This document shows positions 1 through 64,000 of a DNA stretch of 64,000 nt, piece by piece. This stretch comes from Candidatus Omnitrophota bacterium (lineage in GTDB: Bacteria > Hinthialibacterota > Hinthialibacteria > Hinthialibacterales > Hinthialibacteraceae). The position numbers were made by a program, and so were the translations under genes. The stretch is taken from NCBI GenBank assembly GCA_016934335.1, contig JAFGTC010000037.1:1-64000 (forward strand), given 5' to 3'. Positions within the stretch are counted from its first letter, which is position 1. Each line of letters starts with the position of its first letter. The notes below the pieces were generated by a model, which was not told where the DNA came from, did no database searches, and saw only the letters and a list, made by a program, of their open reading frames with translations.

Positions 1-1243
1 CGAGATTGAATAGCAAAGGCGTCTCAGGAGTCGTCCATTTCAATTTCCAGCGATCCGCATAGAAATCGTCATAATTATTTTCTTGATAACTGAAATGAAT
101 CTTCCATTTTCCTTTACGCATAGCGCGAAGATGTTCGCCGCGATAGAAATAGATCGTCCGTTCCGGCCCGTTTCCACCTTGAAGAACGGGCAGTAAATCG
201 ACGCCGTCAATCGGCCGGTCATCGGGAATTGAACCACCGGTCAGGTTCATGATAGTGGGGAAGAAATCGAGGGTGGAGCCTATTTCCATGGAGACCGTCC
301 CGGCTGGAATGACGCCAGGCCAGCGAGCGACGAAAGGTTCGCGCATGCCGCCTTCCCAAGTGTCTCCTTTAGCGCCGCGCAGCAGCCCCGCCGTCCCGCC
401 TTTCTGGTATTGAGTCATCCAGGGGCCGTTGTCGCTAGTGAACATAACCAGCGTATTTTCACTCAGGCCCAGACGATCGAGCGTCGCATTGATTTGTCCG
501 ACGCTCCAATCGATTTCTTCGATGACATCGCCGAATAATCCACGCCGAGACGTGTCGAGAAATTTCTCCGATGCGAAAAGCGGGATATGCGGCATCGTGT
601 AAGGAACATAGAGGAAGAAGGGATTCTTTTGATTTTGTTCAATGAAATTGACCGCTTCTTCCGTATATCGTTTGGTTAAGGTCGTCTGATCGGTGGGGTG
701 TTCGATCCGTTCGTCGTTGCGCCAGATGTCGGGATTGTACATATCGTTGCTGTAGAGCAGACCGTAATAATAATCGAAGCCTTGGCGAAGCGGGCGGTAT
801 TCGTGCGTGCTGCCCAGGTGCCATTTTCCAATGCAAGCCGATTTGTATCCTAATGGCTTGAGGGCTTCGGCGATGGTGATTTCGTTCTGCGACATGCCCC
901 GCCCATTGCCGGGGAAAAAGACTTGTATCACCCCGGTTCGGATGGGATTGCGGCCGGTTAGCAACGCCGAGCGGGAAGGGGAGCAAACCGGATTGGCGCA
1001 GTAAAATTGAGTGAGCTGCATTCCTTCATCCGCCATGCGATTCAAGTTGGGCGTTCGAATAGTCGGATTGCCGCCCCGGTTCCAATCGCCGTAGCCCATA
1101 TCGTCGGCGAAGAGAATAACGATATTCGGTTTATCTCTGCGAACGGTTTTAGAGGGGATGTTCGCACAACCCCCGGCTGTCAAAGCCGCCATGCCGCCGC
1201 CCATCGTTTTCAACAACTCTCTACGATTCATGTTTTTCTTCAT
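1..1243 (-). CDS. Sulfatase (arylsulfatase-like), Tat-type leader, 3' end truncated by window edge
   Basis: Not in ORF track. Reverse complement from 1243 reads MKKNMNRRELLKTMGGGMAALTAGGCANIPSKTVRRDKPNIVILFADDMGYGDWNRGGNPTIRTPNLNRMADEGMQLTQFYCANPVCSPSRSALLTGR, with a sulfatase CxPxR signature (CSPSR) and an N-terminal metal-binding DD. Confidence 0.9.
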   Translation of the reverse strand, partial: MKKNMNRRELLKTMGGGMAALTAGGCANIPSKTVRRDKPNIVILFADDMGYGDWNRGGNPTIRTPNLNRMADEGMQLTQFYCANPVCSPSRSALLTGRNPIRTGVIQVFFPGNGRGMSQNEITIAEALKPLGYKSACIGKWHLGSTHEYRPLRQGFDYYYGLLYSNDMYNPDIWRNDERIEHPTDQTTLTKRYTEEAVNFIEQNQKNPFFLYVPYTMPHIPLFASEKFLDTSRRGLFGDVIEEIDWSVGQINATLDRLGLSENTLVMFTSDNGPWMTQYQKGGTAGLLRGAKGDTWEGGMREPFVARWPGVIPAGTVSMEIGSTLDFFPTIMNLTGGSIPDDRPIDGVDLLPVLQGGNGPERTIYFYRGEHLRAMRKGKWKIHFSYQENNYDDFYADRWKLKWTTPETPLLFNL

Positions 1244-1479
1244 TTTTACCTGTCCCATTATGTTGAAAAAGTCGGATTATCAAAAATCACATCCAATCAT
1301 ATCAGATTTGGAGATTCGTTTCGATGCGAAAATGGAAATCTGTCGCGATTTCTGTTCGAAAATAGGGGAAATGGATTGGGAGGAATTCTATCTTGATCGG
1401 CGGCGCGATGCTGTACAATCGAATTCAATTTGTGCCATACTGTACTGGCATGGATGGAATTTGCCTGCGGAGAGGAGAA

Positions 1480-2814
1480 ATGCTCATGGGGCTGAAGAGA
1501 ATAATATCACGCCGGAATTTCTTGGGGCGAATGACTGCGACGGCGGCGGGGGCGGCGATTGCGCCTTCTATCATACCTGGCTCTGCATTGGGACGCGGCG
1601 GCGCAGAAGCCCCGAGCGAACGAATCGCGTTGGGGATTATCGGAACCGGCGACCATGGCGTGAATCGAAATATTAAACGTTTTCTTCCCGAACCGGATGC
1701 GCAAATCGTCGCTGTGTGCGATGTCGATAGAAGCCGCCGGCTGAATGCGAAGCGGATGATTGAAGAGCGTTATGCGGAAAAAATACCTGCGGGAGTGTAC
1801 AAAGGCTGCGACGATTACAACGATTTCCGGGAAATTATCGCCCGCGACGACATTGATGCAGTGATGGTGGCGACGCCCGATCATTGGCATGTGATTCCAT
1901 CGGTCATGGCGGCCGAAGCGGGCAAAGATGTTATGTGCGAAAAGCCCCTGTCTTTGACGGTTCAAGAAGGGCGAATCCTCAGCGACGCCGTCAAGAAGAA
2001 TCGCCGCGTTTTTCAAACCGCCACCGAAAATCGATCGGACGAGAATTACCATCGCATGATGGAATTAGTGCGCAACGGCCGAATCGGAAAAGTCCACACG
2101 ATTCGCGTCGATCTGCCGACCGGTCATTCGTTTCAGGAAGCCAGTTTTGAAGAGTGCCCTGTTCCCGAAGGATTCGATTATAACATGTGGCTCGGGCAGG
2201 CGCCGGAGGCGCCTTATTGTCCGGCCCGCTGCCATTGGAACTTCCGCTGGGTATTCGACTACTCCGGCGGCATGCTGACCGACTGGGGCGCTCACATGAT
2301 CGATTTGGCTCAATGGGGGAACGATACTGAATATACGGGGCCGGTGGAAATCGAGGGGAAGGGGGAATTTCCGAAAGAGGGTTTGTTCAATACAGCGACT
2401 CAATTTCGCATTGAATGCAAATACGCCAAAGGCGTTACGATGATCATCCGTTCGAAATCCCCCGCCTTGCGTTTTGAAGGAACGGAGGGGTGGATCGCCA
2501 ATCATGGATGGCGAGCGCCGCTGGAGGCCAGCGATCCTAAAATATTGCAAGAAAAGATCGGACCGGATGAGACGCATCTTTATACGTGTCCCGAAGGCGA
2601 ACAGCGGAATTTTCTCGACTGCGTTAAATCGCGAAAGCTTTGTTATGCGCCGGCGGAAATCGGGCATCGCACAATTACGATCGCCCATTTGGGAAACATC
2701 TCGATGTTGCTGGGTCGCAAATTAAGATGGAATCCGGAGACGGAGCGCTGTCTCGACGATCTCCCGGCGAATTGGCTGCTGTCACGCCCCATGCGCGAAC
2801 CATGGAAACTATAA
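1480..2814 (+). CDS. Gfo/Idh/MocA family oxidoreductase, Tat leader (SRRNFLG)
   Basis: ORF 1393..2814; likely start 1480 after AGGAG. GIIGTGDHG Rossmann motif, VAVCDVDR, ATPDHWH, CEKPLSLT. Confidence 0.9.
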   Translation: MLMGLKRIISRRNFLGRMTATAAGAAIAPSIIPGSALGRGGAEAPSERIALGIIGTGDHGVNRNIKRFLPEPDAQIVAVCDVDRSRRLNAKRMIEERYAEKIPAGVYKGCDDYNDFREIIARDDIDAVMVATPDHWHVIPSVMAAEAGKDVMCEKPLSLTVQEGRILSDAVKKNRRVFQTATENRSDENYHRMMELVRNGRIGKVHTIRVDLPTGHSFQEASFEECPVPEGFDYNMWLGQAPEAPYCPARCHWNFRWVFDYSGGMLTDWGAHMIDLAQWGNDTEYTGPVEIEGKGEFPKEGLFNTATQFRIECKYAKGVTMIIRSKSPALRFEGTEGWIANHGWRAPLEASDPKILQEKIGPDETHLYTCPEGEQRNFLDCVKSRKLCYAPAEIGHRTITIAHLGNISMLLGRKLRWNPETERCLDDLPANWLLSRPMREPWKL

Positions 2815-2837
2815 TCACAAAATCGGAGGTAAAAAAC

Positions 2838-3854
2838 ATGATGCAAAAAATGAGCGGTTTATTGTCGTTTGGGTTCTTGCTTTTGGCTTTAATTGGATGG
2901 GCCCAGACTTCTTGTTCGGCGGATCATCCATGGGTGGTCTATGAAGGGAACGATGGGCCGGGGCAGGGGAAGCATATCGTTTTCGTCACCGGCGATGAAG
3001 AATATCGATCGGAAGAATCCATGCCGCAGTTGGCTAAAATCCTGGCCTATCGCCATGGATTCAAATGCACTGTCTTGTTCGCCATCGATCCAGGCAGCGG
3101 CGTCATCAATCCGAATCAGAATGACAATATTCCAGGTCTCGAAGCGTTGAACAGCGCTGACTTGATGGTGATTTTCACCCGCTTTCGCGATTTGCCGGAT
3201 GATCAGATGGAATTGATACTCGATTACATCCATTCCGGCAAGCCGATTATGGGTCTGCGAACGGCCACGCATGCGTTCCGTTTTCAGAAACATACGAAAT
3301 ACGCTAAGTATTCTTTCAACAATCAGGATGAGGATTTCCGCGGCGGTTTTGGACGCCAGGTTCTGGGCGAAACCTGGATCAATCACTACGGCAAGCATCA
3401 ACAAGAGAGTACTCGCGGTCTGATCGCGGCGGGCATGGAAAATCACCCGATCGTCAAAGGCTGCAGCGACATTTGGGGGCCGTCCGACGTTTATGGAATT
3501 ACGGATCTTCATGGAGACTGCAAGCCTGTTATCATGGGGCAGGTTTTATTGGGTATGAATCCCGATGACAAGCCCAATCTCGAGAAAGAACTGGTTCCTG
3601 TGGCATGGACAAAGACCTTTACCGGCGAAAAAGGTCGAACCGCCCGCGTTTTTACGACAACCATGGGGCACGCCGGCGATCTGAAAAGCGAAGGATTTCG
3701 CCGTCTTCTTGTTAACGCCGGTTTTTGGTGTTTAGGGATGGAAGAGAAGACGCCGGCCAGGGCCAATGTGGACTTAGTAGGCGTTTACGATCCCAATCCC
3801 ATCGGTTTTGATAATGCGAAAAAGGGGATTAAACCGTCCGATCATCAAAAGTAA
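2838..3854 (+). CDS. ThuA-like domain secreted protein
   Basis: ORF 2640..3854; ATG at 2838 preceded by GGAGGT and followed by a signal peptide. GKHIVFVTGDEEYRSEESMPQLAKIL and GLRTATHAF are ThuA-like. Confidence 0.8.
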   Translation: MMQKMSGLLSFGFLLLALIGWAQTSCSADHPWVVYEGNDGPGQGKHIVFVTGDEEYRSEESMPQLAKILAYRHGFKCTVLFAIDPGSGVINPNQNDNIPGLEALNSADLMVIFTRFRDLPDDQMELILDYIHSGKPIMGLRTATHAFRFQKHTKYAKYSFNNQDEDFRGGFGRQVLGETWINHYGKHQQESTRGLIAAGMENHPIVKGCSDIWGPSDVYGITDLHGDCKPVIMGQVLLGMNPDDKPNLEKELVPVAWTKTFTGEKGRTARVFTTTMGHAGDLKSEGFRRLLVNAGFWCLGMEEKTPARANVDLVGVYDPNPIGFDNAKKGIKPSDHQK

Positions 3855-3929
3855 GGCTCAAAGCGAAGCGCAGATCGCTAAAACCTCTATAATTGAAAAA
3901 AAACAAGATTTCTCACGAGGAGTGACAAA

Positions 3930-5261
3930 ATGATAAAAAGCAACCATTCGCGACGCGGTTTCTTAAAAAGCGCCGCTTGTGCAGCCTCTATATTTCCAAC
4001 AATCGTTCCTTCGACCGTTTTTGGCGCTTCCGCGCCCAGCAATAAATTCACGATGGGATTCATCGGGACAGGGAACAATGGCATTAATTGGATGAACGGA
4101 TTTTTGCGGGACGAACGGATACGCGTTTTGGCGGTATGCGATGTCAACCGGGAAGGCCCGGGCTATTGGGATGGTTCGATTCGGGGGCGGGAAGTGGCGA
4201 AGCGGATTGTCGACCAAACGTACGAAGGCGTCGGCTGCGCGGCGTATGAAGATTTTCGCGACGTAATCGCCCGCGATGATATCGACGGAATTTACATCGG
4301 AACGCCGGATCATTGGCATGCGATTATCGCCATCGCCGCCGCGAATGCGGGCAAGGATATTTACGGACAGAAGCCGTTGTCGCTTACGGTCGCTGAGGGC
4401 CGCGCCATGTCCAACGCCGTGATGCGAAACGGCGTCGTTTGGCAGACCGGCAGCCAGCAGCGCTCCGACTCCAATTTCCGCCGCGCCTGCGAACTGGTGC
4501 GCAACGGACGAATCGGAAAATTGCAGACGGTTCGGTGCGGCCTGCCTGGAGGAATGCCCGATTATGGAAAAACGGCCGATCAAACCGATCCGGCGCCGAT
4601 TCCCGACGGCTTCAATTACGATTTGTGGCTTGGACCGGCTCCCGACGACTACTATTGTCCTGCGCGCGTGGGCGTCAATTTCCGCTGGAATTTGAACTAT
4701 TCGGGAGGCCAGTTGACCGACTGGGGCGGTCATCATCCCGATATCGCTCAATGGGGGATGAACACCGAATATACCGGGCCGGTTAAAATCAAAAATCCTC
4801 GCGCAGCATGGTGCACCGATCATCCCGTCTACAATACGGCGACGGAATACTATTTTGAGTGTGAATACGCCAACGGCGTAACCTTAATTATTTCCGATAA
4901 AGAAAAAGGCGGCGTCACCTTTGAAGGTTCGGACGGCTGGGTGTGGGCCAATCGAGGCCGTCACGACGCCAGTTCGAAAGAAATCCTCGAATCGAAAATC
5001 GAGGATAATGAAATTCACCTCTATGAGAGCAGCGATCACATTACCAATTTTGTCGATTGCGTCTTTTCTCGCAAAGAAACGGCTGCTCCCATCGAAATCG
5101 CGCATCGCTCCATATCAATCGCTCATTTGGGCAACATCGCCATGATTCTCGGGCGAGATATCCAGTGGGATCCCGAAAATGAAAAGATTCTGAACGACGC
5201 CGGCGCGAATTTCCTGCTAAAGCGCGCTTATCGTGCTCCTTGGGTGTTGGAAGAATCGTAA
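3930..5261 (+). CDS. Gfo/Idh/MocA family oxidoreductase, Tat leader (SRRGFLK), paralogue of 1480..2814
   Basis: GFIGTGNNG, VCDVNR, GTPDHWHAI, GQKPLSLT; co-linear similarity with the upstream paralogue. Confidence 0.9.
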   Translation: MIKSNHSRRGFLKSAACAASIFPTIVPSTVFGASAPSNKFTMGFIGTGNNGINWMNGFLRDERIRVLAVCDVNREGPGYWDGSIRGREVAKRIVDQTYEGVGCAAYEDFRDVIARDDIDGIYIGTPDHWHAIIAIAAANAGKDIYGQKPLSLTVAEGRAMSNAVMRNGVVWQTGSQQRSDSNFRRACELVRNGRIGKLQTVRCGLPGGMPDYGKTADQTDPAPIPDGFNYDLWLGPAPDDYYCPARVGVNFRWNLNYSGGQLTDWGGHHPDIAQWGMNTEYTGPVKIKNPRAAWCTDHPVYNTATEYYFECEYANGVTLIISDKEKGGVTFEGSDGWVWANRGRHDASSKEILESKIEDNEIHLYESSDHITNFVDCVFSRKETAAPIEIAHRSISIAHLGNIAMILGRDIQWDPENEKILNDAGANFLLKRAYRAPWVLEES

Positions 5262-5291
5262 GATGCTTTTCGAGCAGTGAGAAAAATAAGT

Positions 5292-5330
5292 AAACCGCCG
5301 TCAGATCAGGTTTTGGCGGCGGTTTTTCTT
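5292..5330 (+). terminator. Rho-independent terminator
   Basis: AAACCGCCG (5292-5300) / CGGCGGTTT (5317-5325) stem followed by a T-rich tract, just after the Gfo/Idh/MocA stop. Confidence 0.75.
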
Positions 5331-5686
5331 TATTTGAATTGGGTCGCAATGAATGAATTTGAATCTTTTTGTCTCGAATGTCTCGGTTCCTCTCAATCAC
5401 TCGAAGGGATTATTTAAAAAATAGAGAATCTGAAATTCGAAATGGATCTTTTTTGTTTAAGTATCACAATTTATTGGGATTGTATGTTATTTATTTATAG
5501 TTGATGTCAGATATGTGGGGATGAGATAAGCCGTATGTATATTGTGGAAATAGTTTCAGGAGGGAGATGTTCGAAGGTTTTATTTCCAAATAATCAGGGA
5601 AAAGAGTGTTTTTTGCCTTTTCCCCGCCAAAAATATGATATTACGCTAGTTTCATAAATGAGAAGGTTTTATACTTCTTCTATAAA

Positions 5687-5721
5687 TATCTATGATAATT
5701 TGTGCTATATTATCACAGATA
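5687..5721. promoter_or_regulatory. 13-bp inverted repeat, candidate operator
   Basis: TATCTATGATAAT - TTGTGCTAT - ATTATCACAGATA; arms complementary at 12/13 positions, 31 bp upstream of the 5753 start. Confidence 0.4.
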
Positions 5722-5752
5722 GAATAATCCATATTGGATCGGTAAGATTACT

Positions 5753-6208
5753 ATGTTATCACGTTTGATTGAGATGGTCAGTTTCATTCTCGCAAAATCA
5801 ATGGAACTTGATGAGGATGACTGGAGTCTTCTCCGATCGGAACTGACTGAGCAGCTTGAGGGTCGAGGGTTTAATGGTCATGAAATTGATATCGCTTTTG
5901 AAGTGGCGAATCGGATTCGAGCCCGAGTAGAAGAGGGGCCTTTTGTTTCGTTCCCTTTAAAAACGAATCAAGTCTATCAATTTCTTGAAGCGTTGAAACT
6001 AACAAAATCTTCCCGTGGATATTTGATGAAGATGGTCCAGCAGGGAATCCTGACGCCTCAACAGAGAGAAGATGTAGTCGAGCGCGCTCTTTTGTTGGAT
6101 ACTAATGAAGTGGATGTGGAAGAAGTTCAGTTTTTAGTCAATCAGGTATTGGGAGGCGATTCATGGCCGGGTGAAGATTCGCCGTCCATGTCCTATGTTC
6201 TTCATTAA
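5753..6208 (+). CDS. DUF494/Smg-like protein
   Basis: Helical 151-aa protein with C-terminal GILTPQQREDVVERALLLDTNEVDVEEVQFLVNQVL, resembling the Smg/DUF494 C-terminal motif. Confidence 0.6.
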   Translation: MLSRLIEMVSFILAKSMELDEDDWSLLRSELTEQLEGRGFNGHEIDIAFEVANRIRARVEEGPFVSFPLKTNQVYQFLEALKLTKSSRGYLMKMVQQGILTPQQREDVVERALLLDTNEVDVEEVQFLVNQVLGGDSWPGEDSPSMSYVLH

Positions 6209-6359
6209 TTGATGCAGCGAACCTGGAGCGTTTGACGATATTTCTTTTTTCTGATCCGTATTCCGATCGTATGGGAAATTTCTCTCGAAAATCGCTGAAC
6301 TTACGTCTACAATTTCACCTCTTACATAAAGATTACTTCCGTAAAAGGAGGCGATTCCT

Positions 6360-7490
6360 TTGGCAGATAGTGAACTAAATTATTTATCTCTTGAAGAACA
6401 GTTGAACCGATTGCGACAAGCCATTGACGACATTGATGGGAAAATTCTTGATCTTTTGAATCAGCGAGCCAAGGTGGCTCAAGATGTTGGCAAAGTCAAG
6501 AATCATCATGAAACGGAGTATTACATCCCGTCGCGGGAAAAAGCCGTCATGAAGCGCTTGCGGGAGAAAAGCGCCGGGCCTCTTCCCGGAGATGCGATCG
6601 AATCGATTTTTCGAGAAGTGATCAGCGCTTGCCGGGCGTTGGAAACGAATCTGCACATCGCCTATCTGGGACCGGCCGGTTCGTATCATCATTGCGCCGC
6701 GCAAGCGCATTTCGGCCGCTCTCCCGAATTCATCCCAACGGATACGATTCGAGGCGTTTTTCATGAAGTGGAATGCCGGCGGGTTGAATACGGCGTCGTC
6801 GCCATCGAAAATTCCATCGAGGGCAGCGTCGGGCAGACGCTCGATTATCTGGCTCATTCGAACAATCACGTCGTCGGCGAGATCTATTTTCCCATTTCGC
6901 ATAATTTGATCAGCCAGTCTGAATTGCATGAAATCGAACGAGTTTACGCGCACCCGCAGGCTTTAGCGCAATGCCGTAATTGGCTGGAATCAAACCTGCC
7001 CAATGCGCAGCAGGTTGACGCCTCCAGCAATACGGCCGGCGTGAAGCGATGTCAGGATGATCCCCGATCGGCCGCCATCGCCAGCCGCGTTGCGGCGGAG
7101 ATGTTCGAGGTTCCCATCCAGGTTTACGGCATCGAGGATTTTGCGGGAAACACGACGCGTTTTTTCGTGATCGGCTCCGAACCTATGTCGCCAAGCGGCG
7201 ACGACAAAACATCGATGGTGGTTTTTCTTCGCGATCAGGTTGGAGCGTTGTATTCCATGCTCGAGCCGTTCAAGAGTCATTCTATTAGTTTGACAAATAT
7301 TGTTTCTCGCCCCACCAAGCAAGAGGCGTGGCAGTACATGTTTTTCTTGGAATGCAAGGGGCATATCGAAGACGAATCGTTAAAAAAGGCCATGGATGAC
7401 ATCAAAGACAGCAGTTTGTATTTGAAGATTCTAGGTTCATACCCGCATGCGCATATCGTTAAGAAAGATGCGGCGTCCAATCTAGCGTGA
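6360..7490 (+). CDS. pheA: Bifunctional chorismate mutase/prephenate dehydratase (P-protein)
   Basis: TTG start with AAAGGAGG. N-terminal chorismate mutase (RLRQAIDDIDGKILDLLNQRAKVAQDVG), prephenate dehydratase (AYLGPAGSYHHCAAQAHFG), ACT domain (GALYSMLEPFKSHSISLTNIVSRP). Confidence 0.93.
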   Translation: MADSELNYLSLEEQLNRLRQAIDDIDGKILDLLNQRAKVAQDVGKVKNHHETEYYIPSREKAVMKRLREKSAGPLPGDAIESIFREVISACRALETNLHIAYLGPAGSYHHCAAQAHFGRSPEFIPTDTIRGVFHEVECRRVEYGVVAIENSIEGSVGQTLDYLAHSNNHVVGEIYFPISHNLISQSELHEIERVYAHPQALAQCRNWLESNLPNAQQVDASSNTAGVKRCQDDPRSAAIASRVAAEMFEVPIQVYGIEDFAGNTTRFFVIGSEPMSPSGDDKTSMVVFLRDQVGALYSMLEPFKSHSISLTNIVSRPTKQEAWQYMFFLECKGHIEDESLKKAMDDIKDSSLYLKILGSYPHAHIVKKDAASNLA

Positions 7491-7505
7491 TTTTTTGACT
7501 AGCGA

Positions 7506-8414
7506 TTGCAGCGCATCCCAAAAAGGGGGATAGTAAAAATAGGTAGAGTGAAAGATCCAATTTCCTTTCAACGTTTTGGAATCTACGGCGTCGGGCTGCT
7601 GGGCGGTTCTCTTGGATTGGCGTTGAAGCGGCTTTATCCGGATATGGAAATCGTCGGCGTCGGTCGTTCGGCGGAGCGGCTTCGCACGGCATGCAAGATC
7701 GGCGCAATCGATTCTTATACTTGTGATCCCTCCTCCATCGATCCGGTTCTTGACGCATTGGTTTTATGCACCCCCGTTCGGCTTGTTCCCCAAATTTTAA
7801 GGTCCATGCTTGGCGCCATAAAAAAAGAAGCCGTTGTTACGGACGTGGGCAGCACCAAGCAAACTTTGGTGCAGGAATGTGAAGAAGCGGCGCAGGGATA
7901 TTGTTACTTTGTCGGATCTCATCCAATGGCCGGCTCGCATAAAACCGGCGTCGAGGCGGCTCGGTCTGATCTTTTTCGCCATAAAATCTGCATCGTCACA
8001 GAAACTTCTCAGACGCATCAACCCGCCGTCGAGACGGTCGTCTCGCTCTGGAACGCCATCGGAATGCGAGTCGTACGAATGTCCCCGGAAAAGCACGATC
8101 AATTAACCGCTTATTCGAGTCATCTTCCTCATTTGACGGCCGCTTTGCTTTGCCAGGCAGTCAAATCGCAAGGGGAGCAGATCAATCCCGTCCTGGGGAA
8201 CGGCTTTCGAGATACGACGCGCATCGCTCAGGGGGATCCGTCCATGTGGGTGGATATTTGTTTGGAGAACCGGCGGGCGATCTTGGATTCGCTGAGTTCG
8301 TTTCGTCATGTGTTAAGCGAACTGTACGAATGTATAGAATCTTCCGATGAAGATGGAATTCGCGATATTCTTACACAAGCCCAAGTATGGATGCGCTCCA
8401 GGCGTTCGTCCTGA
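7506..8414 (+). CDS. tyrA: Prephenate dehydrogenase
   Basis: GIYGVGLLGGSLGLALK NAD-binding motif, DVGSTKQ, GSHPMAGSHKTG, SSHLPHL; 15 bp downstream of pheA. Confidence 0.88.
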   Translation: MQRIPKRGIVKIGRVKDPISFQRFGIYGVGLLGGSLGLALKRLYPDMEIVGVGRSAERLRTACKIGAIDSYTCDPSSIDPVLDALVLCTPVRLVPQILRSMLGAIKKEAVVTDVGSTKQTLVQECEEAAQGYCYFVGSHPMAGSHKTGVEAARSDLFRHKICIVTETSQTHQPAVETVVSLWNAIGMRVVRMSPEKHDQLTAYSSHLPHLTAALLCQAVKSQGEQINPVLGNGFRDTTRIAQGDPSMWVDICLENRRAILDSLSSFRHVLSELYECIESSDEDGIRDILTQAQVWMRSRRSS

Positions 8415-8552
8415 TTTTCATTCAAGTAAAATAATAATGCATTGCTCCTAGCGCTTTTGCCGTGCTATGAGTATAGTGTTAACTTTGTTAATTCAGAGAA
8501 TATCTTTCGTGAGATTTTGAAATGTGTGGATTGGAGTAGAAGGATTTTTGTG

Positions 8553-10703
8553 ATGAAACAACATCTGGGGTTGAATCGGAAAAGCTGCTTTGCTTTTCTT
8601 GTATTATCTGTCACATTTTGGGGGGGGATCAACAACGCCTCGTTTTGCGATGATGATCCTACGATTCCCGTCTATCATTTGTTTGAAACATCGTTCCCTG
8701 TTTCTCTTTCGTTTGAAAATCCTTACGATTCTCTGAATATTCAAGTGGACGCTGAAATTCAGCGGAATCAAAATGATCCGTTTATCATCCCTTGTTTTTT
8801 TGACGGCGGAGGGTGGAAATTTCGCTATACCCCTTCGTCGCCGGGGCTGTACACTTACCGCGTGATCGCTAAAACGTCGGCTCAATCCGAGGAGTGTTCT
8901 TCCGGCGTTTTTCGCGTTACCCCGAACGAAGCGCCGGGGTTTGTACGGATCGGGAAAAATTCACGCCGCCATTTTGTTTTCGAGAATGGAAATTCCTATT
9001 TTCCCTTGGGGGAAAATATGGGTTGGGTGCAATGGAGCGGCAATCCTCAGGTGCAGAATTGGATAGGCTATCTGGATGAATGCAGCCGGGCGGGCATGAA
9101 TTGGATTCGGATATGGATGTGCCCCTGGGGGATGACCGAACTAACCTGGACGCCGCTCAACGGACGATATTTCGGATATGATCGCTATGACATGGTAAAC
9201 GCCCGCGTCATTGACGGCATTTTTCAAGAAGCGGAAAAGCGGGGCGTTTATATCCAATGGGTGATCAATCATCACGGCCAATACTCGAAGGAAACCAATC
9301 CCATTTGGGATGAAAATCCCTTCAATCGAAAGAACGGAGGTTTTTTGGATGAACCGTGGGAATTCTTTACCGATGAGCAGGCCAAGCGTCATTATCGCAA
9401 TCGCCTTCGATATTTGGTCGCCCGTTGGGGATGCAGCACTCATCTCATGGCGTGGGAATTTTGGAATGAGATCAATTTGACGTCCAACTATGATTTTGAA
9501 ATCGTCAAGCAATGGCATGAAGAGATGGCGAGTTATTTGCGCAGCCTGGATCCCTATGATCACCTCTTGACGACAAGCGGCTCCGGAGATCGGGAGGAAC
9601 TGTATACCATCAACGGCCTCGATTTTCTTCAAACGCACGCTTATGAAAATAACTTGATAGGAAAATTGGAGAGAACTTCGATAAAACGAATTCGAGAATA
9701 TCCCCGGACGCCGCACTTTTTCGGCGAGATGGCTTATGATTGGAGAGGGCCTACTAAGATCGATCCGGCGGGAGTCAGTTTACATAACCAACTTTGGGCT
9801 TCGGTGCATGCGACCGCCGATGCGGGGACGGCGATGACCTGGTGGTGGGACAATTGGGTGCGGCCCAAAAACCTCTATCCTCATTTTCGCGCTCTGGCCA
9901 ATTATCTCGAAGGCGTTGATTGGGATCGCGAGTATTTGCTGCCGATGGAAACTGTCATCAGACCTCAAGCGGAGAATTGGGGGCCTTTTAATTTCATTCC
10001 TGAAATCGGATGGGGGCGGACCAACCGCACGCGGTTCGAGATCAAAGAATCCGGCGTCGTGGAAGGATTGGAGGAATGCACGCAATTCGTTCACGGCGAC
10101 GCCCATCGGGATATGGCGCCTAATCCCATCTTTTTGTTCGATTTAGATCGCTCCGTTGAATTCCAATTTCAAATCTCGGAAGCCGCCAAAGCCGGCGCTA
10201 ACTGCATTGTGGAACTGGATGGAGAACAGGTTTATCAGCGGGCATTCGCTCCAGCGGAAAATGATTCTACAATAGGAGCCGAGGGGAAGGCCTCGTTGAC
10301 GATTCCACCGGGACGTCACAATATCCATATTCGAAATTCGGGTAAGGATTGGTTTAAAGTTCAGTATTACTCGGTGGACGGCCTTGTCCAGCGTCCTCAA
10401 GGATTTGCTCGAGGAAATCAGGATCGGGTATTGCTTTGGGTGCAGGATCGCCTCCATCAATTGGTTCATCTTTCGGAAGATCGCGTTCCCGGATTCATTT
10501 CCGAGACAACGTTGTTATTGCCGGATCTTTCCGAAGGAGAATACCTGGTTGAACCGTTCGATGCGTATTCGGGCGAATCCGGCGACTCGTTGATGATTCG
10601 GTCGAATCAAAATGGATTGGAGATTCCAATCCCTCAATTTGAAAAAGATATGGCGTTTCATATTCGCCGTAATAAAGCGGCGGCGGGAATGCCTCTCCGA
10701 TAA
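8553..10703 (+). CDS. Secreted DUF5060-type / putative glycoside hydrolase
   Basis: ORF 8442..10703; likely start 8553 with signal peptide. N-terminal Ig-like region, then a TIM-barrel-like region ([41 protein letters not shown]). Confidence 0.65.
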
Positions 10704-10747
10704 AAGCAAAACGGCTTCTCGATCGAAGCCGAGGAGGATTAGTTTCC

Positions 10748-13708
10748 ATGTTTGAATGGATGAATCGACACAAAAAAGACATCATGACGTACACTTTGTG
10801 GCTGGTAATTCCCTCATTTATCGTGCTTTACGGTTATGGGGAATGCGCTAGACCTCAGCGCATGCAGTGGGTGGCTCGCGTTAATGGCGAGCCTGTCAGC
10901 GAGATCGAATGGTCTCAATGGATGGACAATATTCAGGATCGCATGCGTCAGTACGGTCAAGATGTAGACCGGGACGAACTTCGCGGTCAGGCCTTGGACA
11001 CCTCCATAACGTTGACCTTAAATCGAGAAAAAGCCCAGAAATACGGTCTGGCGACTTTGGATTCGGAAGTATCGGACGCCATTTTTGCCATGCCTTATTT
11101 TAAGGATGAAGCCGGCAACTTTAACGTTAACATTTACCGCGGCCTCCTTCAACGCGTCAATAAATCGCCGATTCAATTTGAAGAAGAACAGCGCGACGTT
11201 CTCACGCGCGCCAAACTTCGCACGTTGGTTTCGAATTCCTTGTTTCCTGCGGAAAACGAAGTCAAGCGGATTGAAGAACGTGAAGCGCAAAAGGTCCAGG
11301 TGGATTATCTCGCGTTTGAACCGAGCCGCTATGTGGATGATGTGACTCCGACCGCCGAGGGGATGCAAGGATTTTTTGCGGAGAATCAGGAAGACTATCG
11401 GATTCCCGATCAGCGCAACGCGGCTTATGCTCGTTTTAATGTGGCGGATTTCGTGGACGAAGCCACTTTTTCCGATTATCAATTAAATCGCTTCTTTGAA
11501 GAAAATCGCGAAAATTACCGCGTTCCCGATTCGGTTATGGTTGAATATCTGACCTATAAATCCGATGAATTCGCCGCCCAAGCCGAAGTGAGCGAAGAAG
11601 AAATTCAGAATTATTTTGAGGAAAATAAATCATCTTATACAAGCAAGCCTCAAGTTCAGATTCGCTATATTGTTCAGCCCATGGCGGATTTAATCGCCCA
11701 AGTGGAAGTAACGGATGAGGAAATCCAGAATTATTATGACGGCAACATTCAGCGATATACTCATGACGAACAAGCCAAGGCCAGTCATATTCTTTTGAAA
11801 GTCACTCCCGGCATCGACGAGCAGGGCGAAGAAGCCGTGAAAAATCGTTTGCTGGACATCCGGAAGGAAATTGAAGACGGATTGTCATTCGCCGACGCCG
11901 CCAAGAAATACTCGGAAGGGCCCAGCGCCGACCGGGGCGGCGATCTCGGCTTTTTCGGGCGCGGTCGAATGGTTCCTCCTTTTGAAGAAGCGGCTTTTGA
12001 ATTGCCCATTGGTCAGATCTCCGAACCCGTAAAAACCCAGTTTGGCTATCATCTGATTCGAGTGGAAGAACGAAAAGAAAAAGGAACCGATTCCCTCGAA
12101 TCGGTTCGGGATGAGATCTCCGATACTTTGAAAAAGCGTAAGGCTTTGGATTCATACCGAACCGAAATGGAATCTTTGAAATCATTGGATGAGGTCGCAG
12201 ACCGTTATGAAATTAAATCGACGGATTGGTTTGAACGCGGCGCCAATCTGCCCGACTTGACGCCCGGCGAGAGTTCTGTCATCGGCTCCGCCGCTTTTCG
12301 CAATGATCCCGACAATCCCATCGCCGTCGTAGGATATCCCACGATGGAAAATCTCTTTGTCATTGAACGAATGGGGCGCATTGACAGTCGTCCTCAGACG
12401 CTGGATGAAGCAAGAAGCGATATCATCGAGGATATCAAACTGAATAAAGCGGAAGATATCGCTTTGGCGGCCGCGCAGGCGGATATGGATCGGGTTCGAA
12501 GCGCGTCAGTGACGTTGGATGAAATCGCCAAAGATCGCAATTTAACGATTCAGACCAGCGATTTCTTCTCTCAAAACGATCAATCGGTGCGCGGATTCGG
12601 CTATCGGCCTACGGAACTGCTCAGCACGGCTTTTACGCTGAAAGAAGGCGATTTCGGCGGTCCGATCAAAACCTCGATGGGATGTCATATTATCCGGCTC
12701 GCCGCCCGCGAACCGGAGCATATTCCCGAATTGAATGAAATACGCTCTCAAGTGGAGCTGGATTGTCTGCAGGATCAGGCGGAGCAGCTGGCGCGTCTGG
12801 AAGGCCGCCAATTCAGCGATCTTATTTACAATCAACAAATTGCTCTCGAGATCGGCGCCGCTTCCGAATCGGTGTCTTCCGGAACGACCGGCTTGTTCTC
12901 TCTGCAGGATTCCATTCCGGATGTAGGCCGGCATCCATCCTTGAATTACGCCGTTTTTCAGATTGAAAATGAAGGGGAAATCAGCGATACGGTCGTTCCC
13001 GTCATGACTCAATCGAATCCGATGAATCCCAATCAGAAGCAGAAGGTGGAAGCCTATTACGTTCTCCAATTGAAAGAGATCAAGGATTCCTATCTGCCGG
13101 AACTATCCGAAGTAAAAGAGGATGTCGAGAAAGATTACCGCTTGAAATTGGCGGAAGAGGTAGCCGTTGCTCACGGCGCGGAAGCGTTGGAATCGATTCG
13201 CGCCGCCATCGCCTCCTCCCAGCCTGTTTCGGCGACCAAAGCGATTGAACTCAAAGATTTCGAAGATCCAACCGGCGACAAAACTCTCGGGAAAAACGCC
13301 GCCTACCGGGGCCCCTATGAAATTTCCGGAAACGGCATTGTCTCTGGCATCGGCGGTCGGGCTTGGCCGTTTACGAAAACGGCGCTGGCTCTGGAGCCTG
13401 GGAAGGTTTCCGGCTTGGTGAAATGTTATCGGGATAAGCGCACCAAAGACGGGGCTTCGGTTCAAGGGCCGATGACAGGCGTTTATATTCTACAAGTGCT
13501 TGGAAAGAAATCCCCTGAAGGAGAGGAAGCGCAAAGCCAAATGCAAGACCAATTGGCGCGCAGGCTTCAATCGATCGCCTATGAAGCGTGGATCAACGAA
13601 GTAAGCGCAGCCGCGAAGATTGAATACAATCAGCAAATTCTCAACCCTCAAGATTATGAAGAGGGGATTATGGAAGAAGGCGGTCTGGACGAAGACGCCA
13701 GTTCCTGA
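10748..13708 (+). CDS. PpiD/SurA-like peptidyl-prolyl cis-trans isomerase (parvulin), N-terminal membrane anchor
   Basis: N-terminal [31 protein letters not shown] anchor; canonical PpiC domain ASHILLKV...[49 protein letters not shown]; a second degenerate PpiC-like segment near [36 protein letters not shown]. Confidence 0.82.
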
Positions 13709-13739
13709 GCGATGAGACAGTCTGACTGCGAGTAACAAA

Positions 13740-16700
13740 TTGATGGATGATTGGTTGGAAAAAGGAAGCAGGATGTCGCGGTTGAGCACCAAGCCGACGC
13801 GGCTTCCTGCTTTTTTCTGTGCGGCGGTATTTTTGCTGCTTTTGCTTCCCTGCGCGCAGGCGGCGCCATCGCCCTATCTTGCCGGCGAATTTCCCGCCGC
13901 CTCCGGCATTGTTTTGCTGAACGCGCAATGGCGCATCCAGGCTTTTTTCCCGACGCCCGGCGTTCCAAGCGATCTGGCGATTTTGCCTAATCAAACTCAG
14001 TTTGCCGTAGTCACGCAGCAAGGCGAGTTTGTTATTTATTCCGGCGAGGGCGGGCAAGTCTATCGCGCCGTGTTTGAACCTTTGGACGATGTTGACAGTC
14101 CTCTGGATGGATCCAATCGTTTTTTGCTTACCTCGCGCGAAGGGAAGAGAGTCTTCTTTTTTGATACTGCTTCCATGGAGCAGCAGGATATTTCCTATAC
14201 GTTTGAAGGGCCGACCGATGCGGATGTTCTCCCCAATGGAAATTTATTAGTCTGTGATTCCTCGGCGGGGCGCATTGTTGAAATCACACAAAGCGGCCGT
14301 TTGGTATGGAGTTACGATCATGATTTGAAGCAGCCGGCGGATGCAGTTCGCCTCTCGTCAGGCGAAACGCTCATCTCTGATTTTGACAACCATCGATTGC
14401 TGGTCGTAACTCCCGCTGGCGCCGTCAGTGCGGAGTTGCGCGGCTTCGATCATCCCTCCAAATTGACGCTTCTTTCAGACGGCGCCGTACTTGTCGCCGA
14501 TTCCGATCAGCAGGAAATTGAAAAAATCTCTCCAACGGGGGAGCAGCAGGCGCTGCGGAAAAACTTGAATTGCGTCCGCTCTGCGGCTTTTCTTCCTAGT
14601 CAAAATCTTTATCTCTGCGCCGTTCAGAATAAATTTTCACCGCCTCCAAATCAAATTTCTGCGGCGGCCGCCAAAGAGACGAAGCCCAAGCCGGATTCGG
14701 ATTCAATGGGCCGTCTTTTTATATGGTTGATCATAGCCGCCGGTCTTGCCTTTTTTACGCGGTACTCGAAACAGTATCCCCGTTTGGCGCTTCTTGCCTT
14801 TATCGGGGCGCTGCTGATTCTTCTCAGTGTTCTTTATTTCACCCAAACTAAGGCCGCAGGAAGCTTGTCGCATCGACCCAGTTGGATTTTTTGGGCTGCC
14901 GCTTTACTGCTTTGTCTTTTATCTTTTCGCGATGCTGTAAGTTCCTACTGGTCCAAAGAACGTTGGCTGGAATCGAAATCGGATTGGATTTACCCGCTCC
15001 GACGCAAAGATTATGTCATTTTTCTCTTGCTGCCGATTCTCTCTCTGATCGCCCAATATTATCATTTGAACGCTGCGCCGTTTGGCTGGCGCATTCCATG
15101 GTTCATTCCCGTCTTGTTGTGGGGAGGAACGCTCTATGCTTTTTACTCGGCGTTAACAAAAACACGTAAGCGCGGCAATCGAGAACATTCCGCTTTTCAC
15201 GTCGGATCGGTCACTCTGGCTGTTCCCTTTACCACGGGCAGCGTCAGTCTTGAAGAGAGCGATGACGCTGTCGAGGGAGCGACGGAAAGCGAACTGGAGC
15301 ATCATCTTATCGATCCGTGGGCCAATACGATTTTCATTTTGCTTCTGTTTGCGGGAGCGGCGTTGTATTTGTTCGGCGTCACATCCGTTCCTACCGATGT
15401 GCATGGCGATGAAGCGGAAGTAGCCTTATACGGAATCCAAGTCCGTGATTCGGGAAATTGGAATCCGTTTAACCTCGGGTGGTATGAGATCCCCAATCTT
15501 TTTTATTTGTTGCCCTCTTGGGGCATGTGGCTTTTTGGCGACAATTTGTTCGGCGTTCGCGCCGCCGGCGCGTTGATAGGCGTGGCATGCATTCCCTTAT
15601 TTTATTTGCTCGCCCGCCGCATGCTTCGACCCGCTCCCGCCGTCATGGCCGCCTGTTTGTTTACGACATCGACTTTTCTGATTCATTTTTCTCGAATCGG
15701 GATTGGATACAATCAAACGATTTTATTGACGCTGGCCGTCATGTACGGCTTTGTGAGAGGCATCCAGGATCAGGATGCGCGCTGGCTGTCCTTCGCCGGC
15801 TTTTTAACCGCAATCGGCTTCTTATCCTATCAAGCGTCCAAAATTCTTGCGCCGTTGATTGTACTCTCGCTCGGGTTGTTATGGATGACTCGCTTGTTGT
15901 CCTGGCGTGGATTTCTAAAAACGTCGGTCGCTTTTTTCCTGGCGTTTTGGATTGGAATCTCGCCCATGATCGGCGTCTACATGACAGATTTTCAAGCCGC
16001 ATTTTCTCGAGCCAAAGGCGTTACGCTGCTCTCGCCGGAAGGGGAGGAATTGTTTCGCCGCGGACATCCGGAGAATTTATCGAATGGGAGTTTGATTTGG
16101 ATTCAGTTGGAGCGATCGTTGTTGGCCCCCATCTCGTATCACGACAACAGCCCTTATTTGGAAAATCAAGGAAATGGCGGCATGCTGGACGCCTTCCCCG
16201 CAATCTTTTTTGCGGCCGGGATATTTCTCTTGCTGGGAACGATCTCTCATCCATTGTCGCGCCTTCTTCTTCTTTGGATTTTATGCATCCCGATTGTCGG
16301 CGGCGCCTTGACCGATCACGCCCCATCCTATCAAAGACTAGTAGGATTGCTGCCGTTTCTACTCATTGCGGCGGCGCCGATATTAAACGGTTGTTTAGTT
16401 CGTCTTTCGCGTTTGTTTAGTTGGATGCCGCCGACCAGGCTTCATGTAACAACCGCGGTTTTGATTGTTTTGTCGATATTCAGCATGCATCGATATTTTC
16501 ATCAAATCATGTCGAAGCCCCAGCATTTGGATGAATGGACCCGTGTCGCTCGCTATTTGAAAGATGCGGGCCCCGCCCAATATACGTATTTTTTGGGGCC
16601 GCCTCATGTCTATTTTCAATACGGAACCTTGCGTTTTTTGGCGCCGAACGCCAAGGGCGAAAATGTGCTTCATCCGGAGCAATTCGTGAAAAACCGGATC

Positions 16701-16850
16701 GTAAGGCGAGGGCCGACTTGCTTTCTTTTAATACGCAGCAACCGTCAATACATCGACGAACTGCGGCGGCTCTATCCGGGGGGCAGGGAAGAGACTCATT
16801 TTAATCAGGAAGAGAAAGCCCCCTTTACAACCTATGTTGTGAATTTCTAA
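13740..16850 (+). CDS. N-terminal beta-propeller fused to GT39/PMT-like polytopic glycosyltransferase
   Basis: Signal peptide (likely start 13773), NHL/PQQ-like repeats (DADVLPNGNLLVCDSSAGRIVEITQSGRLVWSYD), then many TM segments with PTDVHGDEAEVALYGIQV and NLFGVRAAGALIGVACIPLFYLLARR. Confidence 0.7.
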   Translation: MMDDWLEKGSRMSRLSTKPTRLPAFFCAAVFLLLLLPCAQAAPSPYLAGEFPAASGIVLLNAQWRIQAFFPTPGVPSDLAILPNQTQFAVVTQQGEFVIYSGEGGQVYRAVFEPLDDVDSPLDGSNRFLLTSREGKRVFFFDTASMEQQDISYTFEGPTDADVLPNGNLLVCDSSAGRIVEITQSGRLVWSYDHDLKQPADAVRLSSGETLISDFDNHRLLVVTPAGAVSAELRGFDHPSKLTLLSDGAVLVADSDQQEIEKISPTGEQQALRKNLNCVRSAAFLPSQNLYLCAVQNKFSPPPNQISAAAAKETKPKPDSDSMGRLFIWLIIAAGLAFFTRYSKQYPRLALLAFIGALLILLSVLYFTQTKAAGSLSHRPSWIFWAAALLLCLLSFRDAVSSYWSKERWLESKSDWIYPLRRKDYVIFLLLPILSLIAQYYHLNAAPFGWRIPWFIPVLLWGGTLYAFYSALTKTRKRGNREHSAFHVGSVTLAVPFTTGSVSLEESDDAVEGATESELEHHLIDPWANTIFILLLFAGAALYLFGVTSVPTDVHGDEAEVALYGIQVRDSGNWNPFNLGWYEIPNLFYLLPSWGMWLFGDNLFGVRAAGALIGVACIPLFYLLARRMLRPAPAVMAACLFTTSTFLIHFSRIGIGYNQTILLTLAVMYGFVRGIQDQDARWLSFAGFLTAIGFLSYQASKILAPLIVLSLGLLWMTRLLSWRGFLKTSVAFFLAFWIGISPMIGVYMTDFQAAFSRAKGVTLLSPEGEELFRRGHPENLSNGSLIWIQLERSLLAPISYHDNSPYLENQGNGGMLDAFPAIFFAAGIFLLLGTISHPLSRLLLLWILCIPIVGGALTDHAPSYQRLVGLLPFLLIAAAPILNGCLVRLSRLFSWMPPTRLHVTTAVLIVLSIFSMHRYFHQIMSKPQHLDEWTRVARYLKDAGPAQYTYFLGPPHVYFQYGTLRFLAPNAKGENVLHPEQFVKNRIVRRGPTCFLLIRSNRQYIDELRRLYPGGREETHFNQEEKAPFTTYVVNF

Positions 16851-16883
16851 ACCGAGATCGAATCCATACGAACATCTGTTTGT

Positions 16884-17675
16884 TTAATCGGGTTGGAGGC
16901 TTTTCATGCGGGTTATCTGCGTTTGAACGCTGTCCACTAAAATGGCGGCGTCGCTGGAATACACGATCCAGTTCAGTCCTAGTTTCATCCATTTATGCAG
17001 ACGAGTCATGGGATCCTGTTTGGGCTGGACATGCATTCCAACTATCAAACCGGCGCCACTGGCTCGGGAGATGACGGCTTCCACCGTTTGGAGATATTCC
17101 GGATGGTTGTATTGTTCGGGCATTTCCATCGAGATGCTCAGATCGTGGGGGCCTATAAAAATTCCATCCAGTCCTTCTACGGCGATCAGAGAGTCCAGAT
17201 TTTCCACAGCGGCGACGCTTTCGACGCCGATTAAAACATAGTTATTTTGATTCCATTTTTGTAAATACTCTAACGCAGCATCCCGTAAAGGCTTTTCTCC
17301 CGTTGTATGTTCTCTGGCGCGTTGTCCCTTCAAAGGCCTTAATTTTACCGATTGGATTATTTCTTTTACTTCCTCCACAGTTTCTACATAAGGGACTACG
17401 ATCCCTTCCGCGCCGGCGTCCATGGTCATCGAGATCCAATGACGATTGACATAAGGAGTGCGCACTGCTGGAGAGACGCCATGGGCGGAGTAAAAGCAGC
17501 ACATTTCACTGACGGATTCGCGGTCGAGGGGCGTGTGCTCTGTATCAATAAATACAAAATCCAAGCCTGTTTTCGCCAAACGAGTCGCTGTATGGGCGCT
17601 GAGATGATTCGCTGTATGGATGCCGAAAACTTTTTCTCCCTCTTTCATCCGCACCCTTATGTTTTGTTTCTGCAT
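16884..17675 (-). CDS. HpcH/HpaI aldolase family protein
   Basis: DFVFIDTEHTPLDRES, GAEGIVVPYVETVEEVKEI, LIGVESVAAVENLD, DGIFIGPHDLSISM. Confidence 0.88.
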   Translation of the reverse strand: MQKQNIRVRMKEGEKVFGIHTANHLSAHTATRLAKTGLDFVFIDTEHTPLDRESVSEMCCFYSAHGVSPAVRTPYVNRHWISMTMDAGAEGIVVPYVETVEEVKEIIQSVKLRPLKGQRAREHTTGEKPLRDAALEYLQKWNQNNYVLIGVESVAAVENLDSLIAVEGLDGIFIGPHDLSISMEMPEQYNHPEYLQTVEAVISRASGAGLIVGMHVQPKQDPMTRLHKWMKLGLNWIVYSSDAAILVDSVQTQITRMKSLQPD

Positions 17676-18009
17676 GGGCGTTGTCTTATCCTTTGAATCA
17701 TTTTTTTGAATAGTCTGATTTTACACAATATCGCATCGAAGGCAATTCGAAAAACAATTTTGCAGTCGATTAAGTTTTCAACCCAATCAATTTACTCCAT
17801 CTGCGTATGCTCCGCTTGAAGCCCTCCTCTTCCATGATTAATATAAGTATTCTATCTGAGTATGCATCGCCGGTGATTTGAAATTTCCATCGATTTTTTA
17901 TTAGAGACTTAATCAAAACGGCGTTCATGCGATACAAATTCAACGCGGCCTTTCCTTTTGATCGGCTTATATGCAAAAAAAGTGCGGGTGCGTTGTATAA
18001 CGAGGAAAA

Positions 18010-19605
18010 ATGATTATGCCCTATCGCGTACTTGTCAGCGATCCGCTAGCTCAGGAAGGCGTCGACATTTTACAGAGCCATGATGACGTTCATGTTGATG
18101 TGAAAACAAAACTGCCTCCTGATGAATTGAAAAGCATAATTGGACAATACGACGCCTTGGTCATTCGCAGCGGCACCCAAGTTTCGAAAGAGATTATTGA
18201 ACATGCCGATAAATTGAAGGTTATCGGCCGGGCGGGCGTTGGCGTGGATAATGTTGACATCGTTGCAGCGACCCAGCGGGGCGTCATCGTCATGAATACT
18301 CCGGGAGGAAACACCGTTTCCACCGCTGAGCATACTTGGGCGATGCTCATGAGCGTATCCCGCAATATTCCCCCCGCCTATATCTCTTTGCGAGAAGGCC
18401 GCTGGGATCGGAAAAAATATACGGGAAAAGAGTTGCTCGGTAAAACGATCGGCATTATCGGATTGGGGCGGATCGGGAGCGTCGTAGGCGAAAGAGCCAA
18501 GGCGTTTGGTATGAAAGTCTTAGGCTACGATCCCTTCACCTCCGATGAGCGCATCAAACAGATGGGATTTGAGCCGGTCGCCTTAGATGATCTTTTCGCT
18601 CGGTCCGATTACATTACGGTTCATACGCCTAGATCCAAAGAAACGACGCATCTCCTGGATGATCAGGCCTTTGCAAAAATGAAAAAAGGCGTTCGAGTTA
18701 TTAATTGCGCCCGCGGCGGGATTATTGATGAAGAGGCTCTTTTGCGGGCGTTGGAAAGCGGGAAATGCGCTGGCGCTGCGCTTGACGTCTATGAATCGGA
18801 GCCGCCTTCCGCCGATCATCCGCTCGTTCAGCGGGATGATTGCATCTGCACGCCGCACTTGGGCGCATCCACCGAAGAAGCGCAAACGAACGTCGCTATT
18901 GATATCGCCCGCAACGTATTGGACGCCTTGACGGGCGGTGAAGTGCGAAACGCCATCAATATTCCCTCGATTCCGCCAGAATTACGGGCCGCTCTCGAAC
19001 CGTATATCTCTCTCTCCGAAAAATTGGGAATGTTCGCCGTACAGTATTTTGGAAAGCGCCCGGAGCGAATGGAAGTAACTTATTCCGGTCCTTTATCTAC
19101 GCACGATACGTCTTTATTGACGCTTTCTGTATTAAAGGGTTTATTAACTCCGGTTTTGAGTGAAACCGTCAATTTCGTGAATGCGCCTTTGTTAGCGGAG
19201 CAGCGGCATATCGATTACACCGAAAGCAAAACGCCGAAAGCCGAGGGATTCACCAACCTGATTACCGTCAAACTCTCCGCCGGAGATGAGTCCATCTCGG
19301 TCAGTGGAACAACGTTCGCCGACGATGCAAGAATCGTTCGAGTGGACGGCTTCCGCATTGAGGGGAAGCCCTACGGAACCGTTCTGTTCTTCATGAATGT
19401 CGATCAACCGGGCGTTATCGGTCATGTCTGTACAGTTCTTGGGAAGCATAATGTGAATATAGCCGATATGTCTCTGGGGCGTAAAGAACGAGGCGGATAC
19501 GCTATCACTGTTTGTAATGTCGATGCTCCCGTTCCCGATACAGTGATTGAAGAGTTGCTTTCTATGAATTTAGTGCGAGACATTAAGGTGATCGATCTGA
19601 GGTAA
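18010..19605 (+). CDS. serA: D-3-phosphoglycerate dehydrogenase
   Basis: VIGRAGVGVDNVD, NTPGGNTVSTAEHTWAMLM, GIIGLGRIGS, TPHLGASTEEAQ, C-terminal ACT domain; 531 aa. Confidence 0.95.
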   Translation: MIMPYRVLVSDPLAQEGVDILQSHDDVHVDVKTKLPPDELKSIIGQYDALVIRSGTQVSKEIIEHADKLKVIGRAGVGVDNVDIVAATQRGVIVMNTPGGNTVSTAEHTWAMLMSVSRNIPPAYISLREGRWDRKKYTGKELLGKTIGIIGLGRIGSVVGERAKAFGMKVLGYDPFTSDERIKQMGFEPVALDDLFARSDYITVHTPRSKETTHLLDDQAFAKMKKGVRVINCARGGIIDEEALLRALESGKCAGAALDVYESEPPSADHPLVQRDDCICTPHLGASTEEAQTNVAIDIARNVLDALTGGEVRNAINIPSIPPELRAALEPYISLSEKLGMFAVQYFGKRPERMEVTYSGPLSTHDTSLLTLSVLKGLLTPVLSETVNFVNAPLLAEQRHIDYTESKTPKAEGFTNLITVKLSAGDESISVSGTTFADDARIVRVDGFRIEGKPYGTVLFFMNVDQPGVIGHVCTVLGKHNVNIADMSLGRKERGGYAITVCNVDAPVPDTVIEELLSMNLVRDIKVIDLR

Positions 19606-19640
19606 TTATTAGGGGCATTATCACGTAAGCAGGTGCAACT

Positions 19641-20420
19641 TTGGTTCATTTTTCTTCTTTGCGCGTCGGGATTGTCAAATATGTTAATGCATTACCGTTA
19701 GAATACGATTTAGATCGTTTTCTTCCCGGCGCAAAAATCGTTCTGGATGTTCCTTCCTCCCTGGGAAGGCAAATGGAAAGAGGCGAGTTGGATGTGGCGC
19801 TGCTTTCCTCCATTGCGCTTTATCGGCATTCGGATTATGGATTTATTCCCGGGCTGGGAATAAGCAGCGACGGTCCGGTGCGAAGCGTCTGCCTGTTCTG
19901 CAAAAAGCCTCTTTCAGAAATTCAAACCGTCGCTCTGGATCAAAGTTCGTTGACGTCGGTGACGATGATACGCATTCTTTTTGCGGATTTCTGGAAATGT
20001 CAACCCCGCTATTTTTCGTTCCAGCCGCCGATTGAAAATGGATTGAATATTGCCGATGCGGCTCTCGCCATCGGCGATCCGACTCTTTTGTTTGACGGCA
20101 AAAACGTGGAGGCCCACGATGCAGGTGAATTATGGCGTCAGTATAGCCGCCTGCCGTTCGTCTATGCGGTTTGGGTGACTCGCCCCGGCTTGGATCCTCA
20201 ATCGCTTATTGAACCGTTTTCTCTGGCGGCTGAAAGCGGTTTATCGAATATCGACGCCATTTCGGAGCAATGCGCGCAGAAAACGCCTCTAACCGCCGAT
20301 TCGTACCGGGATTATTTCACCCGCTGCATTCAATATAAAATGACGGATAAACATATGGAGGGCATGCATTATTTTTTTGATAAAACCCGTACGATTCCTG
20401 GTCAATCCAATGCATCCTGA
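19641..20420 (+). CDS. mqnA: Menaquinone biosynthetic enzyme MqnA-like (chorismate dehydratase, futalosine pathway)
   Basis: LRVGIVKYVNALPLEYDL, DVALLSSIALYRHSDYGFIPGLGISSDGPVRSV, VALDQSSLTSVTMIRIL, AALAIGDPTL; TTG start. Confidence 0.8.
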   Translation: MVHFSSLRVGIVKYVNALPLEYDLDRFLPGAKIVLDVPSSLGRQMERGELDVALLSSIALYRHSDYGFIPGLGISSDGPVRSVCLFCKKPLSEIQTVALDQSSLTSVTMIRILFADFWKCQPRYFSFQPPIENGLNIADAALAIGDPTLLFDGKNVEAHDAGELWRQYSRLPFVYAVWVTRPGLDPQSLIEPFSLAAESGLSNIDAISEQCAQKTPLTADSYRDYFTRCIQYKMTDKHMEGMHYFFDKTRTIPGQSNAS

Positions 20421-20466
20421 CTCGGCGTCGAAAAGGGCGCCAATCTTATGTCTCCCGCTCAAAAAA

Positions 20467-20507
20467 TCCCCCTTGAACCTCGATGAACAAAAGGTTCGAA
20501 AGGGGGA
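20467..20507. terminator. Putative bidirectional terminator hairpin
   Basis: TCCCCCTTGAACCT ... AGGTTC(GA)AAGGGGGA, flanked by A-run on the left and A/T-rich sequence on the right; between mqnA and a minus-strand gene. Confidence 0.55.
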
Positions 20508-20568
20508 AAATAAAAGTATGTTTTTTTCGTTTATGAAATGCGCATCAACACAGAATTAATCAGAGTTG

Positions 20569-20841
20569 TCAGTATAATTCTCGAACGATGTCATTGATGT
20601 CAGTGGGATCGATTCCCGATCCGGGTTTTTTGGACATGCGATCGACGATGGTTCTCATTTCTTCTTCCTTCAACAACTTATGCATGGCTTCCACGCGATC
20701 GAGCGAATGACATTTGCTGCAAAGGGTTTCGAACTTTGGATGAGCCCCCGTCATCGCCGATTTTTTCTGGGATTCCGCACAGCCGATAAATAATCCGACT
20801 ACGAGCACAACTCCTAAAGCGATGATGCTTGTTGATTTCAT
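20569..20841 (-). CDS. Monoheme cytochrome c-like lipoprotein
   Basis: 90 aa, lipobox LFIGC, single CSKCH heme-binding motif. Confidence 0.7.
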   Translation of the reverse strand: MKSTSIIALGVVLVVGLFIGCAESQKKSAMTGAHPKFETLCSKCHSLDRVEAMHKLLKEEEMRTIVDRMSKKPGSGIDPTDINDIVRELY

Positions 20842-21136
20842 ATCCCTGTCTCCTTATCCTGCGAATCAGCATTTTTAAACGTGCATATATCCACATTCCT
20901 GGTTATCTTGCCAGATTCCCTTTGATTTTTCTACGGCAGTGCCTAAATATGCTGAATTAATTTGCATATCCGATAGATTTGTCGAAGAAAGTCTTCATTC
21001 AGGAATACGAGGCGAGTTTTTCTGGTTATAACTTGCTATAATCGATTCCAGGAATTTTGTTTCTAAAATATTTTCATACTTGAGGCTGGCTATTTTATAT
21101 ATAGAGAGTCGGAATGTGGAATAATCAGGAACTATT

Positions 21137-21934
21137 ATGAACAGTGGATCGGGATACAATAATCCACTCGTCGCCGACACTTACGATTTTGTTGTTCCTT
21201 ATCGCAAACGAAACGATGTCGGCTTCTTTGTCGATCTTGCCAAAGAATGCGGAAAACAGGTTTTAGAACTTGGCTGCGGAACAGGCCGCATCCTCATTCC
21301 TACCGCCCGGGAAAAGATGCAGATCACCGGTTTGGACCTCTCCAGCGAAATGCTACGCGTTTGTCGCCATTCTTTGGATCGTGAGCCGGAATCTGTACAA
21401 AACTGCGTCGACCTTGTTCAAAGCGATATGCGCGATTTTGATCTGGGAAAGCAATTCCATTTAGTGACTATTCCCTTCCGGACTTTCCATCATTTATTGC
21501 ATGTCGCCGATCAGATCAAGTGCCTGTCGTCAATCCGCCGGCATTTATACGACGGGGGGCGTTTGACGTTGGATTTATTTAATCCTTCTTTGCCTTATTT
21601 GTACGATAAGCGGTTTCAGAAACTGGTGGAAGAAGAGCCGCCTTTTCAATTACCGGACGGGCGCCGCATGCTTCGACGCTGTCAACTTCTGGCGCGCGAT
21701 CTTCATCAACAGATTTTGACTCTTGAATTTCTCTATGAATGGCGGGATGAGAACGGCGCCGTCCAACAATATTCCCATCAAATGATTTTACGCTATTTTT
21801 TCCGGTATGAGATCGAACATCTTCTCGCTCGAACGGGATTTGAACTGGAATGCGTCTATGCGGATTACAAGAAAACGCCTTTCGGGTCACAATATCCCGG
21901 TGAGTTGATCGTCGTGGCTCGAAAGGCGGCATGA
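21137..21934 (+). CDS. Class I SAM-dependent methyltransferase
   Basis: VLELGCGTGRILIPTA, GLDLSSEMLRVCR motifs. Confidence 0.85.
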   Translation: MNSGSGYNNPLVADTYDFVVPYRKRNDVGFFVDLAKECGKQVLELGCGTGRILIPTAREKMQITGLDLSSEMLRVCRHSLDREPESVQNCVDLVQSDMRDFDLGKQFHLVTIPFRTFHHLLHVADQIKCLSSIRRHLYDGGRLTLDLFNPSLPYLYDKRFQKLVEEEPPFQLPDGRRMLRRCQLLARDLHQQILTLEFLYEWRDENGAVQQYSHQMILRYFFRYEIEHLLARTGFELECVYADYKKTPFGSQYPGELIVVARKAA

Positions 21935-21977
21935 CGGAGCCTTTCGATGCGGCGCCTCAAATTGCTCGAATAATGAA

Positions 21978-23924
21978 GTGAAATCCATGATCAATATTAT
22001 TAATGGAAAGCTGCAATTCGGTGAACGTATCATTTTCACCGATGTCTCTTGGCGAATCGAAATTGGCAGGCGCGTCGGTCTGGTCGGTCCAAATGGGGCC
22101 GGAAAAACCACGCTCCTTCGCGTACTCCATAGAGAAAAATCGCTCGATGAAGGAACGGTCGAGATTTCTAATCGTCTCCGCATCGGCTATCTCCCTCAGG
22201 ATTGCCCCGAACTGCCCGAACAGTTGGTCCGGGAAGTTCTCTGGCAAGCCTTTGAACCGCTGAACCGATTGGAACAGGTGATGAACGCCCTCCTGGAAAC
22301 GATTCAGAATACTCCCCATGATGATCCTCAATATAATAAACTTCTTCATCGGTACAGCGAGATGCAGGAGCGATTTCAAGAAGAAGGGGGGTATCAGCGC
22401 GAATCGAACGCTTTCAAGGTCTTGCTGGGTTTGGGCTTCCGGCATGAAGATTGGGAGAGGCCGGTCGCCGAATTCAGCGGAGGCTGGCGCATGCGCATTC
22501 TTCTCGCCAATCTGCTGCTGCAGGATCCCGATATTCTCCTCCTTGACGAGCCGACCAACCATCTCGATCCTCCCTCCCTTGCCTGGTTCGAGGAATACCT
22601 TCTCGGGAGTCAATCCGGAATCGTCATCATCAGCCATGATCGCTATTTCCTGAATCGAGTCGTCAGCGAAATCGCTGAAATCGATCAGGGTCGCTTCCGT
22701 CTTTATCGAGGAAATTACTCGGAGTACAAACGCCAAAGAGAGGCTTTGCGAGAGCAATTGCTGGCCCAGCAGCGCAGCCAGGAAAAAGAAATCGCTCATC
22801 TGCAATCGTATGTCGACCGTTTCCGGGCGAGAAAAGATAAGGCCGCGCAAGCGCAGTCTCGCTTAAAACGTTTGGAAAAAATCGATCGCATCGAGATTCA
22901 AGGCGAAGGGCCGACCGTCTCTATTCCCATGCCCGAAACCCCGCGCAGCGGGAAAGAGGTCTTGATTCTGGAAAATGTCGGCCATTGCTACGGTGAAGTT
23001 CGGGCTTTGAAGCCTTTCAGCGCCGCTGTATATCGGGGGGATCGTGTGGCCGTGTGGGGAGCCAATGGCGCCGGTAAAAGCACCTTGCTGTCTTTGATGG
23101 CGCAAGTCATGAAGCCCAGTGAAGGCAGCGTGAAATGGGGATACAACACTCATGTAGCGTATTTTTCCCAGCATCAGGCGGAGTTGCAGGCGTCCAGCCA
23201 ATCGGTTCTCGATGAATTATCCTCCGTGGCGCCCGCCGAAATGCAATCCTGTCTTCGCGACGTATTGGCGCCGTTTCTCTTCCGGGGCGATGACGTCTTC
23301 AAGCCTGTTTCAGTGCTCAGCGGAGGAGAAAAAAGCCGATTGGCCCTCGCAAAACTTTTGATCCGGCCGGTCAACGTGCTCATTATGGACGAGCCGCTCA
23401 ACCATCTCGACATCGATACAGTCGAAACCTTGGAGGAAACGCTGCGCAAATTCAGCGGCACTCTGATTTTCGTGTCGCATGATCGCTATTTCGCCGACCG
23501 TCTGGCGACTCACGTTTGGGAGATGGATGCCGGCGCCGTCGAGTGCTTTCCCGGGACTTTTCAACAGTTCGATTACGCCAAGCAGCAGCGGGCGCTGGAG
23601 CAGGATGCGCAATCCCAGGAAAAAGAAACAATCGTGCTGGATCGAGATGTAAAGAAGGAGCAGAAGCGGCGTGAAGCCGAAGAGCGCAACCGGCTTCATG
23701 CGCTGCGACGCGAAAAAGAAAAACGAATTCAATCCGTAGAGAGCCAAATTCATGAAGTGGAGGCGGAAATCGACATGATTGAAGAGAAGATGGCGTCCGG
23801 CGAGCTCATTCGCAAGCCGTCTGAAATGTCCAAATTCAGCAAGCGCTACAAATCCCTCTTAAAAATAAAAGAAAAACTGTACGCGCAATGGGAAAAAGAA
23901 GTCGAAAAATTGGACGTAACTTGA
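21978..23924 (+). CDS. ABC-F family ATP-binding protein (Uup/YheS-like)
   Basis: Two Walker A motifs (GPNGAGKTTLL, GANGAGKSTLL), two signature motifs (FSGGWRMRI, LSGGEKSRLAL), DEPTNHLD/DEPLNHLD, inter-domain linker, C-terminal coiled coil. Confidence 0.92.
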   Translation: MKSMINIINGKLQFGERIIFTDVSWRIEIGRRVGLVGPNGAGKTTLLRVLHREKSLDEGTVEISNRLRIGYLPQDCPELPEQLVREVLWQAFEPLNRLEQVMNALLETIQNTPHDDPQYNKLLHRYSEMQERFQEEGGYQRESNAFKVLLGLGFRHEDWERPVAEFSGGWRMRILLANLLLQDPDILLLDEPTNHLDPPSLAWFEEYLLGSQSGIVIISHDRYFLNRVVSEIAEIDQGRFRLYRGNYSEYKRQREALREQLLAQQRSQEKEIAHLQSYVDRFRARKDKAAQAQSRLKRLEKIDRIEIQGEGPTVSIPMPETPRSGKEVLILENVGHCYGEVRALKPFSAAVYRGDRVAVWGANGAGKSTLLSLMAQVMKPSEGSVKWGYNTHVAYFSQHQAELQASSQSVLDELSSVAPAEMQSCLRDVLAPFLFRGDDVFKPVSVLSGGEKSRLALAKLLIRPVNVLIMDEPLNHLDIDTVETLEETLRKFSGTLIFVSHDRYFADRLATHVWEMDAGAVECFPGTFQQFDYAKQQRALEQDAQSQEKETIVLDRDVKKEQKRREAEERNRLHALRREKEKRIQSVESQIHEVEAEIDMIEEKMASGELIRKPSEMSKFSKRYKSLLKIKEKLYAQWEKEVEKLDVT

Positions 23925-23928
23925 TCCT

Positions 23929-25155
23929 TTATAAAATAGTATTGGCCTGATCCCAGATGATTCGCGCTAACAGGGTATCGCCTTTCCACTCGTCTTCAGG
24001 CAGGGTTTCTCCGACCGTCACCCATGTTTCGTAGGGAGTAACGTTGGTTGTATGAAAATTTCCCATTCGCGCGACATGCTGAGCGTTGTTGACTCCGTCG
24101 CCGACCAGAGGCAGAACGATTTGTTCGGATTCTCGGATTAACTGCAAGGTTTGTGGATTGACCTGTGCGATGTAAAGCGGCGATCGCCAGCGAAACACGT
24201 TGATATTCTGCTCGTCTTTGCGCGTGTAAACCAGGAATAAGCCATGGCTGTGACTAATCCAATGCTGCTGCGTCGTTGACATTGAAAGCGGTTCGCCTGT
24301 ATCCCAACTCCACGGTTGAGGATCTTGCCAATGCATGCCGTCGTCTGAAACGCTCACATAGCCATGATCGTCTTCTGCTCGGATGGTCATGAAATAGCGA
24401 TCTTGAAAATGAACGACAGACGGCTCCAAGAGGCCTCGTTTGATAGGCAGGCGCATTTCTTCACTGCTTTGTTTTATGGTTATCACATCCCCGTCAAAAG
24501 AAGCAAGGACGGCGCCCACGGCGCGGTCGGTCCGATCGTTCGGCGCGAAAGAGAAGGGAATCAAAAGATCTCCATTCTCCAGAACAAGCCGTTGTCCGCA
24601 GCCGCATGTGTACATCGCCGTCGCGCGAGGATCGCTCCAGTCGATTTTTTTTCGATGAGACCATTCTTGCTTCCGGGGATCGTAAATCGAATAAACCGGG
24701 AAGCGCTGTTTGTCGGGGCGAGTCAGTTTCCCGTCTTTATAATAAACATTATGGCCGATCGCTAGCACTACGCCCGTTTTTTCATGGTATTGAGGCACGA
24801 CGTCGCAGACTCCTTCTTCCAAACCGCCGTCGATCGGATGACGAGCGAAGGCGTGGATGGGCCGGGGCGGCGTCCATGTCCGCCCCAGGTCGCTTGTAAA
24901 GGAGACGTGAACCTGTCCAAACACATCCGAACCGGTAATGGATTGGCAAGTCATCAATACCAGCGGATTCGGATCGCGAGGAAGGATGCAGGCTCTCGGA
25001 TGAAACCAAGTGACTCCGTCTTTTCGACCATTCCAAATGATCTCGCGCTGGATCGAGCGGATCAAGTTTTTTTCTTTGGATTGGGCATGTCGAATAATCA
25101 TTCCCCCGCATACGCTTGTTAAAAGAAACTGTCTGCGATGAATTCGATTCTTCAT
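23929..25155 (-). CDS. Sialidase/BNR-repeat family protein with Tat leader (HRRQFLL)
   Basis: Asp-box SFTSDLGRTWTPP and SVSDDGMHWQDPQ. Confidence 0.72.
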   Translation of the reverse strand: MKNRIHRRQFLLTSVCGGMIIRHAQSKEKNLIRSIQREIIWNGRKDGVTWFHPRACILPRDPNPLVLMTCQSITGSDVFGQVHVSFTSDLGRTWTPPRPIHAFARHPIDGGLEEGVCDVVPQYHEKTGVVLAIGHNVYYKDGKLTRPDKQRFPVYSIYDPRKQEWSHRKKIDWSDPRATAMYTCGCGQRLVLENGDLLIPFSFAPNDRTDRAVGAVLASFDGDVITIKQSSEEMRLPIKRGLLEPSVVHFQDRYFMTIRAEDDHGYVSVSDDGMHWQDPQPWSWDTGEPLSMSTTQQHWISHSHGLFLVYTRKDEQNINVFRWRSPLYIAQVNPQTLQLIRESEQIVLPLVGDGVNNAQHVARMGNFHTTNVTPYETWVTVGETLPEDEWKGDTLLARIIWDQANTIL

Positions 25156-26840
25156 GACGACTCATGCCTTTCTTCAGTGGAATCTTTCGGGCAAAACAGC
25201 ATTAACAAAAACGGCGCGATGTAAAATCCGACGTACGTTCCTCCCCCATGGGATAATACAAGCTGCGTTCCAATTAACACGGATGCGGTTAGAGCGGTCA
25301 ATGCGCGTCGGTTTCGCGGATAGGGCATCCATACCAGGCTGACGCAAAATACAAGATAGAGACAGTTCGCCAAAGGCTTCCCCCAATAAGCAATGTTCGA
25401 ATATTGCCCCCAAAAACTAAATTGGCTGCGACCATATCCCTCGCTAAACTGCTGTTGATATATCGTATCATTAAAGAACGCTCGAAGAGAAGAATAATGA
25501 TCAAGGTCGCAATTGGCGTTTGTCATGCCGATTATCATAAACAGGCAAACGACGCCGATGCATGCAAACATGATGGAAAATTTCCATGTCTGCTTCCAAC
25601 TTTGCGTGCGGACAAACCACCCCATCCATAAGGGAAACAAGAAGACCGGGTAATATAACAATCCACACCCGAGCCCTAACAATATACCCGCTATAACCGG
25701 ATTTCCCGCGAAGATCAGCGAATACAAAACAAATGGAATTCCTACCATATGACTGGTCTGCTGCAAGCCAAATGCTCCTCCCATTCCTAAAATATAGGGA
25801 TTCAATACATACGCGATCGCTAACAGCCGGCCGGTTTGTGGATTCACGAATCGCTTCCCGAATTGATACATGCCAAACACGGTTAAAAAATCAAAAAGCA
25901 AAACGATGGTTTGAGCGCCTCGCATTTCAAATTGGGGATATTCTCCCATCGCCACTGTTCTGCGCATTACATCAATTTCAACATTGGGCGGGAAAATCCA
26001 GTTTGCGGGAATATGCAGCGCATACATCAACGGGCCATAAACGCAATTTTCCCCAAATTCGGTTCCATAGGGTAATTGCCCGCTTTTTTGTAAATACTGG
26101 GCGCCGATTACCGACCAAACGCCGCTGTCGTCGATGCCGCTTTCGTAGGTTTTCTGTATGTGGAAAATCATCGCAAGCGCAAGAACAAACCAGGTGATTC
26201 GCCGCGAGGGTATGTTATTGGATTCATGCTCCTTATTGGGAAGCCAAATTTGAATCACACTATAGCCAAAATAAACCAGCGTGATGAGAAAAATTCCGCC
26301 GTAGGCCGTTTTGGGGTGCAGCCAGATCACATTGAAAAACGGACAGAGAGAAAACAAGAGTAAGATGTCTAAATTACGGCGGGAAATCATTTTTGAGAAA
26401 TCGCCCCAAAATAAAACGAAAATCAAAAACGTTATCCATGCCAAAGTCGGCCCCTCGATTCGAGGGCGAAAATTCCAGAAAAAACGATAGAGGCTTAGCG
26501 GGGCTTGTTCCTGCTTCTCGTCGTTGTCGACGTCAGGGGGATGAAAAGCGAATTCGATTACTTTTTTCTGTTCTGGTGATACAACCGCTATACCCATTTC
26601 GCCCCAATCGCCGAGGTGAATTTCAAAGATCCATAATTTATGCTCTTCTGAGTAATTCGGTCTTAAGCGCGCTTCAGGAAAATCGCTCAGAACGTCTTGA
26701 ACGCGGGGATCCTCTTCAGCGGTCTCCAGTGCTTCCACTTCGGGCATCGGTATATCCTGAGCGCTTCCTATAGGAACGAGAAGAATTGAGATTACAAATA
26801 TGTTTTTGACAAAGGGAATCATGATTTTGGATTGATGCAA
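25152..26840 (-). CDS. Polytopic membrane protein, glycosyltransferase-like
   Basis: 562 aa with many hydrophobic segments; overlaps the downstream sialidase gene by 4 bp (ATGA). Confidence 0.5.
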   Translation of the reverse strand: MHQSKIMIPFVKNIFVISILLVPIGSAQDIPMPEVEALETAEEDPRVQDVLSDFPEARLRPNYSEEHKLWIFEIHLGDWGEMGIAVVSPEQKKVIEFAFHPPDVDNDEKQEQAPLSLYRFFWNFRPRIEGPTLAWITFLIFVLFWGDFSKMISRRNLDILLLFSLCPFFNVIWLHPKTAYGGIFLITLVYFGYSVIQIWLPNKEHESNNIPSRRITWFVLALAMIFHIQKTYESGIDDSGVWSVIGAQYLQKSGQLPYGTEFGENCVYGPLMYALHIPANWIFPPNVEIDVMRRTVAMGEYPQFEMRGAQTIVLLFDFLTVFGMYQFGKRFVNPQTGRLLAIAYVLNPYILGMGGAFGLQQTSHMVGIPFVLYSLIFAGNPVIAGILLGLGCGLLYYPVFLFPLWMGWFVRTQSWKQTWKFSIMFACIGVVCLFMIIGMTNANCDLDHYSSLRAFFNDTIYQQQFSEGYGRSQFSFWGQYSNIAYWGKPLANCLYLVFCVSLVWMPYPRNRRALTALTASVLIGTQLVLSHGGGTYVGFYIAPFLLMLFCPKDSTEERHESS

Positions 26841-26965
26841 ATTTAAATTTTCAGGAAATTATTCTTCGTCCATATTGCTTCAAACAGGGATTTCATGCAA
26901 AGATAATCCATAGAAGTCGATGTCTTTCATGAGATATCGTATCATATCGAGCAAGGAGAGTAACC

Positions 26966-27910
26966 ATGTCGCAACCATCTTTTATTCCAAGACGAACCTT
27001 TCTCGCCGGCGCGGCTGTTGCGGGGCTGGCTCTTCCAGCGGTTGCGTCTTCTTCAATAAAATCGTCGAAGCCTTCGTTGATTTGTTTCAGCAAACACCTT
27101 CAGTTTTCTCGCGATTATAACGAATTGGCTGATTTACTGGCCGATCTGGGCTATGACGGAGCGGATCTGACCGTGCGGCGCGGCGGGCATGTCTTGCCCG
27201 AAAACGTAGAGCGGGATTTACCCAAGGCGGTCGATGCCATTCGAAAAGTGGGATTGGACGTCCAGATGATTACTTCGGATATATCCGATCCCGACGATCC
27301 CAAAACGGAGCGGGTTCTGAAAACGGCTTCCGCGCTGGGCATCCCCTATTATCGCATTGGTACGTGGCAATATGAAAAGAATCGTCCGATTATGGAGCAG
27401 CTCGATGAATACAAACCTCGCTTAAAAAAATTGGCGGCCATGAATGAGGAGTACAAGATTCGCGCCGGCTATCACAATCATTCCGGTCAGAATTATATCG
27501 GCGGATCAATGTGGGATTTATATGAAATCTACAAGGAGGTCGATCCCCAATGGGTGGGCTACAACTATGACGCCGCTCACGCCATCGCCGAGGGAAGCGC
27601 CGGATCGTGGGAGACGACCTATCAGTTGATCCAGGATCGCATATTCGGCGTCGCCGTGAAAGACTGCGCGTGGATGCGCGATCCCCAAAAAGGCTGGCGG
27701 CGAACTTATCCTCCCGTCGGCGAGGGCATGGTCAATTGGCCTTATGTACTTCAACTATTGAAAAAGACCAATTTCACCGGTCCCTTCTCCATGCATTTTG
27801 AGTATGACATTCCCGGAGAGGGAGCTGAAAAGCGCAAAAATGAACTTCAGTGCATCCGCCGCGATTTCAACCAATTCCAAACGTGGCTTCGCGAAGCGGG
27901 AATGCGTTGA
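26966..27910 (+). CDS. Sugar phosphate isomerase/epimerase (xylose isomerase-like TIM barrel), Tat leader (PRRTFLA)
   Basis: ADLLADLGYDGADLTVRRGGHVLPENV, GYHNHSG, GYNYDAAHA, KDCAW, PVGEGMVNWP. Confidence 0.85.
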   Translation: MSQPSFIPRRTFLAGAAVAGLALPAVASSSIKSSKPSLICFSKHLQFSRDYNELADLLADLGYDGADLTVRRGGHVLPENVERDLPKAVDAIRKVGLDVQMITSDISDPDDPKTERVLKTASALGIPYYRIGTWQYEKNRPIMEQLDEYKPRLKKLAAMNEEYKIRAGYHNHSGQNYIGGSMWDLYEIYKEVDPQWVGYNYDAAHAIAEGSAGSWETTYQLIQDRIFGVAVKDCAWMRDPQKGWRRTYPPVGEGMVNWPYVLQLLKKTNFTGPFSMHFEYDIPGEGAEKRKNELQCIRRDFNQFQTWLREAGMR

Positions 27911-27936
27911 AATCATCGAAAGGATTGTTCAAAACA

Positions 27937-29280
27937 ATGAATGCGTTTCCCATGAAATGGAATAGTCTGCTCATATACTCGTTTCTTCTGACTGGCATCT
28001 TCACCACCGCAAGCGCTCAAGATGCTTCCTTATTATTCGATGTCAACGACGCCTCCGCTCCAGTTATCCAACCATGGAAAGTTATTCCTCTCGACCAGGA
28101 TTATGGCGGGCTTTGGGCGGTCGCCGGCGATGTAGATAATGACGGGCAGCCCGAAATCGTCAGTTCTGAAAATTATAACGAAAATGACGTCCATTACACA
28201 ACGACCGCCGTCGCCCAAAAACTTGACGGATCCATACTTTGGAAATGGGGCGATCCGGATGTTGGGCGCAAAATTTGGCATCATGACGTCGCCTGCCAGA
28301 TTCACGATTGGGATGGAGATGGAAACCGGGAAGTTGTTTTATTGACAAAAAAACATCTTGTCGAACTCGACGGTGCGACCGGTCAAGAAAAGCGCCGTTT
28401 TCCGATTCCGGAAGGCGCCAGCGATTGTCTTGTGTTCTGTGATTTATCCGGCAAAGGTCGAGCGACGGATGTGCTGGTTAAAAATCGCTATCGTCAAATC
28501 TGGGCGTTTAACCATGCGGGCGATCTGCTATGGACGGTGAAAGATCCCGGCGGCTTCCGAACATCTCACCAGCCGCGTCCGGTCGATCTGGACGGCGACG
28601 GCCGCGACGAAATCATGGCGGGCTATGCCATGCTTAATTCTGATGGCAGCGTTCGTTGGGTTTTCCAATCTCAATCCGTCGATCAGAGCCGAGGGCATCT
28701 GGATTGCATGCGGGTTGTACGCGAAGGACGCAATCCGGACGAATTCCGATTGGCGCTTACTTGCTGCGGCGCTAATAATATCGCCATGGTGGACGGCAAT
28801 GGCAAGGTCCTATGGGAAAAATCCGGCTATCATTTTGAATCGATCAACGTGGGATATGTGATTCCCGGTGAGCAAGAAACGCAAATTCTTGTCGATATCG
28901 ATCATAAGCCCCTGGGAGAAAGTCCATTATGGCTTCTTGACGCCAGCGGCGTTCACCTCGGCCGAATTGTCTCCGATTACTGCCGCCATCATAAACTGCT
29001 TGATTGGACCGGCGATGGATTTGACGAGATTTTTGTAGCTCACAACCGAGCCGTCTACGATGGCCGCGGTCGGCGCATCGCTTCATTGGCCAAACCGCAA
29101 AGATCGTCTTCAGCCGAAAAAGGCGAAGACAGTTTATTGCTAGGCGATATGACCGGCGACGGCGTTCAGGACGTCTTGCTCATTACGCCGGAATCGGTAA
29201 GCATCTTCAAAAATGAACATGGTAAGAAACCGAATAGCCCGGCGCCCTTGGGAACCGGACTGAATGTTACTTTATATTGA
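27937..29280 (+). CDS. Secreted FG-GAP/VCBS-like repeat protein
   Basis: ORF 27850..29280; start 27937 with signal peptide. DVDNDGQPEIVSS, DWDGDGNREVVLL, DLDGDGRDEIMAG, DWTGDGFDEIFVAH. Confidence 0.75.
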   Translation: MNAFPMKWNSLLIYSFLLTGIFTTASAQDASLLFDVNDASAPVIQPWKVIPLDQDYGGLWAVAGDVDNDGQPEIVSSENYNENDVHYTTTAVAQKLDGSILWKWGDPDVGRKIWHHDVACQIHDWDGDGNREVVLLTKKHLVELDGATGQEKRRFPIPEGASDCLVFCDLSGKGRATDVLVKNRYRQIWAFNHAGDLLWTVKDPGGFRTSHQPRPVDLDGDGRDEIMAGYAMLNSDGSVRWVFQSQSVDQSRGHLDCMRVVREGRNPDEFRLALTCCGANNIAMVDGNGKVLWEKSGYHFESINVGYVIPGEQETQILVDIDHKPLGESPLWLLDASGVHLGRIVSDYCRHHKLLDWTGDGFDEIFVAHNRAVYDGRGRRIASLAKPQRSSSAEKGEDSLLLGDMTGDGVQDVLLITPESVSIFKNEHGKKPNSPAPLGTGLNVTLY

Positions 29281-29330
29281 ATCGCATAATGGAAATATAT
29301 CTCGATTCAAATCGGCGACGGCGTGATATT

Positions 29331-29738
29331 ATGAAAAAAGAAACCATAACTCTTCAAACAAGTTCAAGAACCGATTTTCTCCCTATTACCAAAAAAGTGC
29401 AGGCCGCTTTGTCCAAAATGAACGCAGGCGACGGCGTTTGCACCTTATATGTTCCTCACACGACGGCTGGGATATTCGTTAATGAAGGATACGATCCCGA
29501 TGTTATGCGAGATGTGGAATATGCTCTCGAAAAAGCCGTTCCCTGGCGCGCGGGCTACGCCCACAGCGAAGGCAACGCGGCGGCGCACATCAAGGCGATT
29601 TTGACCGGCAACAGCCAACAGGTTCTGGTAGAAAAAGGGAAGATTCTCCTTGGCCGCTGGGAGGAAATCTTCTTCGCGGAATTTGATGGGCCGCGCTCGC
29701 GAAGTTTGATTATAACATGCTCCGAATCATCTTCTTAA
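29331..29738 (+). CDS. YjbQ/UPF0047 family protein
   Basis: CTLYVPHTTAGIFVNEGYDPDV, HSEGNAAAHIKAILTG, LGRWEEIFFAEFDGPRSR. Confidence 0.9.
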   Translation: MKKETITLQTSSRTDFLPITKKVQAALSKMNAGDGVCTLYVPHTTAGIFVNEGYDPDVMRDVEYALEKAVPWRAGYAHSEGNAAAHIKAILTGNSQQVLVEKGKILLGRWEEIFFAEFDGPRSRSLIITCSESSS

Positions 29739-29869
29739 ACGCCAATCAATAAAATAGCATTGAAAAAAATCTCACTCTGGATATTCGTCTCAATCAAGTT
29801 TGATGCTATTATCCATTTCCCCTTTCTTGGAAAGAACATTCCTATTTATTTTCTGGTTGAGGAACATCC

Positions 29870-31879
29870 GTGGGCTTCAAGAATTTATTAAATCCCCAGC
29901 AATATGAAGCGGTTACGCATGGCGATGGCCCCCTGTTAGTACTGGCCGGCGCCGGCAGCGGGAAAACGAGAGTCATCGCCTATCGCATCGCTTATTTGAT
30001 CAAAAAACGCAAAATAGCGCCGTCGCAGATTCTTGGCGTGACCTTTACCAACAAAGCGGCGAACGAAATGCGCGAGCGCATCGCCAAATTAGTGGGCAAA
30101 CAGGCGGCGGAATTAACGCTGGGAACTTTCCATTCTCTGGGATTGAAGATCCTGCGCGAGCACGGTAAACATATCGGCTATCGCAGTAATTTTACGATTT
30201 ACAACGAGGGCGATCAGCTTTCTTTGGTGCGCACCCTGATTCGCGAACATCCCCAAAAACGAGAAAAATTCGATGCGGGCCTTTTGCTGTCTCGAATCAG
30301 CAGTTTCAAAAATAAATCGGTTGACGGCGCTTCCCGCTTCTCGGAATTCGGAGATAAATACGACCTGGTTTTCAGCGATGTTTTTCAAGGCTATCAGCAG
30401 CAGTTGCGCGCCTGTCAAGCGGTTGATTTCGATGATCTCATTCTTCTTCCCATCCGTATTCTAACCGACCATGCCGATATTCGCCGCGAATATCTGGAAC
30501 GATTTCAACATCTGCTCGTGGATGAATATCAGGATACCAATCACGGGCAATATTGTTTGATACGTCTGTTGGCGGGGAAAAAGCCCAACCTTTGCGTAGT
30601 CGGCGACGATGACCAGAGCATTTATGCCTGGCGCGGCGCCGAGGTTCGCAACATCCTCCAATTCTCCAAAGATTTTCCCAACGCCAAGGCGATCAAACTG
30701 GAACAGAATTATCGATCCACTCAAGTGATTCTCGACGCCGCTTATCACGTCATCAAAAACAATTCCAAGCGTCAGGAAAAGCGGCTTTGGACGGATCGCG
30801 GTCGCGGGCGAAACATAGATGCTTTTATTGCCCGCGATGAAAACGACGAAGCGAAAACCATCGCATGGCGAATCCAGGCCATCCAGGAAAACACTAAGGC
30901 GCCATGGGGCGATTTCGCCGTTCTTTATCGCAGCAATGTTCAATCGCGGGCGATCGAAAGCGCTTTGCGCATCGCCAAGATTCCGTATGAAGTCGTCGGC
31001 GGGTATGAATTTTTTGAACGGAAGGAGATTAAGGATATCGTCGCCTATCTGCGCGTCATCAATAATCCCCGCGACGATCTCAGCCTTCTACGCATCGTCA
31101 ATGTGCCGCGGCGCGGAATCGGCGGCAATACGATTGTCAAATTGACGGATGCGGCTCATGAGAAGGGATCGCCGGTCATTCAAGCGCTGCGCCAGGCGAA
31201 AAATGACGACGAGGTCTCCCGTCCGGCCATGAGCGGAATTCAAAGTTTCGTCCGTCTCATTGACGAATTGCATCAAGAAATTCCTCATCAACCCGTGCCG
31301 GATTTAGTACGAATGGTGATCGAACGCAGCGGTTACAGAGAGGAGTTGGAGCGCACGATCGATGACGCGGCAATCTCTGCGATCAAGGTTGAAATGGTCG
31401 AAGAAATCGCTTCCGCCGCCGCGGCCTTCGCCGAGTCTCAGCCCAAGGGGAATTTAATGGACTTTATTGACACGATATCCTTGGGCGATGAACCCAACCA
31501 GAATGGGAAAAATAAACGGCGCAAGGGCGAAGCTGTCTTACTGGCGACTCTTCACAGCTCCAAAGGATTGGAATTTCCCTATGTTTTTTTATGCGGGCTG
31601 GAAGAGAAAATTCTGCCTCACGCTCGCTCCTTAAAAGATAATACCGACGTCGATGAAGAACGCCGGCTTTGTTATGTCGGCATGACGCGCGCCCGGCGAC
31701 ACCTTACTTTAAGTTTTACTCAGGAGCGCGTTCAATTCGGGCGCAGGGCCAAAAGAATCCCGTCTCGCTTTCTTAAGGAGATCTCTCCGGATCTTCTCTG
31801 CAAGCAGTTCAGCCATAGCCCCTTCTTTTTTCATCGGCAAAAACTACCTGACGCCTCCGACTCGGCTGAGCAGGAATAA
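29870..31879 (+). CDS. UvrD/Rep/PcrA-like superfamily 1 DNA helicase
   Basis: GTG start. LNPQQYEAV Q-motif, AGAGSGKTRV Walker A, VDEYQDTN, GDDDQSIYAWRGA, QNYRST, LATLHSSKGLEFPYVFLCGLEE. Confidence 0.93.
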   Translation: MGFKNLLNPQQYEAVTHGDGPLLVLAGAGSGKTRVIAYRIAYLIKKRKIAPSQILGVTFTNKAANEMRERIAKLVGKQAAELTLGTFHSLGLKILREHGKHIGYRSNFTIYNEGDQLSLVRTLIREHPQKREKFDAGLLLSRISSFKNKSVDGASRFSEFGDKYDLVFSDVFQGYQQQLRACQAVDFDDLILLPIRILTDHADIRREYLERFQHLLVDEYQDTNHGQYCLIRLLAGKKPNLCVVGDDDQSIYAWRGAEVRNILQFSKDFPNAKAIKLEQNYRSTQVILDAAYHVIKNNSKRQEKRLWTDRGRGRNIDAFIARDENDEAKTIAWRIQAIQENTKAPWGDFAVLYRSNVQSRAIESALRIAKIPYEVVGGYEFFERKEIKDIVAYLRVINNPRDDLSLLRIVNVPRRGIGGNTIVKLTDAAHEKGSPVIQALRQAKNDDEVSRPAMSGIQSFVRLIDELHQEIPHQPVPDLVRMVIERSGYREELERTIDDAAISAIKVEMVEEIASAAAAFAESQPKGNLMDFIDTISLGDEPNQNGKNKRRKGEAVLLATLHSSKGLEFPYVFLCGLEEKILPHARSLKDNTDVDEERRLCYVGMTRARRHLTLSFTQERVQFGRRAKRIPSRFLKEISPDLLCKQFSHSPFFFHRQKLPDASDSAEQE

Positions 31880-32003
31880 GCCGCCCCGTTCTCACTTCCC
31901 TTGCGAAATCGCTTTGTTTTCCGCACTATAAAATAAAGACGATCAGACGAGGGATCTCTGAAAAACGGCGGAAATGCAATCTAAATATCGGGAGGATTGT
32001 TCC

Positions 32004-33365
32004 ATGGCGCATTCGAATCGACGTGAATTTCTATCCTTGACGGCCGGTGCGGCGGCGGGCGCGTTGATTTCGGAAGCGGCTTACGCCGGTAAGAAGCGCC
32101 CCAATATTCTTGTGATTTTGGTAGATGATCTTGGTTATGGCGATCTCAGCGCTTACGGCGCTCCCGACTTGAAAACGCCGAATATCGACGCCCTCATTGC
32201 GGAAGGTATGCGCTTCGATTGCTTTTACGCCAACTGCCCTGTATGTTCCCCCACGCGCGCCTCACTGTTAACCGGCCGGTATCCCCATCGAGTGGGCGTT
32301 CCAGGAGTCATCCGCACCCATGCCGATAATTCATGGGGGTATTTGGATCCCCACTGCGTTACGCTTCAAGACAGGCTGCGCAGCGCCGGCTATACGACGG
32401 CTCTGGTCGGGAAATGGCACTTGGGCCTGGAATCCCCCAACAAGCCCAATCAGCGAGGCTTCGATTTTTTCCATGGTTTTCTCGGCGATATGATGGATGA
32501 TTATTTTAATCATCGCCGGCATGGAATCAATTACATGCGCTTGGATGACCAAGAAATTGATCCTCAAGGGCATGCCACCGACCTCTTTACCGATTGGGCC
32601 TGCGATTATATTCGCCGCCAGTCGTCTTCCAGTCAGCCGTTTTTCCTGTATCTGGCTTACAATGCGCCGCACAGCCCGATCCAGCCTCGAGAGGATTGGC
32701 TCAAACGCATCCAACAGCGCGAGCCCCATATCGATCCGCAGCGCGCCAAGTTTGGAGCGCTTGTCGAACATCTCGATGACGGCGTCGGAAAAGTGATGAA
32801 AACCCTTCATGATGCCGGCCTTGACGAAAAAACATTGGTGGTTTTTTCCAGCGACAATGGCGGGCGTCTGCATTTCGGCGCCTGCAACGATCCACTGCGC
32901 GGCGAAAAAGGCGCTTTGTATGAGGGGGGGATTCGCGTTCCTACGGCTGTGCGCTGGCCGGGGCGCATCCCGGCGGCAGCGTGTTCAAACCGCATCGCCT
33001 TGACCATGGATATTATGCCGACGGTGCTTGACGCCGCTGGAATCAAAGTTCAGAGCGAGATAGACGGCCATACTTTCCTGCCAACGCTTCTGGGACGAAA
33101 TCAACCGCCTCTTGATCGGGATCTTTTTTTCATCCGGCGAGAAGGCGGCGCCTTCCAGGGCCGCACCATCGAAGCCATTCGACGCGGAGATTGGAAAATC
33201 ATGCGCCCCATGCCGGGCGAATCTCTCGAACTTTTCAATCTTCAGTCGGATCCTCGCGAATACATGAACAAGGCGGGGGTTGAAACAAGAGTATATGCCG
33301 AACTGGGGGGGCGTCTTTTGGATGAAATGGCGACGTACGATGACGTCCCATGGCAGCCGCCGTAG
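32004..33365 (+). CDS. Sulfatase, Tat leader (NRREFLS)
   Basis: RPNILVILVDDLGYGD and NCPVCSPTRASLLTGR (CxPxR). Confidence 0.93.
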   Translation: MAHSNRREFLSLTAGAAAGALISEAAYAGKKRPNILVILVDDLGYGDLSAYGAPDLKTPNIDALIAEGMRFDCFYANCPVCSPTRASLLTGRYPHRVGVPGVIRTHADNSWGYLDPHCVTLQDRLRSAGYTTALVGKWHLGLESPNKPNQRGFDFFHGFLGDMMDDYFNHRRHGINYMRLDDQEIDPQGHATDLFTDWACDYIRRQSSSSQPFFLYLAYNAPHSPIQPREDWLKRIQQREPHIDPQRAKFGALVEHLDDGVGKVMKTLHDAGLDEKTLVVFSSDNGGRLHFGACNDPLRGEKGALYEGGIRVPTAVRWPGRIPAAACSNRIALTMDIMPTVLDAAGIKVQSEIDGHTFLPTLLGRNQPPLDRDLFFIRREGGAFQGRTIEAIRRGDWKIMRPMPGESLELFNLQSDPREYMNKAGVETRVYAELGGRLLDEMATYDDVPWQPP

Positions 33366-33450
33366 CGTTGGAAAAAATGAATGACGCCTTCAATAATAAT
33401 GTTGTTTTCTATCTAAATCGCTCTATTTTTCGGAATAAAGAGATCGAATG

Positions 33451-33921
33451 CTAATCGTACAATTTTTCTCGTACGCGCCCCAAAAGCCCATTCATGGCGC
33501 CTAAATCTTTTTTGGAAAGCCCCCCCATGACCTCCCGAATTCTCGAATAATAGAGTATTTCCGCTTTCCCCAAAAGATGGCTGCCTTCTTTTGTCAATTG
33601 AACTTTATTGATTCGCCGGTCTCCCGGCGCCGGCGCGCGCCGCACCCAGCCGGCTTCCTCCATGCGATCGACCAGGCCGGTCACATTGGAGCGATTGACC
33701 AGCAGCCGCGCTCCCAGTTCGGTTTGAGTGATGCCTTCATGGTTCGATTGATGCTTTAGAAGAATTAAAACGTTGAACTGCGAATTGGTTAATCCCAAAG
33801 GGCGAAAAATGCGCTGCCCTTCTTTGGCGAGCATCTCGCCGGTCAACACGATATTCATGATCGCTTCGTGAGCGGTATCGGAGATTGGATTGGGCATTCC
33901 CAATTCTTGCTGCAATCCCAT
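33451..33921 (-). CDS. MarR family transcriptional regulator
   Basis: LTNSQFNVLILLKH, QTELGARLLVNRSNVTGLVDRMEEAGWVRRAPAPGDRRINKVQLTKEG winged helix. Confidence 0.9.
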   Translation of the reverse strand: MGLQQELGMPNPISDTAHEAIMNIVLTGEMLAKEGQRIFRPLGLTNSQFNVLILLKHQSNHEGITQTELGARLLVNRSNVTGLVDRMEEAGWVRRAPAPGDRRINKVQLTKEGSHLLGKAEILYYSRIREVMGGLSKKDLGAMNGLLGRVREKLYD

Positions 33922-34049
33922 TATTTTATCCTCCCGATTTTGGGATCATCATACGCCGAAGCGTCGAAACTGCGCCAAGGCAGTCTCATGTAACTTATTA
34001 TAACTTCAGATTGAAATAATTCATACCTAAACCGTTTAGTAAGAAATAA

Positions 34050-34080
34050 AAAACCGCATCGGCGCAAGCCGTGCGGTTTT
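34050..34080 (-). terminator. Terminator hairpin downstream of glutathione peroxidase
   Basis: AAAACCGCA-T-CGGC-GCAA-GCCG-TGCGGTTTT. Confidence 0.75.
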
Positions 34081-34116
34081 GAAAAATGTCATGCGAATAC
34101 GCTTTTCCGGATTCTC

Positions 34117-34707
34117 TTAATCATCCTTTTTGGGAATTTCTTCCTTCAAAGCTTCTTCGATGGCTTCCTTAAGAATTTTGTCTGTCGGCTTTACTTTGCT
34201 GCGAAAACGATGAAGCAGCCGGCCGTCTCGCGCGATCAAGAATTTTTCGAAGTTCCACTTGATGTCGCCCGTGAAATCGGGATTTTTCTGCGTCGTCAAA
34301 TAGCGAAAAAGCGGATTCTGCTTTTCGCCTTTGACCACTACTTTGGAAAACATGGGAAAATTTACTTTGTAATTCAAGGTGCAAAATTCTTTGATTTCCT
34401 TATCGGCGCCCGGTTCTTGGCGACCGAATTCATTGGCTGGAAATCCCAAAACAACCAGCCCCTCTTTTTTATATTGTTTGTAAACGTCCACCATATCTTT
34501 GTATTGAGGCGTGTAGCCGCACTTGGAGGCCGTATTGACGATCAAAAGAACGTTACCTTTGAAATCCTTCATCTTCACTTCTTTTCCATCGATGTCTTTC
34601 ATCGTAAAATCGTAGAGGCTTTTTTCTTTTTCTGATTCATCGGCCATGACCATAGGGACGAGCGCAATCAAGGTAAGCACAACAGCGGCAATCATGAATT
34701 TTTTCAT
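34117..34707 (-). CDS. Glutathione peroxidase family protein (Cys form), signal peptide
   Basis: LLIVNTASKCGYTPQYKDM, VLGFPANEFGRQEPG, KWNFEKFLIARDGRLLHRF. Confidence 0.93.
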   Translation of the reverse strand: MKKFMIAAVVLTLIALVPMVMADESEKEKSLYDFTMKDIDGKEVKMKDFKGNVLLIVNTASKCGYTPQYKDMVDVYKQYKKEGLVVLGFPANEFGRQEPGADKEIKEFCTLNYKVNFPMFSKVVVKGEKQNPLFRYLTTQKNPDFTGDIKWNFEKFLIARDGRLLHRFRSKVKPTDKILKEAIEEALKEEIPKKDD

Positions 34708-34911
34708 AGCGAGACTCCTAGAAACAAAAAATTAGGGCGAAGGAAGAATACCAAGGTTGGTCTTGAGATTTGACTATTATGTTTAGTCTAATATTAAAGA
34801 ATGGCTGGCGGCGTTCGGTTCGTCAAGCGGTTTTTAAGGGGAAGATTCTGAATGACTGGAACATTCGTCCAAATTTGACCGGTTCCTTCTGCATTGAACC
34901 GAAGTGGCTCC

Positions 34912-37143
34912 TCAATCCCACCGCGGGGGCTTAATCACGCTCAATAGGTTTGAAAAATCATCGGTCCAGACTTGGAAGCCGGGCGTAGGGCGTAATTCCT
35001 CCCAGGCAGGATCTTCGGACAACTTTTCCAAGACGCCGGAAGGCGGGCCCATCGCCGCCCAAATAGATGGATAAATCATCTTCTCTTTTTCAACGTACGA
35101 TTTATCCAGGTCGCGTTGGATCAACGCCCTCCAATCCGCCTCTCGGGCAAGCCCCGCCAATACCGGCGCCAAGTTCAAATATCGGTTGCTGATCTGATAG
35201 ATCAAGACGCCGTCTTTTTTTAACTTTGTTCGAATCATTTCGAAGGCTTCGCGCGTCAGCAGGTGGGTGGGGATGGAGCCGCTGCTGAAAGCGTCCATGA
35301 TGATGACGTCGTAGGATAGATCGGGCGCTTTTTCCAAGGTCAATCGCGCATCGCCCAAATGAATTTGAATAGCCGCTTTGGAGTCTCTCAAGAAAGTAAA
35401 ATAATCCGAATGCTGTGCGATTCGAACGACATTGGGATCGATTTCGTAATAATCGATCGCATCCCCCGCCCGGCCATAAGCGGCGATGGCGCCGACCCCC
35501 AATCCGGCGATCGCCATAGTTCGGGGCGCCGGCGACAAGGAATTCATGGCAGACAGGATTTGCCCGAAAGGCCCGGCTTCGGTGAAATAGGTCAGCGGGT
35601 TCATGTGATTTGAAGGATGCCGGCTTTGTGCTCCATGCAGCGTTGTTCCATGGTAAAAAAGAAAATATTCCTCTTTGGGATCCATTCTGATGAGCAGCGG
35701 CCCGAAAAAACTACGTTCGCGGTGAAGCACTTTGCGATAAGCGTCGTTGATGCGAAAACCTCCGACGATCAAGACGGCCAATAGGAAGCCTAAAACAATC
35801 GGGCGATTCACCCAACCGTAAAAATAGGCGGCGAAAAGAGACGAAACGATCAACAATCCGAAGATTCCGACATGGTAAGCCGCATCCGGATTGCCGATCA
35901 GAGGCCCCAATAGCAATATCCCTAGTCCTGCCAATAAACCGTAGGCGAACCGCCGCGTATTCGGTTTTGGATTGCTTTGTCGAGGGCGCAGCATGGCGGC
36001 CGCCGCAATGGCCAGCGGATATTCAAGGGGCGCGTCGAAAAGAAAGGGAGCGGCAATCGCGTTGATCAGTCCACCCGCCATCCCGCCCGCCGCCATCCAC
36101 AAGTAAAACTCGGTCAAATGTGAAGTTGCAGGACGGCGTTTGGCTAACTCGCCGTGGCAGACCATGGCGTGAATGAAGAAGGCTGTCAAATGGATGGGAA
36201 AGTTAATAAAAAGCGGGACTTTGCTTCCCCAAAAAAACAATAAAACCGGCGGGGCGAGCAGATAGGGCTGGATTCTCAATAGGAGGCCTCGCCGGAAAAG
36301 AGTCTTCCTCGCGAACACGAGGATGAACGTACTCAGATAAATGGCCAGCGGCGCAATCCACAGCAACGGTGCGGCGGCTAAATCGGTGGTCATATAGGTG
36401 GTCACTCCCAGCATCATGCTGGATGGCGCCAATGACAGAAGAAGCCAGCGCAGGCGATCGGACGCCGTGATCCTGGTTTGCGAGATCCCTGTTTGCGAAA
36501 TCCTGGTTTGATTATCTGGCTGTTCCCGCTTCTCGATATGAATGGAAATAGAAGGTGTTCTCCACAATGCGACTGCGCAGATAAGCGATAAAAAAAACAA
36601 TGCGACATACCCGGCGCTCCAAGCAAGCGCTTGATTGGAAAGGCGGAAATAAGGTTCTATTAAAATCGGGTATCCCAATAGAACGGCCAAACTTCCCAAG
36701 TTGCTCGCAGCATAAAGAAAATAGGGATCATGCGCCTCTTTATGGCGAGTAAACGAAAACCAGCGCTGCAGCATGGGGGCGGTGAACGAAATCACCCAGA
36801 ACGGCCAGCCGATGCACACTAACAATAGGTGCAAGAGCCACAAAATCGGCGCTCCCGCAGCGGGAGGCGGAGAAGCGTAATTCGCGGATATGGGAAGAAA
36901 GAAGAATCCGGCGCCCAGAAAGAGGCAATGAAGAACGGCCTGCCGCTTAACGCCGAATCGGCGGATCATCGCGTGGGCCGATGCGTATCCAGCCAACAGC
37001 GCCGCCTGATAAAAGACCATGCATGTATTCCATACGCCGGGAGTCCCTCCCAAATAAGGCAAAACCATTTTGGAAAAGAGGGGTTGGATCCAAAACAACA
37101 GCATTGCGCTGAGAAATAGCGTGACGGCGAACAATAGGACCAA
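34912..37143 (-). CDS. Membrane domain fused to spermidine synthase-like methyltransferase domain
   Basis: N-terminal multi-TM segment, then IAGLGVGAIAAYGRAGDAIDYYEIDPNVV, YDVIIMDAFSSGSIPTHLLTREAF. Confidence 0.82.
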   Translation of the reverse strand: MVLLFAVTLFLSAMLLFWIQPLFSKMVLPYLGGTPGVWNTCMVFYQAALLAGYASAHAMIRRFGVKRQAVLHCLFLGAGFFFLPISANYASPPPAAGAPILWLLHLLLVCIGWPFWVISFTAPMLQRWFSFTRHKEAHDPYFLYAASNLGSLAVLLGYPILIEPYFRLSNQALAWSAGYVALFFLSLICAVALWRTPSISIHIEKREQPDNQTRISQTGISQTRITASDRLRWLLLSLAPSSMMLGVTTYMTTDLAAAPLLWIAPLAIYLSTFILVFARKTLFRRGLLLRIQPYLLAPPVLLFFWGSKVPLFINFPIHLTAFFIHAMVCHGELAKRRPATSHLTEFYLWMAAGGMAGGLINAIAAPFLFDAPLEYPLAIAAAAMLRPRQSNPKPNTRRFAYGLLAGLGILLLGPLIGNPDAAYHVGIFGLLIVSSLFAAYFYGWVNRPIVLGFLLAVLIVGGFRINDAYRKVLHRERSFFGPLLIRMDPKEEYFLFYHGTTLHGAQSRHPSNHMNPLTYFTEAGPFGQILSAMNSLSPAPRTMAIAGLGVGAIAAYGRAGDAIDYYEIDPNVVRIAQHSDYFTFLRDSKAAIQIHLGDARLTLEKAPDLSYDVIIMDAFSSGSIPTHLLTREAFEMIRTKLKKDGVLIYQISNRYLNLAPVLAGLAREADWRALIQRDLDKSYVEKEKMIYPSIWAAMGPPSGVLEKLSEDPAWEELRPTPGFQVWTDDFSNLLSVIKPPRWD
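36469..36513. repeat. 15-bp x3 tandem repeat inside the spermidine synthase-like gene
   Basis: GATCCTGGTTTGCGA / GATCCCTGTTTGCGA / AATCCTGGTTTGATT, encoding degenerate (R/G)ISQT units. Confidence 0.75.
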
Positions 37144-37382
37144 TCGATTCTCCCTCGTGATCTTGAATCTATGAATTTGATGCTCGTTTTTTTGATTGTA
37201 ATCTCATTCATCATGAATCCGACATCGCTTCCGGGCTAGAGGCGCAAATCATCAGCTTTCCAGAGCCAGGTTCTCTTTTTCTCGGGATTATAATAAAGAC
37301 TCGCCCGTTCTTGAAAAAAAGGCGAGTCGATCCAGGAGGGAAAGGCTGCGTATTTGTGTTTTTGTAGTAGGATTTTCGTCTC

Positions 37383-37832
37383 TTATTCAATGAGACTTTC
37401 TACTGTAGATTTTGAGGATCTATCGTACATGGGGAGGTCTTCTTGGCATGACGGATCAGACTCGATGGATTTAAATAAAGTCTTCAAATCGTTTGGATCG
37501 GCGGGGCGCTGAATCAGTTCGACTTGCTCACTGTTTTCCAGAGGATCGGTCTCTATCGAACCGATTTCGTCGTACAACACTATGATTCTGACATTCGGCT
37601 GCAGGCCGCGCAGCAGCCAAATTCGAAAAGTGGGATGCGGCAGTTCCTCCGACTGACCAAGGATGCAGGCGTGGAATTGGGTATTTCGCGCTTCGCTCCA
37701 TAAATCCATATCATTTTTTACCGTATAGATTTCTCCCTCTTTGGAGATGATCAATTCTCTCAAATCATCGATCTCTTCATCATTAAGACCCATCGTTAAA
37801 ACTCGCAGCGTATCGCGATCAAAAGCAATCAT
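37383..37832 (-). CDS. Small protein with degenerate response-regulator receiver-like pattern
   Basis: RVLTMGLNDEEIDDLRELI ... FHACILGQSE ... LQPNVRIIVLYDE ... VELIQRPADPNDLKTLFKSI; strand/helix order resembles REC, but the beta3 Asp is absent. Confidence 0.4.
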   Translation of the reverse strand: MIAFDRDTLRVLTMGLNDEEIDDLRELIISKEGEIYTVKNDMDLWSEARNTQFHACILGQSEELPHPTFRIWLLRGLQPNVRIIVLYDEIGSIETDPLENSEQVELIQRPADPNDLKTLFKSIESDPSCQEDLPMYDRSSKSTVESLIE

Positions 37833-37983
37833 GATTTTTCACCTCGATGTCGGCTTCCTGCTCGTCAAATTACAGAGCAGCATAATTAAGTACGTCTATT
37901 TTAGAAGTTATTACGCCGGCGAGTTTTTGTCAGCCTGTCAGCCTCTTTGAGACAATTTTTTGCATAATTTTTTTATCCCAAAT

Positions 37984-38014
37984 GGAAAAAGGGCGATCAG
38001 ACCGCCCTTTTTCC
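37984..38014 (-). terminator. Terminator hairpin downstream of Gfo/Idh/MocA gene
   Basis: GGAAAAAGGGCG-ATCAGAC-CGCCCTTTTTCC, 12-bp perfect stem. Confidence 0.75.
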
Positions 38015-38050
38015 GGTAAATTGAATCGATGTTTAGGTTGTATTTATCAC

Positions 38051-39307
38051 TCATCCATAAAGGATTTCTCGTTTTTGAGGATCGTATTTCAGCCTTTTCC
38101 CGACGCGATTGGATTCCGCAACCATAATCCCCGCCACGGAATGCGACAATCCATATTCGATGCTGCAGCATGGATCTTCGCGCGTGCGTATGCACTCCAG
38201 CCAATTGCGCATATGGCTGGCGACATTTTTCACGGGTTCCAGCGTCTTGGCTTCTTGTATTTGCTCGTCTCCTGCGCCGCCGTCGCCCGATAGAATGCGT
38301 TTTTGAACGTCCAATTTTCCATTTGTGCCGTAAACGATGAAATGAGTGTCCGCCGAATTGCATAAACTCATGGAAATATTCAATTGGAATCCGGATGGGT
38401 AATCGAGAATTGCGCTCAAAGTATCGGCCGTCTCGCGGTCGTCGTCGGGATCGTCCTGATTCCACAATAACACCGCCGCGCTGGCTGTTACTTCATAGGG
38501 AAACAGATCTTGCATATACCAGGCCACTGCATTGAGATAATGCGAAAGCCACAGGCCGGGCAGACCGTTTGTGTAATCCCGGTAGAGATACCATCGTTTG
38601 AAGCGTTTGGCGCTGAACGGCTTTTTGGCGTGATGCAATTGGAATAAATCCCAATTGACGTCGTCTTTTTTCACATCGGAATAATCTTTTCGCCACCGGG
38701 GCTGGATAAAATTTTGCGCAATGGAGATTCGGGTTATTTTCCCTAAAACGCCGGAATGGACGGCATTGGCGCCTGCAATGTAATTTCCATCGCTGCGCCA
38801 CTGGGCGCCGATCTGTACAACGCGCTTATTGGCGCGCACGGCGTTGACCGCCGCAACGCCTTCTTTTAAGTCGACGGCGAAAGGTTTTTCGCAGTATCCA
38901 TCCTTGCCCGCTTCCGCCGCTTCCTTCAAAATCTTGGCGTGGCTGAAATCGGGCGTGGCAATGACTACGGCGTCCACGCTCGGATCGTTGAGTATATCTT
39001 CATAATTCTCAACCGCTTTAGGCGCGGTTTTCTGGCCTCTGCTTTGCGCCGAAGCAACCGCGCGATCTCTCGCAATGCTCCAGACGTCGCAGACGTGACT
39101 CAACTCCACGCCCATATCTTGGCATTGAATGATATCGGGAATATGCTGGCTGCCGCGAACTCCACAGCCGATGACGGCTATTCGAATGCGATTATTCGCT
39201 CCCACTGTTGATAAGGTTTGAATCCCCGGAAAACCCGCCGCTCCCACGGCAAGCGCTGTTCGATGAAAATCTCTCCGCTTCAAGGTCTCTCTCCATTCTT
39301 TTCTCAT
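38051..39307 (-). CDS. Gfo/Idh/MocA family oxidoreductase with Tat-like leader
   Basis: ORF extends to 39355 from a TTG; the likely start is the internal Met of MRKEWRETLKRRDFHRTALAVGAAG. IAVIGCGVRGSQH, ATPDFSHAKI, CEKPFAVD. Confidence 0.88.
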   Translation of the reverse strand: MRKEWRETLKRRDFHRTALAVGAAGFPGIQTLSTVGANNRIRIAVIGCGVRGSQHIPDIIQCQDMGVELSHVCDVWSIARDRAVASAQSRGQKTAPKAVENYEDILNDPSVDAVVIATPDFSHAKILKEAAEAGKDGYCEKPFAVDLKEGVAAVNAVRANKRVVQIGAQWRSDGNYIAGANAVHSGVLGKITRISIAQNFIQPRWRKDYSDVKKDDVNWDLFQLHHAKKPFSAKRFKRWYLYRDYTNGLPGLWLSHYLNAVAWYMQDLFPYEVTASAAVLLWNQDDPDDDRETADTLSAILDYPSGFQLNISMSLCNSADTHFIVYGTNGKLDVQKRILSGDGGAGDEQIQEAKTLEPVKNVASHMRNWLECIRTREDPCCSIEYGLSHSVAGIMVAESNRVGKRLKYDPQKREILYG

Positions 39308-39400
39308 AGGATATAGATAAATCAAATCCAAATGTTGCATCGCGGAAAACCGCAAGTACTATGAAGATATCAAACTTAAACAGTCTTAGGGAAGGGTGAA

Positions 39401-40297
39401 TTGGTGAATTCTTCTAAATCGTCGCCTCCGTTTGTTCTTCAGTCAGGAAAATCCAGAAATGTCATTTTCGAGACGCCGCATCTTGGACGAGCGACGCCTG
39501 ACGAATTGCAGCGCCATTCCAAACTCGTCGAAGCGGCGGCGCGGCGTTGGGATAATCATATCGATCGCGCCGGCGAAATGATGCTGTCGGAAGTCGGCGG
39601 GGAATGGATTGGTTCGGTTTATTCGCGAATGGTTGTTGATTTAAACCGGGGGCCCGATCGGGTGGATTCGCGCGTTTCCCCCGATTGGCCGGGAGCGAGA
39701 ATCTACGAAGACGGAGGCGTGATTGTTCCCTTTGTAAAAAATAAAACGGTTCTAAACGCTCTTTACGAGAATCCGCTGAATCCCGAAGAAATCGAACATC
39801 GACTCAAACTGTACTGGTTTCCATTCCACGATCAGTTGCAAGCGCGCATCGATGCAATTCTGCATCGATTTGGACATGCGATCCTGATCAGTTTGCACAG
39901 CGCCGAACCGGAGCCGGAACACTGTCAAGGCGATATGCCTGTCATTTATCTTGGAACGGGCAACGGATCGACATGCGATGCCGGAATGCTCAGCATTATT
40001 CGGACTGTCCTGGAAAAGAGCAATATTCGGGTGATTTCGGAATTGTATTATCAGGGAGCGTTCACTACCCAGGCCTATCGGAAAGATCCCCATGTTCACG
40101 CTGTCCAAATTGAACTGGACCGGAGGTTTATGAAAACGGATGCTGAAATAAAACGGCAGTTAGAACCGCTCGCGGCAGCTCTTCAAAGCGTATCTACCGG
40201 CGGCGTCGGGATCGCTCCGTCTTCTTCACGCGCTAAGCGTCTTTCGGTAAGACGAACGTATATCGACCCCCTGACAGGAGACGTCCTCCCTTATTGA
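39401..40297 (+). CDS. N-formylglutamate amidohydrolase family protein
   Basis: VIFETPHLGR, MVVDLNRGPD, HDQLQARIDAILHRFGHAILISLHSAEPE. Confidence 0.75.
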   Translation: MVNSSKSSPPFVLQSGKSRNVIFETPHLGRATPDELQRHSKLVEAAARRWDNHIDRAGEMMLSEVGGEWIGSVYSRMVVDLNRGPDRVDSRVSPDWPGARIYEDGGVIVPFVKNKTVLNALYENPLNPEEIEHRLKLYWFPFHDQLQARIDAILHRFGHAILISLHSAEPEPEHCQGDMPVIYLGTGNGSTCDAGMLSIIRTVLEKSNIRVISELYYQGAFTTQAYRKDPHVHAVQIELDRRFMKTDAEIKRQLEPLAAALQSVSTGGVGIAPSSSRAKRLSVRRTYIDPLTGDVLPY

Positions 40298-40335
40298 TCT
40301 TTTTCTCTGACAGAATGATATAACCGGATAATTTT

Positions 40336-41676
40336 TCAGGCCGTTAATGTGGATATTTCTTTCTCCATCGCTCGAGCCAATCGTTTGTAGCCTTCCTGCA
40401 GCGCTTGTTCTCCGATCATGCCATAGGATAGTCGCATGGCGGATGATCTTTTCGATTCAGGGCGATCGGAGGAATAACAGAGATCTCCCGGCACATAGAG
40501 TACTTTTTCTTGAAGCGCCGTTTGGAAGAAATGACCTTTTGCGCTCGTATCAACAGCTTCGGGCAAGACAACCCATGTATAAAAGCCGCCGCTGGGACGA
40601 AGCCACTTCGCTTCCGGCGGAAAATATTTTTCAAGAACGTTTAACGCAATATCTCGTTTGCGCCGATAGATGCTCTGAAGCGTTTTTAGGTGCTGATCGA
40701 ATAAACCGGATTGCATGACGGTTTTTATAATTTGCTGCGCCATATTGCTGCTGCCGAAATCATGATTTCCTTTTATATCAATCATTTTATCGATCAGCTC
40801 TTTCGGCCCGACGCCAAATCCCAAACGGAGCCCCGGCGACAAAGATTTGGAAAAAGATTCCGTATAAAGGATTTGTTGATTTGAATCATCGAATCGTTTG
40901 ATAGGATGAGGGCATTCTCCATCAATAACCAACCGGCGATAGGCTGCATCCTCTACCAATAAAATGGGGAATCCGCCGTCTCGATATCGCTGAAGAATCG
41001 ACAGAATCTGTCTTCGACGCTCCTGAGGCAGAGTGACGCCTAAAGGATTCGTCGCATAACTCATCAAATAGAGCATCTTCACGCGAGATAATCGTTTTTC
41101 TCGCTTCAATTGTTCCAGGCATTCTTCCAAACGTTCGGGAATCAAACCGTGTTCATCCGTATCAATTCCAATCGTTTGCGCGCCCCGCGATTTGAAAACG
41201 CCTAAAACAACAAAATAGGTAGGCGCCTCAAGAAGAACTATGTCTTCTTCATCCAGCAGCGCCTCCGCCGCCAGATAGAGTATTTGCTGAGAACCCGAGC
41301 CGACGAGACAATGGGATGCATCGATTTCGCTGTTAGAAGAAATGACCTGTTCGCGGCGCAGCCGATCGATGAGTTTGATTCGGAATTCCAAGTCGCCTTG
41401 AGTCGTGCCGTATTGCAGCGCCGCGCGCCCGTTTTGTGCCTGCTCCATCACTTCGCGCAACAATCCGGCAAACTCTTCATGAGGCAAAGATTCCTGATCG
41501 ACAAATCCCGCCGCTAATGAGATGATGTCCGGATCTTCGAGCGCCTGCGCCATGAGCCAATTGATTTCCGGCGGCAGCGTCCGCCGGGCGACGGTCGAAA
41601 ACCTTTGGCGCCAATTGAACGTTGCATTACTATATGCTGATTGACGATTTTGCACTGAAACCATTATCATCCTCAT
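40336..41676 (-). CDS. PLP-dependent aminotransferase class I/II (2-aminoadipate-transaminase-like)
   Basis: DIISLAAGFVDQESLP, LQYGTTQGDLEFR, VGSGSQQILYLAAEALLDEEDIVLLEAPTYF, YTESFSKSLSPGLRLGFGVGP. Confidence 0.88.
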   Translation of the reverse strand: MRMIMVSVQNRQSAYSNATFNWRQRFSTVARRTLPPEINWLMAQALEDPDIISLAAGFVDQESLPHEEFAGLLREVMEQAQNGRAALQYGTTQGDLEFRIKLIDRLRREQVISSNSEIDASHCLVGSGSQQILYLAAEALLDEEDIVLLEAPTYFVVLGVFKSRGAQTIGIDTDEHGLIPERLEECLEQLKREKRLSRVKMLYLMSYATNPLGVTLPQERRRQILSILQRYRDGGFPILLVEDAAYRRLVIDGECPHPIKRFDDSNQQILYTESFSKSLSPGLRLGFGVGPKELIDKMIDIKGNHDFGSSNMAQQIIKTVMQSGLFDQHLKTLQSIYRRKRDIALNVLEKYFPPEAKWLRPSGGFYTWVVLPEAVDTSAKGHFFQTALQEKVLYVPGDLCYSSDRPESKRSSAMRLSYGMIGEQALQEGYKRLARAMEKEISTLTA

Positions 41677-41704
41677 TAATAAAGAAAATACAGGATTATT
41701 TTAC

Positions 41705-42547
41705 ATGATTATGAAACGATTGTCTCCAAACATTTTATTGTTGGGTTTAGGATTCTCGCTTTTTCTTCTGTTCATGTCGATTATTTTACAGGCGGGAGGG
41801 TTAATGCCCAGCCTTTCGCCGTTGTGGTATAAAATTTATTTCAGTTTATTGGGCATCATGTTCTTTTGGTGGCCGTTCGATATGCTGATCCATTGGGACA
41901 AGCGCACCCCCGCCTCCCTGGAAAAAGATAAATATATTGCCATGGCGGCCGGAACGATCATTCTGATTGTCTTCCCGGTTCATTGGTTTCAGACGCCCTT
42001 GTGGCCCACCGTGGGCGTCGCGGTGTTTACGGCTATTGTGCTGCCAGGCCTCTTTACGATTCTTGCTCGCGCCCATTCTCGTAAAATCACCATCGATCCG
42101 AAGAGTATTTTGCATATTGGGATGAAATCCCCGCGAGCCTCCGAATTTCTGCAATACTTCCCAGGCGCGCATTGTTACGTGTTTGGGCTTTCGAAAATGG
42201 ACGGCGACCGGGCTCATGTCATTTTCCATCACAGGTCCCCTTACGAAGAAATAGAAGGCGCGCAGATCGACTATGTTTTAGATATTGGAGTCGACCGGCG
42301 CCTGGGCATCCATATCGGCGGAAAGGAGCAATTGCAGTGCTACTTTTTTGTGAATGGCGATGATGGCGCTCAGGTGGGCTTTCTTCCTTCCGCCAATATC
42401 GGCCGCGCATTGGATTACGGTTTTTCCGAGTCGGAACTGGAGCGCGCCATCGAAGAAGCGGAATCCGCCGATCAGCGTTGGGGCGTCATCGGCGACAAGC
42501 CTCTCATTGTTCAGCATTATCCCGGGAACTTTGTAAAAATCAGATAA
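41705..42547 (+). CDS. Hypothetical membrane protein
   Basis: 280 aa, N-terminal TM segments, soluble C-terminal domain; 10 bp upstream of the next CDS. Confidence 0.6.
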   Translation: MIMKRLSPNILLLGLGFSLFLLFMSIILQAGGLMPSLSPLWYKIYFSLLGIMFFWWPFDMLIHWDKRTPASLEKDKYIAMAAGTIILIVFPVHWFQTPLWPTVGVAVFTAIVLPGLFTILARAHSRKITIDPKSILHIGMKSPRASEFLQYFPGAHCYVFGLSKMDGDRAHVIFHHRSPYEEIEGAQIDYVLDIGVDRRLGIHIGGKEQLQCYFFVNGDDGAQVGFLPSANIGRALDYGFSESELERAIEEAESADQRWGVIGDKPLIVQHYPGNFVKIR

Positions 42548-42557
42548 TTGATTAGGA

Positions 42558-43907
42558 ATGGTTATGAAATTTAGTGGATGGACTGGATTATTCGCCGTCG
42601 TGATCGGCGTATGCGCCTGGAGTGATACGGTTACAATTTTTGCTACATGTAAGACCTTAGGACGTTTGGAGCAGTGCGGATGTTCTACGGATATCGAAGG
42701 CGGTTTGGAGGCGCGGGCGGGATTTCTTGAACGCGCTCGAAAAGAAGAGCCGGATGCGATCTTGGTGGATTTAGGCGGTTTTATGCCCCTGCGTCATGAA
42801 AAAAAGAAAAAAGAATTCCTGCTGCCGGATGAAGATTCGGTCAACGCCGCCGTGGGGCAAACCAACCTGGGTGGGATGAATCTCCTTCAATACGATGTTG
42901 TTTTATGCGGCCCCGGTGATTTGGATTACGGTTCAGCCGTTTTAGAGCCGGCTTTTCCGTCAAAGGATGTTTTCCTTGGCTCTGACGTCGAATCGGACGA
43001 AAACTGGTTATTGCCCTATAAAATAATTCAACGCAATGGTCTGAAGATCGGCTTCGTTGGAGCGTCTTCCCTTTTGGAAAAGAAGCAGCGAATCAACCGC
43101 GAGTTTACGTTTCTTCCCGCCGGAGAATCCATCCCGCCCATAGTGCGGCGTCTTCGTCGAGATGAAAATGTGGACGCCGTCGTCTTATTGGCGCATGAAC
43201 CGCCGCCGACGGTTCAGCGTTGGTTTTCCGGTTATAAAGGCCCTCGAATCGATCTAGTCATAGCCCTCGATTTTGGCATTCGGATTGAAAAGGCGGGAGA
43301 TGCCTATTTGACCAACGCTCCGGGCAAAGGGCGCGCCGTCGGCAAGATTGTCATGGACATCAAAAAGGGGGAGGGAATTCAAGATGTCCAATATCAGCGA
43401 ATCCCCATGTATCCCAGTAAATATTCTAACGATGCAATGCGGAATTTCCTTTATCGATCTTATACCGGCATGGTGAATGCTCTCAATCTCAACGACGATT
43501 CGTTGGAAATTCAAAATGATGGAGAAAACGGTTATCTCGGAGCGAAAATCTGTATGGGCTGCCATATTGATGAATATGAACAATGGAAGAAAACACGTCA
43601 CGCTTCCGCTTTCTTCGAACTTCTAGAGCAAACCCGGCATTGGATTCCTGAATGCGTGAAATGCCATGTCACCGGTTTTGAACATCCGGAGGGATTCAAG
43701 CAATTTCCCCAATCGGATCATTTAATGCATGTGCAATGCGAGACGTGTCATGGCCCCGGACGCCGGCATGTTGATGAATATGGAATGGGGCATATAAAAC
43801 TGACGCCTGAAAAATCGTTGTGCGTAAAGTGTCATACCCCGGAATTCAGTCCCCAATTCGATTCGATGTTTGACCTTTATTATAAACAAACCTTACATCA
43901 AGAATGA
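42558..43907 (+). CDS. UshA-like phosphoesterase domain fused to four-CxxCH multiheme cytochrome (c554-like)
   Basis: N-terminal TCKTLGRLEQCGCSTDIEGGLEARAGFL and DVVLCGPGDLDYG; C-terminal CMGCH, CVKCH, CETCHGPGRRH, CVKCH. Confidence 0.75.
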   Translation: MVMKFSGWTGLFAVVIGVCAWSDTVTIFATCKTLGRLEQCGCSTDIEGGLEARAGFLERARKEEPDAILVDLGGFMPLRHEKKKKEFLLPDEDSVNAAVGQTNLGGMNLLQYDVVLCGPGDLDYGSAVLEPAFPSKDVFLGSDVESDENWLLPYKIIQRNGLKIGFVGASSLLEKKQRINREFTFLPAGESIPPIVRRLRRDENVDAVVLLAHEPPPTVQRWFSGYKGPRIDLVIALDFGIRIEKAGDAYLTNAPGKGRAVGKIVMDIKKGEGIQDVQYQRIPMYPSKYSNDAMRNFLYRSYTGMVNALNLNDDSLEIQNDGENGYLGAKICMGCHIDEYEQWKKTRHASAFFELLEQTRHWIPECVKCHVTGFEHPEGFKQFPQSDHLMHVQCETCHGPGRRHVDEYGMGHIKLTPEKSLCVKCHTPEFSPQFDSMFDLYYKQTLHQE

Positions 43908-45628
43908 TTTCATTATACGAACGGATGAAACAAATCATGTCGCAGCGCAGCAATAACGAACGGCGGCCGCCATTGGCCGAATTCATCGTTGTCGGCTTGA
44001 TTATGCTGACTGCCATACTGCTGCGAATTGATTATCTGAATGAATATTTGACGGAATTTCCCGATGCGCGTCATCCGCTCAACGATGCGCGCATGTATTG
44101 GGAGATGGGGCGGGAAATCTATCAGCAAGGCGTCTTGCTGCCCAATGAAGGCCCCTATTATCAAGCCCCCCTTTATTCCTATGCGCTGGCGCTGCTGCAT
44201 CACGCCGGCATTCATCGAATTGAATCTGTGTTGCGCATCCAGGGGTTTATCGGCGTCTTTTCTGTATTTCTTGTATACCTTATCGCAAGAATGACTCTGC
44301 CTTGGCGCTGGGCGTGCGCGCCCGCTTTGTTATACGCAATCTCTCATTATGCTCTTTTCTTCGAAAGCAAACTATTGGCCGCTGCGCTGGGCAATCACTT
44401 GTTTTTATGGTTTGCCTTTTTCTATATCCTTTGGATCAAACGGCAAAAGATCGGCTGGTTGATCGCAGGCGCGTTCATCTATAGTCTGGCGGTTTTATGC
44501 CGAGCAAATTTGATCTTTGCGCTTCCATTTCTGATTCTCCATGTTTCAGGCCCCTGGCGCCCTTTTCTCTTATGGAGAAAGAATCTTTCCAAAAGATTGG
44601 CCCTCGCCTTCATATTTACAAGCGTATTTTTGATCGGCGCATCGCCGGCGGCTCTTCGAAATTATTTCATTGGCGGCAGTTTTGTTCCCATCAGCGCCAA
44701 CTCGGGCGTCACTCTTTACATGGGAACCAACAGCCGGGCGCAGGGAGGCTTGGGCCCGGTCGAGGGCCTTTCCAACGATATCGAACAGCAAAAATTTGGT
44801 AGCATCGAACTGGCTTCGAAACTGGCGGGCAAAAAACTCTCTCCCTCGGAAGCATCGTCGTTTTGGATTCGAAAAACGGAGGCGTGGATTGTTGAAAATC
44901 CAAGTGAATTTCTCGTTTTAGAAGTCAAAAAACTCCTATGGGCCTTTTATGTCGAACCGCCGGCCGTTAATTATTCGGCCCATTTTGAGATGCAGCGGCT
45001 CCCTTTTCTTCGCGTATTATCCTGGTTCACGGCGTTGGCGCTTTTTCTGGGAATTTTAGGCTTGCCGTTTTTACTATTTTATAATAGTAAAAGATCCGAT
45101 GATCGTATTCCATCTTTCTTATTGAGTCTGATTGCCGGCTATGTCTTGTTATCCCTGGTTTTTTATGCTTCGGATCGATTTTTGGCCTCTATGCTGCCCA
45201 TTTTCGCTCTGATTGGCGTGATGTTTATTCAGAAAATGTGCGCTTCCTCTTTTAAATTGATAGTTTTGAAAGAGAAAACGAACTTCTTTCGAAGATGCGC
45301 GATCTTATGTCTTCTTTTGGCCGCGGTAATGACCTTCAATCCTTTTCTAAGTTGGAATAAACAGCGTGAGATCGGCATGGGCTGGTACAACTTGGGCGTA
45401 TTTTATACAAACAACAAAATGGATGACGATGCGTTTCAGGCTTATCTCGAAGCGCAGAAGCATATTCCCGATTTTCCCCCCTTGCTGCTGAATCTTGGCG
45501 TCTTTTATGCAGAACGAGGCGATTTGGAAAGATCGACGCAACTTTTTCAACGCGTAATGGAATTGGATCCCGACAACACGCAAGCTCTAAAGAACCTCCG
45601 CATCAATCAACAGCGCATGATGCCGTGA
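43904..45628 (+). CDS. GT39-like polytopic protein with C-terminal TPR
   Basis: Multi-TM; LNDARMYWEMGREIYQQG; C-terminal GWYNLGVFYTNNKMDDDAFQAYLEAQKHIPDFPPLLLNLGVFYAERGDLERSTQLFQRVMELDPDN. ATGA overlap with the previous gene. Confidence 0.68.
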   Translation: MISLYERMKQIMSQRSNNERRPPLAEFIVVGLIMLTAILLRIDYLNEYLTEFPDARHPLNDARMYWEMGREIYQQGVLLPNEGPYYQAPLYSYALALLHHAGIHRIESVLRIQGFIGVFSVFLVYLIARMTLPWRWACAPALLYAISHYALFFESKLLAAALGNHLFLWFAFFYILWIKRQKIGWLIAGAFIYSLAVLCRANLIFALPFLILHVSGPWRPFLLWRKNLSKRLALAFIFTSVFLIGASPAALRNYFIGGSFVPISANSGVTLYMGTNSRAQGGLGPVEGLSNDIEQQKFGSIELASKLAGKKLSPSEASSFWIRKTEAWIVENPSEFLVLEVKKLLWAFYVEPPAVNYSAHFEMQRLPFLRVLSWFTALALFLGILGLPFLLFYNSKRSDDRIPSFLLSLIAGYVLLSLVFYASDRFLASMLPIFALIGVMFIQKMCASSFKLIVLKEKTNFFRRCAILCLLLAAVMTFNPFLSWNKQREIGMGWYNLGVFYTNNKMDDDAFQAYLEAQKHIPDFPPLLLNLGVFYAERGDLERSTQLFQRVMELDPDNTQALKNLRINQQRMMP

Positions 45629-45855
45629 TCACATGTTCATATTTTGCGCAGCGTCTTTGAGGCGCATTTTCGTAATCTTGCTTAAATCAAACGGTTAAAT
45701 GAATCATTCTGCGAATCCCATGAAAAACCTTTCCGCTTTTTTTGACAAAGAAATAGCTGTAAAATACTTTGCTCCACGAGGTTAGGGATATTTTCCTAAT
45801 GGGAATGCTTAATCTATTCCGATGATTGGTCGATACTGGAGCGAGGGGGAGCCGT

Positions 45856-48324
45856 ATGGCAGCTCGCAAGACAAAAAAGAAACGCATAAAGAAAGAAACG
45901 AAGCCTGTATGGTTTTCCCGGGTATCGGAGACTGTCTATACAATGACCAATCAAACCCAGGAAGCGGTTACAGAAGCCTGGCAGAATTTAGAGCAGGAGC
46001 GGCGCCGGGAAATCATCTCGATTCCTCTGATCGCATTCTCTTTAATCTGTTTTTTGGCTCTGTTTTCATATCATCCATCCGATTTGGCGTCGCATGCGAC
46101 TTTAGACGCCGAATCGGCGTCTGTTCAAAACTGGATCGGAAAGCCGGGGGCATGGCTGGCCTATGGGATCATTTTTCTGTTCGGCGCTTCCGGATATTGC
46201 GTCCCCGCGCTGTTAATTTTGTGGGGCGTCGATCGCCTTCGACGCGGCGCCGACCAACCTACGCGCAAAATTCGCATCATTGGATGCGTCGCTTTATTGA
46301 TTACCGCTTCCAGTTTTCTGGGGATCATGACGGAAATCATGAATCCCAATGTCGGGGATGAACAAATTTGGCAGGTTTGCGGCGCCATAGGTTATGTTCT
46401 CGGCCGGCGGCTGCTGGAATTGGGGCATGCCGGCGCGTTAATCGTAAACGGCTCCTTTTTAGCGGTTTCGGCGCTGCTTTGCACTCCTTTTCTTTTCACA
46501 AACTTTTTCAGGCGCATCGCCATTTTTATTTTTACTTCGCGGCGGTGGAAAAGAGAAAAACTGGAAGAATGGGAGGAAGAATGCGAGGATGGGGAGGACG
46601 ATTCTTTTTTGGCCCCCTCCGCGCCAGAATTCGATCGAAATGGAATTCGTTTGAAGCCGTTACGGGAGGCCAATGGCGAGTGCTCTTCGCCTCCTCCCAT
46701 GATTACGACGCATGACAGGGAAAAGTTGGATAGTCTCAGGCCGCTTGAGGAAGAAGACGGTCTGCCTCCATTGAAAGTGGAGGAATCGAAAGGCCTCAAA
46801 ATTATCACGCGAGAAGAAGAACCCATAAAAGAAGCCGATTTGGGAGTCAATCTGATCGAGACGCCCACGAATGACGAATATCAATTGCCGTCGGTTTTGC
46901 TGCTCGAAAAACCCAATCAAACGCGTCCTGAAATTGCGCGAGAAGAAATTATTCATAACTCGCAACTGCTTGAGCAAACCCTGAAGGATTTTAATATTAC
47001 CGCCAAGGTCGTCGAGGTGAATTACGGCCCGACTATCACCTGCTATGAATTGGAGCCGGCGCCGGGCATCAAAATAAGCCGCATAGAAAATCTGGCTAAC
47101 GATATAACCCGTTCCTTGAAAGCTGAAAGTGTTCGTATTGTGGCCCCCATCCCGGGGAAGGGAACCGTCGGCGTCGAAGTCCCCAACCGGTATCGCTCCG
47201 ACGTCTTTTTGCGAGAAATGATCGCCTGCGAGAAATATCAGGCTTTGACGTCAAAATTGAGGATTGGTTTGGGAAAAGAGATCAGCGGCGAACCGTTTGT
47301 CTTTGATTTGATTAAAGCGCCTCACTTGTTAGTGGCGGGCGCCACCGGATCGGGTAAATCGGTTTGCATCAATGTCATCATCACTTCTATTTTGTATAAT
47401 GCGGCCCCTCATGAGGTCAAACTTCTGCTCATCGATCCCAAACAGGTCGAGTTGGCCATCTATCGCGATATTCCCCATCTTTTATCGCCGGTAGTCACCG
47501 ATCCCATGAAAGCGGGCGCCGCGCTGCAATGGGCGGTGGAAGAGATGGAGCAGCGCTATCGCTATCTTAAGAAGGCTGGCGTACGTAATGTTAAAGAGTT
47601 CAATAAAAAACGCATGGATCAGCAGAAGGGAAACATTCCCGAAAGCGAATCTTCTCTGGTTCTGCCTGGATTTCTTCCCTATATAGTCATTCTGATCGAC
47701 GAATTAGCCGATTTGATGATGATTGCCCGGGTGGACGTGGAAGCCTCCATCGCGCGTTTGGCGGCCATGGCTCGCGCGGTCGGCATCCATTTAGTATTGG
47801 CGACTCAGCGCCCCTCCGTGGATGTTCTCACCGGCGTCATCAAGAATAACTTCCCCTCCCGCATCGCTTTTCAGGTGTCATCATCCGCCGACTCTCGTAC
47901 GATTCTCGATATGAAAGGCGCGGAGTCTTTAATGGGGCGCGGAGATATGTTGTTTGCGCCCAGCGGCGCCGGCAGGCCCATCCGACTGCAGTGCTCCTTT
48001 ATATCTACGGAAGAATGCGAAGGCGTGGTGGATTTCGTCAAAGAACAGCAGGATGTGGATTATGTCCAGGAAGAATTTATACCTCTGGATGACAGCAACA
48101 AAACCGGAATGACCAGCGACGCTTCGGATATAGACGACCTTTACGATGAAGCTGTTCAATGCGTCTTGGAAAATGACGCCGCTTCTACTTCTCTGCTGCA
48201 GCGCCGTTTAAAAATCGGCTACGGACGCGCCGCTCGCCTTCTCGATCTCATGGAGGAAAACGGGATTGTTGGACCTCCCCGGGGCAGCAAGCCGCGCGAG
48301 ATTGTTCTAAATAAAATGAACTGA
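45856..48324 (+). CDS. ftsK: FtsK/SpoIIIE family DNA translocase
   Basis: ORF 45826..48324; likely ATG 45856. TM N-terminus, PHLLVAGATGSGKSVCINVII, LLIDPKQVELAIY, IVILIDELADLMM, C-terminal gamma winged helix. Confidence 0.93.
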   Translation: MAARKTKKKRIKKETKPVWFSRVSETVYTMTNQTQEAVTEAWQNLEQERRREIISIPLIAFSLICFLALFSYHPSDLASHATLDAESASVQNWIGKPGAWLAYGIIFLFGASGYCVPALLILWGVDRLRRGADQPTRKIRIIGCVALLITASSFLGIMTEIMNPNVGDEQIWQVCGAIGYVLGRRLLELGHAGALIVNGSFLAVSALLCTPFLFTNFFRRIAIFIFTSRRWKREKLEEWEEECEDGEDDSFLAPSAPEFDRNGIRLKPLREANGECSSPPPMITTHDREKLDSLRPLEEEDGLPPLKVEESKGLKIITREEEPIKEADLGVNLIETPTNDEYQLPSVLLLEKPNQTRPEIAREEIIHNSQLLEQTLKDFNITAKVVEVNYGPTITCYELEPAPGIKISRIENLANDITRSLKAESVRIVAPIPGKGTVGVEVPNRYRSDVFLREMIACEKYQALTSKLRIGLGKEISGEPFVFDLIKAPHLLVAGATGSGKSVCINVIITSILYNAAPHEVKLLLIDPKQVELAIYRDIPHLLSPVVTDPMKAGAALQWAVEEMEQRYRYLKKAGVRNVKEFNKKRMDQQKGNIPESESSLVLPGFLPYIVILIDELADLMMIARVDVEASIARLAAMARAVGIHLVLATQRPSVDVLTGVIKNNFPSRIAFQVSSSADSRTILDMKGAESLMGRGDMLFAPSGAGRPIRLQCSFISTEECEGVVDFVKEQQDVDYVQEEFIPLDDSNKTGMTSDASDIDDLYDEAVQCVLENDAASTSLLQRRLKIGYGRAARLLDLMEENGIVGPPRGSKPREIVLNKMN

Positions 48325-48346
48325 ACATCTTATTACAAAATCGTAC

Positions 48347-49765
48347 TTACCAATTCTTGCCGGATTGAAAATGTTCGTTTCGCTCTTTCCAGGCCTGGGC
48401 TAAATTCAACTTCTCCAGCAATTCATTTTCTGATAAGAATTCATCCTTGAGTTGAATCAGCCATTTTTGCAATTCCTGCTCCATACGTTTCTGAAGCGCC
48501 GCATGCTTTGGATTATCGTATAAATTATCCATCTGGAGCGGATCTTTTTGGTTGTCGTATAACACCCAGCCTTCATCATAAAATCGCGCATAGGTGTATT
48601 GATCCGTTCTCACCCCACGCCAGGGCCTCCCGTTCCATTGGCGGGCCTGATCGCAAGTCAGCATATCCACCAGGAAAATGGATTCGTGCTTCGGACCCTT
48701 GCCTTCAAGAATTTGCCCGGATAAATCAAGCCCCTGCATCTCTTCCGGAATTTTCGAACCGGTGAACGAGAGCAGCGTCGGCGCTAAATCGGCAGTCCCG
48801 ATTAACAAATCGGACTGTTGATTGCTTTTAATTTGAGTGGGATGACGGATGATAAGAGGTACGTTGATCGATTCTTCCCAGGGCTGCTGCTTCTTGATGC
48901 GTCCATGCGACCATAACATGTCGCCATGATCGGAAGTGAAGACGACGATGGTGTTTTCCCGCAGATTCAGTTCATCCAATGTTCTCAGCAGTTTCCCGAC
49001 GCAGACGTCCAGCGCGGTTATATGCGCGTAATACCCCGAAACGGCTTTTCGGTTGGGATTTTTGCTGTTGGGGCGAATTGGGATTTTTTCGGGATCGTAA
49101 AAAACTTTATAATTTTCCGGAACCAATTCATACGGTGCGTGGGGAGGTCCGTATGAAACGGTCAAATAGAACGGATTCGATCGATGTTCGCGCAGAAATT
49201 CAATCGCCAAATCGGTCTGAACATCGGGTTCGTATCCGTTTCGCTCAATCAATTCCGGCGTATCCAAGTAATATTTAGTCTTGAAATAGTTATGGTGGCA
49301 GTTGTACACCGCCCAGTAATCGTTGAATCCATGTCTTCGAGGCCCCGGCGGCGTGAATTTGTGCCGGGATATTCCGTCTAAATGCCACTTGCCTATATAG
49401 CCGGTTTTGTATCCGCTCCGGGAAAGAACCGTGGCGATGGTTTCCTGATCGGTCGGCAGAGGGAGATCGTTGGAGATGCAGCGATGCGCGATCGGGTATT
49501 TTCCCGTCAACAAGGTTGCGCGGCTGGGCGTACAAAGCGGAGCGTTGGCGATCGCATCTTTGAAAAGAATTCCCTCGCCGGCCAACTGATCCAGATTGGG
49601 CGTCAATAAATCGTCGTTGCCCATGCAATGCAAATCCATGCCTCGATGTTGATCAACAAGAATAAATAGAATGTTAGGCTTTTTTTGATCAGCGCGAGCG
49701 GAAAGCGCGCTTGCCGTCAGCCCCGCTCCGGCCGCCTGCAGAAATTGTCGTCGCGTCGTTTTCAT
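48347..49765 (-). CDS. Sulfatase, Tat leader (TRRQFLQ)
   Basis: KPNILFILVDQHRGMDLHCMGNDDLLTPNLDQLA, NAPLCTPSRATLLTGK (CxPxR). Confidence 0.93.
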   Translation of the reverse strand: MKTTRRQFLQAAGAGLTASALSARADQKKPNILFILVDQHRGMDLHCMGNDDLLTPNLDQLAGEGILFKDAIANAPLCTPSRATLLTGKYPIAHRCISNDLPLPTDQETIATVLSRSGYKTGYIGKWHLDGISRHKFTPPGPRRHGFNDYWAVYNCHHNYFKTKYYLDTPELIERNGYEPDVQTDLAIEFLREHRSNPFYLTVSYGPPHAPYELVPENYKVFYDPEKIPIRPNSKNPNRKAVSGYYAHITALDVCVGKLLRTLDELNLRENTIVVFTSDHGDMLWSHGRIKKQQPWEESINVPLIIRHPTQIKSNQQSDLLIGTADLAPTLLSFTGSKIPEEMQGLDLSGQILEGKGPKHESIFLVDMLTCDQARQWNGRPWRGVRTDQYTYARFYDEGWVLYDNQKDPLQMDNLYDNPKHAALQKRMEQELQKWLIQLKDEFLSENELLEKLNLAQAWKERNEHFQSGKNW

Positions 49766-49793
49766 GATTATTGTTCTCCCTTGTTGTTGTTTT

Positions 49794-49842
49794 CAAAAAA
49801 AAGCGGAGCAACCATTGTACGTTACTCCGCGTCATTTTTTTA
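49794..49842. terminator. Bidirectional-type terminator downstream of the CBM9-like gene
   Basis: A-run, GCGGAG ... CTCCGC, then a T-run; inner AAC/GTT pairing. Confidence 0.65.
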
Positions 49843-49921
49843 TGGGAATCAGTCTCTTCCGGTCATTTCGATGAAAAAACAAAAAAATCTTCGAAATGAA
49901 CGATTATGTATGCTATTTCAT

Positions 49922-50959
49922 TTAATGCAGCATCCAAGAGGACACGTTTACGGCTCCGGTGAATCGGAGTATGCCGCGCGGGGCGTTATGAAAGCCGCCG
50001 TCTCCCATGTCGTTCCAAGATATTAATCCCAATCCCGATTCTGCGACAGCGCCATCCGTATATCCGGCTACATTGACGAGCCATTCATCTCCATCAGCAA
50101 TGTATTTCCCATTTTCATCTGGAATCATAATCATGTTTTCCATGATGATGTCTACATCTTCGATTACTTCTACGTCGGTTAAAGCAGGGAAACTGAATTG
50201 CGAAAACGGAAACGCAATCTCCAACACCGGAATGCCGACGACTTCCTCTCCTTCAACAGCGCCTTCGATCAGGTGGGGCAGGGCGGCTAAAATAAAAGGC
50301 TTGACGCCAGCTGCTTCCGCTTCGGCAGGATCATAAATCGGATTCCAACCGCCTATGCTTTGAGAACCTACTGTACCGGTATGGAAAAATGGAGGCCCTT
50401 CCGTCGTGTTGCGGATTCCAAAGTTGCTCGGAGCGTATTCAACATCTCCTTCGACATCTTCCAGCAACGGGAAATAGCAACATTGATAACCGGGAGGATT
50501 CGCGCCGGCTTCATTGGGGAAAGCAGTCAATTCTTCGTCCCATTGGGGCGTTAGAAAAATTTCGAAATCGAGGTTGGTGCCCACGCCCCAACCAGCGTAT
50601 CCCGTGTCATCCGCCTCGAGAGGAGCGATGATATCTCCAGCCCATGTCCAACCGTTTTTGTTGATGTATTTCAGTTCGGCTGAAACCAAGAAATAAAGGT
50701 ACTCATCATCCCACAAGGCTCTCCATTGCCATTTCTCGTCTATTACATTACCCCACATGCTTGTGGGATTGGCGCTGTGCCTCAAGGGATAAAAATCTCC
50801 CGTCCATTCGGAGCCCGCCCACTCTTCTTCCGTGTATTCACCATCGATGACGGGCGGATCGCCTGTCACTTTGTTGCAGGTGTATTCACGCACGCTCTGT
50901 CCGTATGCGCCCAACGACGCAATGACCAAACATAGTACTAATCCGATGCTCTTCCTCAT
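49922..50959 (-). CDS. Secreted CBM9-like (carbohydrate-binding) protein
   Basis: Signal peptide; PPVIDGEYTEEEWAGSEWTGDFYPL, QWRALWDDEYLYFLVSAE typical of CBM9/DOMON-like sugar-binding modules. Confidence 0.6.
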   Translation of the reverse strand: MRKSIGLVLCLVIASLGAYGQSVREYTCNKVTGDPPVIDGEYTEEEWAGSEWTGDFYPLRHSANPTSMWGNVIDEKWQWRALWDDEYLYFLVSAELKYINKNGWTWAGDIIAPLEADDTGYAGWGVGTNLDFEIFLTPQWDEELTAFPNEAGANPPGYQCCYFPLLEDVEGDVEYAPSNFGIRNTTEGPPFFHTGTVGSQSIGGWNPIYDPAEAEAAGVKPFILAALPHLIEGAVEGEEVVGIPVLEIAFPFSQFSFPALTDVEVIEDVDIIMENMIMIPDENGKYIADGDEWLVNVAGYTDGAVAESGLGLISWNDMGDGGFHNAPRGILRFTGAVNVSSWMLH

Positions 50960-51194
50960 AAGACTTTCCCCTTTCCTATAATAAATATTATGATCTTTAT
51001 ATTAAATAATCGATCTAGCGATTGAATGCAAGGAAGGGCGCCGATTTTGCACAAGTTTTTTTTGCATTCTTTATCTCGACAGAGATCATAGGTTTCTGTA
51101 GTCTTAAAGAAGAATGTTTATGGTATCGAATTTTGGTGTTCATGAAAATCGAAGCTAATTTTCAATAAATTCTCAGGAAAAGGTTTTATTTGGA

Positions 51195-52709
51195 ATGAAT
51201 AATCAAACTCAGATTCTTCAAATGATCGATATATGCAAATCCTATCCCGGCGTTCAGGCCTTAAATAAGGTGAATTTCGATATCCAGGAAGGTGAAATCC
51301 ATGCGCTCGTGGGTGAAAACGGCGCCGGTAAGTCAACCCTGATGAAAATTTTGGCCGGCGCCGAAACATTGGATTCCGGGGAAATTCGAATCAATGGGAA
51401 AAAAGTGGTTATCGATTCTCCCCAACGGGCGCAGAGTTTAGGCATCTCGATCATCTATCAGGAATTTAATCTGATTCCTCAATTAGGCGCGGCGGAGAAT
51501 ATTTTCCTGGGGCGCGAACCGACTCGAATGGGGATGGTCGACTTTCGCGCCGAAAAGAAAAAGGCTCGTGAAATCTTGGATCGATTGGGGATTCAATTTG
51601 ATGTCGATCTTCCCGTCAGTCAACTTTCGATCGCCCAGCAGCAAATGGTGGAAATCGCCAAAGCGCTATCCGTCGATGCGCGCATTATCGCCATGGACGA
51701 ACCGTCCGCCACTCTGACTCTTCATGAACTCAAGAGTTTGTTCGCTTTAATTCGAACCTTGAAGCAGCAGGGAATCAGCGTGATTTATATCTCTCATCGC
51801 TTGGAGGAGATTTTCGAAATCTGCGATCGCCTGACCATTTTGCGGGACGGCGAGTGGATTGACACTCGTCCTATTTGCGACATCGATCGCGATGGGATCA
51901 TCGAACGCATGGTGGGCCGCAAAATTACCGATGAATTTCCCAAACAATCGTTTTGGCCGGGGAATCCGATTTTGCAGGTGGAGAATCTGAGCCGCGGCTT
52001 CGTAAAAGATGTTTCGTTCTCGATCCGCGGAGGTGAAATCGTCGGATTGACAGGATTGATCGGAGCAGGGCGCACGGAATTAGCCCGTGTAATTTTCGGC
52101 GCCGATGCGCCTGAATCCGGCAAGATCAAATTTGCCGGGAAGCCTTTGCATCATCATGATCCCCGAAAAGCCATTGATCTCGGAATTTGTCTTCTGACCG
52201 AAGATCGCAAAGGGCAGGGATTGATTTTGGGGATGCGCATTCGGGAAAATATCACCCTTCCCAAATTAAGCGAATTTTGCCGATTCTTTTTCATTCAAGG
52301 CTCCAAAGAACGTCAGTCTTCGCAAAAACATATGGAGAACCTCCAGATCAAAGCTCCTTCCATGGAGACTGTCGTCAACAATCTTTCCGGTGGAAATCAG
52401 CAGAAAGTAGTGCTCGCCAAATGGCTTTTGGCCAACTCGAAACTGTTTATTTTTGACGAACCCACGCGCGGCATCGATGTCGGCGCCAAGCGGGAAATTT
52501 ATCTTCTTATGAATCAACTCTTAGAACGAGGAGCGGCCATTTTGATGATCTCTTCCGAACTGCCGGAAGTCTTGGGCATGTCAGATCGCATTCTGGTCAT
52601 GAACCGGGGTTGCCTCGTTGGAGAACTGGATCGTCATGAAGCCACGCAGGAAAAAATAATGAAACTGGCGACGACGGCGCCCGAAAAAAAATTAACCGTC
52701 GGAATTTAA
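51195..52709 (+). CDS. Sugar ABC transporter ATP-binding protein (RbsA/MglA-like, duplicated ATPase)
   Basis: Two ABC domains; GENGAGKSTLMKILAG, VYISHRLEEIFEICDRLTILRDG, LTEDRKGQGL, NLSGGNQQKVVLAKWL, DEPTRGIDVGAKREIY. Confidence 0.93.
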   Translation: MNNQTQILQMIDICKSYPGVQALNKVNFDIQEGEIHALVGENGAGKSTLMKILAGAETLDSGEIRINGKKVVIDSPQRAQSLGISIIYQEFNLIPQLGAAENIFLGREPTRMGMVDFRAEKKKAREILDRLGIQFDVDLPVSQLSIAQQQMVEIAKALSVDARIIAMDEPSATLTLHELKSLFALIRTLKQQGISVIYISHRLEEIFEICDRLTILRDGEWIDTRPICDIDRDGIIERMVGRKITDEFPKQSFWPGNPILQVENLSRGFVKDVSFSIRGGEIVGLTGLIGAGRTELARVIFGADAPESGKIKFAGKPLHHHDPRKAIDLGICLLTEDRKGQGLILGMRIRENITLPKLSEFCRFFFIQGSKERQSSQKHMENLQIKAPSMETVVNNLSGGNQQKVVLAKWLLANSKLFIFDEPTRGIDVGAKREIYLLMNQLLERGAAILMISSELPEVLGMSDRILVMNRGCLVGELDRHEATQEKIMKLATTAPEKKLTVGI

Positions 52710-52748
52710 TAGAATATCGATCTCTGATGCTTCAAATAAAAAAAGTCG

Positions 52749-54134
52749 ATGAAGAATTTCTTTTCTTCCCCACATTCCCCAGGCGCTTATCCACCGGATG
52801 ATTTGCTGGAATGGGGGGAGCCGACGCCCAAAATCCCATGGTGGTCTTGGCTTGGATTGGCCGTTATTCTTTTTTCGGAAATTCTTTTATTTCTCCAGAT
52901 CGAACCAGTTTATACTCACTTCACGTTGATTGTCTGGTGGGGATACATCCTATTGCTGGACGGACTCATCAAGCGGCGGCGAGGCGTTTCCTGGCTGGCG
53001 GATAAACCTTTATTTTTTATATATTTAGCTGTGATATCGGCATTTTGGTGGCTGGTTTTTGAATTCTATAACTGCTATTTGGAAAACTGGCTCTATATCG
53101 GCGTTCCCTCATCGATTGTCTATCGATACATTTGTTATTTTCTCGCTTATGCCACCATAACGCCTGCAATCTTATTGACTTATCTGTTCGCATTCACTTA
53201 TTGGCCTTCACATGAATCACTGGATTTCAACCGGCGTCCCAAGGAAATGACCTGTTATCTCTGGCTGATTTTTGGCATCTTGAGCGTGTCGATTCCCCTT
53301 TTGATACCCCAAAGAGAAATTCGTCATTATCTCTTTGGATTTGTTTGGATTGGATATGTTTTTATGCTGGAGCCGATCTCTTATTGGTCCGGCGGGTACA
53401 GTTTATTGCGTCTTTGGGCGGCTGGAGCGCGCCGAACGGTTTGGCTGATGTTCGGTTCCGGGGCCGTGTGCGGATTGCTTTGGGAATTCTGGAACTATTG
53501 GGCGGGAGCGAAATGGCTTTACACTGTGCCGATTTTGCCGTCCGTTCGCTACTTTGAGATGCCGATTATAGGATTTTTGGGATTTCTTCCTTTTGCCTGG
53601 GAATGTTTAATGTTGGTCATGTTTTCTTCCCTCATCCTGAATCGATTTCCTTTAAGATCGAATAGTGACGTTTTCCCCAGGGAATTCGTGTTGAAATCTC
53701 GCTGTTTATTTGCAGGATTAACTGGGCTTTTTATCATTACTTATTATGTTCAACCCAAGTATTATTTCCCGCTCATAGATTTCGATCCTTTTTGGGAAAA
53801 AGCGCCAAAGCCTAAGCAAGAAGAATGGGCGGAATCATACAAGGATAATTTTTTAACATTTTATATCGATTTATTCCAAACTGGAAATCAACCATCTAGG
53901 CGTGAATTGGAAAATATTTTTCCCAACGGAACTCTATTGGTTTACGGATGGCATCCATACGTCCACTCACGAGAAACCATGCGGCGTCTTGCCGAGCAGC
54001 AGAAAATGCCGGGGCAATGGAAATGCGTCGATCCGTTGCTGCGGGGATATGCGATGGCTTCTCGCTTTAACTGGGCGATTTATAGAAATTGGCCGAAATA
54101 TCGAGATGAATTTGGTTTACCAACACAAGAATGA
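52749..54134 (+). CDS. Uncharacterised polytopic membrane protein with internal duplication
   Basis: 461 aa; two related segments VWWGYILLLD...FEFYNCYLENWLYIGVPSS and VWIGYVFMLE...WEFWNYWAGAKWLYTVPILPS. Confidence 0.65.
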   Translation: MKNFFSSPHSPGAYPPDDLLEWGEPTPKIPWWSWLGLAVILFSEILLFLQIEPVYTHFTLIVWWGYILLLDGLIKRRRGVSWLADKPLFFIYLAVISAFWWLVFEFYNCYLENWLYIGVPSSIVYRYICYFLAYATITPAILLTYLFAFTYWPSHESLDFNRRPKEMTCYLWLIFGILSVSIPLLIPQREIRHYLFGFVWIGYVFMLEPISYWSGGYSLLRLWAAGARRTVWLMFGSGAVCGLLWEFWNYWAGAKWLYTVPILPSVRYFEMPIIGFLGFLPFAWECLMLVMFSSLILNRFPLRSNSDVFPREFVLKSRCLFAGLTGLFIITYYVQPKYYFPLIDFDPFWEKAPKPKQEEWAESYKDNFLTFYIDLFQTGNQPSRRELENIFPNGTLLVYGWHPYVHSRETMRRLAEQQKMPGQWKCVDPLLRGYAMASRFNWAIYRNWPKYRDEFGLPTQE

Positions 54135-54514
54135 ATTGCCCCCGCTATTTTTTTCATTTTTTTTGAACGAATTTACTCTTCCAGACGTCTAATGAATAAT
54201 AATTGAAATAAATTGAAGATAAATCAATATAATATAAAGTAGATGGGAAATTTTAGCTGAGGATTTTCATTTTGCGATAGTAAACCACCAAAACTTGGAT
54301 CGATAAAGAAATTAAAGAGAAATTTGTTACTTAACGGTGCTATAAACGTTTTACATTATACAGCGCAAATGACGAAGCACACTATACTGAAAAACGTAAG
54401 GGTATTATAACAATCTTAAAAATATAAAAATCAGAGGATTACACACCCTCCCTATACCTACCTCCCATTATTCTGCTCAAGCGGAGTCCGGCTGCCCAGC
54501 CAAAGGCTCCGTAT

Positions 54515-54532
54515 TTTTTTTCTTTTTCGATT
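54515..54532 (+). terminator. 3' end of plus-strand terminator-like hairpin (stem begins about 54481)
   Basis: CGGAGTC...GGCTCCG stem followed by TATTTTTTTTCTTTTT; about 350 bp past the nearest upstream plus-strand CDS. Confidence 0.45.
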
Positions 54533-54535
54533 CTA

Positions 54536-55075
54536 TTACCATCGAACGGGATTTAAACCGGGATGAGTCTCAAAGAGGACGTCGCCGTCGCTTATCAGCC
54601 CATTGGAGGAGGAATAGGAAACCCACTTGGGGGAATTGGGATATGATCCTAATGAAGTCGTATCGTCATCATAATCGGGGCCCAGGCTTGCAAGAGCATA
54701 GTCTTTTCCTGTACCGGGCTTGTCACGGTAGGCTACGCCGAATTCGTAGAAATTATGCCCATTGACGAATTTTTCGCGTTGTGTAGGTTGAAAAATATCG
54801 GTTGGGACATTGGGTAGATACGAAACAGGCGTGGTAAAGCATTTCCATGCGACATACCATCCTCCAATGTTCCATGCGTCCGGAAGTACTCCCCCTTGAT
54901 CCAAGCGATACATTTCGAAAGCCGTTCGAATTGAAGAAAATTCCGATTCAACTCTTCCAATTTTGGCGCGCAACTGAGCGTTGAGAAAATTGGGCACGGC
55001 TATAGCGGCAAGAATCCCAATAATCGCCACGACAATGAGAAGTTCGATCAAAGTGAATGCCTTGATTTTATTCAT
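54536..55075 (-). CDS. Type IV pilin/GspG-like pseudopilin (prepilin N-terminal methylation domain)
   Basis: MNKIKAFTLIELLIVVAIIGILAAIAVPNFLNAQ; ORF to 55096, preferred start 55075. Confidence 0.88.
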   Translation of the reverse strand: MNKIKAFTLIELLIVVAIIGILAAIAVPNFLNAQLRAKIGRVESEFSSIRTAFEMYRLDQGGVLPDAWNIGGWYVAWKCFTTPVSYLPNVPTDIFQPTQREKFVNGHNFYEFGVAYRDKPGTGKDYALASLGPDYDDDTTSLGSYPNSPKWVSYSSSNGLISDGDVLFETHPGLNPVRW

Positions 55076-55410
55076 GTTAGACCCCTTATTCTCCATAAAC
55101 CGGCCAATACAAATTCTTGTAATTGCAATTTCTGAATAATCGATACATTAAATCATCTCTGTAAATATTTTGAAAGATGAAAAACGTCCCTCTGAACTTT
55201 TTTTTCTTTTACAAGTAATTCTAAAAGAAATGGATAATCAAAAAAATAATCACTGATTTTGCGTCTTTCATACCTGGCGATAGGTATATTTTTGTAGATC
55301 TTCGTGCCAAAATAGGGAAGCGGGATATTGAAAATAAAAAGCAAAGCGTTCCCTATATATAAAAGTTCAAAAATCAATAGATAGGATGAAAATTTATTTC
55401 AGAAAGGGAG

Positions 55411-56451
55411 ATGATCATGTTTACACACAAAAAATCTTCGTTTTATATGTTCTTGTTGTTCGGCGCTGCGATTGTCTTGTTGGCGACCGGCTGTGGACGG
55501 CCGTCCGGAAATGAGACGATTGAGTTATCTTACAGCATTTTCTTCCCACCGACTCACATTCAATGTATAACGGCGATGGATTGGGCCAAAGAGATTGAAA
55601 AACGCTCCCAAGGCCGCGTGAAAATCACTGTTTTCCCCGGCGGCTCATTAAGTAAAGCGCCCCAGGTTTATGAGGGCGTCGTCAATGGAATTTCCGATAT
55701 CGGAATGAGTTGCTTCGCCTATACCCGTGGGAGATTCCCTTTATTGGAGGGATTGGATCTGCCTCTGGGCTATCCTAACGGACTGACGGCGACTCGGATC
55801 GCCACGGCTATGGTCAAGAAATATAATCCGGAGGAAATTTCCGACGTCCATGTTCTGTACATCCACGCTCATGGACCAGGATTATTGGCCAGCAAGAAGC
55901 CGGTGAATAATTTGGAGGAAATGAAGGGCCTGCAAGTTCGCGCGACGGGCTTATCTTCCAAAATTGTTTCGAGTTTAGGCGGCGTTCCCGTGGGGATGAG
56001 TCAGCCTGAAACCTACGAAGCGCTGCAGCGCAGCGTCGTCGAAGCGACTTTCTGCCCGGTAGAAACTTTGAAGGGCTGGAAGCAGGGTGAAGTAATTGAT
56101 TATGTTATTGATACATCTGTTATTGGCTACACGACCGCCATGTTTGCCGTCATGAATCAATCCAAGTGGGAGGCTCTGCCCAAGGATATTCAAGACATTT
56201 TCAATGCAGTGAGCGACGAATGGGTGGATAAACACGGCCAGGCGTGGGATGAAGCGGATGCTAACGGTTGGGCTTTTGTAAAAGAACTGCAGCGTACAAT
56301 CATTCAACTTTCGGATGAAGAAAAGCAGAATTGGAAAAAAGCCGTCGAACCGATTTTGAGTGAATATGTTCAGAACACCCAAGAAAAAGAATTGCCTGGC
56401 GATGCTTTTTTGAAGGATATTCAAGATATGCTGGCGGCTGCGGATCAATAA
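55411..56451 (+). CDS. TRAP transporter substrate-binding protein (DctP family), lipoprotein
   Basis: Lipobox [63 protein letters not shown]. Confidence 0.92.
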
Positions 56452-56486
56452 TCGATCTGGATGATATTAATTGGATTTGTTAATCA

Positions 56487-56984
56487 ATGAAACAATTTTT
56501 TGCAGGCTTCACATCCGCTGTTCGGGCGGTGGTTTACGTGTTGACCGTCGTCTCCGGCTTGGGAATTCTTTTCATGATGGGCGTTACTTGCGCAGATATT
56601 CTTCTCCGAATCGCGGGTCATCCGATTGTCGGCGCCTATGATATTGTAAAAATCACCGGCGCTATATCCATGGGATGCGCTCTGCCCTATACGACGGCTG
56701 TTAAAGGTCATGTGGCTATCGAATTCTTATTTCAAAAAATGAGCCGACCTTGGCGCATTCTCGTAGATACGATCGCTCGTTTGTTATCGATGTCTCTATT
56801 CGGTCTTCTTACCTGGAGGTGCATCGAATACGGCAAAGCGCTGCGATTGAGCGGAGAAGCCACCGCCACATTGGAAATACCCACATTTTGGATTCTCTAT
56901 GTTATGGCGTTTTCATGCGGAGTGGTTGTTCTTATCATCTTCGATCACATGATTCATCCAGGCAAGGAAATGATCAAACCATGA
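56487..56984 (+). CDS. TRAP transporter small permease (DctQ family)
   Basis: Four-TM 165-aa protein between the DctP and DctM genes; DILLRIAGHPIVGAYDIVKI. Confidence 0.9.
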   Translation: MKQFFAGFTSAVRAVVYVLTVVSGLGILFMMGVTCADILLRIAGHPIVGAYDIVKITGAISMGCALPYTTAVKGHVAIEFLFQKMSRPWRILVDTIARLLSMSLFGLLTWRCIEYGKALRLSGEATATLEIPTFWILYVMAFSCGVVVLIIFDHMIHPGKEMIKP

Positions 56985-58282
56985 CTCCCGTTGAATTTGG
57001 AATTCTTGGCTGTTTATTGTTATTGATTTTGTTAATCAGCAGTATGCCGGTGGCTTTCGTCATGGCCGCTGTGGGCGGACTTGGATTCGCGCTGGTAGTG
57101 ACGCCTCATGCATCGTTGAGCATGATTTCCAGCGAGTTTTACGACATCTTTTCCTCATACAGTTTGACGGTTATTCCTTTGTTTGTATTTATGGGCCAAA
57201 TCGCTTTTCACGCCGGCATCAGCCGCCGATTGTTCAATGCGGCGTATCATTGGCTTGGGCCTCTGCCGGGCGGATTGGCGATGGCGACGGTGGGCGCTTG
57301 CACGGCTTTCGGCGCAATTTGCGGCTCCGGTCCGGCGACCGCGGCCACCATGGCGTCGGTCGCCCTGCCGGAGATGAAGCGCTATAAATATGATATGGAA
57401 TTAGGCAGCGGAACCGTGGCGGCGGGGGGCAGTTTAGGAATGTTGATCCCGCCGAGCGTCGTTTTCATCGTCTACGCCATCATGACCGAACAGTCGGTCG
57501 GCAAATTGTTTATTGCAGGAATCGTACCGGGTCTTCTTATTGCGCTTCTGTTTTGTCTCGCCATCTATATCAATTGTCTGCGCCGCCCTGAACTTGGCCC
57601 CTCCGCTCCCAAGACGACATGGAAAGAAAAATTCATCTCGCTCGGGGGCGTCACGGAAACAATCATTTTGTTCGTGCTTGTCATGGGAGGAATGTTTAAG
57701 GGATTTTTTACGCCCACTGAAGCGGCGGCCGTAGGCGCGGCGGGAAGTCTGGTTATCGTGGCGCTGCGCAGGAGTTTGACGTTCAAGGCGCTGCTGAAAT
57801 CCATCCAGGAAACGGTTCGCACCTCATGCATGGTGATTATCATCGTCGCAGGCGCCACCATGTTCGGGCGGTTTTTGGCAATTACCCGAATTCCTTTTGA
57901 ATTGGCCGAATGGCTTGTTGGCTTGCCTTTGCCCGGATGGATCATTATGGGATTTATTATTCTTTTTTATCTCGTCTGCGGTTGTTTCGTCGATGCCTTG
58001 GCTTTAATCATCTTAACGATCCCCATTTTTTCCCCGGTTGTAAGCGCATTGCATTTTGATCCGATCTGGTTCGGCGTGATTATTGTCGTCGTAACGCAGA
58101 TGGGAGTCATTTCTCCTCCCGTCGGCGTCAATGTTTATGTGGTCAGCGGCATGGAGCGAGACATCTCTTTGCAGACAGTGTTTAAGGGAGCGATGCCGTT
58201 TCTTCTCGTTTTGGTGATTTCCGCCGTCTTATTGATTATGTTTCCTCAATTATGCTTGTTTTTACCGGAAATGGTTCATTGA
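56981..58282 (+). CDS. TRAP transporter large permease (DctM family)
   Basis: ATG 56981 overlaps the DctQ stop (ATGA). GSGPATAATMASVALPEM, GGSLGMLIPPSVVFIVYAIMTEQSVGKLFIAGIVPG, FFTPTEAAAVGA. Confidence 0.93.
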   Translation: MTPVEFGILGCLLLLILLISSMPVAFVMAAVGGLGFALVVTPHASLSMISSEFYDIFSSYSLTVIPLFVFMGQIAFHAGISRRLFNAAYHWLGPLPGGLAMATVGACTAFGAICGSGPATAATMASVALPEMKRYKYDMELGSGTVAAGGSLGMLIPPSVVFIVYAIMTEQSVGKLFIAGIVPGLLIALLFCLAIYINCLRRPELGPSAPKTTWKEKFISLGGVTETIILFVLVMGGMFKGFFTPTEAAAVGAAGSLVIVALRRSLTFKALLKSIQETVRTSCMVIIIVAGATMFGRFLAITRIPFELAEWLVGLPLPGWIIMGFIILFYLVCGCFVDALALIILTIPIFSPVVSALHFDPIWFGVIIVVVTQMGVISPPVGVNVYVVSGMERDISLQTVFKGAMPFLLVLVISAVLLIMFPQLCLFLPEMVH

Positions 58283-58308
58283 TATATCCAATCAAGGTGG
58301 TGAATGAG

Positions 58309-58788
58309 ATGACTGGCGCGGATCATCTTTCTTGTGTATGCAAAAGAATTCTATTTTGTACGGATTTCTCGTCGAATGCTCAATTCGCTTTTCAGTTCGC
58401 TCTGAGTGAAGCGTCTCGCTTTCCGAACTGTACTCTCCATTTGCTCCATGTCATCCCTGAGGTGGAGGCGCAGTTTTGGAAGACATATTTGTATGAAATC
58501 GATGGAATCGATGAAAAAGCCAAGCAAGACACGCAGGACAAAATCGCCGAAGATTATCTGCCTCATATTCCGGAGCGAATTTCTTCTCATGTCGAAATTC
58601 GAGTCGGGAAGGATTATCAGACTATATTAGAGTATGCCAGAGAAATCGACTGCGATCTCATTGTCATCGGCAGACAGGGGCAATCCAATTTGCGGAAGGT
58701 TTTATTCGGCAATGTCACAGAAAAGGTGACGCGTCATGCGGAGTGCCCGGTGCTTGTGGTTCCACTTGTCTATCAAACAAAACAGTAA
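58309..58788 (+). CDS. Universal stress protein (UspA family)
   Basis: RILFCTDFSSNAQFAFQFAL, CDLIVIGRQGQSNLRKVLFGNVTEKVTRHAECPVLVVP; likely start 58309 after AAGGTGG. Confidence 0.92.
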   Translation: MTGADHLSCVCKRILFCTDFSSNAQFAFQFALSEASRFPNCTLHLLHVIPEVEAQFWKTYLYEIDGIDEKAKQDTQDKIAEDYLPHIPERISSHVEIRVGKDYQTILEYAREIDCDLIVIGRQGQSNLRKVLFGNVTEKVTRHAECPVLVVPLVYQTKQ

Positions 58789-58826
58789 GGGGATTCGTCT
58801 TTTGAAAAACAGTGTTTTTTTTGCGG

Positions 58827-58854
58827 TTGTTTGCAATGTTTTATATGGTATAAT
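58827..58854 (+). promoter_or_regulatory. Sigma70-like promoter upstream of Rrf2 gene
   Basis: TTGTTT - 16 bp - TATAAT, about 35 bp before the start codon at 58890. Confidence 0.45.
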
Positions 58855-58889
58855 GGAACTTATATACTAGATAGCAGGCGGATCATAAG

Positions 58890-59330
58890 TTGATGCACAA
58901 TTTATTACGTGTTTCCGATGCGGTTTCATTGGCTTTTCATACGTTGTGGCTCTTAGCGGAGCGGCAAAATGAACTTCTCCGCACGCCTGAGATTGCGGAA
59001 ATATTATCTGTATCGGAGCACCATCTCCAGAAAGTACATCAACGATTGGCGAAAGCCGGCTTCATTCGGGCCGTACGCGGCCCCAAAGGCGGCTTTATAT
59101 TAAATCGTTCCCCCGAAAAAATCACCCTGATGCAGATCTATGAGGCGATTGACGGTCCCTTAGAGACGCGCCGATGCATGCTGGGCCGCTCGACGTGCCG
59201 CGTTCAGGATTGTCTTTTAGGAGAACTTGTGGAGGAGGTCAATCAATTGGTACGCCGTCATTTTGAGAAAATCACGCTAGCGGAGTTAGCGAAGACAGAT
59301 TTAGAAAATTCAATGGAAAAAATAGGTTGA
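58890..59330 (+). CDS. Rrf2 family transcriptional regulator with three-Cys motif
   Basis: RTPEIAEILSVSEHHLQKVHQRLAKAGFIRAVRGPKGGFILNR; CMLGRSTCRVQDC cluster-type cysteines. Confidence 0.9.
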   Translation: MMHNLLRVSDAVSLAFHTLWLLAERQNELLRTPEIAEILSVSEHHLQKVHQRLAKAGFIRAVRGPKGGFILNRSPEKITLMQIYEAIDGPLETRRCMLGRSTCRVQDCLLGELVEEVNQLVRRHFEKITLAELAKTDLENSMEKIG

Positions 59331-59725
59331 ATATGGTGAATCTTTCGTTAAACGATAAAAAAAAATCGCACCATCAAAAACCTTTAGGGACAGTGATATG
59401 TAGGCGGATGCGATTGATTGATCCAGAATCTGTAAAAAAAGATCTGGCGATTTTGAATGAATTTGTGCGCATTTTTTGTAAAAATAATCATGAGCGTCAA
59501 ACAGGAGATCTTTTATGCGATGAATGTAGAGATTTACTCGATTATGCGCGGGGTCGACTTGCAGCGTGTCCCTACGATCCAAAGCCAAAATGCAAACACT
59601 GTCTCACGCATTGTTACCGTCTTCCGTATCGAGAGAAGATGAAAGCGGTCATGCGATTCTCCGGCATGTATTTTGTAAAACGGGGGCGCATTGATTGGCT
59701 GCTTAAATATTTCTTTATACGATAG
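59327..59725 (+). CDS. YgbA_NO-like (nitrous oxide-stimulated promoter family) protein
   Basis: ILNEFVRIFCKNNHERQTGDLLCDECRDLLDYARGRLAACPYDPKPKCKHCLTHCYRLPYREKMKAVMRFSG; overlaps the Rrf2 stop codon. Confidence 0.75.
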   Translation: MNMVNLSLNDKKKSHHQKPLGTVICRRMRLIDPESVKKDLAILNEFVRIFCKNNHERQTGDLLCDECRDLLDYARGRLAACPYDPKPKCKHCLTHCYRLPYREKMKAVMRFSGMYFVKRGRIDWLLKYFFIR

Positions 59726-60290
59726 ATTTGTGGAATTTCTCGAAAACTGATTTTATATCTCTCTTACAAATTTTATTTTTAGACCCTGATTCCATTCCCC
59801 CATTTTTTTTATTAGTTCCATCAATCCTCCCAAATAATCTTGCAAAAATTATAAACAACGTATGAATATTGTTTTATAATCCACGATTTATTCAAACATT
59901 GTAATGTAATATTGCATTATCCTGTGAATATATCGCGAAAAAATAATATTTTTCAAATTGGATTTCCTCTGAATTTTACAGAATCGAATAAAATTTTAAA
60001 TAACGTCTTTTTTTTCTTCTTTTTATACGCTAAAATACAAGATGTTGATTTATATAATTTTCTGCTTTTTCCGCACGCAAGATTACCTATTTTAATGTTG
60101 TTGTCTTTCCCAATCGGGCGATTTTTTGGATGAAGAAAACCAGACGGGGCTGACGTTTGACAGCCTGTTGTACGATTGTGCTAAAAGTCTGGGTATGGGG
60201 CAAATGCGTCTATTTTAATTTATAATTTTTGTAGTAAAAGTTGCGGGGCTGTTTTACTATCTTGAGGATATTGAGAAGGAGTATGTCGTC

Positions 60291-63200
60291 ATGGCGTATC
60301 CGTTCATGCCTTTCCAGAGAAAAACATCGGAATGTAATTGGTGGGATAAAGTAAAAACAGTTGGGAGCGATCTGCTCCAAAAGCGCGAAGCGCCTCCCGT
60401 TTTTGATCGTTCCTTCATCGCGAGATATCTGCCCCGCCGTTCGAGGAAGCGATATGCCGCTCCTCGCAAAAAGAAGATGCTTCTCGAAGCCTTGGAGCCG
60501 CGCATTCTGTTATCGGGCGAGACGCTTGATTATACCGCCGATCCCAATACGGCCGCGGATTTAAACCTGCAAGTCTCGGGCAGCGAAATACAGGTCGTAG
60601 ACAACAACACATCAACGGTAGTCGCCCATAAAGAATTAAGCGAAACAAGCGTCGTGAATATTACCGGCTCCCTCTTGGGCGATTCGGTCACGATCGATTC
60701 GATCAATGCCTCCGCCCCTCTGACGATCAATATCCAGGGGAGCGCGGGGGATGATTCCGTGACAATCGAAGGGATATTGTCTCTCGGCGGGGGGGATGTT
60801 TCGGTTCAAGCGGAAACCATTCTTCTCGATGACGGCGGCGCGATCGGCAATGTGGACGATGTCTATCTGACTGCCATCGCCGAAGATTACAATACGGTGA
60901 CAGACGCCGGCGCTCTGGAGGCCAAAAGCGCTTCGATCTCCATCGAAGGAGATATCCAAAGTACGGGCGACATCTCCCTTACTTCGCACGTCACCCGAAA
61001 GATCGATGTCAATGAAACATCGATTTTATCGAGCGCATCTCTTGATTCTTCTTCAACGGCCAGCGTGGAAGTAGGCGGCGGAGCGTCCATCTTTGGATCG
61101 AGTTTGACGATGCATGCCCTTACCGAAGGATTCGTTGATTCTGAATCGGTAAACGCGGCGACTAACACATTTACCGAAAGCGCGATCGCCTCCATTTCGA
61201 ACGCCGTGATCAATGTCGGTCATCTTGATTTGCGAGCGGAAACAGGAACGGATTATTCGGCTAAGGGACGAAACGCTTTTAATAATGTTTCCGGAGAAAC
61301 AAAGGCATTTATTGAAAACAGCATGGTAACAACCGCCGATATCGCCGGCGTTCAGATTGCCGCGCGGGATTTTTCCACGTTAATGGCGGAATCCCCCGAA
61401 CTTTCCATTGATCTGGATCTTCTGGCTGTCGGCGCATCGGTCGATGTGAATTTGGCGCGCAATGCGCTGGAGCGGGATACGGAAGCGTTCATCCAAAATT
61501 CCACTGTGACGGCAGCAAACGGGGACATTGGAATTTCCGCCGAACGGGAAATGAAAGTGGGTGCGACAGTCAGTGCGGCTTCTTTGACTGGAACTTCTAT
61601 AATCGATGGATCTCTCAAGGTGGACGCCAGTTTCGGCGGCTCCTATGCGGCCAACCAGATCCTGGGCGATGTGAGAGCCTACATCGCCGGAGGAAGCGTT
61701 GAAACCGTCGGAGCGGGGGATGTAACGCTTTACGCCGCCGATTTATCCGCGATCGATGCGAAATCCGAAATAAGCATATATTCCAAAACCAATCCTCTCT
61801 CAACCGATTCGCTCTCTGGAGCGTTCGGCGCTTCGATTGCATTCAATGCGATCGGTTGGGAAATCGATAATTTCTTTACGCGGACGATCGATACGCTTCT
61901 AGGAACGGATGTCAATGACGCCGAAAATCCAGCAGACGTAACTGCTTTCATTCAAGATTCCACAGTCTCCGCCGCCGGCGACCTTGCTTTGACCGCCCTA
62001 TCGAAAACGAAAATCAACGCAACGGTCAGCAATGCGGCGGTTTCGACGGCGTCTTCTCTTTATGGCGCGCAGGGAATGGCGGCCAGCGGCGTGTTGGCCA
62101 GCAATTGGATGAGCAGCACCGCTAAAGCATACATCGATTACACCGGCGCCGCGGGGAAAGTGAACGCCAAGGGGAGCATTACAGTTGCGGCGCAGGATCA
62201 ATCCGAAATTCATTCCAACAGCAAGATCGTATCTTCGTCGATCACCACCAGCGACGGCGGCGCCAACGTCTTTAACGACGTGATCGGCCTTATCTTGACG
62301 ACGAAATATTCCACGGAAGACGGCGTGAAAACCGTCGATTTCGGCGACCGGATTTGGATCGCCAATGATTATGATGAAGAATTGGGAAATCCGGGAAGCG
62401 TGTATCAATACATGGGGGAGGATGGCAGCGTAATCGATCTCGGGTCGGAAGATTACACGAATCTGGATTTCTGGAAGGAAGCAACCGAAACGCAGTTAAT
62501 TCCCGAAGGCAATAATTTCACACCCTCCGATTCCATCACCATCGGCGGTCTTGTCGTGCGCAACGATGTACGAAGTGAAGTGGAGTCGTATATCAATAAT
62601 GCCGAAGTTGACGCCGACACGGGAAATATTACTCTGAACACTTTTGAAACGGCCATCATTGAAGCGATAGTGGACAGTGCCTTTGAATCATCGGGAGGCA
62701 GTTCCTTCGGAGATAAAGGCGAATCGATCGCCGTGAACGGCGTCATCGCGACCAATCTCGTGTTGAGTAAATCCAACGCCTATATCGAGGATAGCGCCGT
62801 AACGGCGTCAATCGGTTATGTCAAACTTGACGCCAAGAATGATTCGCGGATCGACGCTAAAAATTTAAACGCTACGGTTTCCGAGGGAGATACGGTCGGC
62901 GTCATTCTCGCTTTCAATACGATCGGTTATCAAGCGCAGAACATACTTTTCAATACGCTCGACGCCTTGTTGGGGCTTGACATCGGCAATCAGCAGCCGG
63001 CGGGAGTGCAGGCCTATATTCTCGATTCCAGCGTGACGGCAGGCGATAATATCTCCCTGTCCGCGGTTTCGTCGGCGTCTTTGAACGCCGAACTCAGCAC
63101 CGAAGCCACTTCGGCGGCCGCCGCTTTTTATGGTTCGGGAACCATGGCGGCCAGCGGCGTCTTGGCCAGTAATATGGTCAGCAGCCTGGCTAAGGCCTAC

Positions 63201-64000
63201 ATCGAGAACACGGATTCTGTTAAATCCGTCGATGCGGGCAGAAACATCAGCATTTATGCGAGAGATGCGGCCGCGATCGACTCGAGCACGTCGCTGGTTA
63301 CCTCTTCGAAAGCGACGAATGACATCGGCGTCGGGATTCTCAACGATTTCATCGATACGCTTTTATATGATTACCAATACACATCCAATTCCGGCCTGCA
63401 AACGCTGCAGTTCGGCGATAAAGTCCGGGTGGCCGGCGATTATGACGATTCCAAAGGCAAGCCCGAGAAAATCTATAAATATATGGGAACCGGCGGCCAA
63501 TATGATCTTGGCAGCCAGGATTACATCGGCGATTACGGCCTTTGGCAGGAACTGGATGCTTCCAATATTATCCCGACCGGCATTGCCAAGGCCGCAATGA
63601 AAATTTTTGATCTAAAAGGCGGCGACATGAAAGGCTATTACGCCATGGTCGTTCGCAATGATGTAAAAAGCGATGTGGAAGCGTATATCGATAACGCCCT
63701 TGTTACAGCTCAGGGCAATATTTTATTGACGGCGCAGGAAAGCGCTCATATTACGGCGGCCGATAACAGCGTCGTCGCCGCCGGCACGGAAAGCAAAGGG
63801 GGCGTCATCGCCGCCAACCAGGTGTTAAGCCGCGCCAACGCTTACATTACAGACAGCCAGGTCGTTACGGATCCCGGATCGTCGGGGAATATTGTTCTTT
63901 CCGGCTTCAACGATTCGCTGATCGACGCCGCTTTGTATACGGAGGCGAACGCCAAGGAGACGATCGGCATTGTGGTCGCTTTTAATGCGATCGGATGGGA
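60291..64000 (+). CDS. Giant LEPR-XLL domain, repeat-rich surface/adhesin-like protein, truncated by window edge
   Basis: Not in ORF track because it runs off the edge. ATG 60291 with GAAGGAG upstream; N-terminus ...KKKMLLEALEPRILLSGETLDYTADPN; open to 64000 with Ala/Ser/Asp/Thr-rich beta-strand-type repeats. Confidence 0.85.
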   Translation, partial: MAYPFMPFQRKTSECNWWDKVKTVGSDLLQKREAPPVFDRSFIARYLPRRSRKRYAAPRKKKMLLEALEPRILLSGETLDYTADPNTAADLNLQVSGSEIQVVDNNTSTVVAHKELSETSVVNITGSLLGDSVTIDSINASAPLTINIQGSAGDDSVTIEGILSLGGGDVSVQAETILLDDGGAIGNVDDVYLTAIAEDYNTVTDAGALEAKSASISIEGDIQSTGDISLTSHVTRKIDVNETSILSSASLDSSSTASVEVGGGASIFGSSLTMHALTEGFVDSESVNAATNTFTESAIASISNAVINVGHLDLRAETGTDYSAKGRNAFNNVSGETKAFIENSMVTTADIAGVQIAARDFSTLMAESPELSIDLDLLAVGASVDVNLARNALERDTEAFIQNSTVTAANGDIGISAEREMKVGATVSAASLTGTSIIDGSLKVDASFGGSYAANQILGDVRAYIAGGSVETVGAGDVTLYAADLSAIDAKSEISIYSKTNPLSTDSLSGAFGASIAFNAIGWEIDNFFTRTIDTLLGTDVNDAENPADVTAFIQDSTVSAAGDLALTALSKTKINATVSNAAVSTASSLYGAQGMAASGVLASNWMSSTAKAYIDYTGAAGKVNAKGSITVAAQDQSEIHSNSKIVSSSITTSDGGANVFNDVIGLILTTKYSTEDGVKTVDFGDRIWIANDYDEELGNPGSVYQYMGEDGSVIDLGSEDYTNLDFWKEATETQLIPEGNNFTPSDSITIGGLVVRNDVRSEVESYINNAEVDADTGNITLNTFETAIIEAIVDSAFESSGGSSFGDKGESIAVNGVIATNLVLSKSNAYIEDSAVTASIGYVKLDAKNDSRIDAKNLNATVSEGDTVGVILAFNTIGYQAQNILFNTLDALLGLDIGNQQPAGVQAYILDSSVTAGDNISLSAVSSASLNAELSTEATSAAAAFYGSGTMAASGVLASNMVSSLAKAYIENTDSVKSVDAGRNISIYARDAAAIDSSTSLVTSSKATNDIGVGILNDFIDTLLYDYQYTSNSGLQTLQFGDKVRVAGDYDDSKGKPEKIYKYMGTGGQYDLGSQDYIGDYGLWQELDASNIIPTGIAKAAMKIFDLKGGDMKGYYAMVVRNDVKSDVEAYIDNALVTAQGNILLTAQESAHITAADNSVVAAGTESKGGVIAANQVLSRANAYITDSQVVTDPGSSGNIVLSGFNDSLIDAALYTEANAKETIGIVVAFNAIGW
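61839..64000 (+). repeat. Degenerate ~1068-1071 bp (356-357 aa) tandem repeat units inside the LEPR-XLL gene
   Basis: AFNAIGW/AFNTIGY/AFNAIGW landmarks at 61839, 62910, 63978; ATGGCGGCCAGCGGCGT at 62076 and 63144. Confidence 0.8.

Follow-up and report, generated by a model that had tools for sequence, protein, structure and literature searches.

A module that brings together a secondary SecA_DEAD protein with HlyD, M50 and GAF proteins was described by Kamneva, Poudel and Ward in 2015, who suggested SecA as the ATPase motor and the M50 protein as the pore (PMC4452313). Secretion was predicted, no substrate was named and the biological role was called "completely unknown"; the text mentions neither giant proteins nor DUF3467 nor LEPR (PMC4452313). 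The gene sets analysed here have SecA_DEAD, M50-HlyD, GAF-HlyD, HlyD and OEP in common with that module, and both are without an ABC transporter (PMC4452313). What we add are LEPR-XLL giants as the likely cargo, frequent DUF3467 or SapC partners, a statistical linkage and a sister system with a variant leader. For LEPR-XLL proteins (NF012209), the open-access texts searched mention the family in passing and assign it neither a function nor a route of export; a report elsewhere is possible.

Type I secretion (HlyB/HlyD/TolC) resembles the module in its HlyD-type adaptors, TolC and giant RTX-like cargo. It differs in its ABC exporter, in place of which the module has a SecA-like ATPase and an M50 protein, and in its C-terminal address label, whereas the label proposed for the module is N-terminal. 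RiPP maturation metalloproteases (daptide_HExxH, NF041824; YydH/LiaK, NF058609) act on precursor peptides. The M50 protein on contig C10 of the genome studied here finds its best NCBIfam match in NF041824 (151 bits, below the cut-off of 300); unlike those enzymes it is fused to HlyD, and its proposed cargo is a giant protein, not a peptide. Since the module has been described and the LEPR-XLL family is known, the novelty lies in the pairing: the giant adds one more protein to its family, and what is new is the connection of cargo, machine and leader.

A LEPR-XLL giant gene at the contig end

The window, the whole stretch of 64,000 nucleotides that was analysed, belongs to a contig of 65,494 bases (G000:C113) from a Candidatus Omnitrophota genome bin. 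From an ATG at 60291 on the forward strand a reading frame stays open to position 64000, as the sequence-only reading had claimed, and extension of the sequence carries it on to the contig end, giving 1734 aa with no stop. The longest open run in 200 base shuffles was 226 codons. A very large protein had been expected, and at least 1734 aa, still open, agree with this and with the size of LEPR-XLL family members; a paralogue in the bin has 6158 aa. The contig stops inside the gene, short of its C-terminus. The 1734-aa frame is rich in Ala (12.2%), Ser (10.7%) and Asp (8.3%), and the body is acidic, with a net charge of –143. A scan of genome contigs with the giant as query detected no relatives because its repeats diverge too quickly. 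LktA_tand_53, searched across 40 relatives, matched the source genome alone and pointed to no second contig that might hold the lost 3′ end.

The LEPR-XLL profile of NCBIfam matches aa 64–85 above its cut-off, confirming the family membership proposed from the letters alone. The giant resembles other LEPR-XLL proteins in the motif score, the N-terminal position of the motif and the giant repetitive body, and differs from a typical member in being cut by the contig end. The earlier impression of a basic region in place of a classical signal peptide also proved right: the 67 residues ahead of the motif have a net charge of +11 and a best 15-residue hydropathy mean of 0.15. None of 24 tested LEPR leaders has a hydrophobic stretch ahead of the motif (no value above 1.6). 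The giant thus lacks the hydrophobic N-terminal signal peptide of the Sec-dependent classes (autotransporter, TPS, T9SS). It starts instead with a basic leader, distinct from a Sec signal peptide, that closes with LEPR-x-LL-S-[AG].

Behind the leader lie LktA_tand_53 repeats (NF012206; 118 bits for the part inside the window and 149 bits for all 1734 aa, cut-off 50), organized in super-repeats of ~357 aa with pairwise identities of 41–43%. An AlphaFold model of the repeat has strand-rich patches of high confidence at an overall pLDDT of 62, and a PDB search with it returned no significant match. To the sequence-only reading this Ala/Ser/Asp-rich body looked like a beta-solenoid adhesin or matrix protein. 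The composition holds; the solenoid fold itself is plausible and unproven, given the overall pLDDT and the empty PDB search. With its repeats, super-repeats and strand-rich model, the giant could plausibly be a repetitive beta-rich filament or adhesin.

Coordinates of the giant gene and of the candidate exporter gene sets in the same genome bin (window positions unless a contig is named)
Feature	Position	Strand	Basis or remark
Shine-Dalgarno-like AGAAGGAG	60274..60281	+	sequence; 9 nt 5′ of ATG
5′ part of LEPR-XLL giant gene	60291..64000	+	frame runs on to G000:C113:65494, stop-free
Basic, non-hydrophobic leader, aa 1-63	60291..60479	+	hydropathy and charge; precedes LEPR motif
LEPR-XLL domain (NF012209), LLEALEPRILLSGE..., proposed export label	60480..60545	+	25.2 bits, cut-off 17
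LktA_tand_53 (NF012206) repeats	61428..63761	+	profile match; further copies at C113:65049-65375, past the window
Super-repeat copy A, ~357 aa	61818..62888	+	43% identity to copy B
Super-repeat copy B	62889..63959	+	AlphaFold strand-rich, mean pLDDT 62
Third super-repeat copy	from 63960, extends past window end	+	repeat comparison
TolC	C10:28020-29423	+	
Adaptor	C10:29432-30343	-	
DUF3467	C10: ~30621-30932	+	
GAF-HlyD	C10:30974-32854	+	
PqqD-M50-HlyD	C10:32864-35011	+	
Complete LEPR-XLL paralogue, 6158 aa, RTX repeats	C10:35574-54050		directly downstream of the C10 exporter set
Second set: SapC, TolC, adaptor, SecA-like, M50-HlyD, GAF-HlyD	C159:319-9699		

Adjacent export genes had been named as a place to look for the route. 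None was found: the 64-kb window contains no exporter or module gene, and the downstream side of the giant is lost with the contig end. The giant's link to an exporter therefore depends on its motif and on the remaining contigs of the bin.

Upstream of the giant, with some genes between, the window has genes for a TRAP transporter and for a universal stress protein (55411–58788). The same kinds of genes precede a LEPR gene in Thalassospira marina (L035:803-5561), an arrangement that may be a coincidence. Directly upstream (58890–59725) are an Rrf2-type regulator and then a YgbA_NO (nitrous-oxide-stimulated promoter family) protein, possibly a nitrosative-stress regulatory pair.

Candidate exporter gene sets in the bin and in other genomes

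The bin holds three LEPR-XLL genes: the window giant, one on C142 that likewise runs off its contig, and the complete one on C10. Its module genes comprise an M50-HlyD gene on each of C10 and C159 and a SecA-like gene on C159; C10 has no SecA-like gene, and the canonical SecA lies on C222. The contigs C113, C10 and C159 are assigned to one genome by metagenome binning, with 4.4% contamination. Judging by this binning and the shared motif, the C10 and C159 sets would serve the window giant. An export route that the sequence-only reading had called unknown now has a specific, well-supported candidate, one that is not T9SS, an autotransporter or ABC-driven type I secretion.

When GTDB genomes were scanned with an M50 alignment, at least 569 relatives came up. 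In annotated Alphaproteobacteria plasmids the order is giant gene, DUF3467, GAF-HlyD, PqqD-M50-HlyD, SecA-like protein, adaptor and, in some, TolC. Among 80 loci of these relatives, from many species, a SecA-like gene lies beside the M50 gene in 78 and a GAF-HlyD gene in 76. The catalytic motifs of the M50 proteins are largely intact (HExGH in 74/80, NxNPxxxxD in 80/80), as is TGEGKT of the SecA-like proteins (69/71). PqqD is a weak Pfam match that reaches or exceeds the cut-off in two module M50 members.

The SecA-like proteins have ~665 aa and form a clade (100/100) separate from canonical SecA, which is also present in each of 14 genomes with a SecA-like protein. They stop near residue 605 of the 841 of B. 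subtilis SecA and so are missing the later regions, namely the helical wing and the two-helix finger. The C159 protein accordingly does not have the full length and C-terminal scaffold regions of canonical SecA.

SapC (PF07277) recurs beside the module in 11/80 loci (L040:319-1062, L029:22260-23081, L083, L085, L089), and proteins of 373–374 aa with a DUF3467-like N-terminus adjoin it in two (L071:3391-4509, L112:4348-5469). The AlphaFold model of DUF3467 has a pLDDT of 63 and no significant PDB match; one idea is that DUF3467 may act as a SecB-like chaperone.

Linkage of leader and machine

LEPR was found in 42 of 50 module-bearing genomes and in 2 of 386 others (an even sample from the class of one module genome), one of the two having a close M50 protein. 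Across a whole family of 351 genomes, LEPR occurs in 55 and a close M50, well separated in score from the remaining M50 proteins, in 59: 48 genomes have both and 285 neither, with exceptions both ways, 11 module genomes having no detected LEPR gene and 7 LEPR genomes no close M50. The odds ratio is 178 with a p-value of 1e-40; related genomes are not independent, and there were fewer independent events than the p-values suggest. In this family 38 of 80 LEPR genes have an M50 gene no more than 60 kb away, in 37 cases on the same strand, and the arrangements are of two stereotyped kinds.

All 13 plasmid records with a close M50, picked without regard to LEPR, contain an adjacent LEPR-type gene. 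Several of these genes are unannotated or are annotated from a start codon that lies beyond the motif; N-termini read directly in four plasmid giants carry LEPRY, LEPRF or YEPR leaders. For Alisedimentitalea WP_343211605 (L033) and R. johnstonii WP_326913003 (L201) the annotated start is downstream of the LEPR motif, and the leader is therefore absent from the public protein records.

Low-scoring M50 matches (≤321 bits) are not plain negatives: they represent a sister system, which has a leader of its own. Neither SecA-like proteins nor DUF3467 were found in the loci of these more distant M50-HlyD proteins, and the sister M50 proteins have no Pfam PqqD match. Beside them stand giants that carry DUF4347 and start with LEPRFMFDAAG in Azospirillum lipoferum AZO_p6 and LEPRMLFDGAI in Kosakonia cowanii. 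An open reading frame with such an FD-type leader (LEPRxxFD[AG]) lies within ~20 kb of the sister M50 gene in 10 of 21 further genomes, which amount to about seven independent lineages because some flanks are nearly identical. No LL-S-type leader was found near the sister M50 in these 21 genomes, Azospirillum or Kosakonia, and in the 80 SecA-type loci a single one of 721 open reading frames has the FD type. The leader variant thus tracks the M50 subfamily. As M50-HlyD is the part common to both systems, this points to M50-HlyD as the recognition component.

In loci L193, L194 and L206-L246 the DUF4347 giants of the sister systems start with LEPR[FMY][ML][FL]D[AG] and score 13–14 bits with NF012209, just below its cut-off, so a second class of leaders seems to escape the profile.

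Candidate export routes

Our best reading is that the giant is probably an acidic, repetitive cell-surface or matrix protein with adhesin-like properties, addressed by its basic LEPR leader to a type I-like exporter built on SecA, M50 and HlyD. In its favour are the motif, the absent signal peptide, the co-occurrence, the adjacency, the intact catalytic motifs and the pairing of leader with M50 subfamily. The leader would be the address label for this dedicated exporter, and the truncated secondary SecA-like ATPase its motor. One membrane protein would combine an M50 zinc metallopeptidase, similar to site-2 proteases, with a PqqD-like domain and an HlyD adaptor. The machine would be completed by a second adaptor, a GAF-HlyD protein and a TolC channel, in many cases also by DUF3467 or SapC. 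The PqqD/M50 part would recognise the leader and may cleave it, and the SecA-like ATPase would push the chain, still unfolded, along a conduit of HlyD and TolC. Physical recognition by the M50 protein, cleavage and translocation are steps that we infer. Counting against this reading are the window free of exporter genes, the joining of the contigs by binning, the C10 set without a SecA-like gene, the 7 and 11 exceptions, the RTX repeats in complete paralogues and the sister M50 proteins without a PqqD match.

LapA-type adhesins have N-terminal regions with a retention role, and the LEPR region could by analogy be merely a retention plug or anchor, with classical ABC-driven type I secretion acting through a C-terminal signal. 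RTX nonapeptides, which elsewhere go with C-terminal type I signals, occur in the complete paralogue and several relatives, and TolC and HlyD-type adaptors are common to both machines. We nevertheless consider this route unlikely: no type I ABC exporter gene was seen in the annotated neighbourhoods examined, the leader variant goes with the M50 subfamily, and Kamneva et al. report no ABC transporter in the module (PMC4452313).

Machine and LEPR giants might also just occur together through horizontal transfer and a common lifestyle with large genomes and biofilm, the LEPR-XLL motif having an unrelated role such as keeping the chain unfolded. Kinship of the genomes does inflate the statistics, and the association is imperfect; however, same-strand adjacency in 37 of 38 cases and in stereotyped order, linkage in 13/13 plasmids and the leader–machine pairing in two sister systems make mere coexistence distinctly improbable. 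Accessory SecA systems occur in Gram-positives, and the intact ATPase motifs would suit a secondary SecA assisting SecYEG as in SecA2 systems, with an atypical signal and M50 as processing protease, but this is scarcely credible given a hydrophobic core in 0/24 leaders, a SecA-like protein ending near residue 605 with the later regions missing, and no secY duplicate in the annotated clusters examined.

Returning to a dedicated exporter, we lean slightly towards a broader view in which LEPR-type leaders would label cargo for a two-branched Gram-negative family built on PqqD/M50/HlyD, with no ABC transporter and no Sec signal peptide: one branch would combine the truncated SecA-like motor with LEPRxLLS[AG] leaders, the other would lack this motor and have LEPRxxFD[AG] leaders on DUF4347 giants. 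If true, this would be a class of secretion in its own right, one that serves the largest proteins of bacteria. The pairing itself, if true, would let LEPR-XLL giants without an assigned route and a secondary-SecA/M50/HlyD module without cargo explain each other, and it bears on how bacteria export proteins of 5,000–19,000 residues.

The longest LEPR-type open frame in the survey (G740:C1:75030, reverse strand) has 19,202 residues; an M50 gene lies ~4.6 kb past its estimated end.
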